From an uncultured Lachnospiraceae bacterium (GTDB lineage Bacteria > Bacillota > Clostridia > Lachnospirales > Lachnospiraceae): a DNA stretch of 58,204 bases. Shown here one piece after another: positions 1 through 58,204 of this stretch (position 1 is its first letter; each line of letters begins with the position of its first letter). Both the position numbers and the translations under genes were made by a program. Below the pieces are notes generated by a model that had not been told where the DNA came from, made no database searches, and worked only from the letters and a program-made list of their open reading frames with translations. The stretch spans positions 1 through 58,204 of the forward strand of contig CANQBX010000019.1 of NCBI GenBank assembly GCA_947589095.1. The letters run 5' to 3'.

Positions 1-111
1 ATTTCAAGTGGAGGTTGGAGAAAGACTAATTTCTACTTGGGCCCCTCAGAAGTGGAAGTTAACTTTTCACTTCACCGGTAAAAAATAATCGCTGTATTTC
101 GGTAAAATAAC

Positions 112-140
112 TTGACAAACCTGCTGAGATAGATTAGAAT
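112..140 (+). promoter_or_regulatory. Promoter of tRNA-Arg
   Basis: The -35 TTGACA (112-117) and -10 TAGAAT (135-140) are separated by exactly 17 bp and lie 36 bp before the mature tRNA 5' end. This is a near-consensus housekeeping sigma factor promoter. Confidence 0.85.
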
Positions 141-176
141 GTATGTTGCTGTGAGGATAACACGGCAAAAGGATAT

Positions 177-250
177 GTGTGCGTAGCTCAGCTGGATAGA
201 GCACTTGGCTACGGACCAAGGTGTCGGGGGTTCGAATCCTCTCGCGCACG
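177..250 (+). tRNA. tRNA-Arg (anticodon ACG)
   Basis: A full cloverleaf can be folded. The 7-bp acceptor stem pairs 177-183 with 243-249 (one T-G wobble), the D arm has GCTC/GAGC, the anticodon stem CTTGG/CCAAG encloses loop CTACGGA, and the T loop is TTCGAAT. The anticodon ACG, read as inosine-CG after modification, decodes CGN arginine codons. The discriminator base is G250, and CCA is not encoded, so it must be added after transcription. The gene has its own promoter and terminator and appears monocistronic. Confidence 0.97.
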
Positions 251-251
251 T

Positions 252-283
252 AAACCCCGGGAAGATGGTTTCCCGGGGTTTTT
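252..283 (+). terminator. Rho-independent terminator after tRNA-Arg
   Basis: AACCCCGGGAA pairs with TTTCCCGGGGTT around a GATGG loop and runs into a T tract. It starts right after the tRNA discriminator base. Confidence 0.9.
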
Positions 284-352
284 CCGTTATATGGGTATAT
301 AACAAGAGCGCCGGCCGTTCATTTTCTGCCTGCAGATTTATAAAGATAGGAC

Positions 353-381
353 TTGCGGGAAACCGCAGGAAAATGTATAAT
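353..381 (+). promoter_or_regulatory. Possible promoter of kduI
   Basis: TATAAT at 376-381 has a poor -35 candidate, TTGCGG (353-358), 17 bp upstream. The -35 lies in a short inverted repeat (GCGGGAAACCGC), which could be an operator. A weak -35 with a perfect -10 is what an activated or regulated promoter would show, but this is inference. Confidence 0.45.
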
Positions 382-435
382 CAAGGGAGCAGAATCTGTA
401 TACAAATAATACAAATATTTCAGAGGAGGGTAAAA

Positions 436-1278
436 ATGGATATTCGCTATTCAGCCAATCAGAAGGACGTAAAACGTTACACCACAGAGGAACTGCGGAA
501 AGAGTTCCTGATTACCGATCTGTATGCGCCGAATGAGGTGCATGCCGTCTATTCCCATGTAGACCGTATGGTAACTATGGGCTGCATGCCGACGACGGAG
601 GTGGTTCCGATCGATAAAGGCATCGACTGCTGGAAGAATTTCGGAACGAATTTCTTCCTGGAGCGCCGCGAGATCGGTATTTTCAATATCGGGGGCCCCG
701 GCAGGATCGTGGCGGATGATGAGACGTTTTCCATGGGGTATAAGGACTGCCTCTATATCACTAAGGGAACGAAGAACGTGCTGTTCTCCAGCGACGATCC
801 GGCGAATCCGGCGAAGTTCTACATGGTGAGTGCGCCGGCCCATACCTCCTACAAGACAACGTTTATCTCCATCGAGGACGCCGCGAAGCGGCCGCTGGGC
901 AGCCAGGCTACCTGCAATAAGCGTACGATCAATCAGTTTATTCATCCGGATGTGCTCAAGACTTGTCAGCTGTCCATGGGCATGACCGTGCTGGAGGAGG
1001 GCAGCATCTGGAATACGATGCCGTGCCATACCCACGAGCGCCGTATGGAGGTCTATATGTATTTCGAGGTTCCGGAGGAGAATGTGGTGTTCCATATGAT
1101 GGGAGAGCCCACCGAGACCCGCCATATCGTCATGAAGAATGAGGAGGCGGTCATCAGCCCGTCCTGGAGCATCCATGCGGGCGCCGGTACATCCAATTAT
1201 ACGTTCATCTGGGCCATGGGCGGAGAGAATCTGGCCTTTGATGACATGGATAATCTGAAGAATACGGAACTGAAGTAA
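436..1278 (+). CDS. kduI: 5-keto-4-deoxyuronate isomerase (EC 5.3.1.17)
   Basis: The 280-residue protein aligns from end to end, from memory, with KduI. It shares the N-terminal MDIRYSA start, YSHVDR, FLERREIGIFNIGG, the cupin metal motif HTHERRMEVY, and the C-terminal FIWAMGGEN and FDDMD. KduI isomerises 5-keto-4-deoxyuronate, produced by pectate or glycosaminoglycan lyases, on the way to KDG and pyruvate. The start at 436 is set by GAGGAGGG at 423-430; the frame is open upstream, but that part overlaps the tRNA. A GntR regulator follows 49 bp later. No kduD, kdgK or kdgA is present, so the other steps must be encoded elsewhere. Confidence 0.96.
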   Translation: MDIRYSANQKDVKRYTTEELRKEFLITDLYAPNEVHAVYSHVDRMVTMGCMPTTEVVPIDKGIDCWKNFGTNFFLERREIGIFNIGGPGRIVADDETFSMGYKDCLYITKGTKNVLFSSDDPANPAKFYMVSAPAHTSYKTTFISIEDAAKRPLGSQATCNKRTINQFIHPDVLKTCQLSMGMTVLEEGSIWNTMPCHTHERRMEVYMYFEVPEENVVFHMMGEPTETRHIVMKNEEAVISPSWSIHAGAGTSNYTFIWAMGGENLAFDDMDNLKNTELK

Positions 1279-1327
1279 GAAAACGCAGAACCTGCGGCAG
1301 GAAAGACGTACAGGCAGTGAGGAAAGT

Positions 1328-2035
1328 ATGGACGACGCGGCGTATAAGAATCGGGAAGATATGGTATATCAGGTTCTGAAACAGGAGATTCTGGATCTGG
1401 AATTGAAACCGGGACAGCTGATCAAGGAGAATGAGATCTGCGAGCGGTTTGCGGTTTCCAGAACTCCTGTCCGCGACGCCCTGCGCCTCCTGCAGGAACA
1501 GGGATTTGTCGTCACGGTTCCCTATCGGGGCATCTATGTGACGCTTCTGAGTCTGAGCAATATCAAGCAGATGATCTATATGCGGGTGGCTGTGGAGACC
1601 ATGGTCATGCGCGATTTTTCCAGGATTGCGACGCCTCTTCTCATGGAGGACATTTATTATCTGATCCGCAAGCAGAAGGCCCTTGTGCAGACCGGAGATT
1701 TCAAGCCGGAGCAGTTCTACCGGCTGGACGCGGATCTGCATGCCTGCTGGTTCAACGCGACGAAGAAGAGCAGGCTTTGGGCGATGCTGCAGGAGCAGCA
1801 GCTGCATTATACACGCTTCCGGATGCTGGATTTCGTGACGGAGACGGATTTCACGCGGATCATTCACGAGCATGAGAATCTGGTGGAGAAGCTGGAGCGG
1901 GGAGATATCGCGGGAATGGAAACGGTTCTGAAGGATCATCTGTATTTCAGCATGAAGCGGATGCGGTATCAGATCGATGTGGAGTACCGGGATTATTTCG
2001 AGGAAGAGGATCCGGTCGGGAAGTTTGATATCTGA
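1328..2035 (+). CDS. GntR-family transcriptional regulator (FCD/FadR type)
   Basis: This 235-residue protein has an N-terminal GntR winged helix. About residues 16-75 include LKPGQLIKENEICERFAVS followed by RTPVRDALRLLQEQGFV. A mostly helical effector domain of the FCD type follows, with R-x-x-V-E-x-x-V and later histidines that could bind a metal or carboxylate ligand. The start follows GAGGAA with good spacing. It lies 49 bp after kduI on the same strand and probably shares its transcript, so uronate-linked control of kduI is the simplest guess. The ligand cannot be read from the sequence. Confidence 0.9.
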   Translation: MDDAAYKNREDMVYQVLKQEILDLELKPGQLIKENEICERFAVSRTPVRDALRLLQEQGFVVTVPYRGIYVTLLSLSNIKQMIYMRVAVETMVMRDFSRIATPLLMEDIYYLIRKQKALVQTGDFKPEQFYRLDADLHACWFNATKKSRLWAMLQEQQLHYTRFRMLDFVTETDFTRIIHEHENLVEKLERGDIAGMETVLKDHLYFSMKRMRYQIDVEYRDYFEEEDPVGKFDI

Positions 2036-2050
2036 GCGGATATCCGAGCG

Positions 2051-2262
2051 GAAACGGCCGGAAGGCGGGTGCGGCCGGAAAGTGGGGCAACCCGGAAACA
2101 GGACGGCCGGAAAGCAGGTCGGCCGGAGAACGAGTCGATCTGAAGGTGAAACAGCCGGAAAGCTGGACAGCCGGAAACAGGACAGCCGGAAAGCAGGTCG
2201 GCCGGAAAGCAGGTCGGCCGGAAAACGGGACGGTCGGAAAGCAGGGCGATCCGGAAAGTGCG
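2051..2262. repeat. Degenerate 16-bp tandem repeat (noncoding)
   Basis: About a dozen imperfect copies of GCCGGAAAGCAGGTCG follow one another between the GntR gene and the next gene. The best-preserved run is at 2186-2230. The unit is not a multiple of three, so open frames appear in several phases on both strands, and none has a ribosome binding site or a recognisable product. The spacer 2036-2317 otherwise holds only the ribosome binding site of the next gene. Confidence 0.85.
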
Positions 2263-2317
2263 GGCGAAGCATACGGCAGGGCAAAGAGCATGAAAAATGT
2301 GCAGAAGGAGCAGGAAA

Positions 2318-3151
2318 ATGAACTGGGAAGCGATCGAACGGAAACTGAAAACAGCGCCGGGATCCATCGGTTTTTACTATAAGAATCTTGTGGACGGGGA
2401 GGAGAGAGATTTACGCGGCGATGAGAAATTTTACGCGGCCAGCGTGATCAAGACTTACATCATGGCGGCGGCGTTCGCGAAGATCGAGCGGGGCGAGCTG
2501 GATCCGGACAGGATCATCGCGATGAAGAAGGAATACTGCGTGCCGTCCTGCGGCGCGGTGGCTTATATGCACGAGGGCCTGGAAGTGACGGTCATGGATC
2601 TGATCACGCTGATGATCATTTTCAGCGACAATACCACCACGAACATGATGATCGACCTGATGGGGATGGAGGAGATCAACGCCGAAGTAAAAGCCCTGGG
2701 CTATGAGGATCCGTGGCTGCGTCGGAAAATGTACGACTGGGAGAAGGCGCGCCGGGGAATCCAGAATCTGATCACGCCCCGGGGCGTGGGGCGGATCCTG
2801 ACCGACATCTACGAAGGCCGGGTGGTGAGCAAAGCGGCCAGTGAGAAGATGCTGTCGATCTTAAAGGATCAGCAGTATGACAGTAAGATGCCGTTCTATC
2901 TGCGGGCGCTGGACGACGCGCCGGTGGTGGCCCATAAGACCGGGGAGGATACCGGGATCACCCATGACGTGGGCATTGTATATGCGGAGAAGCCGTTTGT
3001 GGTGTGCTTCTGCGGAAATGAGACGGATACGCCCATGTTCGAGCGGGTGATGGCGGAGATTACGTATTATCTGTATCTGGAGAATTCGCCGGAGGTGCTG
3101 GCGAAGGGGAATGTGCGCTGGGAGGAGATCTACCGGCAGTTCGCGGGATGA
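2318..3151 (+). CDS. Class A beta-lactamase-fold serine hydrolase, no signal peptide
   Basis: The 277-residue protein has the penicillin-recognising triads. The S-x-x-K motif is in ASVIKTY (about residue 42), S-D-N is in FSDNTTTN, and K-T-G is in AHKTGEDTG. The omega-loop signature E-x-x-L-N is not recognisable, with only a WEKAR stretch near that place. No signal peptide or lipobox is seen, so a cytoplasmic location is inferred, unlike a resistance beta-lactamase. The start at 2318 follows AAGGAG (2304-2309). Its neighbours are murein-peptide enzymes, so a peptidase or amidase acting on muropeptides is more likely than antibiotic resistance. A paralogue lies at 5766. Confidence 0.82.
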   Translation: MNWEAIERKLKTAPGSIGFYYKNLVDGEERDLRGDEKFYAASVIKTYIMAAAFAKIERGELDPDRIIAMKKEYCVPSCGAVAYMHEGLEVTVMDLITLMIIFSDNTTTNMMIDLMGMEEINAEVKALGYEDPWLRRKMYDWEKARRGIQNLITPRGVGRILTDIYEGRVVSKAASEKMLSILKDQQYDSKMPFYLRALDDAPVVAHKTGEDTGITHDVGIVYAEKPFVVCFCGNETDTPMFERVMAEITYYLYLENSPEVLAKGNVRWEEIYRQFAG

Positions 3152-3260
3152 CGCGCGGAGTGCGGGCGGCGAATCGGAGAAATTTGTGCGGAATAAGGTG
3201 GGCCTGCGGATTTTGGATGTGTTTTCCCGGCGCGGATTTGTATAGAGAGGAGAGATGAGT

Positions 3261-4346
3261 ATGAAGATCACAAAAATCGACGTGGCGGAAGTGAATATTC
3301 CGCTGGTAACGCCGTTTAAGACGGCCCTGCGAACGGTGGAGACGGTAAATGACATCGTAGTGCGGGTATCGACGGATACCGGCGATGTGGGCTACGGCGA
3401 GGCGCCGCCTACGGCGGTGATCACCGGCGATACGAAGGGATCCATCCGCTGCGCCATCGAGGATTTTATCGCACCAAGCGTTCAGGGCATGGACATCGAG
3501 GACCTGGACGGGATCATGCGGAAGCTGCACAGCTGCATCCTGAAGAATACATCGGCGAAGGCGGCGGTGGACATGGCGGTCTACGATCTGTTCGCCAAAT
3601 CCTGCGGAAAGCCGCTCTATAAGGTGTTGGGCGGCAGCCGGACGGAGTTTGAGACGGATCTGACGATCAGCGTAAATGAGATCGATGAAATGGTTTCTGA
3701 CAGCCTGAAGGCAGTGGAGCAGGGATTTGGAATCCTGAAGATCAAAGTAGGCAAGGAGAGCCTGAAGGATATTGAGCGGATCAAAGCGATCCGCGACGCG
3801 GTGGGGCCGGATGTGAAGCTTCGCATCGACGCCAACCAGGGGTGGACGGCCAAGGATGCGGTGCGGATCATCCGCACGCTGGAGGATATGGGCATTGAGA
3901 TGGACCTGGTGGAGCAGCCGGTGCCGGCCCATGACTTTGCGGGGATGCAGTATGTAACGAGCCAGGTGAACACGAAGATCCTGGCGGATGAGAGCGTTTT
4001 TTCACCGGAGGACGCGATCCGGCTGATCGAAGGCCGGGCGGCAGACCTGATCAATATTAAACTGATGAAGACCGGCGGTATCTATGAAGCGCTGAAGATC
4101 TGCGCCATCGCCGAGAGCTTCGGCGTGGAGTGTATGATCGGCTGCATGCTGGAGAGCAAGATCGCGGTCAGCGCGGCGGCCCATCTGGCGGCCGGTAAGG
4201 GCGTGATCACCCGGGCGGATCTGGACGGGCCGAGCCTGTGCCGGATCGATCCGTATACAGGCGGGCCGGTTTATGAGGGCAGCCGGATCATTATGAATGA
4301 GACGCCCGGAATCGGGATTACAGCGGTGCCTGGGTTCGAAATATAG
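3261..4346 (+). CDS. L-Ala-D/L-Glu epimerase (enolase superfamily; YkfB-like)
   Basis: The 361-residue protein shows the muconate-lactonizing subgroup plan: an N-terminal capping domain, then a barrel with K-x-K (LKIKVGK), metal ligands RIDANQ, VEQPV and ADES, and the second catalytic lysine in NIKLMKTGG. The C-terminal DLDGP motif is typical of dipeptide epimerases that invert L-Ala-D-Glu from murein peptides. AGGAG (3248-3252) is 8 nt from the ATG at 3261 but only 2 nt from an in-frame ATG at 3255, so 3261 is preferred. It sits between a beta-lactamase-fold hydrolase and an NlpC/P60 gene, matching the ykfB-ykfC theme of Bacillus. Confidence 0.92.
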   Translation: MKITKIDVAEVNIPLVTPFKTALRTVETVNDIVVRVSTDTGDVGYGEAPPTAVITGDTKGSIRCAIEDFIAPSVQGMDIEDLDGIMRKLHSCILKNTSAKAAVDMAVYDLFAKSCGKPLYKVLGGSRTEFETDLTISVNEIDEMVSDSLKAVEQGFGILKIKVGKESLKDIERIKAIRDAVGPDVKLRIDANQGWTAKDAVRIIRTLEDMGIEMDLVEQPVPAHDFAGMQYVTSQVNTKILADESVFSPEDAIRLIEGRAADLINIKLMKTGGIYEALKICAIAESFGVECMIGCMLESKIAVSAAAHLAAGKGVITRADLDGPSLCRIDPYTGGPVYEGSRIIMNETPGIGITAVPGFEI

Positions 4347-4549
4347 GTAGCTGAGCGTAAGAGAGTGAGCGCCGTGGAGGGTGGACGAAAGTTACGTTGG
4401 AACTTGAGGAAATACTGTATAGGCAGAAATGGAGAAAACCGGCGCAGAACATAGAAAACGCAGTGACATCAGGATCAGGCTAAGAGAAAATCCGCGCAGC
4501 GGACTATAGACGCGGATATACTGGAAACAATGTGGGAGGAATCAACAGA

Positions 4550-5536
4550 ATGAGATATGGAATCGTAAAAGGATCGCTCTGTACGATCTATGAGGAAGCG
4601 TCGGAGAAAATGATGTCCGACGGGCAGGTATTGTCGGGAATCGCCGATGAGGTGACGCATGGAATGATCGTGGCGATCACCGGGGACGCGGAGGCGGAAT
4701 GCTCTGTGGAGATGCAGCCCGGAAGCCCGGCAGCAGAAACAGCAGGACAGATGCCGGGAGCAGCCGGAAATACGCAGGCGTCCGGTCAGACGGCCATGTT
4801 CCTGCCGGTGCGCACATTTTATAACTATACCGGCTATCTTCCGACAGAGGATGTTCTGGAAGTGCCGCTTGAGACAGTGAAAGCCTGGGAGGCGTCCGAT
4901 CTGCGGGTGGTGAACGGTATCTGCGTGGATGTAACGTCGCTTCCGAAGGTGCAGGGTGTGAAGCTGATCAGCCTGTTTTGCGGCAGTCTGGTGAAGGTTC
5001 TGGACTGGGAGTCGGAGCGGGAAGGCTGGGCCAGGGTGGAGCTGGCGGACGGCCGTGTCGGATACATGCGGAACCAGTTCCTTTCGGAGAAGAAATTTTC
5101 CCAGGCCGGCGCGTGGCTCGACGAGCTTCCGCAGGCGGAAATCGCCGATGAAAATGCGTTCCGGCGTGCGGTTGCGGAGACGGCGAAGACCTATCTGGGC
5201 GTTCAGTACCGCTGGGGCGGCAAGACCACGGCCGGCATCGACTGTTCGGGGCTGGTCTCGGCCAGCTATATGCTGAACGGGATCCTGATCTACCGGGACG
5301 CCAAGATCATGGACGGATTTCCGTTAAAGGAGATCCGGAAGGAAGATATGAAAATGGGCGATCTGCTGTTCTTCCCGGGACATGTGGCCATGTATCTGGG
5401 CGATGGTCTGTACATTCATTCCACCGGGAAGATCGGAAGCGGCGGCGTAGTTTTCAACAGTCTGGATCCGGAGAGTCCGATCTACCGGCAGGATCTGGTG
5501 GACTGCATGAAGGCGGTCGGGAGTATTTTTGCGTGA
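4550..5536 (+). CDS. NlpC/P60 gamma-D-glutamyl peptidase (YkfC-like) with SH3-like N-terminus
   Basis: This is a 328-residue protein. The C-terminal NlpC/P60 domain (about residues 200-328) carries the catalytic cysteine in GIDCSGLVS and histidines in FPGHVAMYLG and YIHSTG. The N-terminal 200 residues look like bacterial SH3-type modules (LISLFCGSLVKVL, GRVGYMRNQFL), interrupted around residues 50-85 by an Ala/Gly/Gln-rich insertion. No signal peptide is visible. The family cleaves the D-Glu to diamino acid bond of murein peptides, giving L-Ala-D-Glu, the substrate of the epimerase just upstream. GGGAGGA (4534-4540) selects ATG 4550 over GTG 4532. Confidence 0.9.
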   Translation: MRYGIVKGSLCTIYEEASEKMMSDGQVLSGIADEVTHGMIVAITGDAEAECSVEMQPGSPAAETAGQMPGAAGNTQASGQTAMFLPVRTFYNYTGYLPTEDVLEVPLETVKAWEASDLRVVNGICVDVTSLPKVQGVKLISLFCGSLVKVLDWESEREGWARVELADGRVGYMRNQFLSEKKFSQAGAWLDELPQAEIADENAFRRAVAETAKTYLGVQYRWGGKTTAGIDCSGLVSASYMLNGILIYRDAKIMDGFPLKEIRKEDMKMGDLLFFPGHVAMYLGDGLYIHSTGKIGSGGVVFNSLDPESPIYRQDLVDCMKAVGSIFA

Positions 5537-5765
5537 CAGTTTTCGGAGAAGTAAGGCCGGAATTGTGGAGAAGTGTTCCGGAGGCGGTATAAAGATCGGA
5601 AAGCTGTAAAAAGCAATGGCGCAAACGGTACAAAAATTGGGAAACCGCGAAAACGCGTCTGAAACAGTATAAAATCGAGGGCCGTAAAAAGCTGCGGAAG
5701 TGGCGAAGGGCGGAAAACCCTGGTACAAATTATGGTTTTGGGAATGAGAGAAGGAGAAGAATGGT

Positions 5766-6614
5766 ATGATGGACGCGAGATTAACATTAGAAAAACGCAT
5801 TGAGGCGGAACTGAAAAGCTACGACGGGTTCGTCGGCATTTACGCCGACGACTTTCACGGAAATATCATTTCCATGGGAGCGGACGAGAAATTCGAGACG
5901 GCCAGCACCGTGAAGACCTACATACTGGCGACCCTGTTCGACCAGATCGACAAAGGGGAGGCCAGCTTAGACGATATGCTTACTTACCGGGAAGACCACT
6001 ATGTGGACGGCAGCGGGGTGCTGTGCGCGCTGGATCCGGGGGCTGTGCTGCGGGTGAAGGACGTGGCGACGCTGATGATTATCGTCAGTGACAACATTGC
6101 CACAAATATTATGATCGATTATCTTGGCGTGGATACGATCAACGCCTGCATCCAGAAACTGGGCTGCAGGGATACCGTGCTTCACAATCCGATCCATTTC
6201 GACCTGTATGACAAGCTGGGCACCACGACGCCGCGGGATTACGCCAGCATTTTTACCAGACTGGCGAAAGGGGAGCTGCTGAATCCGAAGGCGGATGCGC
6301 AGATGGTGGAGATCTTCAAGAAGCAGCATTACAACAGCATGCTGACGAAGGATTTCCCGCAGTATTTCATGGACAGCGACAATACGGACGACGTGCTTTT
6401 CAAGGTAGCGTCCAAGAGCGGGAGCATGAACGCCTGCCGCAACGACGGCGGAATCATTTATACGCCGTATGGTCCCTATGTGCTGGTGATGCTTCATAAG
6501 AATTTCAGCGACGCCATGTATTACGCGGGTCATCCGGCGACGGTGTTCGGCGCGAAGATCAGCCGGATGCTTCTGGATCAGTTCCTGGCGCTGGAGGGAC
6601 GGTTCGTGCTGTGA
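5766..6614 (+). CDS. Class A beta-lactamase-fold serine hydrolase, second copy
   Basis: The 282-residue protein parallels the one at 2318. It has S-x-x-K in ASTVKTY, S-D-N in VSDNIATN, and K-S-G in ASKSGSMN in place of K-T-G. The omega-loop Glu and Asn of true beta-lactamases are not recognisable. There is no signal peptide, so a cytosolic muropeptide hydrolase or esterase is the likelier role. The start follows AAGGAG (5751-5756) with 9 nt spacing; a nearer ATG at 5761 hits a stop at once. The 229-bp spacer before it is A/G-rich and looks like a decayed short tandem repeat. The stop overlaps the next start. Confidence 0.82.
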   Translation: MMDARLTLEKRIEAELKSYDGFVGIYADDFHGNIISMGADEKFETASTVKTYILATLFDQIDKGEASLDDMLTYREDHYVDGSGVLCALDPGAVLRVKDVATLMIIVSDNIATNIMIDYLGVDTINACIQKLGCRDTVLHNPIHFDLYDKLGTTTPRDYASIFTRLAKGELLNPKADAQMVEIFKKQHYNSMLTKDFPQYFMDSDNTDDVLFKVASKSGSMNACRNDGGIIYTPYGPYVLVMLHKNFSDAMYYAGHPATVFGAKISRMLLDQFLALEGRFVL

Positions 6615-7282
6615 AAGAAGTTGCAGGACAGGCGACAGACGGCGCGGAATATACTGGGGCAGTGAAGAACGCGGGGCGGCGAAGTACAGCAGCCGCGCTA
6701 CGGCAGTCAGCAGAGAAACGTTTGGAATACGAGATCATCCGCTCCCGCCGCAAAACCATTTCCCTGCAGGTGACGCGGGACGGACGCGTGGTGGTGCGAT
6801 GCCCCATGCGGACGCCGGTCCGGCAGATCCGGGAGTTCGTGGAAAACCACGCGGACTGGGTGCGGGAACACGTAGAGAAGGCACGGGAGCAGCAGGAAGA
6901 CCGGCCCATTTTCACGGAAAAGGAAATCCGGCAGTACCGGGAGCTGGCCCGGCGCGTGCTGGCGGCGAAGACGGAGCTGTGGGCGGCCCGGATGGGCGTC
7001 ACCTATGGCCGGATCGCGATCCGGCAGCAGGCGACCCGGTGGGGCAGCTGCAGTACAAAGGGGAACCTCAATTACAACTGGGTGCTGGTTCTGGTGCCGG
7101 AGGAACTGCAGGATTATGTGGTGGTACATGAGTTGGCCCACCGCCGGGAGATGAACCATTCGCTCCGGTTCTGGAAGATCGTGGCGGAGCAGATTCCGGA
7201 CTACGCGGTCAGAAGAAAGCGGCTGAAAGAGTATGCGGGATATACGGATATCCAGACCGCGCCGGAGGGATGGGGAGACTGA
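6611..7282 (+). CDS. YgjP-type zinc metallopeptidase (DUF45/SprT-like)
   Basis: The 223-residue protein has the family's core: TRWGSCSTKGNLNYNW, then HELAH as the HExxH zinc motif, then MNHSLRFWKIV supplying a downstream histidine. The N-terminal half contains SRRKTISLQVTRDG and PMRTP, also typical. Family members are poorly characterised cytosolic metallopeptidases. The GTG start overlaps the previous stop as GTGA, so translation is probably coupled to the hydrolase. About 35 N-terminal residues are not conserved in the family as I recall it, and a later start is possible. Confidence 0.88.
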   Translation: MKEVAGQATDGAEYTGAVKNAGRRSTAAALRQSAEKRLEYEIIRSRRKTISLQVTRDGRVVVRCPMRTPVRQIREFVENHADWVREHVEKAREQQEDRPIFTEKEIRQYRELARRVLAAKTELWAARMGVTYGRIAIRQQATRWGSCSTKGNLNYNWVLVLVPEELQDYVVVHELAHRREMNHSLRFWKIVAEQIPDYAVRRKRLKEYAGYTDIQTAPEGWGD

Positions 7283-7368
7283 AACGGTGGGGCTTCGTTC
7301 TGTTGGCGGTTATATGGTTAAGAAAATGATCGAGGCCCAGGAGAATATCTTAAGACAGGAAGAGATCT

Positions 7369-9093
7369 ATGACTTCAAAATGGATGGTATACGCGAAAAA
7401 AGCAGATTTTGACGGGCTGGCGCGGCAGTTCGGCATCACGCCGGTGACGGCGCGGATCATCCGCAACCGGGACGTGGTCGGCGAGGAAGCGGTTCGGCGG
7501 TATCTGTACGGGACGCGGCGGGATCTCTATTCGCCGCATCTTCTGAAGGACGCGGACAAGGCGGCGGAGATTCTTCTTGCGAAGATCGCCGGAGGAAAAT
7601 GGATCCGCATCGTGGGCGATTACGATATCGACGGCGTCTGCTCTACTTATCTGCTGTATACGGCGCTTAAAAGGCTCGGCGCGAAGGTGGATTATGAGAT
7701 CCCGGACCGGATCAAGGACGGCTACGGCATCAACGAGCAGATCATTGAGGCGGCCGCGGCGGACGGCGTCGATACGGTGCTGACCTGCGACAACGGCATT
7801 TCCGCGGTGCCCCAGATGGAGTACGCAAGGCAGCACGGCCTGACGGTGGTGATCACCGACCATCACGATATCGCGCAGGACGCGGACGGGAAGGACATTC
7901 TGCCGTGGGCTTCGGCGATCGTCAATCCGAAGCAGGCCGACTGTACCTATCCGTGGAAAGAGATCTGCGGTGCGGTGGTGGCTTATAAACTGATTCAGAT
8001 TCTCTACGAGCGTGCTGGAATTCCCATGCGCGAGTGGGAGGAAATGCTGGAATTCGCGGCGATTGCCACCGTGGGAGACGTGATGCGGCTGCAGGACGAG
8101 AACCGGATCATTGTAAAGGAAGGTTTAAAGCAGATCCCGCGGACGAAGAGCATCGGGCTGAAACTGTTGGTAGAGAAAAATAATCTGGACATTTCCAATC
8201 TGAGCGCCTATCATATCGGTTTCGTTATCGGCCCATGCCTGAACGCGGGCGGGCGGCTGCAGACCGCCAAACTGGCCCTGCGGCTCCTGCTGAGCCGTGA
8301 CGCAGCGGAGGCGGATGAACTGGCCCAGGAGCTGAAGCTTCTTAACGACCAGCGCAAGGACATGACCGCGCAGGGTCTGGAGCAGGCGGTGAAGCAGGTG
8401 GAAGAACATTTTCAGAATGATAAGGTTCTGGTGGTCTATCTGCCGGACTGTCACGAATCCCTGGCCGGGATCATCGCCGGGCGGCTTCGGGAGCGCTACA
8501 ATAAGCCGTCCTTCGTGATTACGAGGTCCGAGGACGGCGTCAAGGGCTCCGGCCGGTCCATCGAGGCGTACCATATGTTCGCGTCGCTCTGTGAGGTGAA
8601 GGAGCTGTTCACCAAGTTTGGCGGCCACCCGATGGCGGCCGGGCTTTCCATGGCGGAAGAAGCAGATGTGGAGCGGCTGCGCCGGCAGCTGAACGAGCGG
8701 GCGAAGCTGACGGAGGAGGATTTCATCCCGAAGCTGTGGATCGACGTGCCGATGCCCATGGATTACGTGACGGAGGATTTCATCCATGAACTGGAACTGC
8801 TGGAGCCCTTCGGAAATGGGAACGAGAAGCCGCAGTTTGCCCAGAAGGGACTGCGGATCCGCTCCGCGCGGGTGCTGGGGAAGAACCGCAACGCGGTGAA
8901 GCTGGCCGTGATCACGCCGGACGGGACGCCGATGGACGCCATGGTATTTACCGACGGGGACGCGTTTCTGGAGGAAATGGGAGACAGCCGCGTGATGGAC
9001 GCCATTTACTATCCGACGATCAATGAGTACAACGGGAACCGGACGATCCAGGCGGTAGTGAAGGAGTGGAAATTTGTGCCCGGGCAGGGATAA
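7369..9093 (+). CDS. recJ: Single-stranded-DNA-specific exonuclease, RecJ type (DHH/DHHA1)
   Basis: The 574-residue protein has the DHH phosphoesterase motifs in order: GDYDIDGVCST (about 83-93), CDNGIS, ITDHHDIA (about 162-169) and LNAGGRL. The DHHA1 part follows with GSGRS and GGHPMAAGL, and an OB-like C-terminal region ends the protein. RecJ degrades single-stranded DNA 5' to 3' in recombination and repair. The start follows GGAAGAG. A gap of 86 bp separates it from the metallopeptidase. Some Clostridia carry several RecJ-like paralogues, so orthology to the main repair enzyme is not certain. Confidence 0.92.
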   Translation: MTSKWMVYAKKADFDGLARQFGITPVTARIIRNRDVVGEEAVRRYLYGTRRDLYSPHLLKDADKAAEILLAKIAGGKWIRIVGDYDIDGVCSTYLLYTALKRLGAKVDYEIPDRIKDGYGINEQIIEAAAADGVDTVLTCDNGISAVPQMEYARQHGLTVVITDHHDIAQDADGKDILPWASAIVNPKQADCTYPWKEICGAVVAYKLIQILYERAGIPMREWEEMLEFAAIATVGDVMRLQDENRIIVKEGLKQIPRTKSIGLKLLVEKNNLDISNLSAYHIGFVIGPCLNAGGRLQTAKLALRLLLSRDAAEADELAQELKLLNDQRKDMTAQGLEQAVKQVEEHFQNDKVLVVYLPDCHESLAGIIAGRLRERYNKPSFVITRSEDGVKGSGRSIEAYHMFASLCEVKELFTKFGGHPMAAGLSMAEEADVERLRRQLNERAKLTEEDFIPKLWIDVPMPMDYVTEDFIHELELLEPFGNGNEKPQFAQKGLRIRSARVLGKNRNAVKLAVITPDGTPMDAMVFTDGDAFLEEMGDSRVMDAIYYPTINEYNGNRTIQAVVKEWKFVPGQG

Positions 9094-9171
9094 GAGAAAA
9101 GTGGAAACTGTGTATTTGCCCCTGAGAGTGTATAGAATTGAAGTGGGAAAGGATTTTGAAGCGGAACAGGG

Positions 9172-9200
9172 TTGAAAAACCCTATACGATTGGATATAAT
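9172..9200 (+). promoter_or_regulatory. Promoter of glyA
   Basis: TTGAAA (9172-9177) and TATAAT (9195-9200) are 17 bp apart. The -35 sits in a short perfect inverted repeat, AGGGTT-GAAA-AACCCT (9168-9183), which could bind a repressor. Transcription would start about 35 nt before the ATG. Confidence 0.85.
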
Positions 9201-9242
9201 GGGAAAAACCATAGTTAAGCATACAGAAAGGCGGATAATACC

Positions 9243-10490
9243 ATGGTAAATCAGGTAATGGATTTTCTTGAGCAGCAGGACCCGGAGGTCGGAGCGGCCA
9301 TTAAGCAGGAGGCGGCCCGCCAGCGGCGGAACCTGGAACTGATCGCGTCGGAGAATATCGTGTCGGAGGCTGTGATGGCAGCCATGGGCACGGTCCTGAC
9401 CAATAAATACGCGGAGGGCTACTCCGGTAAGCGCTATTACGGCGGCTGCGAGTATATCGACGTGGTGGAGACGCTGGCCATCGAGCGGGCGAAGAAGCTG
9501 TTCGGCTGCGATTACGCCAACGTGCAGCCTCATTCCGGAGCCCAGGCCAACATGGCGGTGTTTCTGGCGATGTTAAAGCCCGGCGACACCTTTATGGGCA
9601 TGAATCTGGACCAGGGCGGCCATCTGTCCCACGGAAGCCCTGTGAATTTCTCAGGGATGTATTTCCATATGGTGCCTTACGGCGTCGATGAGAACGGATT
9701 TCTGGACTACGACGAGATGGAGCGCATCGCGCTGGAATGCAAGCCGAAAATGATCCTGGCGGGCGCCAGTGCCTACGGCCGCGTGATCGATTTCAAGCGG
9801 TTCCGCCAGGTGGCGGACAAGGTGGGCGCGTATCTGATGGTGGACATGGCCCATATCGCCGGACTGGTGGCGGCAGGCGTCCATCCCAGCCCGATCCCCT
9901 ACGCGGATGTGGTCACGACGACGACCCACAAGACGCTGCGGGGGCCGAGGGGCGGCATGATCCTGGCAAACAAGGAGGCCGCGGAGAAATTCAATTTCAA
10001 CAAAGCGATCTTCCCGGGGACCCAGGGCGGTCCGCTGGAGCATGTGATCGCGGCCAAGGCGGTGTGCTTCGGCGAGGCGCTGAAGCCGGAATTCAAGACG
10101 TATCAGCAGCAGATTGTGAAGAACGCCAAGGCACTGGCGGAGGAGCTGCAGAAGCAGGGCTTTAAGATCCTGACCGGCGGCACGGACAATCATTTGATGC
10201 TGGTAGATCTGCGGGGCATGGACATCTCCGGCAAGGAGCTGCAGAACCGCTGCGACCAGGTGTACATCACGCTGAACAAGAACGCGGTGCCCGGCGATCC
10301 GAGAAGCCCGTTCGTGACCTCCGGCGTGCGCATCGGAACGCCGGCCGTGACTTCCCGCGGTCTGGTGGAGGCGGATATGGCCAAGGTGGCGGAGTGCATC
10401 TGGCTGACCGCGACGGATTTTGAGGCGAAGGCCGACTATATCCGGGCGGAAGTGACGAAGATCTGCGAGAGGTATCCGATCTACGAGTGA
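9243..10490 (+). CDS. glyA: Serine hydroxymethyltransferase (EC 2.1.2.1)
   Basis: The 415-residue protein is a standard-length GlyA. Motifs include [43 protein letters not shown] and the PLP lysine in [31 protein letters not shown] follows near the C-terminus. The enzyme interconverts serine and glycine with tetrahydrofolate and is the main one-carbon source in the cytoplasm. It has its own strong promoter and looks monocistronic; the next transcribed unit is the B12 riboswitch operon. Confidence 0.98.
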
Positions 10491-10596
10491 TCTGCGGCGT
10501 TTCTGGAATTGATCCTTCTGATGGTGGTCTACCCGCTGTGCTTTTCCCGGCTGGAGAAGAGCGGCAGGGCCGGGAAGAATTAATGTTATTTTCCGA

Positions 10597-10625
10597 TTGA
10601 CAGAACCCGCGAATGATGATACAGT
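10597..10625 (+). promoter_or_regulatory. Promoter of the B12 riboswitch-btuFCD transcript
   Basis: TTGACA (10597-10602) and TACAGT (10620-10625) have 17-bp spacing and lie directly before the riboswitch aptamer. The bases from the glyA stop to here hold only a 31-codon open stretch (10491-10583) with no start or ribosome binding site. Confidence 0.75.
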
Positions 10626-10640
10626 TATATCCAGCCAAAC

Positions 10641-10820
10641 AGCATACGCTTCTGCGCCGGGAGGCGCCGGTGCGGGAAACCGCGCCGAGGGAACACGACT
10701 GAAACTGTCGGGCTATCCCAGTAACCGTGAAGCTGACGAACGGGCAATCAAGTCACTGCCGCAAGGCGGGAAGGCGTCCTAGTAGGAAGAAGCCAAGCCG
10801 GGAGACCTGTCTGCGTATGA
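10641..10820 (+). ncRNA. Cobalamin riboswitch
   Basis: The 3' core carries the B12-box hallmarks: AAGTCACTG, CCGCAAGGCGGGAAGGCG and GCCGGGAGACCTG (10797-10809). A closing P1 stem pairs CATACGC (10643-10649) with GCGTATG (10813-10819). The aptamer is followed by a terminator (10877-10909) and then a B12-type ABC importer. Binding of cobalamin is expected to favour termination and lower importer expression. Confidence 0.93.
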
Positions 10821-10876
10821 AACACTTCTGGGGTTGGGTGGGAACAACGCGGGTCTGTGCGAATCTGCGTGTTTTT

Positions 10877-10909
10877 GTTGCTCTCCAATCTGGGGGAGCA
10901 ACTTTTTTT
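10877..10909 (+). terminator. Riboswitch-controlled terminator
   Basis: GTTGCTCTCC pairs with GGGGGAGCAAC (one wobble, small loop) and is followed by seven T. It lies between the aptamer and btuF and is the likely expression platform. Confidence 0.85.
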
Positions 10910-10962
10910 CGGTGCTCCTTCTTCTGTCTGGCGAAAAAAATATCGAAAGGAGCAGTTCCAAA

Positions 10963-12018
10963 ATGAAAAACAGAAAATTTTTGACAGCGGGCATCGCTGT
11001 CATGCTGTCGTGCGCGCTTGTTGCGTGCGGCGGCCAGGCGGGGACGCAGCAGACGACGGCTGCGACGGAGGCGGTTACAGAAGAGACAACGGTGGCAGCC
11101 GCGGAGAACACGACAGAAGAGGTATCAGTGGCGGCCGCGGAAGAGACCGCAGTAGAAACCACCGAGGCGAAGACGGAAGTATCCGGTCCAATTACGATCA
11201 CGGACATGCTTGGCCGGGAGATCACACTGGAGCAGCCGGCTGCGCGGGTCGTGGCGCTGACGCCCTCCGACTGCGAGATTCTTTTTGCCATCGGCGCCGG
11301 CGATACGCTGGTGGGCCGCGGCAAATACTGCGATTATCCGGCGGAGGTTCTTGACATCCCAGCGGTGCAGTCCGGCGCTGAGACCAATATCGAGGAGATT
11401 CTGGCTCTGGAGCCGCAGCTTCTGATCATGAGTACTATGTCGCAGACCGAAGAGCAGGCCGCGCAGCTGGAGGCGGCCGGCGTCCAGGTAGTGATCAGCG
11501 ACGCCCAGGACATCGCGGGCGTCTACACGGCGATCGAGATGATCGGAAAGCTGATGGGAAAAGATGAGAACGCTGCGGAGGTGATCGAGAGTATGAAGAC
11601 CACATTTGCGGAGATCGAGGAGAAATCCACCGGCGACGGCAGCAAGACGATCTACTTCGAGGTATCGCCGCTGGAGTACGGCCTTTATACGGCGGGAGCC
11701 CATACATTTATGGATGAAGTGGCCAATATGCTGGGCGTTAAGAACTGCTTCGCCGACGTGGAGGGCTGGAGCGCTATTTCCGAGGAGCAGGTGCTGGAGC
11801 GAAATCCGGATTATATCATGACGATCACCATGTACTATGGCGAGGGTCCCACGCCGGAGGAGGAGATCCTGGGCCGCGCGGGCTGGGAAAATGTGACTGC
11901 GGTGAAGAATAAGGCGATCCTGAATCTCGTGGACAACGAACTGTCCCGTCCGGCGCCGAGGCTGGCGGACGGTGCGAAGATGCTGTATGATTTTGTGTAT
12001 GGGGAAGATGCCGAGTAG
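10963..12018 (+). CDS. btuF: Cobalamin-type ABC transporter substrate-binding lipoprotein
   Basis: The 351-residue protein starts with a lipoprotein signal: basic MKNRK, a hydrophobic run, and lipobox LVAC-GG. About 50 Ala/Thr/Glu-rich linker residues follow. The periplasmic-binding-protein fold of the BtuF/FecB class comes next (ITDMLGREITLEQPAARVVALTPSD, EEILALEPQLLIMS, YFEVSPLEYGLYTAGAHTF). AAGGAG at 10947-10952 sets the start. Control by a cobalamin riboswitch makes corrinoid uptake the best substrate call, because the fold alone cannot separate B12 from siderophores. Confidence 0.9.
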   Translation: MKNRKFLTAGIAVMLSCALVACGGQAGTQQTTAATEAVTEETTVAAAENTTEEVSVAAAEETAVETTEAKTEVSGPITITDMLGREITLEQPAARVVALTPSDCEILFAIGAGDTLVGRGKYCDYPAEVLDIPAVQSGAETNIEEILALEPQLLIMSTMSQTEEQAAQLEAAGVQVVISDAQDIAGVYTAIEMIGKLMGKDENAAEVIESMKTTFAEIEEKSTGDGSKTIYFEVSPLEYGLYTAGAHTFMDEVANMLGVKNCFADVEGWSAISEEQVLERNPDYIMTITMYYGEGPTPEEEILGRAGWENVTAVKNKAILNLVDNELSRPAPRLADGAKMLYDFVYGEDAE

Positions 12019-12089
12019 GGCGTAGAATGAAAATGCCCGGAAATGAAGACGTTTTCGGTCAGCAGAATCGGCGCAGGAGAGGAGCACCT

Positions 12090-13136
12090 ATGAAATCGGG
12101 GTCAGGCAGATTTTCTTTTGTAGAATTTGTGATTTTCGCCGCAGTGACTTTCGCGGTGCTCTGTCTCTGCGTCTGTATCGGAAGCGTCAGCATTCCGTTT
12201 ACGGATACTATGTCCGTGATATGGGACGGGATGCGGTATCAGGTTGGCCTTTCCGCGGCGGAGCCGAAGGGCCTGCAGGCCTCGATCATCCTGTCGGTCC
12301 GCCTGCCGCGGGTGCTCTGCGTCGCCATGACCGGCGCTGCGCTGGCGCTGGCCGGCGGCGCCATGCAGGGACTTCTGAAGAATCCGCTGGCCGATGGTTC
12401 CACGCTGGGGGTGTCCTCTGGGGCGGCGCTGGGGGCGGTGATCGCCATCGCTTTCGGCATCCGCTTCCCGGGACTGCCGTTCGCGGGAACCATGGTTATG
12501 GCGATTTTGTTCGCGTTTTTGTCGCTGATATTGATCCTGACACTGGCGTACCGGCTGGATTATTCGCTGGCTACCAACACGATCATTTTGATCGGCGTTA
12601 TATTTTCCATGTTTGTGTCCAGCCTGATGAATATCATCGTGACGTTCGCGGCGGACCGGATCCAGCATATTACGTTCTGGACTATGGGAAGCCTGCAGGG
12701 CGCCAGCTATCAGAATGCGCTGGTACTTCTGGGGGCGCTTGTGATCTGCGGCGGCGTGATCCTGCGGCACGCGCAGGAACTGAACGCGTTCGCCATCGGC
12801 GAGGACAATGCCCGCCACATCGGCGTGGATGTGCGGCGCGTGAAACTGGTCATCCTGATCACGGTGTCGGGGCTGATCGGCGTCTGCGTGTCCATCGGCG
12901 GCAGTATCGGATTCGTGGGGCTGGTGACGCCCCACATCGTGCGGATGCTGGTGGGACCGAACCATAGGCGGCTTTTGCCGGCGTCGCTGTTCGGCGGCGC
13001 GGTGTTTCTGATGCTGGCGGATTTGGCCGCCCGGACATTGTTAAATCCGATCGAACTGCCGATTGGCGTCGTTACCAGTCTGGTGGGGGCGGTGGTATTT
13101 GTGGTGATCTTCTATCGGTCGAGGAGACGCGGGTGA
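12090..13136 (+). CDS. btuC: Cobalamin-type ABC transporter permease (FecCD/BtuC family)
   Basis: The 348-residue membrane protein has about ten hydrophobic segments and family motifs: SVRLPRVLCVAMTGAALALAG, GLLKNPLADG, LGVSSGAALGA, a later GSIGFVGLVTPHIVR and GPNHRRLLPAS. The ATG at 12090 follows GAGAGGAG with 5 nt spacing. An earlier in-frame ATG at 12027 lacks a ribosome binding site and would add a charged tail. It lies 71 bp after btuF in the same operon and forms the membrane channel of the importer. Confidence 0.92.
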   Translation: MKSGSGRFSFVEFVIFAAVTFAVLCLCVCIGSVSIPFTDTMSVIWDGMRYQVGLSAAEPKGLQASIILSVRLPRVLCVAMTGAALALAGGAMQGLLKNPLADGSTLGVSSGAALGAVIAIAFGIRFPGLPFAGTMVMAILFAFLSLILILTLAYRLDYSLATNTIILIGVIFSMFVSSLMNIIVTFAADRIQHITFWTMGSLQGASYQNALVLLGALVICGGVILRHAQELNAFAIGEDNARHIGVDVRRVKLVILITVSGLIGVCVSIGGSIGFVGLVTPHIVRMLVGPNHRRLLPASLFGGAVFLMLADLAARTLLNPIELPIGVVTSLVGAVVFVVIFYRSRRRG

Positions 13137-13261
13137 CAAAGTTCGCGTAGTAGGTGCGGCTTGATGATACATGCGGCATAAACGTTACTTTGTGGAAAGC
13201 CGGACTGCGATGACTGATGAGAGATAAGAAAGAAGTCAATGGACAGAAGGGAGGCGGCCAA

Positions 13262-14089
13262 ATGCTTCAGGTAAATGATCTGACTGTGTGCTACGGTGAT
13301 TTGACGATCGTGGATCGTCTTAGTTTCACGGCGGAAGAAGGTCAGTGGCTGATGATCGTCGGCCCCAACGGCGCCGGCAAGTCCACGACGTTGAACGCGA
13401 TCACACAGGGAACGGCCTACACGGGGCAGGTACTGTTCGAAGGCGAAGATATGAAGAAGAAAAAGGCCGCCGAGAGGGCCAGCTGCGTCGGCGTGCTGAT
13501 GCAGAATCATTTCGCGGAATACGCATTTTCGGTGGAAGAAGTGGCAGCGCTGGGCCGTTATGCCTACTCTGGATCGCGTCGGATCGCAGACAGAGATACG
13601 GCATCTGAAAGAAAGGTAGCGGCTGTACATTTACCGCGGCCGGCCTTCCTTGCAGGCCGCAGCGACGAGGATGAACAGGCAGTGGAGAATGCGCTTGCGC
13701 TTACCGGTATGATCTTCCAGCGGAAACAGTCGATCCTCACGCTTTCCGGCGGCGAACTGCAGAGGACATTTCTTGCGCAGGTGTTTGCGCAGGACCCGAA
13801 GCTGCTTCTTCTGGACGAGCCGACGAACCATCTGGATCTGGTCTACCAGAAGCAGGTGTTCGAACTGATCGAAAAATGGCTTCAGACGCCGGGGCGGGCG
13901 GTCATTTCCGTGGTGCACGATCTGTCGCTGGCGAAAGCGTATGGCACGAAGGTTCTGCTGATGAACCACGGCCGCAAGGTGGCCTGCGGTCCGGCGGCGG
14001 AGGTTCTTGTTCCGGAGCATCTGGATCCGGTCTATCAGATGGATGTGGGCGGCTGGATGCGGCAGATGCTGGGGCAGTGGGACGGATAA
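13262..14089 (+). CDS. btuD: Cobalamin-type ABC transporter ATP-binding protein
   Basis: The 275-residue ATPase has Walker A GPNGAGKST, signature LSGGELQ, Walker B LLLLDEPTNHLD and the switch histidine in SVVHDLSLA. Residues about 105-140 form an insertion (SGSRRIADRDTASERK) between the Q loop and the signature that is longer than usual for BtuD/FecE. AAGGGAGG (13247-13254) sets the ATG at 13262. The gene closes the riboswitch-controlled operon. Confidence 0.92.
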   Translation: MLQVNDLTVCYGDLTIVDRLSFTAEEGQWLMIVGPNGAGKSTTLNAITQGTAYTGQVLFEGEDMKKKKAAERASCVGVLMQNHFAEYAFSVEEVAALGRYAYSGSRRIADRDTASERKVAAVHLPRPAFLAGRSDEDEQAVENALALTGMIFQRKQSILTLSGGELQRTFLAQVFAQDPKLLLLDEPTNHLDLVYQKQVFELIEKWLQTPGRAVISVVHDLSLAKAYGTKVLLMNHGRKVACGPAAEVLVPEHLDPVYQMDVGGWMRQMLGQWDG

Positions 14090-14169
14090 AATGCTTTAAG
14101 GCGGGTTGGGGTAAGGAAAATTGTGAGCTAAAATTTCTATAAAAACTATTGAAAATAGTCAGATAAGGG

Positions 14170-14360
14170 CATATAATAAAGAAGACAGGAACAACCACCT
14201 CTACAAGAGGTTGGCCTATTGATCAAGTAGGAATTCCACCCTTTCAACCGCCAAAGTTTACAAGGGTGGTTTTTCTATGCGAAAAACGTTACTGGCTTAT
14301 CAAAATGATAAAGGTCAGTAATGCAAGAATGAACATTCTTTCAATGTGGGAATAAGATAT
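14170..14360. other. Multi-hairpin noncoding region of unknown family
   Basis: The 420-bp spacer between btuD and the next ABC operon is AT-rich and densely structured. ACCTCT-ACA-AGAGGT (14197-14211) is followed by CCTA-n9-TAGG (14215-14231), then by the terminator hairpin at 14236-14275, then by an imperfect hairpin built on TTACTGG/TCAGTAA, and by AAGAATG-AA-CATTCTT. No open frame with a start and ribosome binding site is present. It could be a small RNA, a riboregulator or the remnant of a mobile element; I do not recognise a family. Confidence 0.5.
14236..14275 (+). terminator. Rho-independent terminator
   Basis: CCACCCTT (14236-14243) pairs perfectly with AAGGGTGG (14262-14269) across an 18-nt loop and is followed by TTTTTC. 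It could end the btu operon or a small RNA made from this spacer. Confidence 0.75.
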
Positions 14361-14441
14361 TCCGCCTATTCTGCCCATTTAGGACAAATTGGGATAAATC
14401 ACGCAATTTACTGAGAATATGCTATTCTTCAGACATAATGC

Positions 14442-14470
14442 TTGACATTAATTTCTCCCTCCTCTATAAT
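14442..14470 (+). promoter_or_regulatory. Consensus promoter of the ABC exporter operon
   Basis: TTGACA (14442-14447) and TATAAT (14465-14470) are separated by 17 bp, a perfect consensus match. No operator was seen overlapping it. Confidence 0.92.
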
Positions 14471-14509
14471 CGTACTCATAAGGAGCAAATGACAGGAGGG
14501 GCGCCACGT

Positions 14510-15253
14510 ATGGAATGTGTACTTAGGACGCAGGATCTGACAAAACGGTACGGAAAAAACCTCGCGGTCAATAGAGTATCTTTGACTATCGAGAAGGGGG
14601 ACATTTTCGGTTTTATCGGCGCTAATGGCGCAGGTAAGACCACGTTCATGCGTATGATTTGCGGGCTGATCTATCCCACGGAAGGGAGTCTGGAACTGTT
14701 TGGGGCCAGTTCCGCGAAAGAATTGCCCAAAATGCGAAGAAAGATGGGTGCCCTGATCGAGCATCCGGCGGTTTATCCGCATATGTCGGCACTGCAGAAT
14801 CTGGAGATCCAGAGAAGATACCTGGACGTGGATTTCGGCAAAGATCCCGGGAAAACCCTTATGGAGCTTCTTGAGCTGGTAGGGCTTGGAGATGCCGCGG
14901 ACAAGAAAGCCTCGAAATTTTCTCTCGGTATGCGGCAGCGCCTCGGTCTTGCCATCGCTCTGGTAGGGAATCCGCAGTTTCTGATCCTGGACGAGCCGAC
15001 GATCGGCCTGGATCCCATCGGTGTGATGGAACTGCGGGAACTGGTGCGGAAACTGAATCGGGAGCGGGGTATCACGATCCTTTTCAGCAGCCATAATCTG
15101 GCGGAGATGGCTCATATTGCGACGAAATATGGTTTCTTGAATAAAGGAAAGCTTCTCGAAGTGATATCGGCGGAGGAAGTGCAGAAGCTCTGCGAGGAGA
15201 GAGGTATCAATCTGGAAACTTATTTCGTGGAACTTCTCATGAAAAACCGGTGA
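14510..15253 (+). CDS. ABC transporter ATP-binding protein (bacitracin/lantibiotic-immunity type)
   Basis: The 247-residue ATPase has Walker A GANGAGKTT, a Q loop in GALIEHPAVYPHMSALQNL, the signature as FSLGMRQRLG, Walker B FLILDEPTIGLDP and the H loop SSHNLAEM. The EHPAVYPHMSA pattern and short C-terminus match BcrA/LanF-type ATPases that drive immunity or peptide-antibiotic export. AGGAGGG (14494-14500) selects ATG 14510. Two permease genes follow on the same transcript. The A/T-richer codon use of this operon differs from the flanking genes and suggests acquisition. Confidence 0.9.
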   Translation: MECVLRTQDLTKRYGKNLAVNRVSLTIEKGDIFGFIGANGAGKTTFMRMICGLIYPTEGSLELFGASSAKELPKMRRKMGALIEHPAVYPHMSALQNLEIQRRYLDVDFGKDPGKTLMELLELVGLGDAADKKASKFSLGMRQRLGLAIALVGNPQFLILDEPTIGLDPIGVMELRELVRKLNRERGITILFSSHNLAEMAHIATKYGFLNKGKLLEVISAEEVQKLCEERGINLETYFVELLMKNR

Positions 15254-15331
15254 ATACAGTGACTTTTGCTGATGGCAGGAGATACCCTGACCGGACGCAT
15301 GGTTTTGCAGAGGAGAGGAGATGAACGGCAG

Positions 15332-16084
15332 ATGGGAAGGTACATACACAACGAATGGCTGAAATTAAGGTATAACCGAGTAGTTCTGGCATTCGCAGGG
15401 GTGGGAATCGCTTTTTCTGTATTTGCCGCCGCATGTGTGCGTTTAGAGGAAGTGACGGTGTATGATTATGCCTGGCTGGCAAGCACAGAATTCATGAAAA
15501 GGGTGGGAGGTATCGTGAGCATCCTTATGGTCGGGATTGCTGCCGGTATATTTTCGATGGACTTTAAGCAGCATACGGTTCATAACGCACTAAGCTGTGG
15601 CGTGAGCCGCAGTGAGATTTTCATCAGCAAAGTCTGTGTTTACTATTCTTTTGGATTTATTGTCCAACTGATATCCCTTGTTTTTTATACTGTTCTGGTT
15701 GGTTTGTTGGTGGGCTGGGCGTCGCCATATTATCATTATCCTCACTTAGTGGAGACGATGATTGTATTTCATATGGGCGAGGCTGTCATTGTTTTCTTCT
15801 ATATGTCGTGCTTTCTTTTCCTTGGGATGATATTCCGTAATCCCGGAGCGTTAATTTTCGCTGGCATCTGTGCTTTTTATTTCGATACTATGAATGGTTT
15901 TTCGGTCGGCAATACTAAGCCATACTGGAGCCCGATGTATCTGATACAGATCATGCGGTATTATCTGCGCAACAAGCTTGTGCTGTCCGCAGAGTTCGTC
16001 ACGTTATTTATCCCTTGCGTGGTCATAGGATGCCTGTTTCTGTTCATTGCCTATCTTATTTTCCAGAAAAGGGATATCGATTAA
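15332..16084 (+). CDS. ABC-2 type permease (LanE/LanG/BcrB-like)
   Basis: The 250-residue protein has six hydrophobic segments and the loop motif TVHNALSCGVSRSEIFISK, typical of bacitracin or lantibiotic exporter permeases. GAGAGGAG ends 11 nt before the ATG at 15332. An ATG at 15321 is in another frame and stops early. It pairs with the next permease as the membrane half of the exporter driven by the ATPase at 14510. No substrate gene or two-component system lies nearby. Confidence 0.85.
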   Translation: MGRYIHNEWLKLRYNRVVLAFAGVGIAFSVFAAACVRLEEVTVYDYAWLASTEFMKRVGGIVSILMVGIAAGIFSMDFKQHTVHNALSCGVSRSEIFISKVCVYYSFGFIVQLISLVFYTVLVGLLVGWASPYYHYPHLVETMIVFHMGEAVIVFFYMSCFLFLGMIFRNPGALIFAGICAFYFDTMNGFSVGNTKPYWSPMYLIQIMRYYLRNKLVLSAEFVTLFIPCVVIGCLFLFIAYLIFQKRDID

Positions 16085-16101
16085 AATGGAGGCGGTACCG
16101 A

Positions 16102-16857
16102 ATGAAAAAAAACATTGTAACAGAATTTTATAAGAATGCATTGTATTGGATTGTTTGGGTGACTTTCCTTGCTGGTATCGTTATTTGCGGCTCCATGATT
16201 CGTGACAATTACATTGCTTCTCAGATTGCCGAGTCCTCGAGGTTGCGCTATGCCGTTTTTGTCCAGTGCAGTGCGCGGGTCATGATGGCTATTTCCGTTC
16301 TTCTGACTGCCTATCTGTGCACCGCTGATTTTTCAGAAAGGACCGTCCAGAATATTCTCTCCACCGGAGTAAGTCGGAAAAACTATTTTTTGTCAAAGAT
16401 GACAGTGATGGGTGTATATACGTTGCTATTGTATGCGGTAAGTTGGATTGCCTATGGGTTAGCTTATACTGTCCAGCAAAAAGGGTTTCAGATCGCCGTG
16501 ACGCCGGGGGAAATCGCGGTTCTGTTCGTCGTTGCTGTCCTGCAGATCTGGGTCTACTGCTCCATTGTAAATCTGATCGGTTTTATAAGCGGCAGCCAGT
16601 TTATTACCATGGTGAGCGGTTTCGGATGGATGGTCGTGGAGCTTCTTGCCCGCGGAGTATTGGATATGGCAGGAGTTGTGGATATGACCATGCTTCGGAT
16701 GTTCCCGATCAATGTCCTGGAACTGAGCAGCCAGAAAGCCGTCCTCGGGGAAGTGTATGACGTATCTTTCTGGATCAGCGGCGTGTATGCACTGGTATTT
16801 ATTGTTGTTCTGAATGTTGGGTGCTGCTTATACTTTGAACGTAAGGATATTCATTGA
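16102..16857 (+). CDS. ABC-2 type permease, second subunit
   Basis: The 251-residue, six-segment membrane protein has the matching motif TVQNILSTGVSRKNYFLSK, so it is a paralogue of the preceding permease. GGAGG (16088-16092) precedes the ATG at 16102, 17 bp after the previous stop. Together with the two upstream genes it forms an ATPase plus two-permease exporter like LanFEG. The gene ends in a convergent spacer containing REP-like elements and a terminator. Confidence 0.85.
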   Translation: MKKNIVTEFYKNALYWIVWVTFLAGIVICGSMIRDNYIASQIAESSRLRYAVFVQCSARVMMAISVLLTAYLCTADFSERTVQNILSTGVSRKNYFLSKMTVMGVYTLLLYAVSWIAYGLAYTVQQKGFQIAVTPGEIAVLFVVAVLQIWVYCSIVNLIGFISGSQFITMVSGFGWMVVELLARGVLDMAGVVDMTMLRMFPINVLELSSQKAVLGEVYDVSFWISGVYALVFIVVLNVGCCLYFERKDIH

Positions 16858-16901
16858 ACCTCTTGCTTTATTGCGGGGCGGTTGACATAGTTTATCGTAA
16901 T

Positions 16902-16973
16902 ACAAGCAAGACGTTGCTGGCGCCCTGCTTGCATTGAAATACGGGCATGGCGTCATTGACGCCCGCTTGCGTG
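16902..16973. repeat. Pair of inverted REP-like elements (copies A and B)
   Basis: Copy A (16902-16935) and the oppositely oriented copy B (16941-16973) share the pattern GCRAGC, GGCGTCA-TGACGCC-like core, TGC and CGTATT-like tail. A third copy lies at 22781-22816. Both sites are between convergent genes. Confidence 0.6.
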
Positions 16974-16987
16974 AAAATCAGTAAAAA

Positions 16988-17025
16988 AGCGCTGGAAGCC
17001 GGTAAAATGGCTTTCGGCGCTTTTT
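16988..17025. terminator. Bidirectional-looking terminator
   Basis: AGCGC...GAAGCC pairs with GGCTTTC...GCGCT, flanked by A6 on the left and T5 on the right, so it could stop transcripts from both converging genes. Confidence 0.75.
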
Positions 17026-17080
17026 CTGCGGATCGTTGTCGAATGGCGGCGGCCAAAAGATTTGGTATTTATTTTTTGAT

Positions 17081-19168
17081 TTAATTTTCAATCAGCCCAT
17101 AAGGGACTTTTGCTCCATACAGGTTGGCTCTGGAGCCGGTGACGGTGAGGCGCAGGAGATTGGTTTCTTCTGTGAGAAATCCCGTTAGGTCGAACGTGTG
17201 CGGCGCCCAGAAGGAGACGCCGGAGGGCCTTCCGTTGACCGAAAGCTTCGCCATTTCTTCCGCTTCCAGTGTGATCACGCCGCCCTCTCCGCGGGGGAGA
17301 ACCGCTGTATAAGTGATCACGGCGTTTTTCGAATCCTGCTGTTCTATGACAAACGTCGGGGTCTCCATATGCGGTCGGCTGCTTTCGGCGCTTTTCGGCA
17401 GGTCGGAGAATTCCTGCTCAGTGCAGGCGAAGATAAGAAGGCTTCCGCGCCGAGGCAGGATGAGGCGTCTGTCAAACCTGCCGGTTTCGTCGTTTCGCGG
17501 GCCGGGCTGTCTGTCAAACCTGCGCACTTCTCCACTCCACAGATCAAACTGCCCGGCCGGGCCGTCGAAGGGAAGTTTCACGCCGATGTCGATATCCGTC
17601 TCGCCCGTATTTGTAAGGAATACGCACTCCGTGCCGAAACGGCGGAACCGGATAGAGCGCAGTGCAGGCTGGGGCATCTCACAGAGAATGTCCCGCCCGG
17701 CGCTTATGATATCGCGGCTTACGCCGGGAAAACGGTTCTCCGGATCGATGACGGCGGAGAAACGCATATCTTTGCAGACCAACTGTCCATTTTCTTCCCG
17801 GCATTCGTCCCAGAAACTTTGGGGCAGGTACAGAAAGCCAATCTGATTTTCAAAAAGAGGCGCGACAGCCTCCGGCATCAGTTCCCGGTTGCGGCACAAC
17901 ACCGCCACGGGAGCGTGAAGAACCGTATCGGTCATAAGGCAGGAAATGCGCTTTATATAGTTCGTCCATTTCTCATAATGCGGCCACCAGATGGAGTGGG
18001 GGCCGACGTCCGGGGGGCGCTCGCCCTTTCTGGCGCCCCGGATGGAATAGTAGAACGCGTGGAGGATATAGAGATTAACGCCGCGGACGGCCAGGTAATC
18101 GATGAACCATTTCATATCTCCGGCCGTCATGCTCCAGGGGTTTTTCTCGTCCCCGCAGACGCCCAGACATTCACTGGAATTGCGCCGGCGGCCCAGGAGA
18201 CGTGCCGCGTCGGCAGAGCATTTGCCCTGGACGGAGTCGCGGCCGGTCAGATCGCCCTTTTCCGGGGCCACCTGGCGGTAGACCAGGTCCTGGCCGGGAA
18301 TATGGAAATGACGCTCCCGCTCGATGTCGTCGGAGGCGTCCGGGTGACCCATAAGGGAGATATCATGCTCCCGGCACCAGGCAGACAGGGCGGAGTAGTA
18401 GACGTCGTTCTCCCGTTCCATGATCATATGCGCATAGAGCCGGGTGTCGTCATTCACATCCCCCTCGAAGAGAGCGAAAAGGTTCTGAAGATTTCCTCCG
18501 GCATTGGTAAAGATCCCGGCAAAACCCCGGGTCCAGGGCCGCATATTCCTTACGCAGCGCCCCGTGATGCTGGGTTCGTCAGTGAAGAATCCGATGACGG
18601 TGGAGCCGAAATATTCCCGGAAATGGCTGTAATACGCCTCGTGGGTAAGTTCGATAAAGCGTGCCACGGCGTCCGGATTAAGCAGATCCGCGCTGGCGGG
18701 GGCGTTCGGTTCCCCATCGTCCTCGCCGTAGTGGACTCCTCGGATAGTGCCGCGGGTAAACCGGGCAACCAGCGTCCGGCTGTCCCTCTCCGCCAGGATT
18801 TCATCGCCGGCCTCCGGCGCGTCCGTTACGGTAATACCGATGCTGGCAAGCTCCGGATGGTCTTTCACCACCTGGCCGCAGGCGGAACCGGAAGGGTACA
18901 TGCCTTCGTCGTAAAAGACGACGCGCATTCCCAGTTCCCGGCAGGTCTCAAGGGCGGTGCGGATGTAGGAAAAGAAGATCTCGGAGAGATAGCCGATGCG
19001 TTTGGGAAGGCCCATTCTGGGGTGGAGCACAACGCCATCTACGCCATGGGCATGAAAGTCCGCAAGCTGGCGGCGAATCTCCCTGTGGGTCAGATCGCCG
19101 TTCAAGAACCAGAAAGGGAAGGGGGTAAACTCCGGGGCCGGATTCCTCAAAGCTTCCAGAAGCCGCAT
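17081..19168 (-). CDS. GH106-like glycosidase (putative alpha-L-rhamnosidase family)
   Basis: The 695-residue protein has the N-terminal signature of this family: FWFLNGDLTHREIRRQL (about 19-35), GVVLHPRMGLP, and FYDEGMYPSG (about 85-94). FFTDEPS follows near 190 and a beta-rich C-terminus ends in NLLRLTVTGSRANLYGA. No signal peptide is seen, so the enzyme is probably cytoplasmic and acts on imported oligosaccharide. It is shorter than classic GH106 enzymes of about 1000 residues. TCACCTCC at 19174-19181 is a perfect ribosome binding site on the minus strand and fixes the start. The true substrate is not shown. Confidence 0.75.
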   Translation of the reverse strand: MRLLEALRNPAPEFTPFPFWFLNGDLTHREIRRQLADFHAHGVDGVVLHPRMGLPKRIGYLSEIFFSYIRTALETCRELGMRVVFYDEGMYPSGSACGQVVKDHPELASIGITVTDAPEAGDEILAERDSRTLVARFTRGTIRGVHYGEDDGEPNAPASADLLNPDAVARFIELTHEAYYSHFREYFGSTVIGFFTDEPSITGRCVRNMRPWTRGFAGIFTNAGGNLQNLFALFEGDVNDDTRLYAHMIMERENDVYYSALSAWCREHDISLMGHPDASDDIERERHFHIPGQDLVYRQVAPEKGDLTGRDSVQGKCSADAARLLGRRRNSSECLGVCGDEKNPWSMTAGDMKWFIDYLAVRGVNLYILHAFYYSIRGARKGERPPDVGPHSIWWPHYEKWTNYIKRISCLMTDTVLHAPVAVLCRNRELMPEAVAPLFENQIGFLYLPQSFWDECREENGQLVCKDMRFSAVIDPENRFPGVSRDIISAGRDILCEMPQPALRSIRFRRFGTECVFLTNTGETDIDIGVKLPFDGPAGQFDLWSGEVRRFDRQPGPRNDETGRFDRRLILPRRGSLLIFACTEQEFSDLPKSAESSRPHMETPTFVIEQQDSKNAVITYTAVLPRGEGGVITLEAEEMAKLSVNGRPSGVSFWAPHTFDLTGFLTEETNLLRLTVTGSRANLYGAKVPYGLIEN

Positions 19169-19228
19169 ATGAATCACCTCCGCGCAGAAGATATCTTTAG
19201 CCGCAACTGCAGCGGCTGTCACAGCTAT

Positions 19229-19256
19229 ACTATAATACTGATTTCGGAGTTGTCAA
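19229..19256 (-). promoter_or_regulatory. Promoter of the GH106-like gene
   Basis: On the minus strand TTGACA (complement 19251-19256) and TATAGT (complement 19229-19234) are 16 bp apart. It diverges from the tetR promoter about 40 bp away. Confidence 0.7.
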
Positions 19257-19292
19257 ATGATTTTCAGATCCGGCATACATAGAATATAATTC

Positions 19293-19321
19293 TTGACAAT
19301 ATAGCGGATCTATGATATTCT
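19293..19321 (+). promoter_or_regulatory. Promoter of tetR-type gene
   Basis: TTGACA (19293-19298) and TATTCT (19316-19321) have 17-bp spacing. The -10 abuts a perfect palindrome. Confidence 0.75.
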
Positions 19322-19322
19322 T

Positions 19323-19343
19323 TTCAGCACACAGTGTGCTGAA
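19323..19343. promoter_or_regulatory. Palindromic operator in front of tetR-type gene
   Basis: The core CAGCACAC-A-GTGTGCTG (19325-19341) is perfectly symmetrical, and one TT/AA pair extends it at each end. It lies between the -10 and the AAGGAG ribosome binding site, a position where a bound TetR dimer would block its own transcription. Confidence 0.8.
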
Positions 19344-19357
19344 GGAGACATAAGAGT

Positions 19358-19936
19358 ATGGCGGAGAATGTACAGCTGATTCGCGATGAAATGAGCGGAA
19401 AGATCGTGGACGAAGCCGCCTGGATCGCTCTTCGCGAAGGCGCCGGGGAAGTCACGGTGCGGAAGATCATACGTGCACTCGGCGTGACGAACCGGGTATT
19501 TTATAATCGTTTCCACAATGTGGAAGAGGTTTTGGGCATCGTCTATCAGGATATGGCTGTGAAAATGCGCCGGAGTATTATGGAGCGGTTCGATCCGGAA
19601 GGCGATTTCTTCGGACAGATCACGGACATCGCCGCCGGTACGCTGAAGCTTTCCTATCAGCTGAAACTTGGCATGAATCAGTACGTCTTCATTCAGGACA
19701 GCATTTCTTCGGAAAATTTCCTCTGGTGGCAGGAACATATTCGGGAGTATATCGATCTTGGCAAGGAGAAGGAACTGCTTCGGCCGGACCTGGACGGCGA
19801 AGCCATGAGCTACGCGATCTGGTGCTTTATCCGGGGGTACAATACCGACGCTCTGGCGCGGGAGATTCCCGAGGAGGAGGCTGTGAGAGGATTCCGGTAT
19901 TCGTTCGGAGTATTTCTGGATGGGATGAAGGGATGA
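19358..19936 (+). CDS. TetR/AcrR-family transcriptional regulator
   Basis: The 192-residue protein has an N-terminal TetR helix-turn-helix (GAGEVTVRKIIRALGVTNRVFYNRFHNVEEVLG, about residues 28-60, given here only as a span with key residues T34, G42 and F49) and an all-helical ligand domain. The palindrome at 19323-19343 just upstream is the likely autoregulatory operator. It is divergent from the GH106-like gene and upstream of the dehydrogenase fusion, so either could be its target. A second palindrome before the fusion gene has a different sequence. Confidence 0.9.
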   Translation: MAENVQLIRDEMSGKIVDEAAWIALREGAGEVTVRKIIRALGVTNRVFYNRFHNVEEVLGIVYQDMAVKMRRSIMERFDPEGDFFGQITDIAAGTLKLSYQLKLGMNQYVFIQDSISSENFLWWQEHIREYIDLGKEKELLRPDLDGEAMSYAIWCFIRGYNTDALAREIPEEEAVRGFRYSFGVFLDGMKG

Positions 19937-19965
19937 GGAAGATAAAAAATTGCATGTTGCTTATA

Positions 19966-19982
19966 GCATATTGTCAATATGC
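19966..19982. promoter_or_regulatory. Perfect 17-bp palindrome upstream of the dehydrogenase fusion
   Basis: GCATATTG-T-CAATATGC is perfectly symmetrical and lies 30 bp after the tetR-type stop and 101 bp before the next start. It is a plausible operator, but differs in sequence from the 19323 palindrome, so a different regulator may bind it. No convincing promoter was found in this spacer. Confidence 0.55.
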
Positions 19983-20083
19983 AGGAAAAACATCGGTGAA
20001 TAACAAGCCGGAAAAATCATCTGTGACGTTTTTTATATATTATGGCATATCCTGTGCTGTATTATAAAGGAGGACCGATTGAA

Positions 20084-22663
20084 ATGAATCCGTTTATCAA
20101 AATAGGCTGCCGCGCCTACCAATTCTGCTTCAAGCTGGCGATCCCGATACTGCCCTACCGCGATCCGGAGATCATAAGAGATATCAGCGAAGTTCCGGGA
20201 AAGCTGCAGGCCCAAAAGATCAGCAGGGTTCTCATAGTCACCGACGCGGGTGTGAAGGCCGCAGGGCTTTTGGAACCGCTGGAGCGGGAGCTTCATAACG
20301 CCGGTATCCGGTACGGCGTTTACGACCGTACCGTCGCGAATCCGACGGTAAAGAATGTGGAGGAGGCCCGGGCTCTCTATGTAAAGCATGGCTGCCAGGC
20401 GCTGATCGGCGTTGGCGGCGGATCGGCCATCGACTGTGCCAAGGCGGTGGGCGCCAGGATCGCCCGCCCGCGCAAGCCGGTGAGCAGAATGCGGGGGATC
20501 CTGAAGGTTCTGCGCCCGATCCCCTATCTGATCGCGGTGCCCACCACAGCCGGAACCGGGAGCGAAGTGACATTGGCGGCCGTCATCACCGATTCGGAGA
20601 CCGGCCATAAGTTCCCGATCAATGATTTCCCCCTGATCCCGAAGCTGGCGGTGCTGGATCCGGCGAACACGAAGAGCCTGCCGAAGCATATGGTTTCCAC
20701 GACCGGCATGGACGCTCTGACCCATGCGGTAGAGGCGTACATCGGCGGTTCCACCACGAAAAGCACCCGCGCCGACGCGCTGGACGCCGTAGAGCTGATA
20801 TTTGCGAATCTGGAAAAGGCGTATTACGACGGGGACGAAGCGTCGCGCCGCGGCATGCTGAACGCTGCCTTTCTGGCCGGCCGGGCATTTTCCAAATCGT
20901 ACGTAGGCTATATTCACGCCGTGGCCCACTCTCTGGGCGGCGCTTACAATATCCCCCACGGGCTGGCCAACGCCGTGCTGATGCCGATCGTTCTGGATCT
21001 CTACGGCAAGGCAGCTTATAAGAAGCTCCATGAGCTGGCGGTTGCCGCCGGAATCGCGTCTCCGGGCGAGTCGGATGAGGCGGCAGCCCGGCGGTTCATC
21101 GGAGAGATCCGCGCCATGAACCGGCGCATGGGCATACCGGAACGCCTGACGGGGATCCGCGCGGAAGATGTGCCGAAGCTGGCAAGACACGCCGCGCGGG
21201 AAGCCAATCCGCTCTACCCGGTGCCCGTTCTGATGGACGCCGCCGCGCTTGAGAAGATCTATTACAAAGTCATGGACAGAGGAGAAGAAATGAACATCGA
21301 AACGATTCTGGAGAAGCAGAGGGAATTCTTCGCTTCCGGGGCCACCCTGCCGGTGGAGTACCGGATCGCCGCTCTCAAGAGACTGCGCGAGGCCGTGAAG
21401 CGGCATGAAAATGAGATCGCCGCCGCGCTTAAGGCAGATCTGGGCAAGAGCGACTACGAGGGATTTATGTGCGAGACCGGGCTGGCGCTGACAGAGATCA
21501 CCTGGATGATCGACCATGTCCGTTCCTTAAGCCGGGAAAAGACGGTCGCCACGCCGCTGGCGCAGTTTGCCTCCCGAAGCTTCGTGAAACCGTCGCCTTA
21601 CGGCAATGTGCTGATCATGAGTCCCTGGAACTATCCGTTCCTGCTGACCATCGATCCCCTGGCCGACGCCATTGCCGCGGGAAATACCGCGGTGCTGAAG
21701 CCCAGCGCCTATTCGCCGGCTACGAGCCGGATCGTGGCGGAACTGGCGGCCGAATGTTTCCCGCCCGAGTATGTGGCGGTGGTCACCGGAGGCCGGAAGG
21801 AGAACGCGAAGCTTCTGGAGCAGAAATTTGACATGGTCTTCTTCACCGGAAGCCAGGTGGTCGGAAAAGAAGTCCTGCACCACTGCGCCGAGAGGCTCAC
21901 GCCCGCGGTTCTGGAGCTGGGCGGCAAGAGCCCCTGCATCGTGGACGCAACGGCGAACCTGAAGCTGGCGGCGAGACGTATCGTCTTTGGAAAATATTTG
22001 AACTGCGGACAGACCTGCGTGGCGCCCGACTATATTCTCTGCGACCGGTCTGTGAAGGACCGGCTTGTGGACGCCATAAAGGCGGAGATCGTCCGGCAAT
22101 TTGGCGCGGACGCATTGGCGAATCCCGATTACGGTCATATCGTGAATCGGAAACATTTTGACCGCCTTATGGGGATTATCGATCCGGATAAGGTAGTGAT
22201 TGGCGGACAGAGCGACCCAGATGCGCTGCGGATCGTTCCTACGGTCATGGATCGTGTCGGTTGGGATGATCCGGTGATGGGGGAGGAGATCTTTGGGCCG
22301 GTTCTGCCTGTTCTGACGTTTGATCGCTTTGAGGATGTGTTTATGCTTCTTCGGGGGAGACAGAAGCCCCTGGCGCTTTACATTTTCTCGAAGGACAAGG
22401 CGCATATCCGGGCCGTCACCTCGCGTATCTCCTTCGGCGGCGGGTGCGTCAACGATACGGTGATCCATTTGGCCACCAGCACCATGCCGTTCGGCGGCGT
22501 CGGGGAGAGCGGCATGGGCGCTTACCACGGCGTGCGCGGCTTCGAGGCGTTTTCCCACCGCAAGTCTATCGTAGATAAGAAAATGTGGATCGACCTTCCG
22601 ATGCGCTACCAGCCGTATGCGCGGAAGCTTTATGGGCCGCTGCTCAGGGTGTTTCTGCGGTGA
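20084..22663 (+). CDS. Bifunctional iron-type alcohol dehydrogenase - class 3 aldehyde dehydrogenase fusion
   Basis: The 859-residue protein joins two enzymes. Residues 1-400 are a group III iron-containing alcohol dehydrogenase: GVGGGSAIDCAKAVG, the metal ligands in GMDALTHAVEA (D210, H214), and HAVAHSLGGAYNIPHG. Residues 403-859 are an aldehyde dehydrogenase resembling ALDH3 (SPWNYPF, FFTGSQVVGK, LELGGKSP, catalytic Cys645 in NCGQTC). AdhE has the opposite domain order and an acylating ALDH. AAAGGAGG (20066-20073) favours ATG 20084 over 20042. An intact ribosome binding site and ATG lie at the domain junction. The likely reaction is alcohol to aldehyde to acid, or the reverse. Confidence 0.88.
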   Translation: MNPFIKIGCRAYQFCFKLAIPILPYRDPEIIRDISEVPGKLQAQKISRVLIVTDAGVKAAGLLEPLERELHNAGIRYGVYDRTVANPTVKNVEEARALYVKHGCQALIGVGGGSAIDCAKAVGARIARPRKPVSRMRGILKVLRPIPYLIAVPTTAGTGSEVTLAAVITDSETGHKFPINDFPLIPKLAVLDPANTKSLPKHMVSTTGMDALTHAVEAYIGGSTTKSTRADALDAVELIFANLEKAYYDGDEASRRGMLNAAFLAGRAFSKSYVGYIHAVAHSLGGAYNIPHGLANAVLMPIVLDLYGKAAYKKLHELAVAAGIASPGESDEAAARRFIGEIRAMNRRMGIPERLTGIRAEDVPKLARHAAREANPLYPVPVLMDAAALEKIYYKVMDRGEEMNIETILEKQREFFASGATLPVEYRIAALKRLREAVKRHENEIAAALKADLGKSDYEGFMCETGLALTEITWMIDHVRSLSREKTVATPLAQFASRSFVKPSPYGNVLIMSPWNYPFLLTIDPLADAIAAGNTAVLKPSAYSPATSRIVAELAAECFPPEYVAVVTGGRKENAKLLEQKFDMVFFTGSQVVGKEVLHHCAERLTPAVLELGGKSPCIVDATANLKLAARRIVFGKYLNCGQTCVAPDYILCDRSVKDRLVDAIKAEIVRQFGADALANPDYGHIVNRKHFDRLMGIIDPDKVVIGGQSDPDALRIVPTVMDRVGWDDPVMGEEIFGPVLPVLTFDRFEDVFMLLRGRQKPLALYIFSKDKAHIRAVTSRISFGGGCVNDTVIHLATSTMPFGGVGESGMGAYHGVRGFEAFSHRKSIVDKKMWIDLPMRYQPYARKLYGPLLRVFLR
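21278..21292 (+). promoter_or_regulatory. Internal ribosome binding site and start codon at the fusion junction
   Basis: AGAGGAG (21278-21284) stands 5 nt before an in-frame ATG (21290) that encodes the first residue of the aldehyde dehydrogenase module (MNIETILEKQ). This is what a separate downstream gene would have, and may still allow a free ALDH to be made. Confidence 0.7.
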
Positions 22664-22780
22664 GTCTGCGGCGAGAAGATTTCTGTGGCGGCGCAGCGTA
22701 CCAGAGGGGAACGAAACGCCGCCGTGAGATTACGTCAGTATGCCAAAAAACGAGCCAGTGATGTGTTTTTTTGTATTTCC

Positions 22781-22816
22781 ATGCGAGCAGGACGTCAGTG
22801 ACGCCCTGCTCGTATT
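22781..22816. repeat. REP-like element, copy C
   Basis: GCGAGCAGG-A-CGTCAGTGACG-C-CCTGCTCG forms a long near-perfect palindrome and matches copies A and B at 16902-16973. It lies between the converging dehydrogenase and regulator genes and can serve as a bidirectional terminator stem. Confidence 0.65.
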
Positions 22817-22862
22817 CGGAAGCGGGAACGGCTTTTGGAGAGCGCGGCGGAACAGGGCTTTA

Positions 22863-23326
22863 TCAAAACGATGAATCTTCCTGCTTTTTCCAATGACCAA
22901 GCTGCGGGAGCTGCGCTTCAAAAATGCCCTTGCCTGCTCGGGCGGGAAGTTTTCATTCGACAAATGCTCTACCAGGAAATCCGTCAGTTCTCCGACGCTC
23001 TTGTAAACAAATTCGCCGTCAGTGTAGCACCATTTGCAATAATCTTCATTAAAATCGCCGTCCGGTTCGCGGCTTATCTGGCCGTCGTCGTCAAGCGGCA
23101 TTCCGCAGCACTGGCAGATAAGTTTTCTGGGAGAACCGAGGAGCGTGTTGACCGAAACATCGAAAAGCTTAGATAAAAGCTTCAAAGTGTCGGTATTCGG
23201 CACCGTGTCGCCATTTTCCCACCGGCTGACCGCCTGTCGGGTCACATAAACCTTTTCGGCAAGCTCTTTCTGTGACAGACCTGCGTTTTCCCGCAAGCTG
23301 TGTATTATGTCTTTTGTTGCGTTCAT
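22863..23326 (-). pseudogene. XRE regulator with C-terminal zinc ribbon, frameshifted near its end
   Basis: The N-terminus (about 1-60) is an XRE helix-turn-helix (LSQKELAEKVYVTRQAVSRWENG). A four-cysteine zinc ribbon follows, CQCCGMPLDD...YCKWCYTDGEF. After EQARAF the frame breaks in a T5 run on the minus strand (22920-22924). The expected end, FEAQLPQLGHWKKQ then DSSF and a stop at 22863, is intact in the next frame. Without correction the frame runs on through REP copy C to 22730, giving an unrelated tail. One missing T, real or a sequencing error, explains it. The restored protein would have about 154 residues. Confidence 0.8.
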
Positions 23327-23330
23327 AAAA

Positions 23331-23372
23331 TCACCTTCGCAAGTCGCGTATTATGTCCTTTGCTGCGTTCAT
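23331..23372 (-). CDS. 13-codon leader peptide made by duplication of the regulator start region
   Basis: A tandem duplication places a second copy of the regulator's first codons upstream. It encodes MNAAKDIIRDLRR and stops with TGA just 4 nt before the regulator ATG. It has its own GAGGTGA ribosome binding site. Translation could couple to, or attenuate, the regulator. Function is inferred from position only. Confidence 0.5.
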   Translation of the reverse strand: MNAAKDIIRDLRR

Positions 23373-23474
23373 AAATTCACCTCGAAGTATAGCATAATCC
23401 AAAACGAGGGACAAGCAACGCGCTGTTGCTGTTCCCCCGTTTCCCTGAAATTGTAAAATATATTGCGGCAGCGT

Positions 23475-23570
23475 TTTTATTTGACAGGCTATAAGGAAAT
23501 CGGGATCCTGCGCGCGGCAGGCAGCCGAAACGTCTCGGAAATTTCTTCTGAGCGGAATAATAGCGCAATG
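23475..23570 (+). pseudogene. Possible remnant of an FtsX/MacB-type ABC permease
   Basis: In one forward frame the codons from 23493 read KEIGILRAAGSRNVSEI, which resembles the conserved KEIGILRALGA loop of FtsX-type permeases. The frame has no start and soon stops; hydrophobic residues continue briefly in another frame. Nothing else was recognised in the 288-bp spacer 23373-23660. Confidence 0.3.
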
Positions 23571-23660
23571 TCTTGGGAATGCTGATAAGAAGATAATAGT
23601 AAAACCGCAAAAAGAGTTGGCGGAAGCTATTCAAAAGCCGGTAGAAAATGAAGAGTTCTT

Positions 23661-24080
23661 TTAAGCTTGATTTTTATAAAGGATATCCATCATCTCCGCT
23701 GGTGTGACAATAAAATCACGTTTGGGAAAATGACGAATATTCCCGGTAATCAGATAAGCGCCGTCTTCTCGTTTTTCCATAACGATTTCATAAAATACAA
23801 GGTCATCCATGTCTACAAGGATTTCACCGGTGGGGCTGGGATTTACCGCCAGACCGAACTGACGGATCATCAGTAAAATTCTGCGGATTCGCTGCTCACT
23901 GAACGGGAATTTCGTCCGGTGAAGAACTGCGTCATATTCATTTAAGATTTCCTGATTATAAAGGGGAACAATATTCCCCGAAGATATCGCGTTAATGACT
24001 TTTGCCGTTGCAGTGTCCGTCCGTTTCGTTAGCAAAGAAGATACTAATACATTTGTATCAAATACCGCGTAGTATCTCAT
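23661..24080 (-). CDS. PIN-domain toxin (putative ribonuclease)
   Basis: The 139-residue protein has the PIN acidic residues in order: D8 in FDTNVLVSS, E in NQEILNEYD, and D in LVDMDDLVFYEIV. YLITGNIRHFP near the C-terminus is a usual PIN ending. The family, annotated as PIN-type TA toxins, acts as a metal-dependent RNase. Its ATG overlaps the stop of the upstream antitoxin as ATGA, so the two are translationally coupled. Confidence 0.88.
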   Translation of the reverse strand: MRYYAVFDTNVLVSSLLTKRTDTATAKVINAISSGNIVPLYNQEILNEYDAVLHRTKFPFSEQRIRRILLMIRQFGLAVNPSPTGEILVDMDDLVFYEIVMEKREDGAYLITGNIRHFPKRDFIVTPAEMMDILYKNQA

Positions 24081-24379
24081 CTCCCTGTTTTCCTTTCCGC
24101 TCTTGCAGCATTGATTTCAGCATTGATCTCATCTAGTGTCATTTCAGGCAGATTTGCCGCCTCTGCCCGCATATCGTCAATTGCCTGCTGAGCTTCAGCC
24201 CGGGTCAACCTTGTTTCAGGAAGTACCGCCGGAAATGGAAGCCCCCTTACCATACGTGTGCGCTCCATAAACATACGGAACGCTGTATTCAAATCCATTC
24301 CCATTGCTTCATAAATAGCGATACAGTCTTCTCTCAGAGTTTTATCAGAACGAAATTGATTCAAAACCTGTTCTGCCAT
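24077..24379 (-). CDS. RelB/DinJ-family antitoxin
   Basis: The 100-residue protein has the ribbon-helix-helix N-terminus of the RelB/DinJ group (DKTLREDCIAIYEAMGMDLNTAFRMFM) and a charged C-terminus likely to wrap the toxin. GGAGG 7 nt upstream favours the start at 24379 over an earlier ATG at 24409. RelB/DinJ antitoxins usually accompany RelE/YafQ-type toxins, yet here the partner is a PIN protein. A promoter with an overlapping palindrome lies upstream. Confidence 0.85.
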   Translation of the reverse strand: MAEQVLNQFRSDKTLREDCIAIYEAMGMDLNTAFRMFMERTRMVRGLPFPAVLPETRLTRAEAQQAIDDMRAEAANLPEMTLDEINAEINAARAERKTGR

Positions 24380-24443
24380 ATTGATTCCTCCATTTTCTCC
24401 GTTTTTCAAATATATTTTAATTATAATTTGAGTTATTTTGTAT

Positions 24444-24476
24444 GAATATTATATTCGTTCTGGAATGAAAAGTCAA
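24444..24476 (-). promoter_or_regulatory. Promoter and operator of the RelB-PIN operon
   Basis: On the minus strand TTGACT (complement 24471-24476) and TATAAT (complement 24448-24453) are 17 bp apart. The perfect palindrome GAATAT-T-ATATTC (24444-24456) covers the -10, as expected for autorepression by the antitoxin. Confidence 0.78.
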
Positions 24477-24583
24477 CACGTTAGATAAATAGCGGTAAAT
24501 AGCAATAAAAATTCCGCTATGCGGGAAGGAATGACAGATGTAGGTTTTAGATCTTGTTACCAGTTTGCTAATAAACATAAATA

Positions 24584-24612
24584 TTGACATTATGCTGCAT
24601 ATTGTCTATAAT
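24584..24612 (+). promoter_or_regulatory. Consensus promoter of the HipB-like gene
   Basis: TTGACA (24584-24589) and TATAAT (24607-24612) are 17 bp apart, a perfect match to consensus. Confidence 0.9.
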
Positions 24613-24636
24613 TAAAAACATAAGGCGGTGATCAAC

Positions 24637-24954
24637 ATGGGAAGAAAAGCGGTGCTCATATTACCCGGCACGGCGGAGATACTAAGCAGTATGGGAGAAC
24701 AGATCCGGCTTGCCCGGCTGCGCCGGAACCTGTCTGTGGAACTGGTGGCGGAACGGGCGGATATCAGCAGGGCGACGCTCTGGAAGGTAGAGAAAGGCGA
24801 CCCGTCCGTCGCCATCGGGATCTATGCGGCGGTTCTGCATGCTTTGAACAACATGGATAAGGATCTTCTGCTTGTGGCGAAGGATGACGTCATGGGAAGA
24901 ACCATGCAGGATCTGGAACTCTCGGTCCGGAAGCGGGCGAGGAAGGAGAAATGA
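24637..24954 (+). CDS. XRE-family regulator, HipB-like, without HipA
   Basis: The 105-residue protein has one XRE helix-turn-helix, MGEQIRLARLRRNLS then VAERADISRATLWKVEKG (about 22-57), closest in pattern to HipB-type antitoxins. An AGGCGGTGAT ribosome binding site ends 4 nt before ATG 24637. No HipA kinase gene follows; instead a terminator and another regulator's promoter come next. It is either an orphan antitoxin or a stand-alone repressor. Confidence 0.82.
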   Translation: MGRKAVLILPGTAEILSSMGEQIRLARLRRNLSVELVAERADISRATLWKVEKGDPSVAIGIYAAVLHALNNMDKDLLLVAKDDVMGRTMQDLELSVRKRARKEK

Positions 24955-25085
24955 TATGCCGGACTGTCGGGGGACAGTGGGAGAAGGCGGCCGCGGCAAA
25001 TGGGTTGTCGCGGGAGGCGTGTAATTACATGAGACCGGCGTTTGACGCGTGCCGGGAGTGATTGGAATTAATTTTAATTATAGAT

Positions 25086-25180
25086 AGGGCTGCTTGATTT
25101 TCCTGTTCGGCTTTCCTGCGATTCGCTTTGTTGTCTCGCATTTCGGAGCTCCTGAAGGAAGAACAGGCAGCTCTTTTTTC
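25086..25180 (+). terminator. Probable terminator structure
   Basis: GGGCTG and CCTGTTC on the left pair with GAACAGG and CAGCTC on the right, followed by TTTTTTC. The 313-bp spacer 24955-25267 holds this structure and the next gene's promoter and operator; no gene is seen. Confidence 0.55.
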
Positions 25181-25194
25181 TTTTGCGAAATAGA

Positions 25195-25223
25195 TTGACA
25201 TACGTTATCATAGGTGCTATACT
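25195..25223 (+). promoter_or_regulatory. Promoter of the YtrA-type operon
   Basis: TTGACA (25195-25200) and TATACT (25218-25223) have 17-bp spacing. An inverted repeat begins inside the -10. Confidence 0.88.
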
Positions 25224-25246
25224 GTTATACATATCAGAATAACAGT
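25221..25246. promoter_or_regulatory. Probable operator of the GntR/YtrA-type regulator
   Basis: ACTGTTAT (25221-25228) and ATAACAGT (25239-25246) form a perfect inverted repeat with a 10-bp spacer that overlaps the -10 and start site. This suits autorepression by the dimeric regulator encoded 22 bp downstream. Confidence 0.75.
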
Positions 25247-25267
25247 TAAAACAGCGGAGGTACAAAT

Positions 25268-25651
25268 GTGAAACTGATCATTTCCAATGTATCCGGTGTG
25301 CCGATCTACGAGCAGATCAAGCAGCAGGTGAAGTCGGCGATCCTGTCGGGAGAGCTTCAGGAGGATGAGCCGCTCCCGTCGCTTCGGACGCTGGCCAGGG
25401 ATCTGAAGATCAGCGTCCTGACTGTGACAAGGGCCTACACGGAACTGGAGCAGGAGGGCTTCGTCCGGAATATCCAGGGGCGCGGGTGCTTCGTGATGGG
25501 GCGCGGCTCCGAGCTGATCCGGGAGCAGCTGATCTGCAAGGCGGAGGCAGGGCTTACCGAGGCGGTCCGGGCGGCGCGGATGGCGGAACTTTCCGCGCAG
25601 GAACTGCACCGGCTTCTGGACATTTTATGGGAGGAGAATGAGAATGGATAA
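25268..25651 (+). CDS. GntR-family regulator, YtrA subfamily
   Basis: The 127-residue protein has an N-terminal GntR winged helix (PIYEQIKQQVKSAILSGEL; LPSLRTLARDLKISVLTVTR) and only a short two-helix C-terminal dimerisation tail, the hallmark of the YtrA subfamily. The start is GTG, placed 7 nt after GGAGG; an overlapping ATG at 25266 would stop at once. YtrA regulators typically repress their own ABC-exporter operon and are released by cell-wall antibiotics, and an ABC ATPase gene overlaps its 3' end. Confidence 0.92.
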   Translation: MKLIISNVSGVPIYEQIKQQVKSAILSGELQEDEPLPSLRTLARDLKISVLTVTRAYTELEQEGFVRNIQGRGCFVMGRGSELIREQLICKAEAGLTEAVRAARMAELSAQELHRLLDILWEENENG

Positions 25652-26723
25652 TGTGTTGGAGGTAAGGGAACTGTCGAGATCATTTCCGGGCTTTCAGCTT
25701 AAGGATATCTGCTTTACGCTGCCGAAGGGCTATATCATGGGTCTCATCGGGCCCAACGGCTCCGGGAAGACGACGACGATCAAGCTGATCTTAAATATGC
25801 TTAAGCGCGACGGCGGGGAAGTCAAGATCCTGGGGCTGGATAATATTGCCGAGGAGAAGGCGGCGAAGGCGGAACTGGCGGTCGTCTTCGATTCCAATTA
25901 TTTCTGCGAGGCGTGGACCGCCGCACAGACGGAAACGGCGGTGTCGGCCTTCTATGAGAACTGGGATACGGACCGGTTCCACCGGCTGCTGGAGCGGTTC
26001 CATATCGATCCGGCGAAGAAGGTGAAGGACCTTTCCAGAGGGATGCAGATGAAGCTGATGTTGGCCTGCGCGTTCTCCTACGGGGCGAAGCTGCTGATCC
26101 TGGACGAACCGACCAGCGGTCTGGATCCGGTGTCCCGCGACGAGCTTCTGACCATTCTGTCCGGGTACATCGAGGACGGGGAACACAGCGTCCTGTTCTC
26201 GACCCATATCACCGGCGATCTGGAGCGGGCGGCGGATTATATCACTTATATTAACCGTGGCAGCCTGTTCTTCACCGGCGGGAAAGATGAATTCGTGGAC
26301 AGTTTCCGGATCGTGAAGGGCGGGCCGGAGGATCTGACAGAGGAGATAAAGGAGCGGCTGATCGGGCTTCGGATGCATCCGACGGGATTTGAGGCATTGG
26401 TACGGACGGAGGAGCTGAAGAAGCTGAAACATATGGCGAATCAAGGCTGTGTGAAAGGAAGCAGGGAGGCAGGAGACTATGGTGCCTGGGGCAGTAGAAC
26501 AGTGGAGAATTCTGACGTTTCGGGTGGCAGGGCAGCAGAAAATCGCATCGCTTTGGGCAGAGAAACCAGTGAGACAGTACGCTTCCCGGCTCATGTCAGT
26601 GCGCTGGGGAAACCGTCTGCGCTGAAGAAACCGTCACCGGTGGACAGCTGGACTGTGGAACCGGCCACGATCGATGAGATCGTAGTGTTTACTTCGAAAG
26701 TCTCGGATGACAATGGAGAATGA
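25644..26723 (+). CDS. ABC transporter ATP-binding protein with C-terminal insertion
   Basis: The 359-residue ATPase has Walker A GPNGSGKTT, signature LSRGMQMKL, Walker B LLILDEPTSGLDP and the H loop FSTHITGD. This is the YtrB/EcsA-like group that pairs with YtrA regulators. Homologues are near 290 residues. The excess is a low-complexity stretch (about 262-340, Gly/Ser/Arg-rich then Pro/Lys-rich) placed before the conserved end PATIDEIVVF. Its start overlaps the regulator's 3' end by 8 nt and follows GGGAGGAG. It powers the permease at 26811. Confidence 0.88.
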   Translation: MDNVLEVRELSRSFPGFQLKDICFTLPKGYIMGLIGPNGSGKTTTIKLILNMLKRDGGEVKILGLDNIAEEKAAKAELAVVFDSNYFCEAWTAAQTETAVSAFYENWDTDRFHRLLERFHIDPAKKVKDLSRGMQMKLMLACAFSYGAKLLILDEPTSGLDPVSRDELLTILSGYIEDGEHSVLFSTHITGDLERAADYITYINRGSLFFTGGKDEFVDSFRIVKGGPEDLTEEIKERLIGLRMHPTGFEALVRTEELKKLKHMANQGCVKGSREAGDYGAWGSRTVENSDVSGGRAAENRIALGRETSETVRFPAHVSALGKPSALKKPSPVDSWTVEPATIDEIVVFTSKVSDDNGE

Positions 26724-26810
26724 ATCCGTTTGCTAAATCAGTCCGCGGGAGCGGATCCCCGGATATTTGTAGACATGGAAGAAATCTTGTAGGGAGAAAG
26801 GAAAAATACG

Positions 26811-27458
26811 ATGAACGAGACACTGAAAGCTGCGCGGCTCGATTTTTCTCTGCTGCGGCCGTATTGGAAGACTCTTTGCTTTGTCATCCTGATGCCGGTT
26901 ATTTATACAGGCGTCGCCCGCTCGCTTTCGGCGGGGATCTCATTTGAAATGTGCATGCTCGGGATCACTGCGTCCTACACCTTTGCCATTTCGGAGAAGA
27001 ATGGCATGGAGCGGCTGTACGGCGTCCTGCCGGTCGCCAGAAGGCACTTGGTCTATGGCAAATACCTTTTGATCTGCGCGACAGGACTTCTGGCCCTCGG
27101 CATCTCGCTGGTTACCCATACAGCCGTGCTGAAAGCGCTGGGCGAGACCGTGCATGCCTGGGAGATCGCCGCGAGCGCCGTGATAGGTTTCTTCATGTAC
27201 ACCTTTTATGTGGTGTTTCAGCTGCCGGGATATTATAAGTTCGGCGCTGTGGGCGGGAAAATGTTTCAGTTTATTCCTGTGACGGGGTATCTCCTCACGC
27301 TGATTCTGCTTCCCCGCGTCGATCCGAACAGTCCGACACTGGCGGCGGTGCTTGGGCGGCCGGGGGCGCTGGCCGGCGCGGTGCTGCTGTGTTGCGCGGC
27401 GGCGTATGGGATCTCGATCGGGGTGTCGGTGAGGATCGTGAAGAATAAGGAAATGTAA
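26811..27458 (+). CDS. ABC-2 type permease of the YtrA-controlled exporter
   Basis: The 215-residue protein has about six hydrophobic segments and resembles the short ABC-2 membrane proteins (PF13346-like) that accompany YtrB-type ATPases; TYTFAISEKNGMERLYGVLPV is a conserved-looking loop. GAAAGGA precedes the ATG. It lies 87 bp after the ATPase in the same operon. The system probably responds to cell-envelope stress, by analogy. Confidence 0.82.
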   Translation: MNETLKAARLDFSLLRPYWKTLCFVILMPVIYTGVARSLSAGISFEMCMLGITASYTFAISEKNGMERLYGVLPVARRHLVYGKYLLICATGLLALGISLVTHTAVLKALGETVHAWEIAASAVIGFFMYTFYVVFQLPGYYKFGAVGGKMFQFIPVTGYLLTLILLPRVDPNSPTLAAVLGRPGALAGAVLLCCAAAYGISIGVSVRIVKNKEM

Positions 27459-27571
27459 TCAGTGAATAAGCGGCATCGAATAAGCAATGTGAAAAGCAGT
27501 ATGCTTTCATCGAAAAATCTGTTATAATAAAAGAATGAAAAAGCGGGATGTCTTGAAGGGGGCGATATCAG

Positions 27572-27778
27572 ATGTCCGAAAAAAGATTGAACAATACAAT
27601 TTTCCTAATGTACCTGGCTTCGGAAAGCTACCGGCGGGCGCACCATATCACCCCAAGGGAATTTCTGGATCTGGATAAGAAATTCGCGATCCTGAACTAT
27701 ATATCGGAGTGCCCGGATGTATTTGACGGCATGACGGAGGCTGAGATGGTGGAGGAGATCGAGCAATATGTATCGTGA
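27572..27778 (+). CDS. DUF3791-family small protein
   Basis: The 68-residue acidic protein matches the DUF3791 pattern: FLMYLASESYRRAHHITPREFLDLDKK, then ILNYISECPDVFDGM and a final EEIEQY. DUF3791 proteins are commonly encoded beside DUF3990 proteins, and an antitoxin-like role is proposed by position. A TATAAT at 27523-27528 has no good -35. Its 3' end overlaps the next gene by 11 bp, which implies coupled translation. Confidence 0.75.
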   Translation: MSEKRLNNTIFLMYLASESYRRAHHITPREFLDLDKKFAILNYISECPDVFDGMTEAEMVEEIEQYVS

Positions 27779-28319
27779 TATCAGGAAAGTGCTTTATCAT
27801 GGGACGATATCTGAGATCAGGAAAGTAGATGTTAAGGCCGGACGCAACAGAAAAGACTTCGGCCAGGGGTTCTATATGTCTGTCTCCAGGCAGCAGGCGG
27901 TTGGTATGATGCATAAGAAGTACAGGGAGGCCGTAAGGCGGAGCCGTCATAAGGATTCATGCCTGTTTCAGGAGATCCTGTATGAAATAGAACTGAATGG
28001 GGAAGAGCTTCAGTATCTGAACGTCAAATATTTTGAAGAAGCGGATATGGAGTGGTTGGATTTCGTTCTTATGTGCCGCGAACAGGGCGGAATGCCTCAT
28101 GATTACGATTTGGTGATCGGGGCCACGGCAGACGACGATACTGCATTGTGTCTGAAAGCCTACGAAGAAGGGCTTTATGGAGAAAGAGGTAGCCTGGAAG
28201 CTAAAAGGATATTGCTCAGCAATTTGGAAGTTGAGAACCTGGGAATACAATATTACATCGGAAAACAGGACGTGGCGGACAGACTGATCAGCAGCATTCG
28301 CAAGGTTGACTGGAGGTGA
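27768..28319 (+). CDS. DUF3990 protein, putative ADP-ribosyltransferase-fold toxin
   Basis: The 183-residue protein begins VLYHGTISEI and continues KDFGQGFYMSVSRQQA, the two motifs that place DUF3990 in the ADP-ribosyltransferase-like group (YHGT binding NAD ribose; FGxGFY). PHDYDLVIGATADDD is a conserved later region. The catalytic glutamate cannot be assigned with confidence. GGAGGAG inside the upstream gene precedes its start. The three-gene layout suggests a toxin with flanking immunity or accessory proteins. Confidence 0.78.
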   Translation: MYRDIRKVLYHGTISEIRKVDVKAGRNRKDFGQGFYMSVSRQQAVGMMHKKYREAVRRSRHKDSCLFQEILYEIELNGEELQYLNVKYFEEADMEWLDFVLMCREQGGMPHDYDLVIGATADDDTALCLKAYEEGLYGERGSLEAKRILLSNLEVENLGIQYYIGKQDVADRLISSIRKVDWR

Positions 28320-28325
28320 CCGGCA

Positions 28326-28574
28326 GTGACGACTGGAAAAGCGCAGACTGCGCTGGGACTTTCTGTGGTGGCCATCACGAAACGTCTGATGGAGCATTTT
28401 TCAGTGGGACATGAGGAAGCATATAGAAAGTTGGTGTCGACGGATTTCTTTGGACTTTTGAATGATCTGGATACAGGACTGTATCTGGAGCCGGATGAGT
28501 ATCTCTTTGAAGGGTGTCTTCTGGAGTTAGAGAAAGGCCCGGAAGCGATGTATGAATTTATTGGCCGGGAGTAA
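28326..28574 (+). CDS. Small third protein of the DUF3791/DUF3990 module
   Basis: The 82-residue protein (SVVAITKRLMEHFSVGHEEAYRKL, then STDFFGLLNDLDTGLYLEPDEYL) resembles small proteins that follow DUF3990 genes. It is helical and acidic with no membrane segment. The GTG start is 6 nt after a perfect GGAGGTGA at 28312-28319. Whether it neutralises the DUF3990 protein or acts as a third component is unknown. Confidence 0.65.
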   Translation: MTTGKAQTALGLSVVAITKRLMEHFSVGHEEAYRKLVSTDFFGLLNDLDTGLYLEPDEYLFEGCLLELEKGPEAMYEFIGRE

Positions 28575-28607
28575 GTGCGAGGACGCTGTGTAGAAATCAG
28601 GAAAAGC

Positions 28608-28639
28608 AGACTTCACTTAGAACTGCGTAAGTGAAGTCT
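28608..28639. terminator. Terminator hairpin overlapping the ATPase stop codon
   Basis: AGACTTCACTTA (28608-28619) and TAAGTGAAGTCT (28628-28639) form a perfect 12-bp stem whose loop holds the minus-strand stop codon; on the minus strand it leads into GCTTTT. Confidence 0.8.
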
Positions 28640-29963
28640 CCTCCGCGCCAAAGAACATCACATCATAAATCGGCAGATATGTGATCTTTCCATTTGTTTT
28701 AATCTCGCGTGCATTGGATAGGACAAAAGCTTTTTTGACACGATAATCGTCGTTCTTCACGAACGTATTCAGCGCGCTGTGGACCGTGTAATCCTTGCCG
28801 GATTTCACTTCGATGGGAACGGCGGAGAGGCTTTCGTAATGATCGATCAGGAAATCGACCTCTCCTTTGCTGCGGTTGTCGTAATAATAGAGCTTGTAAC
28901 CATGCGCGATGAGCTCGCTGGCGACTACGCTTTCGTATACAGAGCCTAAATTAATGCTCTCCTCATCGTCCAGGATCGCCCGTATATTGCTGCCGTACAA
29001 AATTGACGTGAGAATGCCTGCGTCGTTCAGATACAGTTTCAGCAGATTCTTGCCGGAGGATTCGATCAATGGGAAAACCGGCGTGGAGATGGCCTGCACA
29101 TTTAATGCGATGCCGGAACTGATCAGGTATTCAAACTCGTCCTCATAGTTGGAAAATGTGCTGCCTTTTCTGCCTTCTATCCGCTGCGCGACCACGCGTT
29201 TCTTTTTGTTCTCCAGGTTGGAAGGAATCTGATCGTAGATCCGGCGGATCTTCAGCTTGCGGTCTGCGTCATATTTGGAAGCATCCGCGGCATAATAATC
29301 ATGGATCTCTCGCTGGATTTCGCGCACAGCCTGGATATTCATCGTATCCAGATAGGCGTTGACCGCGGCCGGCAGACCGCCGACCAAAAGGTAACGCTTG
29401 AAAAGACCCATCATCTTACCGTGCATTGCCTCATCCAGCGATTCCTGCGCCTCGTACTTTTTCTGCAGCGCATGGACGGCAAACTTGTTCATACCGTTGG
29501 CGTAAAGAAATTCTTCAAAGTCCAGCGGGAACATACGGACCTTACGGATGCTGCCCATAGGAATGGAAGTCGTCTCCGAAAGCGTCACGCCAAGCAGAGA
29601 GCCGCTGGCGATGTAGGTAAAACGATGGTCGTCGCGGAGAAATTTCAACAGCGTAAGAAGATGAGGGTAGGCCTGAATCTCATCGATGAAAATCAATGTG
29701 TCTTCAGCCTTCCCCATCTTATTGCCATCGATCATGCTGACACGGAGATAGAAATCTTCTATCGTGGCGGCGCTTTCAAACAGCTTGCTGCCAACGGAAT
29801 CCTCCAGCATATTGATCTCAATGAAATTGGGAAACAGTTTCTTACCCACATATCGGATAATATACGTCTTTCCGACCTGACGCGCGCCGTCAATCAGTAA
29901 AATGCGGTCAGAATCGGAACGGAAATGCTGCTCAATCAGGTCTGCAATTTTTCGTTTCAGCAT
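28617..29963 (-). CDS. AAA ATPase with C-terminal DUF4143 domain
   Basis: The 448-residue protein has an AAA_14-type ATPase domain with Walker A GARQVGKTY (about 26-34) and Walker B LIFIDEIQAYP (about 89-99), then IASGSLLGV as sensor. The C-terminal DUF4143 region ends in GEVDFLIDH...PIEVKSGK, a PD-(D/E)xK-like motif. The family is widespread and poorly understood; ATP-driven nucleic-acid or defence roles have been proposed. GAGGTGA precedes the ATG at 29963. A striking phased operator array covers its promoter, and a remnant of a relative lies at 30262. Confidence 0.9.
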   Translation of the reverse strand: MLKRKIADLIEQHFRSDSDRILLIDGARQVGKTYIIRYVGKKLFPNFIEINMLEDSVGSKLFESAATIEDFYLRVSMIDGNKMGKAEDTLIFIDEIQAYPHLLTLLKFLRDDHRFTYIASGSLLGVTLSETTSIPMGSIRKVRMFPLDFEEFLYANGMNKFAVHALQKKYEAQESLDEAMHGKMMGLFKRYLLVGGLPAAVNAYLDTMNIQAVREIQREIHDYYAADASKYDADRKLKIRRIYDQIPSNLENKKKRVVAQRIEGRKGSTFSNYEDEFEYLISSGIALNVQAISTPVFPLIESSGKNLLKLYLNDAGILTSILYGSNIRAILDDEESINLGSVYESVVASELIAHGYKLYYYDNRSKGEVDFLIDHYESLSAVPIEVKSGKDYTVHSALNTFVKNDDYRVKKAFVLSNAREIKTNGKITYLPIYDVMFFGAEETSLTQF

Positions 29964-29982
29964 GGCGGATCACCTCGTGGAA

Positions 29983-30089
29983 ACTTTTCAAATATATTAT
30001 ACCCAAGTTTTAGCAACTTTTCAATAAAGAAAATGCCAATAAAATTCAACTTTTCAAACATTTCTGCATGGCTTGGTATTCACTTTTCA
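29983..30089. promoter_or_regulatory. Four ACTTTTCA boxes at exact 33-bp spacing
   Basis: ACTTTTCA occurs at 29983-29990, 30016-30023, 30049-30056 and 30082-30089; the first three extend to AACTTTTCAA. Start-to-start distance is 33 bp each time, about three helical turns, so all boxes face the same side of the DNA. Copy 2 contains the -35 of the ATPase promoter and copy 1 lies just after its -10. Confidence 0.85.
29996..30024 (-). promoter_or_regulatory. Promoter of the AAA/DUF4143 gene
   Basis: On the minus strand TTGAAA (complement 30019-30024) and TATAAT (complement 29996-30001) are 17 bp apart. The -35 is part of an ACTTTTCAA box read in reverse. Confidence 0.85.
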
Positions 30090-30168
30090 TCAAACTGGCG
30101 GAATACAGTTCATGGCGGTGTCGGCAGGCTGACGGGAGTGGAGGTGGTTGAAGACAGGAACGTTACAG

Positions 30169-30235
30169 TGGAATAGATTCCATAATTATAATTAATATCA
30201 ATAAAAATGGAATATATTCCATTTTTATTGATATT
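30169..30235. repeat. 42-bp perfect palindrome with repeated TGGAAT-N2-ATTCCA sites
   Basis: Positions 30194-30235 form a perfect palindrome with two 21-bp arms and no spacer, centred on TGGAATATATTCCA (30208-30221). A second TGGAATAGATTCCA lies at 30169-30182, with centres 39 bp apart. It is AT-rich and not followed by a T tract typical of terminators. Confidence 0.8.
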
Positions 30236-30261
30236 TTATGTAAATAGTTATTGAAACATAG

Positions 30262-30630
30262 GAAAATGTCTGCGATATCGCTATGAGAAATATGCTTGTC
30301 CGCGGCAGGGACACAGACGCAGGCCATATACTGGAAAATCTTGTTTATCTCGAATTGAAACGAAGATACCGGGAAGTGTATGTGGGGCAGATCGGTTCAA
30401 CCGGAGAAATTGATTTTGTAGCCATTGAAGATGGAGATCCGATCTATTTTCAGGTGGTGCAGTCCATGCTGGATGAAGGGGTTCTCATGCGCGAGCTTGC
30501 TCCGCTGCGGCAGATCAATGACAATTATCCGAAATACCTTCTTACACTGGATCGGATATTTGACGATGTAAATTATGAGGGGATAAGAAAAAAGAATGTC
30601 TTACAATGGATGCTGGAAGAACGTGAATGA
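30262..30630 (+). pseudogene. C-terminal remnant of a DUF4143-type ATPase
   Basis: The reading frame encodes only the last third of such a protein: DIAMRNMLVRGRDTDAGHILENLVYLELKRR, where intact homologues have an aspartate-isoleucine-glycine-leucine lead-in, followed by GEIDFVAIEDGDPIYFQVV and YLLTLD. Here the key span is 30274-30450. Homology continues upstream of the first ATG (30283) to a stop before 30262. No Walker motifs are present on either side. It is not simply the missing end of the intact gene at 28617, which differs in sequence and strand. Confidence 0.8.
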
Positions 30631-30683
30631 ACGAGAATGAAAGAGAGTATGAGGGTGTCCAAAAAGCTGAATTGAAATGACCG

Positions 30684-30717
30684 GGCCCGGGATGAGCGAA
30701 CTCCTCCCGGGCCTTTT
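30684..30717. terminator. Terminator between converging genes (copy 1 of a repeated cassette)
   Basis: GGCCCGGGA (30684-30692) pairs perfectly with TCCCGGGCC (30705-30713), followed by TTTT. A closely related hairpin occurs at 34498-34533. Confidence 0.88.
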
Positions 30718-30718
30718 A

Positions 30719-31597
30719 TCATTTTTCTTCATTTTTCATATCAGAGTCAATCTCTTCGTCCCAATTCCCCTGTGTATAGGTTTCATCCACCATGTCGCTG
30801 ATGCCTGCCAGCAGCATGATGATGCCCTGTACTCTGTTGGACTGGATCACATAGGTGCCCTTCTGGCGTTCGTTCTCCGCAATAAGGTCGGCGGCCAGCA
30901 GAGGTTTCATATGATGATAAACCTGGCCGGTGGAACTGAAACCGCACTTTTCCACGAGCGCGGATACTGTTTTGGGTCCGCGAAGAATTTCCAGCAGGAT
31001 GGAAAGGCGGGTGGTATTACCGATGCAGGCCAGCACTCTGCCGGCAATGCCGCTTTCGGCCAGGGAAAGCAGATCTTCCGTGGGGACGGAACTGCGGATC
31101 CAGTTGGACTGCCGGCTGCTGGTAGTGTATATGCCCAGGTAGGTTATCAGTCCGCTCCCGCCTTCTTCCTGGGTCTTATAGCACAGTTCTTCCATCAGAT
31201 CGCTGAGCCGCTTGTCCGGGTGCATTCCCTGCATGAGTTGTATTCTGCCCAGATCCCTGCCGGTACACTTGCGGTGCTCTTTGCTGGAGTGTTTGTCTGA
31301 ATTTGTGTCAGAATCCTTGACCGGCTCTCTGTCGGAATCCTTGTCTGAGCATTTGTCTGACGTCTCGTCGGAATTCTTGTCTGAATACCTGCCCGACTCC
31401 CTGTCAGAATCCTTGCTGCAGCACTTGCCTGGCTCCCCGTCGAAATACCTGCCGGAAAGCGTTTCCTGCAGCATTCTTGAAACCTGGTCCATCTGGGATG
31501 CGATCGTTTTCTGTAGATTTTCCATCTGTTCCTTGAGGGCGTCAATTTCCATTCCATAATCCCGTTCCATGCTTAATTCCAGTCCTTTCTCTTTCAT
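30719..31597 (-). CDS. ArsR-like winged-helix regulator with an Asp-Ser repeat tract
   Basis: The 292-residue protein has three parts. Residues about 15-48 form a coiled coil. About 58-108 are a four-residue repeat of the type S-D-K-x built from 12-nt DNA units. About 190-260 are an ArsR-type winged helix (IGNTTRLSILLEILRG; FSSTGQVYHHMKPL). A conserved ligand-like domain may lie between repeat and HTH. The start is uncertain: 31597 lacks a clear ribosome binding site and ATGs at 31570 or 31552 are possible. An AATTAC-type operator overlaps its promoter region. It is divergent from blaI. Confidence 0.8.
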   Translation of the reverse strand: MKEKGLELSMERDYGMEIDALKEQMENLQKTIASQMDQVSRMLQETLSGRYFDGEPGKCCSKDSDRESGRYSDKNSDETSDKCSDKDSDREPVKDSDTNSDKHSSKEHRKCTGRDLGRIQLMQGMHPDKRLSDLMEELCYKTQEEGGSGLITYLGIYTTSSRQSNWIRSSVPTEDLLSLAESGIAGRVLACIGNTTRLSILLEILRGPKTVSALVEKCGFSSTGQVYHHMKPLLAADLIAENERQKGTYVIQSNRVQGIIMLLAGISDMVDETYTQGNWDEEIDSDMKNEEK

Positions 31598-31641
31598 TGT
31601 TGAGTGTGTTTGCCTACGAGATTCCGCATTTACGATAATTC

Positions 31642-31686
31642 GTAATTGCGTAATTACATAATAGCATGAATGCGGATGGATGTCAA
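31642..31686 (-). promoter_or_regulatory. Promoter and operator of the ArsR-like gene
   Basis: On the minus strand TTGACA (complement 31681-31686) and TATTAT (complement 31658-31663) are 17 bp apart. Directly downstream is GTAATT-GCGT-AATTAC (31642-31657), part of a run of 8-nt direct repeats (GATAATTC, GTAATTGC, GTAATTAC), a good site for autorepression. Confidence 0.78.
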
Positions 31687-31698
31687 CACTTTTCTCAA

Positions 31699-31766
31699 AC
31701 TATCGGAATAGTATTGACAAAGCCGCACTATTGTGATAGTATAGGCGTACAAACTACTTGAATAGT
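31699..31766 (+). promoter_or_regulatory. blaI promoter with three BlaI-type operators
   Basis: The promoter is TTGACA (31714-31719), 17 bp, TAGTAT (31737-31742). Three dyads of the form ACTAT-N4-ATAGT lie at 31699-31712, 31727-31740 and 31753-31766 (the last has one mismatch), before the -35, over the -10 and after the start site. Confidence 0.85.
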
Positions 31767-31788
31767 GCAGAAGAAAGGATCTGATCGT

Positions 31789-32157
31789 ATGGCGGTGAAG
31801 CTTTTTGATTCAGAGCTGAAGGTCATGAGCGTCTTATGGAATAAGGGCGATATGACCGCAAAACAGATTTCCGATATTCTCAAAGCAGAGATCGGCTGGA
31901 ACATGAACACGACTTACACGGTTATCAAGAAATGTATTGCAAAGGGCGCGATCCAGCGCGGAGAGCCGAACTTTCTGTGTCATGCGCTTATTCCGAAAGA
32001 GGCGGCGCAGGAGGCGGAGACCGATGAACTGATCGGCAAGCTTTATGACGGCTCCGTGGACAAACTCTTTGCCGCCCTGCTTGGCAGAAAGAAACTGTCG
32101 GCTGAACAGATCGCGGCGCTGAAGCAGATCGTTGGCGATCTGGACGAGGTGGAATGA
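31789..32157 (+). CDS. BlaI/MecI/CopY-family transcriptional repressor
   Basis: The 122-residue protein has the Penicillinase_R winged helix: LFDSELKVMSVLWNKGDMTA, QISDILKAE, then NMNTTYTVIKKCIAKGAIQR. The C-terminal dimerisation region ends AALKQIVGDLDE. AGAAAGGA precedes ATG 31789. The family represses its own operon until a partner metalloprotease (BlaR1/MecR1) causes its cleavage; that partner follows with a 4-bp overlap. Three matching operators lie upstream. No beta-lactamase or PBP gene is adjacent, so the regulated target is unknown. Confidence 0.93.
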   Translation: MAVKLFDSELKVMSVLWNKGDMTAKQISDILKAEIGWNMNTTYTVIKKCIAKGAIQRGEPNFLCHALIPKEAAQEAETDELIGKLYDGSVDKLFAALLGRKKLSAEQIAALKQIVGDLDEVE

Positions 32158-34460
32158 TGAGCCGGGTGCAGATGAGTTTGATGCAGATGAGTCTGGTGCG
32201 AGAAAGCCTGATGCAAATGATTCTGGTGCGAGAGAACCTGGTGCAAATGAACCTGATACAAATGAGCCTCTCCGGGGCTGTAATGATATTGATGATTGCT
32301 GTTATTCGCGCCCTGTTCATCAATAAGCTCCCTAAAAAAGCTTTTTTGGCGCTGTGGGGTGTTGTGGAGGCGCGGCTGCTGATACCGTATTCTTTCCGCT
32401 CCGCGTTTAGCATCTATTCGTTGTTGGGACAGCTGGCGGCCGCGGGTGAAGCGATAAATGACAGCTTGCCAGTTCTGTTCGCACCGATCGTTCCGGTGCA
32501 AAATATGATGTCTGCGCCTGGTGACGCTGTCTCCAATGCGACGGCCGGCGCGGGCGGCCCCTGGATAATCGGCAGGGTGGCCGGAGCTATCGATTCATGG
32601 GTAGCCGAAAGGACGGCTGGCGCTGCTGATTTATGGGTAATCGACAAGGCATCCGGCGCTGTTGATTCATGGGGAGCCGTCTGGGCGGCTGTTACTGAAA
32701 ATCCATGGGCAGTCGTCTGGGCGGCCGGCGCATTGGTATGCGCGGCGTTCTTTGCGGCAGCTTATTGGAAATGCCGCCGTGAGTTTAATGCGTCCCTGCC
32801 TGTTGACAATGGCAATGCGTATGTGAAAGCCTGGCTCAGCGAACATCGCATTTATCGTCCCATTGAGATCCGGCAGTCCGGCAGGATTTCCGCCCCTTTG
32901 ACCTACGGCGTGTTCCGCCCGGTCATCCTGATGCCGAAGACTACGGACTGGGACGATCAGGATACGCTCAAATATGTGCTGACCCACGAGTATGTGCATA
33001 TCCGCCGTTTTGACGCGGTGGCAAAACTGGTGTTTACTGCCGTTTTCTGCATTCACTGGTTCAATCCGGCGGTGTGGCTTCTGTATGTTCTTGCCAACCG
33101 GGATATTGAACTGTCCTGCGATGAAGCGGTGATCCGCCGGTTCGGAGAACATGCGAAATCCGCGTATGCCATGGCCCTCATCCGCATGGAGGAAACTCGG
33201 AGCGGCCTGGCGCCTCTTTGCAATAACTTCAGTAAAAATGCGATTGAAGAAAGGATTACAGCGATTATGAAAATAAAAAAGACTTCGCCCGCCGCGCTGA
33301 TTGCTTCGGCGGCTCTGGTTATCGGCGTGACAACTGCATTTGCTACATCCGCACAGGTTGCCGGGAACGCATCGACCGCCCGTTTCACCACATCCGCGCC
33401 GGCTGTCGGGAACGCGTCGACCGCCCGTTTTGCCACGTCCGAAGTGGAGTGGTGGACCTATGACGAATACAAGGCGTGGCTGGAGAACGAAAAAGTTGAG
33501 CTGCAGGGGATGATCGGGCAAAAGGCGTGGACCGGAAGCCGGGGTGAATTTGTCTGGACGCAGGAGATCGTAGACGAAACAGTAGCCATGTACGAGGACG
33601 TCCTTGAGAATATCAAAAACGGAATGCTCTATTCGAAAACGATAGACGGCGAAGCTGCTTTCTGTACTCTGCCCTCCGGGACGGATACAGAGACGGAAGT
33701 CCAGGAGGGCGATGCGGCGGCATCAGACTTTACGATCTATGAGCCATATGGGCTCACATGGGATGAGAGAGAAAATGCGTTATTCTGGAATGGACAGCGT
33801 GTGCGCTATTTCCTCGACGGCGCAGATCTGGACGGCGCGGGAGCAATGGCAGTACGATTTGAATATCTTGACGCGGAATTTGCAGGAGAGATCGACGTCC
33901 ATACGGTGCGCCGGCGTGTGCAGAACGACGACGGCAGCTTCGATCCCCAGGGGCCGCTGACAGGACTGGAGAAATATTCTCAGGAAGAATATGACTTTAA
34001 TACGAATACCTTGCGTGTCGCCGCTGCGCAGGAGGCTGTCTCTGCGGGGAGTACTGTTTCAGAAGACGCCTCTGTGGGGAGCGCTGTTTCAGAAGACAAT
34101 TCCGAGTGGAGTGCCGTTTCGGAAGCCGACTCCGTGGGAACTGCCGTATCAGGAACCGTCGCCCTGGAGAATGTTGCCGGAGAAATCTCTGCGGCGGAGG
34201 GAAACGCAGCGGCGCCGGGTACAGGTTTTGACGAAATTTTTGAAAAATACGCTCCCTTCGGTATTATTTATGAAGAAGCTGAGGGGAACAGTGGGAGAGG
34301 AAACGTGTATTACAATGGGCAGCTCGTCAGCCGCTTCGCTGACCAGACTCCGGACGGCGGTGCGTTTACTTTCACATCTGCGGAACAGGGGAGTCTCACT
34401 GTAAAAACCGTTTATGACGATGACGGCAGGCTGACGGGCGTGGAGGTTGTCAGCGATTGA
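32154..34460 (+). CDS. BlaR1/MecR1-type M56 metallopeptidase sensor with four repeat tracts
   Basis: The 768-residue protein has the M56 core at about 230-350: APLTYGVFRPVILMP, the zinc motif LTHEYVHIRRFD, HWFNPAVWLLY and LSCDEAV. N-terminal membrane segments (SGAVMILMIAVIRALF) precede it and a further one (about 380-395) follows. The C-terminal region lacks a recognisable penicillin-binding domain. Four in-frame tandem arrays expand it: 5-residue units at the N-terminus, 12-residue units near 145-190, 15-residue units near 396-430 and 10-residue units near 629-668. It overlaps blaI as ATGA and should cleave or trigger loss of that repressor. Confidence 0.9.
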   Translation: MMSRVQMSLMQMSLVRESLMQMILVRENLVQMNLIQMSLSGAVMILMIAVIRALFINKLPKKAFLALWGVVEARLLIPYSFRSAFSIYSLLGQLAAAGEAINDSLPVLFAPIVPVQNMMSAPGDAVSNATAGAGGPWIIGRVAGAIDSWVAERTAGAADLWVIDKASGAVDSWGAVWAAVTENPWAVVWAAGALVCAAFFAAAYWKCRREFNASLPVDNGNAYVKAWLSEHRIYRPIEIRQSGRISAPLTYGVFRPVILMPKTTDWDDQDTLKYVLTHEYVHIRRFDAVAKLVFTAVFCIHWFNPAVWLLYVLANRDIELSCDEAVIRRFGEHAKSAYAMALIRMEETRSGLAPLCNNFSKNAIEERITAIMKIKKTSPAALIASAALVIGVTTAFATSAQVAGNASTARFTTSAPAVGNASTARFATSEVEWWTYDEYKAWLENEKVELQGMIGQKAWTGSRGEFVWTQEIVDETVAMYEDVLENIKNGMLYSKTIDGEAAFCTLPSGTDTETEVQEGDAAASDFTIYEPYGLTWDERENALFWNGQRVRYFLDGADLDGAGAMAVRFEYLDAEFAGEIDVHTVRRRVQNDDGSFDPQGPLTGLEKYSQEEYDFNTNTLRVAAAQEAVSAGSTVSEDASVGSAVSEDNSEWSAVSEADSVGTAVSGTVALENVAGEISAAEGNAAAPGTGFDEIFEKYAPFGIIYEEAEGNSGRGNVYYNGQLVSRFADQTPDGGAFTFTSAEQGSLTVKTVYDDDGRLTGVEVVSD
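32169..32273 (+). repeat. 15-nt tandem repeat, seven units, at the BlaR1-like N-terminus
   Basis: Seven consecutive 15-nt units (first CAGATGAGTTTGATG, last CAAATGAGCCTCTCC) encode QMSLM, QMSLV, RESLM, QMILV, RENLV, QMNLI and QMSLS. The last unit matches the conserved xMSL start of M56 sensors, so the array looks like an expansion of those codons. Confidence 0.88.
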
Positions 34461-34497
34461 ACAAAGAATGGAATAAATTTCATCATTTATTAATATT

Positions 34498-34533
34498 GGG
34501 CCCAGGATGAACGAGATTCTCCCGGGCCTTTCT
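34498..34533. terminator. Terminator between converging genes (copy 2 of a repeated cassette)
   Basis: GGCCC-A-GGA pairs with TCT-CC-CGGGCC-type sequence (one mismatch), then TTTCTG. It shares stem and loop sequence with 30684-30717. Confidence 0.8.
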
Positions 34534-34569
34534 GTTTTCTTGTCTCCTGCTTTTTCTATTTCCGCATAT

Positions 34570-37500
34570 CTAATCCTGCCCCAGGTTCTTCTGCGCCGTC
34601 GCCAGCATCAGTTTGATCCGGTTCAGCTGGTTGACTTCGCTGGCGCCGGGGTCGTAGTCCACGGCGATGATGTTGGACTGGGGATACGCCTTCCGCAGCT
34701 CCTTGATAACGCCTTTGCCCACGATGTGGTTCGGCAGGCAGCCGAAGGGCTGGGTGCAGACGATGTTGCAGACGCCGTTCTCGATCAGCTCCAGCATCTC
34801 GCCGGTGAGGAACCACCCCTCGCCGGTCTGGTTGCCCAGGGACACGAAATCCTCCGCCATACGGGCCAGCTTGTCGATCCTGGCCTGGGGCGCGAAATGT
34901 TCGCTGGCCGCCAGCTCCTTCCGGGCGGTCTTCCGCAGATATTCCAGTACAGCGATAGCCAGGTTGCAGAGCCGGGCGGAAGAAGATTTGCCGCCCAGGT
35001 TCTCCACCTTAAAATTGCTGTTGTAGAAGCAGTACAGCAGGAAATCCATCAGGTCCGGCATGACCGCCTCCGCGCCCTCCGCTTCCAGCAGATCCACAAT
35101 GTGGTTGTTGGCCAGAGGGGAGAATTTCACCAGGATCTCGCCGACGACGCCCACCCGCGGCTTTTTCACGTCCCGGCGGGGCAGACGGTCGAAATCGCGG
35201 ATGATGCCGCGTACGTTTCGGCCGAACTCCACCATGGACGGGGACCGCTTGGAGAGGGATTTGATGCAGCGCTGCTTCCATTTCTCATGAAGGGCATTGG
35301 CCGCGCCGGGTTCCGCCTCGTAGGGTCGGGTGGCATAAAGAACACGCATGAACACGTCGCCGTAGACCAAGGCCTGCATGGCTTTGATGATGATGGCCGG
35401 CGTGAAGGTGAAGCCCGGATTGGTCTCCATGCCGTTGGCGTTCAGGGAAATGACCGGGATCTGGGACATGCCCGCCTTCTTAAGGGCGCGCCGGATGAAG
35501 CCGATATAGTTGGACGCGCGGCAGCCACCACCGGTCTGGGTCATGATGACAGCCGTGCGGTCCAGGTCGTATTTGCCGGAAAGCAGGGCGTCCATGATCT
35601 GGCCGATGACGATCAGGGACGGGTAGCAGGCGTCGTTATTGACATACTGGAGCCCCACGTCGATGGCGTTCCGGTTATGGTTCTGCAGGATCTCCACATG
35701 GTAGCCGAAGGTGCGGACCGCCGGTTCCAGCAGGTCGAAATGGATCGGCGACATCTGGGGGCACAGGATCGTGTAATCTTTCTTCATTTCCTTGGTGAAC
35801 AGCACCCGGTTGTAGGCGGAGGAGATCACTTTCCTCTGGAAATGGTTTTTGTCCCGCACGCGCAGCGCCGCGATCAGCGAGCGGACGCGGATCCGGGCGG
35901 CGCCTAGGTTGTTCACCTCGTCGATCTTTAAGACCGTGTAGATCTTCCCGGCGGACGCCAGGATATCGTGGACCTGGTCGGTGGTCACGGCATCGAGGCC
36001 GCAGCCGAAGGAATTCAGCTGGATCAGATCCAGGAAATCGCAGTTCTTCACGTAGGAGGCCGCCGCATAGAGGCGGGAGTGGTACATCCACTGGTCGGTG
36101 ACGATCAGCGGGCGCTCCACCTTGCCAAGGTGGGAGACGGAGTCCTCCGTCAGCACCGCCAGTCCGTAGGACGCGATCATGTCCGGGATGCCGTGGTGGA
36201 TCTCCGGATCGATATGGTAGGGGCGGCCGGCCAGGACAATGCCCCGGCGGTTGTGCTCCTTAAGCCACGCGATGGTCTCTTCGCCTTTCTTCTCGATATC
36301 GAGATGCGCCTGCTCAAGCTCCTGCCAGGCGGCGTGGGCGGCGGAGCGGATCTCGGCCGCGGTCATTGGCGGAATTACCGCCTGGGAAATGCTTTCGGAT
36401 GCGCCAGTTTGACCGGCAGCGACTGCCGTATCGGACGAAATGCCGGAAGCGGGCGCCGCGGCAGCCTGCGCAGCCGCACCGGACGAAACGCCGGAAGCGA
36501 ATATCGCTGCAGACTGCGGAGCCGCTCCTGTCGAACTGTAGCGGCGGCCCTGCATAGTGCGGCCATTGATTTGTGCGCCTGTGCCCTTAGTCTCAGCGCT
36601 GGTTTCTTTCAAAGCTGGTGAGTCTGAGCCAGTGGTCTCAGCGCTGGCTTTCTTCGCAGTTTGAGCGTTTGAGCGATTGGCCCCAGCCCCAAATTCCTTC
36701 AAAAACTCCTTGACCAGCTGCTCCGTCAGCACTTCTTCATTGGTAAACGCCATGAACGGATTCAAAAACCGGATATGGTTCTCCTCCAGCTCCTCCATAT
36801 TGTTCTTGATATTCTCCGCATAGGAGGTGACCATCGGGCAGTTGTAGTGGTTCCCCGCGTCCGGCTGCTCATTTCTCTCGTACGGAATGCAGGGATAGAA
36901 AATGGTTTTCACGCCCTGGGCGATGAGCCACGCCACATGGCCGTGGGCGATCTTCGCCGGATAGCATTCGGACTCGCTGGGGATCGATTCGATGCCCAAC
37001 TCGTAGAGGTTCCGGGTGGACTGGGGCGACAGCACGACGCGGAAGCCCAGCTCCTTAAAGAACGTGGCCCAGAACGGATAATTTTCATAGAAATTCAGTA
37101 CCCGCGGGATCCCGATATCGCCCCGCGGCGCCTGGTCGGCCGTCAGGGATTCGTAGTCGAAGATCCGGTGGTATTTGTAATCGAACAGGTTGGGGATCTC
37201 TTTGCGCGTCTTCTCCTTGCCGAGTCCCCGCTCGCAGCGGTTGCCGCTGATGAACTGGCGGCCGCCCTCGAAGCGGTTGACCGTCAGCACGCAGTGGTTG
37301 GTGCAGCCCTTGCAGCGGGCCATGGAGGTCTGGTACTTGAGACCGATGATCTTGTCCAGGGGCATCATCGTCGTCTCTTTGCCCTCGTGGCGCTCCCGGG
37401 CGATCAGCGCAGCGCCGAAGGCGCCCATAATGCCGGCGATATCCGGGCGGACCGCCTCGCAGCCGGAGATCTTCTCGAAGCTGCGCAGCACCGCGTCGTT

Positions 37501-39150
37501 ATAGAAGGTGCCGCCCTGGACGACCACATTGTCGCCCAGATCTTTGGGGCTTGTGATCTTAATGACTTTATATAAGGCGTTTTTGATGACCGAATAGGCC
37601 AGACCGGCCGAGATGTCGGCCACGCTGGCGCCTTCCTTCTGGGCCTGTTTGACGTTGGAATTCATGAATACGGTGCAGCGGCTGCCCAGATCCGTGGGAT
37701 TCTTCGCGAAAAGCGCTTCCTTCGCGAAATCCTCCACGCTGTAATTTAAGGACTTGGCGAAGGTCTCGATGAACGACCCGCACCCGGAGGAGCAGGCTTC
37801 ATTCAGCTGGACGCTGTCCACGCTGTTGTCCTTGATCCGGATGCATTTCATATCCTGGCCGCCGATGTCCAGGATGCAGTCTACCTCCGGCTCGAAGAAT
37901 TTGGCCGCGTAGTAGTGGGAAATGGTCTCCACTTCGCCTTCGTCCAGCAGGAACGCGGCTTTCAGAAGCGCTTCGCCGTAGCCGGTGGAGCAGGAATAGG
38001 CGATCCGCGCGCCCTCCGGCAGCAGGGCTTTGATCTCCCGCATGGCGCGGATGGCCGTCGCCAGCGGACTGCCGTTGTTGTTGCTGTAGAAATCGTAGAG
38101 CAGCGAGCCGTCCCTGCCCACCAGCGCGGCTTTCGTGGTGGTGGAGCCGGCGTCGATGCCCAGATAACAGTCGCCTTTGTAATCCGCCAGCGGCGCTTTC
38201 TTTACGCAGTGAACGCTGTGGCGGGCCAGAAATTCGTCGTATTCCGCCTGGTCGGCGAACAGCGGGTCCATCCGCTTGATCTCGGTGGCCATGCGGACGC
38301 CGTTTTCCAGCCGGTCGATCAGCGCGTCCAGTTCCACAATCGTGTCGTCTGCGCTGTTCATCGCCGCGCCCAGGGCCGCGAACAGATGGGAATGCTCCGG
38401 CGCGATGATCTGGTCGCCGGTCAGATGCAGCGTTCGGATAAACGCCTCGCGGAGCTCGGACAGGAAATGGAGCGGACCGCCCAGGAATGCCACGTTGCCC
38501 CGGATGGGCTTGCCGCAGGCCAAACCGCTGATGGTCTGGTTGACCACGGCCTGGAAAATGGACGCGGACAGGTCCTCGCGGGTGGCGCCTTCATTGATCA
38601 GCGGCTGGATGTCCGATTTGGCGAATACGCCGCAGCGGGCCGCGATCGGGTAGATCATCCGGTAGCCCTTGGCGTATTCATTCAGTCCCGCCGCGTCGGT
38701 CTGCAGAAGCGAGGCCATCTGGTCGATAAAGGAACCGGTGCCGCCGGCGCAGATGCCGTTCATCCGCTGGTCGATGCCGCCGGTGAAATAAATGATCTTG
38801 GCATCCTCGCCGCCCAGCTCAATGGCCACGTCCGTGCGCGGCGCATAGTCCTGCAGGGAGGAAGCCACTGCGACAACCTCCTGGATAAACGGAATATCCA
38901 GATGTTTGGCCAGAGTCAGACCGCCGGAGCCGGTGATCATCGGATGAAGGGTGACAGCCCCCAGCTGTGCGCGGGCTTTCTTTAAAAGAGCTGCCAGAGT
39001 CTCCTGGATATTGGCGTAGTGGCGCTCATAGTCGGAGAACAGCATCTCGTATGTATATGTTTTCGTTTCGCCGGTTTCGGTACGCCCGGCGATCACGGCT
39101 TTGACTGTAGTGGAACCGATGTCGATCCCAAGCGAAAGGTACTGCTTCAT
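34570..39150 (-). CDS. Two-activase 2-hydroxyacyl-CoA dehydratase-type protein
   Basis: The 1526-residue protein contains two BadF/HgdC-type ATPase modules, starting [14 protein letters not shown] (about 5) and [15 protein letters not shown] (about 330), each with cysteine clusters ([24 protein letters not shown]). A DUF2229-type region ([25 protein letters not shown]) and an HgdB-like region ([32 protein letters not shown]) follow. Such proteins occur across Clostridia as about 1400-residue forms; electron-transfer ATPase chemistry is inferred, substrate unknown. A repeat-rich insertion lies at about residues 820-930. AAAGGAGG (39172-39179) is 21 nt from the ATG with a GGGGATATCCCC hairpin between. 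Confidence 0.87.
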
Positions 39151-39317
39151 ATCTGCGGGGGATATCCCCTGCCTCCTTTGCATCGCGCGAATCTGCAGAA
39201 GAGTCTGCCTAAGGCGGTTCTGCTGCCGGCTGTCTGCTCATACCGGCCGCCGCTCTTCCTGCATTCCGTCTGCGAAGAAACGGTCTGCGGCCGATCACGC
39301 CTCACATTTCGTTCCTC

Positions 39318-39346
39318 ACTATACCATAAATTAAGGTAGAAAACAA
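39318..39346 (-). promoter_or_regulatory. Candidate promoter of the dehydratase-type gene
   Basis: On the minus strand TTGTTT (complement 39341-39346) and TATAGT (complement 39318-39323) are 17 bp apart, leaving a leader of about 160 nt. The 355-bp divergent spacer 39151-39505 holds this leader, this promoter and the regulator's promoter; no gene is seen. Confidence 0.6.
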
Positions 39347-39396
39347 TCGGGAAAGAAATGAAAAAAGTATTAAACCGGTATGGCAACACAAAATAA

Positions 39397-39460
39397 GTGT
39401 TAATAACACAATTATAATCTTAAAATAGTGTTGACAACGTATTTTGCGCCGATGTATGAT
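39397..39460 (+). promoter_or_regulatory. Promoter and operator-like sites of the BTAD regulator
   Basis: TTGACA (39431-39436) and TATGAT (39455-39460) are 18 bp apart. GTGTT-AAT-AACAC (39397-39409) and GTGTT-GAC-AAC (39428-39438) are related sites 31 bp apart, the second covering the -35, which suggests autoregulation. Confidence 0.68.
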
Positions 39461-39505
39461 TATAATATTCCGAACGGTGATTTGGGTATATGGGGGAATA
39501 TTACA

Positions 39506-40765
39506 ATGCAGACGCTGCAGGTACAGATGTTTGGCGGATTTGCCATGCGTTTCGGCGGTAAGCCGGTCCTGCTTAACAAGATCGAGAGCTCTAAAGCGGC
39601 CCGCCTGCTCCAGATGCTTCTGGCAGCGGCCCCGGGCGGGATCGCCAAGAACGAGCTGATCGATAATCTCTACGGATGGGATGAGCGGGTGGACGCAGTC
39701 AGCCGCAACCGCAATCTGAACAATGTTATTTACCGTCTGAAGGGAATACTGACTTCGGCCGGGCTCCCTGCGGACAATTATGTGGAGATTGATAACGGTA
39801 TCTGCAGATTTGTGAGTCATTTCCCGGTAGAAACAGACACGGCGCGGTTTGAGGAGATCCTGGCTGAGGCCCGGATGTGTCCGAAGGATACGGCGAAACG
39901 GACAGCCCTGTATGAAGAGGCCAATCTGCTTTATGTAGGCGAGCTCCTACCGATGAACATCACATGTCAGTGGATTTTTGAGAAGAATACGTATTATAAA
40001 GAACTTTATTTCCATACGATCCGGGAGCTTGAGCAGGAGTACCAGCTGCGGCATGACTATCTGAATTTGCTGGGGCTTTATACCCGCGCCGCGGTTATCT
40101 ATCCCTATGAAAACTGGCAGGTAAAGCAGATCCGCTGCAATCTGGATATGTACCGCTATGAAGAGGCCATGGAGATCTATAACCAGACGATGGAAATGTA
40201 TGCCCGCGATATGGGCAGTCCTCCGACGGAGGAGATGCAGAGATGTTTTGAAGAAATGAATCTGCAGGATGCCCAGCACCGCCGTGAGGTTCGAAATCTG
40301 TCCAGCTGGAAGACCATGGATACCATTTTCATGGGCCGTGAGGGAAATATTATTAAAACGATCTTTGAGCGGGACGATGTCTCCGGGGCGTATTATTGCA
40401 CATATCCCAGCTTTATCGATCATTGCCGCGTGCTGGTCCGCAATCGCAGGAGGCATGACCCGAGGGCTATGCTTTTGTTTCTTACGCTGAATCTGAGCCA
40501 TTCCGGGCGGAAAGCGCCCCAGAACCAGATGGATGTGCTTAAGGAGGCGATCGGACACTCCCTGCGTAAGGGAGATACCTATACCCGCTACGGAAACCGC
40601 CATTTCATTCTGATGCTGACAGACATTGAGAAGAAGGATTGCGGCGTAGTGTTTGAACGGATCGAAAAAACATATCATAATATGGCGCCTGCGGGAGGCG
40701 AGCTCTGGTATCATGCGGCCATGACCCAGGAGCTGGAGACCGCGATCGGCGCAGTTAACGCCTGA
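39506..40765 (+). CDS. BTAD/SARP-type transcriptional regulator
   Basis: The 419-residue protein has an OmpR-like winged helix (about 1-95: LQVQMFGGFAMRF, SSKAARLLQMLL, GGIAKNELIDNLY, NVIYRLKGIL) and a bacterial transcriptional activation domain of TPR-like helices (about 100-245: FEEILAEARMCP, YHTIRELEQEYQ-like helices). A C-terminal domain of about 150 residues has a pattern reminiscent of degenerate GGDEF folds (GDTYTRYGNRHFILML). The start at 39506 follows GGGGGA; an earlier GTG lies inside the promoter. It is divergent from the giant dehydratase-type gene and probably controls it. Confidence 0.85.
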   Translation: MQTLQVQMFGGFAMRFGGKPVLLNKIESSKAARLLQMLLAAAPGGIAKNELIDNLYGWDERVDAVSRNRNLNNVIYRLKGILTSAGLPADNYVEIDNGICRFVSHFPVETDTARFEEILAEARMCPKDTAKRTALYEEANLLYVGELLPMNITCQWIFEKNTYYKELYFHTIRELEQEYQLRHDYLNLLGLYTRAAVIYPYENWQVKQIRCNLDMYRYEEAMEIYNQTMEMYARDMGSPPTEEMQRCFEEMNLQDAQHRREVRNLSSWKTMDTIFMGREGNIIKTIFERDDVSGAYYCTYPSFIDHCRVLVRNRRRHDPRAMLLFLTLNLSHSGRKAPQNQMDVLKEAIGHSLRKGDTYTRYGNRHFILMLTDIEKKDCGVVFERIEKTYHNMAPAGGELWYHAAMTQELETAIGAVNA

Positions 40766-40867
40766 GAATTTACCGCTCCTGTCCTGCCTGGCAGGGGCGG
40801 TGTCTGCTGTCCGGGAAAGAGCGGATTGAAATATTTGTGAAAAATGTCGTGACTAGGGTTATGCTTT

Positions 40868-40900
40868 ATGGTATACTATGGTAACATTATAGTATACCAT
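40868..40900. promoter_or_regulatory. Perfect inverted repeat over the exoA promoter region
   Basis: ATGGTATACTAT (40868-40879) and ATAGTATACCAT (40889-40900) are perfect 12-bp arms with a 9-nt spacer. TATACT inside the left arm could be a -10, with GTGACT (40849-40854) 17 bp upstream as a weak -35. Confidence 0.7.
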
Positions 40901-40933
40901 TTTGCTTTCTGTCATAAAAGGAGCGATATTGCC

Positions 40934-41686
40934 ATGAAGCTGATATCCTGGAATGTGAACGGCCTGCGCGCCTGCGTGGGAAAGGGATTTTGTGAATACG
41001 TAAAGGAGGCGGATGCGGACGTGTTCTGCATCCAGGAGAGCAAGCTGCAGGCAGGGCAGATCGAGCTGCCTCTTGAGGGGTATCATCAGTACTGGAACTA
41101 CGCGGAGAAGAAGGGATATTCGGGTACGGCTCTTTTTACGAAAACGGAGCCGCTTTCCGTGGCTTACGGCATCGGCGTGGAGGAGCACGACCACGAAGGG
41201 CGCGTGATCACGGCGGAGTATGAGGACTTCTATGTGGTCACCTGCTATACGCCCAATTCCCAGGACGGACTGGCAAGGCTTGCTTACCGCATGACCTGGG
41301 AGGACGCGTTTCTTGCGTACCTGAAGGGACTGGAGCGGATGAAGCCGGTGATCTTCTGCGGCGATCTGAATGTGGCCCATCAGGAGATCGATCTGAAGAA
41401 TCCGAAGTCCAACCGCAATAACGCGGGGTTCACGGATCAGGAGAGGGACAAGTTCACGAAGCTTCTGGAGGCGGGATTTATCGACACGTTCCGGTATTTC
41501 TATCCGGATCGGGAGGGCGTTTATTCCTGGTGGTCGTACCGGTTTAAGGCCAGGGAGAAGAACGCGGGGTGGCGTATCGATTACTTCTGCGTGTCGGAGT
41601 GCCTGAAGGACCGGCTTAAGAGCGCGGCGATCCATACGGAAGTGTTCGGATCGGACCACTGTCCGGTGGAGCTGGTAGTGTCGTAG
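40934..41686 (+). CDS. exoA: Exodeoxyribonuclease III (AP endonuclease)
   Basis: The 250-residue protein is a full-length ExoIII of the ExoA type. Motifs are [18 protein letters not shown] (catalytic Glu), YGYSGTA-type [36 protein letters not shown] (Asp and Asn), and the final GSDHCPV (catalytic Asp-His). It repairs abasic sites in DNA. AAAGGAG ends 10 nt before the ATG. The strong inverted repeat upstream suggests regulated expression, which would be unusual for this housekeeping gene. Confidence 0.97.
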
Positions 41687-41827
41687 ATGATTTTCGTGTC
41701 ATATGGATGCAGATGCCGGGAGAGAATCCGCGGATAAGGGCGCTGTGCGGAAGCGGCCGGAGAAGACTTGATCGCGCAGGACAGAGAAACTGCCTGCCGG
41801 GTTTTGTGGGGGAGAAGGAGAACGTTC

Positions 41828-43927
41828 ATGAAGCAGTTTAAGGTATTGGTCGGCGAACAGGGGAACTGCCCCATGGGACTTACTGCGGCGAAGAACCGGC
41901 TGTATGCGTCTGTGATCTGGCCGGGAGAAAGCTGCAGCCTGGTGCTTTTTAAGCGAGGAGAGGAGGAACCGTGGCAGACTGTATCCATGGATCCGCGGGA
42001 ACGGATGGGAGATGTCTGGCGGGTGGCGCTTGAATATACCGGGACTCTTCCGCGGGATCTGGAGTATTGCTTTGAAGCGGACGGGCAGCGGATGGCGGAT
42101 CCGTGCGGGCGGCTCATGCGCGGTTGGGAAGACTGGGGCGAACCGGAGCATATGAAGCGGCTTTTGCGTTCACCGGTGAAGATTGAGGATTTCGATTGGG
42201 AGGATGACCGGCGGCCGGAGATCCCGATGGAGGACTGCGTGATCTACCGTGTGCATGTGCGGGGGTTTACGAAGCATAATACCTCCGGCGTGCGGGACAA
42301 AGGGACATTTTCCGCGGTCGCCCGGAAGATTCCGTATATGAAGGAGCTGGGCGTCACTACGGTGGAGCTGATGCCGGTGACGGAGTTTCAGGAGGTCGTT
42401 ACGCAGGACGGGCAGGGGCCTTTTACGCGGACTACGTTTACCGGGCGGCTGAATTACTGGGGATACGCGGACGGCTTTTATTTCGCGCCGAAGGCGGCTT
42501 ACAGCGCCGGAAAGCGCAAGGATCCGGTGCGGGAGCTGAAGAGCCTGGTGAAGGAGCTGCACGCAAACGGCATGGAGCTGGTGACCGAGCTGTTCTTTAA
42601 CGGAACGGAGAGCTCGTCGTTTGTGCTGGATGTGGTGCGCTGCTGGGTGAAGGAATTCCATCTGGACGGCGTCCATCTGGTCGGAAATGTACCGGCGGCG
42701 CTGGTCGGCGGCGATCCGTACCTAAGCGGCGTGAAGCTGTTCGCCAACGGCTGGGACGGCGTGAACGGGGCCGGCTGGCGGCAGCGGAAATATATCGGAA
42801 TTCCGATGAAGGACGACGGCGGTCTGACGCTTGGCGGTATGCGGCCGGTTGTGAAAGGTGCGGCGGGATCCGGGAAGGCATCGGCTGAAACTGCAGAGAA
42901 ACAGCTGCCGAAGGCGCTTGATTTTCATATCCCCGGTCCGGGCAGTACTCCGGCTTCTGCGAAGAACGGCCTGTCCCGCCGACTTGTGGAATACAACGAC
43001 GGCTTCGAGCAGGACATGCGGCGTTTCTTAAAGGGAGACGAGGGTATGCTCCGCATGGTTATGGACCGCATCACCCGGAATCCGAAGGATATGGGCGTCG
43101 TCAATTACATGGCCCACACCAACGGCTTTACGCTGATGGACATGGTTTCCTACGACCGCAAACACAACGAGGCCAACGGCGAGAACAATCAGGACGGCAC
43201 GGATTATAATCTCAGCTGGAACTGCGGCGAGGAAGGCCAGACCCGCAAAAAGAAGATCGCGGAGCTTCGCCGGAAACAGCTGCGCAACGCATTTCTTCTG
43301 CTGTTCTTAAGCCAGGGGACGCCGCTTCTCACATCCGGCGACGAATTCGGCCACACCAAGGGCGGCAACAACAACTCCTATTGTCAGGACAACGCGGTTT
43401 CCTGGCTCAACTGGAGCCAGCTGCGGAGCAATAAAGCGATCTATGAATTCGCGAAGCAGGCCATCGCTTTCCGGAAGGCCCACCCGGTGCTTCATATGGC
43501 GGAGCAGCCGAGACTGATGGACCATCTGGCCTGCGGCTGCCCGGACGTGTCGTTCCACGGCGTCAAGGCCTGGTATCCGGAATTTGAGCATTTCCGGCGG
43601 CAGCTGGGCGTGCTGTACTGCGGATCGTACGGGAAGAAGGCGGACGGCAGCCCGGACGATACCATTTTCGTCATGTACAATATGCACTGGGAGCCGTGCG
43701 AGTTCGCCATGCCGAATCTGCCGAAGGACCGGCAGTGGTTCGCGGCCATGGATACGGCCCGGAAGGACGTGAACGGCTTCTGGGCGCCGGGTGAGGAGCC
43801 GCGCCTGGAGGATCAGAAGACGTATCCGGTGGCGGCTCGGTCCATCGTGGTGCTGATCGGCAAGACGGTGGAGACGGAGCCGGCGCCGAAGACGAAGCGG
43901 AAGTCACAGACGGCGGAAACCAAATGA
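41828..43927 (+). CDS. GlgX/pullulanase-like GH13 protein lacking catalytic residues
   Basis: The 699-residue protein has an N-terminal CBM48-like region and a GH13 debranching-enzyme scaffold: YRVHVRGFTKH, ELGVTTVELMPVTEF, NYWGYADGFYFAPKAAY, FTLMDMVSYDRKHNEANGE and GDEFGHTKGGNNNSYCQDN. The nucleophile motif DGFRFD reads DGVHLV (about 281-286), the acid/base AEPWD reads ANGWD (about 305), and the HDGF motif reads HTNGF (about 429). All three carboxylates are missing. A low-complexity insertion lies near 345-380. A glycan-binding or regulatory role is likelier than hydrolysis. AAGGAG sets the start at 41828. Confidence 0.85.
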   Translation: MKQFKVLVGEQGNCPMGLTAAKNRLYASVIWPGESCSLVLFKRGEEEPWQTVSMDPRERMGDVWRVALEYTGTLPRDLEYCFEADGQRMADPCGRLMRGWEDWGEPEHMKRLLRSPVKIEDFDWEDDRRPEIPMEDCVIYRVHVRGFTKHNTSGVRDKGTFSAVARKIPYMKELGVTTVELMPVTEFQEVVTQDGQGPFTRTTFTGRLNYWGYADGFYFAPKAAYSAGKRKDPVRELKSLVKELHANGMELVTELFFNGTESSSFVLDVVRCWVKEFHLDGVHLVGNVPAALVGGDPYLSGVKLFANGWDGVNGAGWRQRKYIGIPMKDDGGLTLGGMRPVVKGAAGSGKASAETAEKQLPKALDFHIPGPGSTPASAKNGLSRRLVEYNDGFEQDMRRFLKGDEGMLRMVMDRITRNPKDMGVVNYMAHTNGFTLMDMVSYDRKHNEANGENNQDGTDYNLSWNCGEEGQTRKKKIAELRRKQLRNAFLLLFLSQGTPLLTSGDEFGHTKGGNNNSYCQDNAVSWLNWSQLRSNKAIYEFAKQAIAFRKAHPVLHMAEQPRLMDHLACGCPDVSFHGVKAWYPEFEHFRRQLGVLYCGSYGKKADGSPDDTIFVMYNMHWEPCEFAMPNLPKDRQWFAAMDTARKDVNGFWAPGEEPRLEDQKTYPVAARSIVVLIGKTVETEPAPKTKRKSQTAETK

Positions 43928-43951
43928 AAACAGAATCGGGAGACATTTATC

Positions 43952-45049
43952 ATGAAGAAATATGATTACGTCATCGTCGGCGCCGGCCTCTTCGCCGGCG
44001 TGTGGGCGTACATGGCCCGGCAGGCGGGGAAGACCTGCATGGTAGTAGAGAAGAGAAACCATCTGGGCGGCAATATCTACTGCGAGGATGTGGAGGGGAT
44101 CCATGTCCACAAATACGGCGCCCACATTTTCCATACGAGCAACCGGCAGGTCTGGGATTTCGTGAACAGCCTGGCGGAGTTCAACCGCTACACCAACAGC
44201 CCGGTGGCCAATTACAAGGGTGAGATGTACAACATGCCTTTCAATATGAACACCTTCAGCAAGATGTGGGGGATCTCCACGCCGCAGCAGGCGCGGGCCA
44301 TCATCGACGAGCAGAAGGGCAGCGTCACAGGCGAGCCGCGGAACCTGGAGGAGCAGGCCATCAGCCTGGTGGGCCGGGATATTTATGAAAAGCTGGTAAA
44401 AGGCTATACGGAGAAGCAGTGGGGCCGCGACTGTAAGGATCTGCCGGCGTTCATCATCAAGCGCCTGCCGGTCCGCTATACCTACGACAACAACTATTTT
44501 AACGACCTTTACCAGGGCATCCCCATCGGCGGTTACAATGTGATCGTGGAGAAGCTGTTTGAGGGCTGCGATGTGGAGCTTGGGGCGGACTATCTGGAGA
44601 ACCGGGAGAAATACGACGCGCTGGGCGAGGCGGTGGTCTATACAGGCACCATTGATTCCTATTATGGGTACCGCTGCGGGAAGCTGGAGTACCGCAGCCT
44701 GCGCTTTGAGTCGGAGCTTCTGGATACGGACAATTACCAGGGGGTGGCTGTGGTCAACTATACGGACAGGGAGACTCCCTACACCCGCGTCATCGAGCAT
44801 AAGCATTTTGAATTCGGGACACAGCCGAAGACGGTGATCACCCGCGAGTACCCGGCCGCGTGGCAGGAAGGAATGGAGCCGTACTATCCGGTCAATGATG
44901 CGAAAAACCAGGAAATATACGCGAAGTACGCGAAGCTGGCGGCGGAAGAGAAGAATGTGATCTTCGGCGGCCGTCTGGCGGAGTACAAGTATTACGATAT
45001 GGACAAAGTGATCGAATCCGCGATGAAGCGGGCGTCGGAGCGGATGTGA
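43952..45049 (+). CDS. glf: UDP-galactopyranose mutase (EC 5.4.99.9)
   Basis: The 365-residue flavoprotein has the FAD-binding start YDYVIVGAGLFAG, VVEKRNHLGGNIY, the family's HKYGAHIFHTSN, the loop EKQWGRDCKDLP, RYTYDNNYFNDLYQGIPIGGY-type core and the C-terminal FGGRLAEYKYYDMD. It converts UDP-galactopyranose to UDP-galactofuranose for surface polysaccharide. Its position at the head of a glycosyltransferase series says the polymer contains galactofuranose. GGGAGA precedes the start. Confidence 0.97.
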   Translation: MKKYDYVIVGAGLFAGVWAYMARQAGKTCMVVEKRNHLGGNIYCEDVEGIHVHKYGAHIFHTSNRQVWDFVNSLAEFNRYTNSPVANYKGEMYNMPFNMNTFSKMWGISTPQQARAIIDEQKGSVTGEPRNLEEQAISLVGRDIYEKLVKGYTEKQWGRDCKDLPAFIIKRLPVRYTYDNNYFNDLYQGIPIGGYNVIVEKLFEGCDVELGADYLENREKYDALGEAVVYTGTIDSYYGYRCGKLEYRSLRFESELLDTDNYQGVAVVNYTDRETPYTRVIEHKHFEFGTQPKTVITREYPAAWQEGMEPYYPVNDAKNQEIYAKYAKLAAEEKNVIFGGRLAEYKYYDMDKVIESAMKRASERM

Positions 45050-45124
45050 GAGCCGTGCCGGCGCGCATGCCTGCGGCAGGCCGCGGGGCGGCGAACCGGT
45101 TGAAATGCAGCAGGAGGTTGTCCG

Positions 45125-46156
45125 ATGAATATTGTCTACGCGTCCAATGACGGTTACGCCAGGCATCTGGCGGTATCCATGCTTTCTCTTTTCGACCGCA
45201 ACCGGCGTGCGCGGCAGATTACGGTCTACGTGATCTCCATGGGAATCAGCGGGGAGAGCAGGGAGCGGCTGGCTTCCATAGCGGCGCAGTACGGGCGCGG
45301 GATCTGTTTCGTGGAGTTTGCCGACATTAAGGAACAGTTCGCCGGAGATATCGACACGCGTGCTTTCGATATCAGCGCGATGGGGCGCCTGTTTGTCGGG
45401 CGTCTGCTTCCCGGAACCGTGGAGCGGGTCCTGTATCTGGACTGCGATACGGTGGTTGCCCAGCCGGTCATGGAGCTGTGGCGCACCGACCTGAGGGGAA
45501 ATCTGCTGGGAGCAGTCATGGAGCCGACGATCTACGATGCGGTAAAGCGCGGGATCGGATTGACAGACAAGGACGTCTATGTGAATTCGGGCGTACTTCT
45601 GATCGACCTGGAACGCTGGCGAAAGCAGGATACGGAACGGAGACTGCTGGATTATTATGAGAGAAAGGGCAGCCGCCTGTTTGCCTGTGATCAGGATACG
45701 ATCAATGGGGCGCTTCGCGGGCAGATCCTGCCGCTGCCGCCCAAATATAATTTCTTTCCGAATTATCGCTATTTTAGTTATAAAGATCTGGTGAAGCATG
45801 AACCGATCTACGGGAGAATGGTTAAGGCGGAGGAGTTTGCCGAGGCCGGGCGTCATCCGGTGATCATCCATTATGCCGGCGACGAGCGGCCCTGGATCGC
45901 GGGGAATCTCAATCATTACCGCAGGGCGTATGAGCATTATCTGGCCCTGACTCCCTGGGCGGGGACGCCGAAGGAGACGGGACGAAGACTCTATATGCTT
46001 GCGTACCATTTGATGGATTATGTTACTGTGATCTGTCCGTCTGTCCGATGGTTCATCAGCCGGATGTTCGGTATGCGCGCGGCGGAGGCGAGAGGCAGAC
46101 GTGACCGTGCGGGACGGGCCGGACGGATCGCGGGGGAGGAGCGTTCTGCCGGCTGA
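45125..46156 (+). CDS. Glycosyltransferase family 8
   Basis: The 343-residue protein has GT8 features: an N-terminal NIVYASNDGYARHLAVSMLSL, the metal-binding D-x-D in VLYLDCDTVV (about 103-112), YVNSGVLLIDLERWR, the later DQDTINGAL and HYAGDERPW. It transfers a hexose with retention of configuration in the cytoplasm. GGAGG lies 7 nt before the ATG. The last 30 residues are Arg/Gly/Ala-rich and probably unstructured. Confidence 0.92.
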   Translation: MNIVYASNDGYARHLAVSMLSLFDRNRRARQITVYVISMGISGESRERLASIAAQYGRGICFVEFADIKEQFAGDIDTRAFDISAMGRLFVGRLLPGTVERVLYLDCDTVVAQPVMELWRTDLRGNLLGAVMEPTIYDAVKRGIGLTDKDVYVNSGVLLIDLERWRKQDTERRLLDYYERKGSRLFACDQDTINGALRGQILPLPPKYNFFPNYRYFSYKDLVKHEPIYGRMVKAEEFAEAGRHPVIIHYAGDERPWIAGNLNHYRRAYEHYLALTPWAGTPKETGRRLYMLAYHLMDYVTVICPSVRWFISRMFGMRAAEARGRRDRAGRAGRIAGEERSAG

Positions 46157-46203
46157 TCTTTAGCGGCCTTCCGGGTGTCTGTGATTGAAGAAAGGGGAAG
46201 CAG

Positions 46204-48240
46204 ATGGAAGTGGGGGACGGAAAAACGATAGAGGTGCTTCTGGCATCCTATAACGGAGAAAAATATATCCGCCAGCAGTTGGATTCGATCCTGGATCAGA
46301 CCGTGCCGGGAATCCGGATCCTCGCGTCCGATGACGGTTCGACGGATGGAACGGTGGAGATCCTGCGGCGGTATGAAAAAGAATATCCGGGGCAGGTGAC
46401 TGTCGCAGGCACGTCTTCGGAGGATGAAGGGAAAGGCGGCCGTGCATCCGGCGGAAGCGTTCCCGCACCCGCCGCGAATTTCTTCCGGCTCCTGGCGCAG
46501 GCAGACGCGGATTATATTCTGTTAAGCGATCAGGACGATGTCTGGCTTCCGGAGAAAACCGGAAAGCTTCTGGCGCGGATACGCGGGATCGAGGGAGAGG
46601 ATGGCGGTATTCCGGCTCTGGTATTTTCGGATATGGAAGTAGTGGATAAGAATCTGAACCGGATCTCAGCCAGCTTCTTTTCTTATGCGCACAGTGATCC
46701 CCGGCGGCTGAGCCTGTCGGAGATCCTGCCGGAAAATCCTGTGACGGGCGGGGCTTTGATGATGAACCGGGCGCTGCTTGAACAGGTGCGGGAGATGCCG
46801 GAAGCATGCTTTATGCATGACTGGTGGATCGCGCTCTGCGCGGTATGCTTTGGCAGGATTTCCTGCGTGCGTGAGGCGCTTTCGCTGTACCGCCAGCATG
46901 GGGATAATTCCTTAGGGGCGAGAGCGGCCGGCAGCCTGAAGGATGTGGCGGAGCGGCCGTTTCGGCAGGCGCAGGTGGAGCAGAATTACCGGCGGATGTT
47001 CGATCAGGCGGCAGCCTTTCTGAAACGGTTCGGCGGCCAGCTGACGAAAACGCAGCGGGAGACGCTCCGGGCATGGCTGGCGCTCCCGATGCAGACGCCG
47101 GCAGAACGGCTGCGCAGCATACGAAGATATCATTTCTATAAAAGCTCGCGGCTGCAGACGCTGGCGATGTGTTTTACGATTCCGCGGAGGGGCTTTGCAC
47201 AAGGCGGACCGGAGGACAGGAGGCCTGCGGCCGCAGACGGTACGTCGGCCTGCGTGATCCTGAATTATAACGACGCGGAAACGACGGAGGAGTTAGTCTG
47301 CGGTATTCGCGGATATAAAAGTCTGGATCATATTGTCATAGTGGATAACGCCTCCGCGGATGGCTCGTTCGAACGCCTGAGCCGGCTTCGGAGCCGGAAG
47401 ATTTCCGTGATCCGCGCGGCGAAGAACGGCGGCTACGGCGCCGGCAATAATCTGGGTGTTCGCTATGCGTCGGAGGTTCTTGGAGCAAAGCGGGTGCTGA
47501 TCGCCAATCCGGACGTGCTGTTTACCGAGGAATGTCTGCGTCATCTGGAAAGCGTCTTTCATAGGAATCCGAAGGTGGGGGCCGCGGCGGCTGTCATGCG
47601 GACGCCGGCGGAATCGCGTAAAGACTCCGCGCCGTTCAGCGGGGATAAAGCTGTGCCGGATACGGATGCATATGCACCGTGCGGGAAGGGCGCAGCCGCG
47701 CCTGTGACGAACGCCTGGCGCCTTCAGGGATTTTGCGGTGAGCTTCTGTTCATGGGGCCGTTAAGCCGCAGGCTGTTTCGCAGAGCGCTCTACTATCCGG
47801 CCGGATATTACCGGGGGAAGAGGGTCGTCCGCGTAGATGTGGTTCACGGATCCATGCTGATGGTGAACGCGGAGGCGTTTAAACGGTGCGGCGGTTACGA
47901 TGAGAATATGTTCCTGTATCAGGAAGAAATGGTGCTGGCGCGCCGCTTAAGGGCCGCCGGATTCTGTACGGTGCTTCTTACGGGAGAACAGTATATCCAC
48001 AGGGAGTCCGTATCCGTGAACAAATCCGTAGCGGACAGTCGGAAGCGCCAAACGCTTCGCGAAGAGAGCGTGCTGTATTATATGGAGAAATATCTGGGCA
48101 TCGGCCCGGTGCGAAAGCGGATCGCGGAGCTATGGTTTTGGGGGATCCGTATGGAGACCGGTATATTTTCCCGGCTGACGCGGCTTTGTGCGCGGCTGAA
48201 ACCAGGCGGAGAGATTCGGAGAAAGGAGTCCGGCGTATGA
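46204..48240 (+). CDS. Double glycosyltransferase: two GT2 domains in one protein
   Basis: The 678-residue protein carries two complete GT-A domains. The first (about 8-330) has VLLASYNGEKYIRQQLDSIL, SDDGSTDGT and LSDQDDVWL, like alpha-linked rhamnosyl- or galactosyltransferases. The second (about 345-660) has CVILNYNDAETT, VDNASADGS, NGGYGAGNNLG and IANPDVLF, like rhamnosyltransferases. A short Gly/Pro/Asp-rich linker joins them. Two sugars may be added in sequence to one acceptor. AAAGGGGAAG precedes the start, and the stop overlaps the next ATG as ATGA. Confidence 0.9.
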   Translation: MEVGDGKTIEVLLASYNGEKYIRQQLDSILDQTVPGIRILASDDGSTDGTVEILRRYEKEYPGQVTVAGTSSEDEGKGGRASGGSVPAPAANFFRLLAQADADYILLSDQDDVWLPEKTGKLLARIRGIEGEDGGIPALVFSDMEVVDKNLNRISASFFSYAHSDPRRLSLSEILPENPVTGGALMMNRALLEQVREMPEACFMHDWWIALCAVCFGRISCVREALSLYRQHGDNSLGARAAGSLKDVAERPFRQAQVEQNYRRMFDQAAAFLKRFGGQLTKTQRETLRAWLALPMQTPAERLRSIRRYHFYKSSRLQTLAMCFTIPRRGFAQGGPEDRRPAAADGTSACVILNYNDAETTEELVCGIRGYKSLDHIVIVDNASADGSFERLSRLRSRKISVIRAAKNGGYGAGNNLGVRYASEVLGAKRVLIANPDVLFTEECLRHLESVFHRNPKVGAAAAVMRTPAESRKDSAPFSGDKAVPDTDAYAPCGKGAAAPVTNAWRLQGFCGELLFMGPLSRRLFRRALYYPAGYYRGKRVVRVDVVHGSMLMVNAEAFKRCGGYDENMFLYQEEMVLARRLRAAGFCTVLLTGEQYIHRESVSVNKSVADSRKRQTLREESVLYYMEKYLGIGPVRKRIAELWFWGIRMETGIFSRLTRLCARLKPGGEIRRKESGV

Positions 48241-49184
48241 GACAATGGAGCGAGCCGCTTAAGCCGACGCCGATCCAGTATCTGGGGAAATGCGGGAGCG
48301 GACAGGAAATCTATATAAAGAGAGAGGATCTTCTCGGTTTTTCGTTCGGAGGGAATAAATGCCGGATCGGTTTTTCCTTTCTGCGAGATATGGAAAAGAA
48401 GAAATGTAATTATCTGATCACGTACGGCAGAAAAGAATCGAATCTGAACCGCGTCCTGGCGAATATGTGCAGGAGCGCGAATATCCCATTCACGGTCGTG
48501 TCGCCGGATGCCGGGGAAGAGAAGGAAGCTTCCACGTTTAACAGTATGCTTGTCGGGCAGATGGGGGGACGGTATCTTTCCTGCGGGAAGACCCAGGTCG
48601 CGGAAGCGCTGGAACAGGTATTCTGCCGTGCTCGGGAGGAGGGCTTTGCGCCGTATTATATTTATGGCGATTCCCGCGGACTCGGGAATGAAGCGGCGGC
48701 CCGGGAGGCATACCATGATGCATATGGAGAGATCCGTCTCTGGGAAGAGACGCACCGGCTGGAATTTGATTCTATTTTTCTGGCCAGCGGGACCGGCATG
48801 ACCCAGGGCGGGCTGCTCAGCGGCCAGACGGAAGCCGGCGGCCGCGAGCGGATCGTGGGTATTTCCGTGGCCCGCGGCCAGGAGGCCGGCGAGGCCGGAG
48901 TGAGACGGTATGCCGGCGATGCCCGGATACCGGTTTGCTTTGTGACGGATTATATCTGCGGCGGATACGGTCAATATGATGAGGATGTCAAACGGACGAT
49001 CCGAATGGTGATGGAGGATTACGGCATACCGCTGGACCCGGTCTATACGGGTAAGGCTTACTCGGGGATGCTGAAATGGCTGAAAGCCCATGGCAGCGGC
49101 GGGGAGAAGGTCCTGTTCATTCATACCGGCGGTACGCCTTTGTATTTCGATTATCTTCAGAGCGGAAAGGATGGAACAAATTGA
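48237..49184 (+). CDS. PLP enzyme of the D-cysteine desulfhydrase / ACC deaminase family
   Basis: The 315-residue protein has this family's N-terminal PTPIQYLGKC, IYIKREDLLGFSFGGNKCR with the PLP lysine, and ASGTGMTQGGLLSG for phosphate binding. IHTGGTPLYFDYL closes the fold. Relatives act on D-cysteine, aminocyclopropane carboxylate or similar amino acids. Placement inside a polysaccharide operon with 4-bp overlaps on both sides is unusual and suggests it makes or removes an amino-acid substituent. AAAGGAG lies 8 nt before the ATG. Confidence 0.85.
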   Translation: MRQWSEPLKPTPIQYLGKCGSGQEIYIKREDLLGFSFGGNKCRIGFSFLRDMEKKKCNYLITYGRKESNLNRVLANMCRSANIPFTVVSPDAGEEKEASTFNSMLVGQMGGRYLSCGKTQVAEALEQVFCRAREEGFAPYYIYGDSRGLGNEAAAREAYHDAYGEIRLWEETHRLEFDSIFLASGTGMTQGGLLSGQTEAGGRERIVGISVARGQEAGEAGVRRYAGDARIPVCFVTDYICGGYGQYDEDVKRTIRMVMEDYGIPLDPVYTGKAYSGMLKWLKAHGSGGEKVLFIHTGGTPLYFDYLQSGKDGTN

Positions 49185-50791
49185 AAACGAACAGGCTTCG
49201 CGCAGTCTTCGTATGGGCGCTCCTTGTCTTCCAGACAGCGGTTCTTCTGCTGTTTGCTGGTCAGAAGAAGGGCTTTTTTGTCGATGAGATCTACTCCTGG
49301 GGACTGGCGAACAGCTATTATAAGCCGGACGTCGCTCTGTATGACGTTTTCGACCATTGGATTACGGGAGAAGAGTTTAACGATTATATTACGGTCCGGC
49401 CGGATCAACGGTTTGCGTACGGTTCGGTATATTATAATCAGACCCAGGATGTACATCCGCCGCTGTTTTATATGCTGCTGCACACGGTATCCTCCCTTAC
49501 GCCGGGACGGTTCAGTAAATGGCAGGCGGTTGCGGTTAATCTGCTCTTTTATATGGGGTGCCTGTATCTGCTCTACAAGACGGCCGCGTTGCTTTTGGAC
49601 GGGGACGGCTATGCGGCGGCCGCCATGCTTCTGTGGGGTCTGTCCCCCGGCGGACTGAGTACGGGGATCTTTGCGCGGATGTATATGATGATGACCTTTT
49701 TTACAATGGCCGGCGTATATACGTTTGTAAAGCTGCTGCTGGACGGACAGACGGCGAAGCGCCTGGTCGCTCTGGCCGCCGTTACCTTTCTGGGACTGCT
49801 GACGCAGTATTATTTTGTATTTCTGGCATTTTTTCTTTCGGGATTTTACGTATTATGGAAGCTGTATGAGAGAAAGTGGAAAGAGGCGGCGGTCTTCGCG
49901 GTGGTCATGCTTGGCGCCGTGGGAGCCATGGTGCTGTGCTTCCCGGCCTGCATTGCGCATCTGACGAGGCCGGATAATTTCGTGGCGGAGGAGACGGGCC
50001 GGAATCTGACGACATTTGCGGCGGTTCCGACGAATCTGATAGCGTTTATATCCAGTATCAATATGGATTTTCTGGGAGGACGGATCCGGGAGACCGCGGC
50101 CGTGGCCGCGGTGGCCTTTGCCGGCGGGCTGCTGTACCGGTGGAGAAGAAAGAAGCGTGGCGGGACGCCGGTATATCCGGCGGATCGGAAAACGGTAACG
50201 GTACTTGGCCTTACAGCAGCCTGTATCCTGTCGTTTCTGTGCATTGTAGTCGTGGCGGTGGTTCCGGGCGCCCGTTATCTCTATAATCTTTATCCGGTAA
50301 TGGCGGTACTGGGCGTCTGGTGGGCGGTCCATCTGACAGACTGGTGCCTGTGCGGCAGGAAAGCGGCGCCGGTGTATGCGGCTATGCTGCTGGGAATGGG
50401 ATTTTTGTATGGGACCGGATACGGGAGAGGCTGCGTACAGTATCTGTACCCGGAGAATGAGGCGAGAGTGCGGGCGGCGTCCGAGAACAGCGGCTGCTAT
50501 TGTCTGTATGTGACCGATTACAGGAATGCGCCTTTGACGCAGGATCTGCTCGAACTGTCCGGCTACCGGGGAATCTATATTACATCTGCCGGTCATCTCG
50601 ACCGCCTGCCGGAGATACTGGCGGAGAAGGGGACTGTAGACAGTCTGGTCGTCTATGTGGATACCAATGACTTCTGGAGCAGCGGTTACGACGATGCCCG
50701 GGTTCTGGAACAGATAAAAAAAGAAACCGGTTATCATGAAAGCCGGTTCCTTTATGAGAATGAATTATCGAAGGCGTTCCTTTTGGAGTGA
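49181..50791 (+). CDS. Membrane glycosyltransferase, GT39/ArnT-like (GT-C fold)
   Basis: The 536-residue protein has about ten membrane segments and an acidic first loop FFVDEIYSWGLA, the usual catalytic Asp/Glu site of GT-C enzymes, with YNQTQDVHPPLFYMLLH following. It would move a sugar from a polyprenyl phosphate carrier on the outer face of the membrane. The TTG start overlaps the previous stop as TTGA and is preceded by AAAGGATGG. A soluble extracellular domain follows the last membrane segment. The 3' end forms half of a terminator stem. Confidence 0.85.
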   Translation: MKTNRLRAVFVWALLVFQTAVLLLFAGQKKGFFVDEIYSWGLANSYYKPDVALYDVFDHWITGEEFNDYITVRPDQRFAYGSVYYNQTQDVHPPLFYMLLHTVSSLTPGRFSKWQAVAVNLLFYMGCLYLLYKTAALLLDGDGYAAAAMLLWGLSPGGLSTGIFARMYMMMTFFTMAGVYTFVKLLLDGQTAKRLVALAAVTFLGLLTQYYFVFLAFFLSGFYVLWKLYERKWKEAAVFAVVMLGAVGAMVLCFPACIAHLTRPDNFVAEETGRNLTTFAAVPTNLIAFISSINMDFLGGRIRETAAVAAVAFAGGLLYRWRRKKRGGTPVYPADRKTVTVLGLTAACILSFLCIVVVAVVPGARYLYNLYPVMAVLGVWWAVHLTDWCLCGRKAAPVYAAMLLGMGFLYGTGYGRGCVQYLYPENEARVRAASENSGCYCLYVTDYRNAPLTQDLLELSGYRGIYITSAGHLDRLPEILAEKGTVDSLVVYVDTNDFWSSGYDDARVLEQIKKETGYHESRFLYENELSKAFLLE

Positions 50792-50810
50792 TCCGAAAGA
50801 AACGCCTTCG
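50769..50810. terminator. Terminator stem overlapping the GT-C gene end
   Basis: CGAAGGCGTT (50769-50778) pairs perfectly with AACGCCTTCG (50801-50810). It lies at the convergence of the GT-C gene and the L,D-transpeptidase gene; no clear T tract follows on either strand. Confidence 0.6.
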
Positions 50811-50817
50811 GCGTGTA

Positions 50818-52323
50818 TCAGTTGCCCGTGTACAATACACCAAAAGCTGCGACGGCCTCCGGATCCGTGGGATCCCAGGTCTGCTGCTCGGAAATGAAAT
50901 ATTCCACGCATGGCCGGTCGTAAGGTCCGGGGATCGAAGAATTGTACACCTGGATCGTCGTGCCGATCGGACAGTGGTCATACATCCATTTGGCGTCGCC
51001 CGTCACAAAGCGGATGCAGCCGGATGATCTGGCGATTCCCATGTAGTTATAGGTAGCCGGAGACAGCGTGGCCGGATTCGGGGCGGAATAGATATCCGAG
51101 TGAAGCAGGATATGGAGCCCCGCGTTCAGGCGCATCAGATACTGGCAGTAGGAGCTGTGGATCATTTCGTGCCAGCGGTATTTCTCCGGGGTATGGAATG
51201 TACCGAGAGGCGTATCGTCCCCGGTGGAGCAGAGGAAGCTTTTAAGCGGAATGATATATCCGTTGCCGCCGTCCTGCACATATATGGTCGTGCAGTTCAT
51301 CTGCTTATTTACTTTGATCAGATATGGTCCGTTTGCGCCGATGATGGGTTCCAGATCGGTCACCAGCTTGCCGCTTTCATCGAAATAGTATTTATATCCG
51401 TCGATATACTGCCATCCCGTGACTGCGCTGTTATTTACGAAATAGTAGCGGTCACGATCATTCCACGCCCAGCCGGTAAAGGCGGAGCCCGTGCCGTCTA
51501 TGTAGGTGGGCAGGCCGTCCCCGAACCGGATACCGTCAAAAGAAGTGGCGGAATATACCAGATTGGCGGTTGAAGTGTTATCATATAAACCGCGCCGCGT
51601 GATGCAGATGGAGATTCCGGTTATGTAAGCGCCGGTTCCCATGGTTCCGTTGGTGCGTCCGTTATAGGACCAGCTGCAGGCGGCGCCGTTGGAAAGCGTC
51701 GTGGAATAACTGATGTCGAATACTTTGTCGGCAACGCCGTTTAAGCGGATCTGAACGGCTTCCACATTACTTCCGGCATTCCACGGAGCGTGCTCTCCGT
51801 TCATGACCCAGCGGCTCCAGCCGGAGGCCGAACTATAAGTGCGGTACAGGATGTCTCCGGGCAGACCGTCAGAGAAGAGCGACATGGAAATAAAGCCTTG
51901 CGGGGAAGAGAGGCCTGCGGTACTGCCGGAAGAGGTATATGCGACATCCGACCAGGATTGGTCCGGATGGAGCAGACGCAAGGATACAAAATGAGAATTG
52001 ATCTTCTGCTGGACATCCGGAAGCGATTCCACCATAAAATCAGCGGTTGAGGAAACTTCGCCCGTTGCGCCGGAAACGGAGGTATCCGGTCCGGACGGCG
52101 CTGATTCCGGCTGCGATAATCCGCCTAAAAATCCGAGCGGCCCGCCGGTCAGATCCTGAGACGGGGCCTCTGCAGGGGGCTGCACGGTAGTTGTGGAATC
52201 AGGCTCGGGAAGCACGCCGAGGGGGCCAAGAGGGCCGCCGGTTGCGAATGCCGGGAGAGTCAGACTGAACGTCATGGCTATCGTAAAGGATGCAAGCATA
52301 AGTTTATGGATTGATTTGTGCAT
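50818..52323 (-). CDS. Secreted L,D-transpeptidase (YkuD) with cell-wall-binding repeats
   Basis: The 501-residue protein has a signal peptide (MHKSIHKLMLASFTIAMT, then LPAFA-T cleavage). It continues with a Pro/Gly/Ser-rich segment containing two copies of GGPLGxLG, a central region with several WSxW-like aromatic repeats resembling clostridial hydrophobic (ChW) repeats, and choline-binding-like repeats (TGWQYIDGYKYYFDESGK). The C-terminal YkuD domain has IARSSGCIRF with the catalytic cysteine. It makes 3-3 peptidoglycan cross-links or anchors proteins. TAAGGAGG precedes the ATG. It interrupts the plus-strand polysaccharide locus. Confidence 0.92.
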   Translation of the reverse strand: MHKSIHKLMLASFTIAMTFSLTLPAFATGGPLGPLGVLPEPDSTTTVQPPAEAPSQDLTGGPLGFLGGLSQPESAPSGPDTSVSGATGEVSSTADFMVESLPDVQQKINSHFVSLRLLHPDQSWSDVAYTSSGSTAGLSSPQGFISMSLFSDGLPGDILYRTYSSASGWSRWVMNGEHAPWNAGSNVEAVQIRLNGVADKVFDISYSTTLSNGAACSWSYNGRTNGTMGTGAYITGISICITRRGLYDNTSTANLVYSATSFDGIRFGDGLPTYIDGTGSAFTGWAWNDRDRYYFVNNSAVTGWQYIDGYKYYFDESGKLVTDLEPIIGANGPYLIKVNKQMNCTTIYVQDGGNGYIIPLKSFLCSTGDDTPLGTFHTPEKYRWHEMIHSSYCQYLMRLNAGLHILLHSDIYSAPNPATLSPATYNYMGIARSSGCIRFVTGDAKWMYDHCPIGTTIQVYNSSIPGPYDRPCVEYFISEQQTWDPTDPEAVAAFGVLYTGN

Positions 52324-52509
52324 ATCTGATTTTCCTCCTTAGCACAATGTACTTTTCTACTTTAGCATATTTATTAAGAAATTTCCATATGTAATTTACA
52401 TTTTTAGAGTGCCATGGTAGAATTGTAAGCAAAATGAAAAGAAGAATATGTAAAGAATGTAAGAAATATGGGGCATAATGAAATAAACTGGAAATATGAG
52501 GAAGATAGG

Positions 52510-53496
52510 ATGGATGCTGTAAAAACAGGCGGAATCATGGTCAGTATCTGTTGTCTGGCATATAATCAGAAGGAGTTTATCCGAGATGCCCTGGATGGTT
52601 TTTTGAATCAGGAGACTGCTTTCGCGTATGAGATCCTGGTTCATGACGATGCTTCCGACGATGGAACGGCCGATGTGATCCGCGAGTATACCGAACGCTT
52701 CCCGGAGCGGATCCGGCCAATCCTTCAGGAGGTCAATCAGTATTCGCAGGGAATCAGCAATATAAGCGGAGCGTTTAATTTCCCGCGGGCGCGGGGCAAA
52801 TACATTGCCATGTGCGAAGGGGATGACTACTGGACAGACAGCGGCAAACTCCAGAAGCAGGTAGATTTCATGGAGGCGCATCCGGATTGCGCCATGGTAT
52901 TTCACAGTGCGCGCGTAGATGTACAGGGAAGGGCGCTGACGGAACGCATGATGCGTCCGTACCATGGTAACCGCAGGGTCGCTCCGGAGGAGATCATTGC
53001 CAAGACGTCCGGATATCCGACGGCGTCGCTGCTGTTCAGAACCGATATGGTCAGAAATCTTCCGGATTACTATACAGACGCGCCGGTCGGCGATATTCCG
53101 CTCCAGCTTCTTGCGGCAGCGCGGGGCTGGGCGTACTATATGGACGAGCCCATGTGTGTCTACCGGCTGGGGACGGCCCACTCCTGGACTGCGGATATGA
53201 AGAAGGGGGATTATGCCGGAAAGCAGCGGGTCTATTTCCTGCGGATGAAGAAGATGTACCGTGAATTTGACCGGGCGACCGGCGGAAGATTCCATTCTGT
53301 GACGGAGGAAGCGATCCGGCGGATCTATTTCCTGACGAAGGTGAATACCGGGCAGTATCAAACGGTTCTCTCACGAAAATACCGGAAGTTTTACCGGGAG
53401 CTGAATTTCAGGACCCGCTTTTTCATATGTCTTGCGTCGGCGGCTCCCGGAATTTATAATATGCTGTTTCGATTATTTCACTTTAAGAAGGAATAG
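52510..53496 (+). CDS. Glycosyltransferase family 2
   Basis: The 328-residue protein has the GT2 start VSICCLAYNQKEFIRDALDGFL, the nucleotide-sugar motif HDDASDDGT and the metal site CEGDDYW. GDIPLQLLAA follows in the acceptor region. It is closest to the family of small sugar transferases with a YNQ start. ATG 52510 has GAGGAAG upstream; an earlier ATG at 52468 has no good site. The 186-bp spacer with the transpeptidase gene contains the palindrome ATGTAA-T-TTACAT (52389-52401). Confidence 0.9.
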   Translation: MDAVKTGGIMVSICCLAYNQKEFIRDALDGFLNQETAFAYEILVHDDASDDGTADVIREYTERFPERIRPILQEVNQYSQGISNISGAFNFPRARGKYIAMCEGDDYWTDSGKLQKQVDFMEAHPDCAMVFHSARVDVQGRALTERMMRPYHGNRRVAPEEIIAKTSGYPTASLLFRTDMVRNLPDYYTDAPVGDIPLQLLAAARGWAYYMDEPMCVYRLGTAHSWTADMKKGDYAGKQRVYFLRMKKMYREFDRATGGRFHSVTEEAIRRIYFLTKVNTGQYQTVLSRKYRKFYRELNFRTRFFICLASAAPGIYNMLFRLFHFKKE

Positions 53497-53505
53497 GAAC
53501 CGGAA

Positions 53506-54966
53506 GTGACGGATAAAGGCATGAAGCAGAAAATCATAAAAGGAATGCTCTGGAAGATCCTGGAAAGCGGGGGAGCGCAGGGGGTTCAGTTTGTTGTAAC
53601 CGTTATCCTGGCCCGGCTTCTTACGCCCGCCGAATACGGCGTGGTCGGGCTTATCATGATCTTTATTACCATCGCCAACGCGCTGGTTCAGAACGGGTTC
53701 AGCACGGCGCTCGTACAGCGGTCCCAGGCGGATGAGACGGATTTCTCCTCGGTGTGCTGCTTTGAACTGCTGCTTTCCGCGGCCGTATATGCGCTTCTGT
53801 ATCTGGCGGCGCCGTATATTGCCGGGTATTACCGGATCGAAATTCTCGAAGAGATCGTCCGGGTGATGGGAATCGTTCTGTTTCCCGGGGCTGTGATTTC
53901 GGTCCAGACGGCGTATGTATCCAGAAAAATGGAATTCCGCGGCTTGTTTCTGTCCACGCTTTTTGCGTCGGCTGTTTCCGGCGTGTTCAGTATCTGGATG
54001 GCGGCGGCCGGATACGGGGTCTGGGCAATGGTCGGACAGCAGATCTCCTATTATGTGCTGCTGATGATCAGCCTGTTTGCCGCTGTGCCGTGGAGACCCA
54101 GGCCGGTGTGTTCTCCGGCGCGCATTGGCAGTATGTTTTCTTTCGGCTGGAAGCTTCTGTGCGCCGGTCTGATCGATACGGTTTTTACGAATCTGTACGG
54201 GCTTATTATCGGCAAGCTGTACAATGAGGAGCAGCTGGGGGCGTTTAACCGCGGCGAACAGTTCCCCAAACTGATCGCGTCAAATCTCGGGGCGGCGATC
54301 CAGGCGGTGCTGCTGCCGGCCTTTTCTTCCCGCCAGAGTGATACCGCGGCGGTGCGCCGGATGGTACGCCGGGCGGTCCGGCTGAGCTCCTTTGTGGTTA
54401 TGCCGATGCTGGCGGGACTATTTGCGGTAGCGGATACGCTTGTGTTTCTGCTTCTGGGAGAGCAGTGGATGGTCTGCGTCCCGTTTCTTCGGATCATGTG
54501 CGTATATTACTGTTTCTGGCCGATCCATATCACCAATCTCCAGGCGGTCAACGCCATGGGACGAAGCGATATTTTCCTGAAGCTGGAGATCATCAAAAAA
54601 GCGACATGCATGCTTCTGCTGCTGATCGGCCTGCGCTATTCGGTATATGTAATGGTGGCGCTCAGAGCGTTTCATGATTTTTTGTGTACATTCATAGACG
54701 CGGCTCCGAACCGGAAGCTGATCGGTTACGGCGCCGCCAGGCAGTGGAAGGACGTGCTCCCGTCTCTGGGACTGTCGGCGGCGATGTGCGCCGCGGTTAT
54801 GGCCGCCGGCGCATGGATGGGAGAAATGAACATACTGCTGAAGCTGTTCCTTCAGGTGCTTGCGGGCGCGGTATTCTACATTTTGGGAGCATGGCTGTTT
54901 CAAATGGAGAGTTTCCGTTATCTTCTGAATACGGCGCTGCGCACAAGCGCGGTGAAGGCAGAGTGA
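53506..54966 (+). CDS. Polysaccharide flippase (Wzx/RfbX-type, MOP superfamily)
   Basis: The 486-residue protein has about 12-14 membrane segments. Motifs are ILARLLTPAEYGVVGLIMIF near the start and ALVQRSQADETDFSSV, both typical of WzxC-type oligosaccharide translocases. It should move lipid-linked repeat units across the membrane. The GTG start at 53506 has AGGAA upstream; ATG 53521 is an alternative. It lies 9 bp after the GT2 gene. Confidence 0.92.
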   Translation: MTDKGMKQKIIKGMLWKILESGGAQGVQFVVTVILARLLTPAEYGVVGLIMIFITIANALVQNGFSTALVQRSQADETDFSSVCCFELLLSAAVYALLYLAAPYIAGYYRIEILEEIVRVMGIVLFPGAVISVQTAYVSRKMEFRGLFLSTLFASAVSGVFSIWMAAAGYGVWAMVGQQISYYVLLMISLFAAVPWRPRPVCSPARIGSMFSFGWKLLCAGLIDTVFTNLYGLIIGKLYNEEQLGAFNRGEQFPKLIASNLGAAIQAVLLPAFSSRQSDTAAVRRMVRRAVRLSSFVVMPMLAGLFAVADTLVFLLLGEQWMVCVPFLRIMCVYYCFWPIHITNLQAVNAMGRSDIFLKLEIIKKATCMLLLLIGLRYSVYVMVALRAFHDFLCTFIDAAPNRKLIGYGAARQWKDVLPSLGLSAAMCAAVMAAGAWMGEMNILLKLFLQVLAGAVFYILGAWLFQMESFRYLLNTALRTSAVKAE

Positions 54967-54990
54967 GGTCAGAAAGGGAGACGTTGGATC

Positions 54991-56019
54991 ATGAACATTC
55001 TACTTACCAGCGCGGGAAGAAGGGGCTACCTGGTCACGTATTTTAAAGAGGCGCTTGTCAGGGCCGGCTGCGGCGGGAAGGTTCACGCGGCGAACAGCAG
55101 CGACTGTGCCGCGTTCGAATATGCGGACAGAGCGGTGCTTGCGCCGCTGATCTATGACCGGGAATATATACCGTTTCTTCTTGATTACTGTAAAGAAAAC
55201 AGGATCGATCTGCTGCTTCCGCTTTTCGACGTGGATGTTCCCGTATTGGCGGCCGCCCGGGAGGAATTCGCTTCCGTGGGGACGACGGTCGTTACGGCAG
55301 ACCGGCGGGGCGCGGAGATCTGCAATGATAAATGGCAGACATACAGGCAGCTGAAAGACGCGGGGTTCTGCGTGCCTGCCGCATGGATCGATCCGGAGGA
55401 GGCTTTGCATGCCGTCCGGGAGGGAGGCGCCGCATGGCCGCTTATTGTAAAGCCCCGATGGGGAATGGGCTCTCTGGGCATTTACGCTGCGGACGATGAG
55501 GAAAGCCTGCGGGTTTTCCTGACCTGGGGACGGAAGCAGATCCGGGATTCCTATATGAAATATGAGGCGGCGAAGGACGAGTCCCGCAGCATGCTGATCC
55601 AGGAATATCTGAACGGCCAGGAATACGGTCTCGATGTGATGAATGATCTTGAGGGGAATGTACGCGGGGTTTCCGTCAGGAAGAAACTGGCTATGCGGGC
55701 CGGGGAGACGGACTCGGCCGTGACAGCGGAGGATCCGGAGCTTATGGCTTTGGGATGGAGGCTTGGAGAATTTCTGCGGCACCGCGGGAATCTGGACGTA
55801 GATGTGATCGCGTCCGGCGGCCGGAATTATGTGCTGGAAATGAACGCCCGTTTCGGCGGCGGCTATCCGTTCAGCCACGCGGCGGGGGTCGATCTGCCGC
55901 AGGCGCTGGTATTGTGGGCGCTCGGGCGGGAACCGGATCCGGCCATTCTGGCGGCGAGGCCGGGAATAATGGCAAGAAAGGATATCTGTATACGGATAAA
56001 TTCAATCAAAGGGCAGTAA
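54991..56019 (+). CDS. ATP-grasp carboxylate-amine ligase (CarB-like)
   Basis: The 342-residue protein has an N-terminal Rossmann-like part (LLTSAGRRGYLVTYF, LLLPLFDVDVPVLA), the ATP-grasp lysines in ICNDKWQTYRQL and PLIVKPRWGMGSLGI, and the metal site VLEMNARFGGGYPF. It joins a carboxylate to an amine with ATP. Next to an aminotransferase, it probably attaches an amino acid to an amino sugar of the polymer or to its precursor. AAAGGGAGA precedes the ATG, 24 bp after the flippase gene. Confidence 0.88.
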   Translation: MNILLTSAGRRGYLVTYFKEALVRAGCGGKVHAANSSDCAAFEYADRAVLAPLIYDREYIPFLLDYCKENRIDLLLPLFDVDVPVLAAAREEFASVGTTVVTADRRGAEICNDKWQTYRQLKDAGFCVPAAWIDPEEALHAVREGGAAWPLIVKPRWGMGSLGIYAADDEESLRVFLTWGRKQIRDSYMKYEAAKDESRSMLIQEYLNGQEYGLDVMNDLEGNVRGVSVRKKLAMRAGETDSAVTAEDPELMALGWRLGEFLRHRGNLDVDVIASGGRNYVLEMNARFGGGYPFSHAAGVDLPQALVLWALGREPDPAILAARPGIMARKDICIRINSIKGQ

Positions 56020-56024
56020 AAACG

Positions 56025-57143
56025 ATGAAAGAGAAAAGAATCGATCCTCCGGTTATGGTGACGCGGTCGTCGCTTCCGCCGCTTGAGGACTATGTGGAGA
56101 TGCTGAAGCCTCTTTGGGAAAGCGCGTGGCTGACCAATATGGGAGAATATCACAAGCAGTTTGCCGCGCAGCTGAAAGAGTATCTGCATACGCCGAATCT
56201 GGAATTGTTTGTGAACGGACATATGGCGCTGGAACTGGTGATCCAGGCCATGAATCTGAGCGGAGAGGTTATAACGACCCCTTTCAGCTTCGCGTCCACG
56301 ACGCATGCGATCGTGCGGAACGGCCTGACGCCGGTATTTGGCGATATCAATCCGGTGGATTATACGCTGGACGCGGACAGGCTGGAGGATCTGATCACAG
56401 AGAAAACCTCCGCGATCGTGCCGGTACATGTGTATGGCCATATCTGCGACGTGGAGCGGATCGGGGAGATCGCGGACAGGCATCATCTGAAGGTGATCTA
56501 TGATGCGGCCCATACTTTCGGCGAGGAGTATAACGGCATCGGGATCGGCCGGTTCGGGGATGCGTCCATGTTCAGCTTTCATGCCACCAAGGTGTTTCAC
56601 AGCATTGAGGGAGGCGCGGTGGCCTTTCGGGATGCGTCGCTGGCGCCTGTGCTTTATGAACTGAAGAACTTCGGCATTACCGGGAGCGAAAGTGTGGAAT
56701 CCGTGGGGGCCAACGGAAAGATGAACGAGTTCCAGGCCGCCATGGGCATTCTGAACCTTCGCTACGTGGAGGACGGGATCGAGAAGAGAAGGAACCTGGT
56801 GCGGCGGTACCGGGAAAGGCTTTCCGGAGTGCCGGGTATCCGCCTGAGTCCGGAGAATCCGAAGGTCCGGTATAATTACGCGTATATGCCGGTGGTATTT
56901 GACGGATACAGGAAGAGCAGGGATCGGATTTTCGCGGAGCTGGCGGAACATGGCGTTCATGCGCGAAAGTATTTCTATCCGTGTATTAACAGCTACGATT
57001 GTTATAAGGATCAGTTTGACGCGGAGCAGACGCCGGTGGCTGCGAGGATTTCCGGACAGGTGCTGACGCTGCCGCTGTATGCCGGACTGGATCCGGAGAC
57101 GGTGGATTTGATCTGCGATCTGATCCTGAGGCAGGACAGTTAA
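56025..57143 (+). CDS. DegT/DnrJ/EryC1/StrS aminotransferase
   Basis: The 372-residue PLP enzyme has SSLPPLEDYVEML, LFVNGHMALELVIQA, TTPFSFASTTHAIVRNG, VIYDAAHTFGEEYNG and the PLP lysine in FSFHATKVFHSIEGG. It aminates keto-nucleotide sugars to make amino-deoxy sugars. Its start is 5 nt after the ATP-grasp stop, with only a weak GGG site, so translation is probably coupled. No sugar dehydratase gene lies in the window, so the keto-sugar must come from elsewhere. The stop overlaps the next gene as TAATG. Confidence 0.93.
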   Translation: MKEKRIDPPVMVTRSSLPPLEDYVEMLKPLWESAWLTNMGEYHKQFAAQLKEYLHTPNLELFVNGHMALELVIQAMNLSGEVITTPFSFASTTHAIVRNGLTPVFGDINPVDYTLDADRLEDLITEKTSAIVPVHVYGHICDVERIGEIADRHHLKVIYDAAHTFGEEYNGIGIGRFGDASMFSFHATKVFHSIEGGAVAFRDASLAPVLYELKNFGITGSESVESVGANGKMNEFQAAMGILNLRYVEDGIEKRRNLVRRYRERLSGVPGIRLSPENPKVRYNYAYMPVVFDGYRKSRDRIFAELAEHGVHARKYFYPCINSYDCYKDQFDAEQTPVAARISGQVLTLPLYAGLDPETVDLICDLILRQDS

Positions 57144-57886
57144 TGGAAAAGGCGGGCGTTGTGGATATGGCGGATCCGAAGAAAGTACTGGTAATCATAC
57201 CGGCGTTTAATGAAGAGGCGAATATTGAAAGGACTGTGGACGAGCTGATACGGGTCTGTCCGCAGTTCGACTATATTGTGGTCAATGACGGTTCTGCCGA
57301 CCGTACGGCGCAGATCTGCCGGGAGAGGGGCTATAACCTGTTGGATCTTCCGGTAAATCTGGGATTGGCAGGATGCTTTCAGGCCGGGATGAAATATGCT
57401 TATCGGGAAGGCTACGACTGCGCGATCCAGTTTGACGGGGACGGACAGCACAGGCCGGAATATATTGAGCCTATGCTCAGGAAAATGGAAGAAGGATATG
57501 ACATCGTGATCGGAAGCCGTTTTATGGAAGGGCGTAAGGACGCGTCCATGCGTATGGTCGGCAGCCGGATCCTCTCGCTGGCGATCCGCCTGACTACCGG
57601 CGTGAAGGTGGCGGATCCGACTTCCGGAATGCGGATGTTCAACCGTAAGATGATCCGGCAGTTTGCGCTGAAACTGAATTTCGGTCCGGAGCCGGATACG
57701 GTGTCATACCTGCTGAAACAGGGAGCGAAGGTAGCGGAGATCCCTGTAACAGCCTCCCCCCGGCTTGGCGGCGAAAGCTACCTAAAGCCCGCTACAGCCG
57801 CCGCCTACATGATTCGTATGCTTTTGTCGATTCTGGTTATACAAAACTTCCGGCAAGCAATGAGCAGTGCGGATTCGGACGCATGA
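57143..57886 (+). CDS. Glycosyltransferase family 2, dolichol-phosphate mannose synthase-like
   Basis: The 247-residue protein has LVIIPAFNEEANIERTVDEL, VVNDGSADRT, the metal site QFDGDGQHRPE and SGMRMFNRKM. The family charges polyprenyl phosphate with a sugar, which would supply the GT-C enzyme at 49181. The one C-terminal hydrophobic stretch (YMIRMLLSILVIQ) is shorter than usual. The last codons (SSADSDA) are written by the left arm of a 23-bp inverted repeat, so the 3' end may have been changed by repeat insertion. Confidence 0.88.
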   Translation: MEKAGVVDMADPKKVLVIIPAFNEEANIERTVDELIRVCPQFDYIVVNDGSADRTAQICRERGYNLLDLPVNLGLAGCFQAGMKYAYREGYDCAIQFDGDGQHRPEYIEPMLRKMEEGYDIVIGSRFMEGRKDASMRMVGSRILSLAIRLTTGVKVADPTSGMRMFNRKMIRQFALKLNFGPEPDTVSYLLKQGAKVAEIPVTASPRLGGESYLKPATAAAYMIRMLLSILVIQNFRQAMSSADSDA

Positions 57887-57935
57887 GTTCCGGCGTCGTG
57901 CTTGCACGTAAGCCGGAACTCATGCGTCCGAATCC
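57871..57935. repeat. 23-bp perfect inverted repeat at the glycosyltransferase 3' end
   Basis: Arms 57871-57893 and 57913-57935 are perfectly complementary (starting GGATTCGGACGCATGAGTTC) and enclose a 19-nt loop that itself contains GTGC-TT-GCAC. It spans the stop codon (57884-57886) and could end transcription. Confidence 0.85.
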
Positions 57936-58204
57936 ATAGGGCGAATGCCCGCGAGCGAGGAAACCGCAGGTTTCCGAGCCGCGCACTGCGGACTCGCGAC
58001 TCGCGCCCGGCGTCGTGCTTGCACGTAAGCCGGAACTCATGCGTCCGAATCCATAGGGCGAATGCCCGCGAGCGAGGAAACCGCAGGTTTCCGAGCCGCG
58101 CACTGCGGACTCGCGACTCGCGCCCGGCGTCGTGCTTGCACGTAAGCCGGAACTCATGCGTCCGAATCCATAGGGCGAATGCCCGCGAGCGAGGAAACCG
58201 CAGG
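57892..58204. repeat. 117-bp tandem repeat running off the window end
   Basis: Copies begin at 57892, 58009 and 58126, exactly 117 bp apart, and are identical where compared; the third is cut by the window end. The unit contains AACCGCAGGTT and other small inverted repeats. Because 117 is a multiple of three, a minus-strand frame stays open with a 39-residue repeat, but no start signal supports a gene. Nothing else is seen after 57887. Confidence 0.93.

Follow-up and report, generated by a model that had tools for sequence, protein, structure and literature searches.

We found that a gene in a contig from an uncultured Lachnospiraceae bacterium encodes an iron-type alcohol dehydrogenase (ADH) fused in front of a class-3 aldehyde dehydrogenase (ALDH), which is the reverse of the domain order in AdhE. 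The window, as we use the term, is the whole stretch of 58,204 nucleotides that was analyzed. Our main reading, to which we assign a probability of roughly 0.7, is that an operon pair became a single reversed ADH-ALDH gene through loss of a stop codon, that the product is a two-site oxidizing enzyme under TetR control, and that the ribosome binding site (RBS) at the junction is mainly a decaying relic. The features of the locus and the evidence for each are as follows.

19293 to 19321, forward strand: promoter-like site TTGACA-17-TATTCT before the TetR-like gene (consensus match only).
19325 to 19341, forward strand: operator-like palindrome CAGCACACAGTGTGCTG between the promoter-like site and the TetR-like start (position, conservation).
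19358 to 19936, forward strand: TetR-like regulator, 192 aa, directly upstream of the fused gene (TetR_N match, conservation).
20043 to 20059, forward strand: degenerate copy of the operator before the fused gene, with 3 mismatches; perfect in L032 (sequence comparison).
20066 to 20074, forward strand: putative RBS of the fused gene, AAAGGAGGA (anti-Shine-Dalgarno pairing, −11.6 kcal/mol).
20084 to 22663, forward strand: fused gene, iron-type ADH then class-3 ALDH (open reading frame, Pfam, fused orthologues).
20084 to 21271, forward strand: iron-type ADH half, aa 1-396 (Pfam, PDB alignments).
21278 to 21292, forward strand: putative relic RBS AGAGGAG, 5-nt spacer AAGAA, and ATG (aa 403) (sequence, anti-Shine-Dalgarno pairing).
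21290 to 22660, forward strand: class-3 ALDH half, aa 403-859 (Pfam, alignments, residues).

The gene is a single open frame of 859 amino acids without an internal stop. The mechanically listed frame begins at 20042, and we took 20084 as the start because the putative RBS lies shortly upstream of it and homologue matches begin there. Pfam placed Fe-ADH at aa 34-193 (1.3e-44), ADH_Fe_C at aa 206-395 (8.2e-44) and Aldedh at aa 398-829 (2.4e-87), confirming a preliminary description of this DNA in which an iron-type ADH precedes an ALDH3-like enzyme in one chain. The front half carries the Fe-ADH domains and the Asp/His/His/His site of iron-type (group III) ADHs; its putative iron ligands D210, H214, H278 and H292 have the spacing of the FucO metal site, and we take their roles to be those in FucO. 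It aligned to 3owo, 8zrl, 3bfj, 8zwd and lactaldehyde reductase 7qlq, and its closest solved relatives were alcohol dehydrogenase 2 (3owo) and methanol, 1,3-propanediol and lactaldehyde enzymes. The rear half matched class-3 enzymes over nearly its full length, the closest being 6k0z (2.9e-126), 3sza, fatty aldehyde dehydrogenase 4qgk and class-3 enzyme 1ad3, and it keeps the putative catalytic C645, general base E611 and N516 at the spacing of ALDH3A1, where the equivalent residues presumably have these roles.

Both halves are under purifying selection. Among 28 pairs of 8 fused sequences the median dN/dS was 0.096 for the ADH half (27 usable pairs), 0.279 for the junction (15 pairs) and 0.076 for the ALDH half (27 pairs), values to be read with synonymous sites near saturation (median pS 0.6). 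The close pair formed by the window gene and L003 agreed, with pS of 0.16 and 0.21 and pN of 0.02 in both halves. (L-numbers denote loci and G-numbers genomes of our comparison set.)

AdhE likewise joins an ALDH-superfamily domain and an iron-type ADH domain in one chain, in the order ALDH then ADH, opposite to that of the window protein. The ALDH of AdhE is CoA-acylating. The window ALDH half, judged by its sequence, does not appear to be of this EutE-type acylating kind: it matches class-3 enzymes and keeps the Glu of the ELGGK motif, presumably the general base. The label "AdhE-like" in the preliminary description therefore holds for the pair of domains and not for the type of ALDH. Against the AdhE model PRK13805 (NCBIfam) the window protein scored 249.6 bits, with a cut-off of 951, and the top-scoring AdhE chain among PDB entries (174 bits) matched in the ADH part only. 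The best bifunctional PDB match was BdhE (9LDL; 288 bits in two stretches), also an independent ALDH/ADH fusion, whose order is described as ALDH-ADH (PMC12454647), as against ADH-ALDH here. The class-3 ALDHs themselves (ALDH3, FALDH and the cyanobacterial AldE) lack a front ADH domain. Beyond a mention of only five reversed-order proteins in InterPro in the article text, supplements aside, of Konno et al. 2025 (PMC12454647), we found no literature on the reversed ADH-ALDH fusion.

We searched for relatives by protein comparison. At an E-value of 1e-60, matches were present in 197 of the 397 family genomes, in 21 of the 26 from the genus and in 41 of the 138 from genus g23; at 1e-100, 132 of the 392 order-level genomes and 60 of the 398 phylum-level genomes had one. 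Another 54 loci were taken from one scan of genome contigs. Most of these matches were not the fused form. Within the genus only 8 of 26 genomes had a match of at least 84% identity, several of them fragments, others being weak ADH matches, and in genus g23 a match at that identity occurred in 3 of 138 genomes, together with a fragment in G1246 at 77%. Extraction gave 159 ADH and ALDH pairs. Dropping 19 incomplete rows left 140 that were complete by our limits, and removal of 32 duplicates left 108 distinct ones. Nine of these 108 were fused and 99 were separate genes, so that the domain order was recovered in relatives and the fused form is not a universal and old arrangement without two-gene counterparts. 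Some genomes of genus g1 hold separate pairs instead (G1128 and G1120 with an internal stop, and G1124).

Seven distinct genes made up the main fused clade: the window gene, L003, L033, L034, L035 (which lies at a contig end and lacks the first 40 residues), L038 and L039. They were 75.1-95.8% identical to each other, and the six others were 77.1-95.8% identical to that of the window. Further copies were partial (L036, L040, L043) or damaged (L042, L085). All 13 named main-clade records come from "Lapin" metagenome genomes, a word that we read as rabbit gut. In L042 (positions 232-2379) the ADH half has two internal deletions, the ALDH frame is intact and the 3′ end of a DegV gene precedes; the copy lies at a contig end and may reflect real decay or an assembly fault. 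L085 (positions 3259-4272), also at a contig end, has about 90-94% DNA identity to the window gene and several internal deletions in succession, with short stretches of shared sequence at the joins. Several candidates for further fusions, suggested by large open-frame values, were rejected. Those in G057, G182, G316, G367 and G644 (L086, L088, L089, L087 and L132), G1124 (L186) and G1240 (L222) have separate frames or a stop between the genes, and G631 (L133) has an ALDH match only. The L088 sequence cuts into its ADH at a frame break.

The main clade of 7 rows had a support of 100 in a tree of the 108 pairs and was nested among separate pairs. This tree required three changes of fusion state, which was also the minimum forced by its well-supported branches. 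In a 48-row tree under a mixture model the main clade was again recovered (100/100), and a single origin occurred in 0% of 200 bootstrap trees. The AU test rejected one clade of all nine fused rows (p-AU 3e-54), as well as the main clade with L109 (2e-47), the main clade with L012 (6e-6), and L109 with L012 (5e-47). The fusion thus apparently arose three times, with two of the origins, L109 (G538) and L012 (G295, a long branch), each represented by one genome. Among the matches listed, no further stop-free match through both halves was seen in 20 matching genomes out of 58 in the family of G538, or in 29 matching out of 145 relatives of G295. Descent of the window's fused form from adjacent separate genes is the simpler reading in an unrooted tree. 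We prefer gain over loss because 99 of the 108 pairs are separate, while unrooted counts alone cannot decide.

The separate pairs suggest how the join could have come about. In the 98 with an ATG found, the ALDH start lay near or inside the end of the ADH gene: after the last ADH sense codon by 0-20 nt in 27, 21-60 nt in 16, 61-130 nt in 13 and more than 130 nt in 4, and before it by 1-4 nt in 17 and by more than 4 nt in 21. Two of the 14 sister rows, L004 (AGA TAG GTG ATG) and L041 (AGT TAA GTT ATG), carry an ADH stop that is in frame and separated from the ALDH ATG by a single codon, the same distance as in the fused genes; the remaining 12 differ in frame or distance. Because the stop in L004 and L041 is in frame and at a fitting distance, its loss without an indel would suffice for the join. 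Other routes to the junction exist. The ancestor would have been a two-gene operon, an iron-type ADH followed by a class-3 ALDH with its own RBS in or just after the 3′ end of the ADH gene, and in this Lachnospiraceae lineage an in-frame loss of the ADH stop would have made them one gene. The preliminary description had proposed stop loss between operon genes; the derived state, the shared frame and the two fitting sisters agree with it, and the change itself is what we infer. In L145, a sister of L109, the two genes overlap out of frame by 89 nt.

Two other accounts of the single frame were weighed. Recombination could have joined the ADH and ALDH of different operon lineages, with the fusion at the breakpoint, and the two halves do prefer different neighbors, which could mean such an origin: the ADH half grouped with the L053 group (100/98.7) and the ALDH half with the L013 group (100/100), and the mean identities (fused-osc against fused-sis) were 0.623 and 0.589 for ADH and 0.628 and 0.680 for ALDH. 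However, the AU test does not reject an ADH tree with the same sisters as the ALDH (p 0.179), the concatenated tree supports those sisters (99/98), and the pairs in L004 and L041 require stop loss only. We regard recombination as rather unlikely. An assembly or sequencing artefact, which might be suspected since the named main-clade records are metagenome assemblies and L042, L043 and L085 contain breaks, has next to no probability when set against seven distinct fused genes with 75-96% mutual identity and dN/dS below 0.15 in both halves. Sequencing error does not account for the window gene, because six other distinct genes carry the in-frame fusion as well; the artefact reading is refuted for the main clade, and it may still apply to the singletons L109 and L012.

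We also examined the junction on the stop-loss reading. AGAGGAG is present at 21278-21284, followed after 5 nt by the ATG at 21290, exactly as the preliminary description had it. Among the 22 internal in-frame ATGs of the window gene, the junction ATG has the strongest upstream anti-Shine-Dalgarno pairing (−9.1 kcal/mol, compared with a median of −2.95), exceeding the median of the 98 separate ALDH starts (−8.3; quartiles −9.3 and −5.9). It also ranks first in L003, L033 and L039. The site drops to fourth in L038 (−5.7) and fifth in L034 (−5.3), its pairing is weaker in L036 and L042 (both −6.9), and L035 has lost both the ATG and the RBS, the ATG being retained in 10 of the 11 junctions seen. 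At the junction, 9-codon windows showed a synonymous divergence of 0.61-0.79, compared with a gene median of 0.60; this lay above the value of 53-94% of all windows, so that no synonymous constraint was found there. A conserved, selected internal RBS and start was not found in the fused relatives, and in L109 there is no ATG at the junction. Because the RBS is weaker in four relatives and gone in one, and the junction is without synonymous constraint, the site more likely represents a relic than a second start. The proposal of a relic RBS at the join thus gains support, being the best site inside the window gene and weakened or gone in relatives.

Alternatively, the internal RBS and ATG could be kept on purpose, yielding free ALDH alongside the fusion protein. 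The top rank of this ATG in four genes, its retention in most junctions and a pairing in the window as strong as at separate ALDH starts are in favor of a dual product, as is L042, whose ALDH frame is open behind an ADH half that deletions have disrupted, though this copy is near a contig end. The same evidence that led us to call the site a relic, namely the falling pairing in L038, L034, L036 and L042, the double loss in L035, the unconstrained synonymous sites and the missing ATG in L109, argues against it, and we consider this account possible and doubtful. The earlier idea of free ALDH from the internal start is accordingly not borne out across the clade, and the window organism itself may make some. 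A second alternative concerns the product, which might pass the aldehyde directly between domains in contact; the preliminary description had suggested that a toxic aldehyde may be channeled. The activity pair is the same as in AdhE and BdhE, fusion of ADH and ALDH has apparently happened repeatedly, and both of those enzymes are described as having evolved domain contacts and elongated loops absent from their unfused sisters (PMC12454647). Within the two domains, the linker lying outside the comparison, the fused clade showed no indel of more than one residue; the differences were one ADH residue missing near aa 250 and one extra ALDH residue near the C-terminus, besides the ALDH start Met, which local matches often trim. 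L109 has no fusion-specific insertion and L012 has one residue. The window clade thus appears to lack fused-specific insertions of the kind that form the spirosome interface loops of AdhE, and since no fusion-specific loops were found, AdhE-like channeling is not supported and we judge it quite improbable. According to the same article, neighboring unfused ALDH/ADH pairs have no predicted contacts (PMC12454647).

In keeping with the preferred reading, the product would be a single chain in which two active sites act one after the other. From the families and residues, the ADH half would convert an alcohol to an aldehyde with NAD+, and the ALDH half would use NAD(P)+ but no CoA to oxidize the aldehyde to the free acid. 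Because the linker has only about 10 residues and there are no new loops, what the fusion most likely secures is synthesis at a 1:1 ratio and co-localization, rather than a tunnel. The enzyme probably oxidizes hydrophobic alcohols to acids. Short-chain or aromatic substrates are also possible given the scores of the ADH half to lactaldehyde reductase (283.5 bits; cut-off 523) and ErcA (283.8; cut-off 550) and of the ALDH half to benzaldehyde dehydrogenase (413.6; cut-off 550).

The surroundings of the gene yielded a putative regulatory set that is new here: a TetR-like gene with the candidate operator CAGCACA-N3-TGTGCTG behind promoter-like sites. The window TetR-like protein scored 22.2 bits for TetR_N, just below the cut-off of 24, and its homologues in L033, L034 and L038 pass. 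Of the 6 main-clade genes that have 1 kb or more of sequence in front of them, 5 have the TetR-like gene upstream, separated from the fused gene by DegV in L033. It precedes none of 69 other pairs, in a search that covered homologues of the window TetR only; L044, L049 and L136 have MarR-type genes instead. The palindrome ends 16 nt before the TetR-like start, directly behind the promoter-like site, and in L032, L033, L034 and L038 a site stands in front of both the TetR gene and the gene that follows it. A scan of seven of the roughly twelve main-clade genomes gave 13 places with the operator at up to 1 mismatch, compared with 2 for the reversed control pattern. Twelve of the 13 places precede a TetR-like gene, a DegV gene (or remnant) or a fused gene; the 1-mismatch site in G1231 C60, inside an open frame resembling a binding-protein gene, we took as chance. 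In G1121 (L039) the fused gene has no adjacent TetR gene. Its TetR-like gene (81% identical) is on another contig that it shares with a DegV gene (88% identical to that of L033), each preceded by the operator, and the fused gene itself follows TTGACA-17-TATAAT (a 12/12 promoter-like match) and then the operator. Judging by position and conservation, the TetR-like protein would bind this sequence just behind the promoter and control expression. A second perfect 17-nt palindrome, GCATATTGTCAATATGC, lies at 19966-19982 between the TetR-like and fused genes; we rejected it as an operator, as it has one mismatch in L032 and was unlisted at the other loci compared.

The set includes a gene for DegV, a fatty-acid-binding protein, in two relatives. 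In L033 the gene order is TetR, DegV, fused gene, and L038 has a DegV remnant. Of 73 pairs flanked by 1 kb on each side, only 7 had DegV within 300 nt, and two of these 7 belong to the main clade; additional DegV neighbors beyond those 73 were seen at L014, L020 and L074 and at the ALDH loci L047, L211, L212, L214, L216 and L221. Among the matches listed, G210 was the one genome, of 30 holding a pair, in which DegV stood next to it. The FakB proteins are of the DegV type. L033, L263 and some separate pairs have a DegV gene that is adjacent or under shared regulation; none is beside the window gene. None of the five DegV genes of the window genome has an operator at up to 1 mismatch, and the operator copy before the window's fused gene is degenerate; both points, like the small share of pairs with DegV nearby, count against our main reading. 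Co-regulation with a DegV/FakB-type protein in relatives would point to alcohols or aldehydes of medium or long chain as substrates and to a fatty acid as product. Oxidation of a fatty alcohol or aldehyde to a fatty acid is our best guess, because FakB proteins are described as binding fatty acids for phosphorylation and AldE, a class-3 ALDH, as oxidizing fatty aldehydes (PMC3594298).

Protein evolution that can repeat itself has been modeled on the fusion of ALDH and ADH, a proposal in which fusion comes first and domain contacts later (PMC12454647). At the level of sequence, the main fused clade matches the first step of this model. AdhE and BdhE already hold contacts, so a reversed fusion that lacks new loops and has near relatives with two genes makes the order of events directly testable through comparison of fused with separate enzymes, and the operator set offers a handle on substrate and inducer. 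A wider proposal, which we put forward tentatively and hold to be doubtful, is that reversed fusions recur in Clostridia (three times in our sample) at a "just fused" stage preceding any interface, with the window's lineage placing the enzyme in a TetR/FakB-type regulon that supplies membrane lipids with fatty acids made from fatty alcohols or aldehydes; if true, these fusions would be the missing stage of the AdhE and BdhE story.

Divergent from the TetR-like gene, a frame at 17081-19222 (reverse strand) encodes a 713-aa protein with a below-threshold match to alpha-L-rhamnosidase GH106 (26.3 bits; cut-off 29). A link to sugar fermentation through this neighbor was dropped, because, among 18 loci compared, L032 from the same genus was the only one to share the flanks beyond the TetR-like gene at high identity, and then only in part. 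On the other side, at 22730-23326 (reverse strand), a 198-aa protein joins HTH_3 to a putative zinc ribbon (Zn_ribbon_2).
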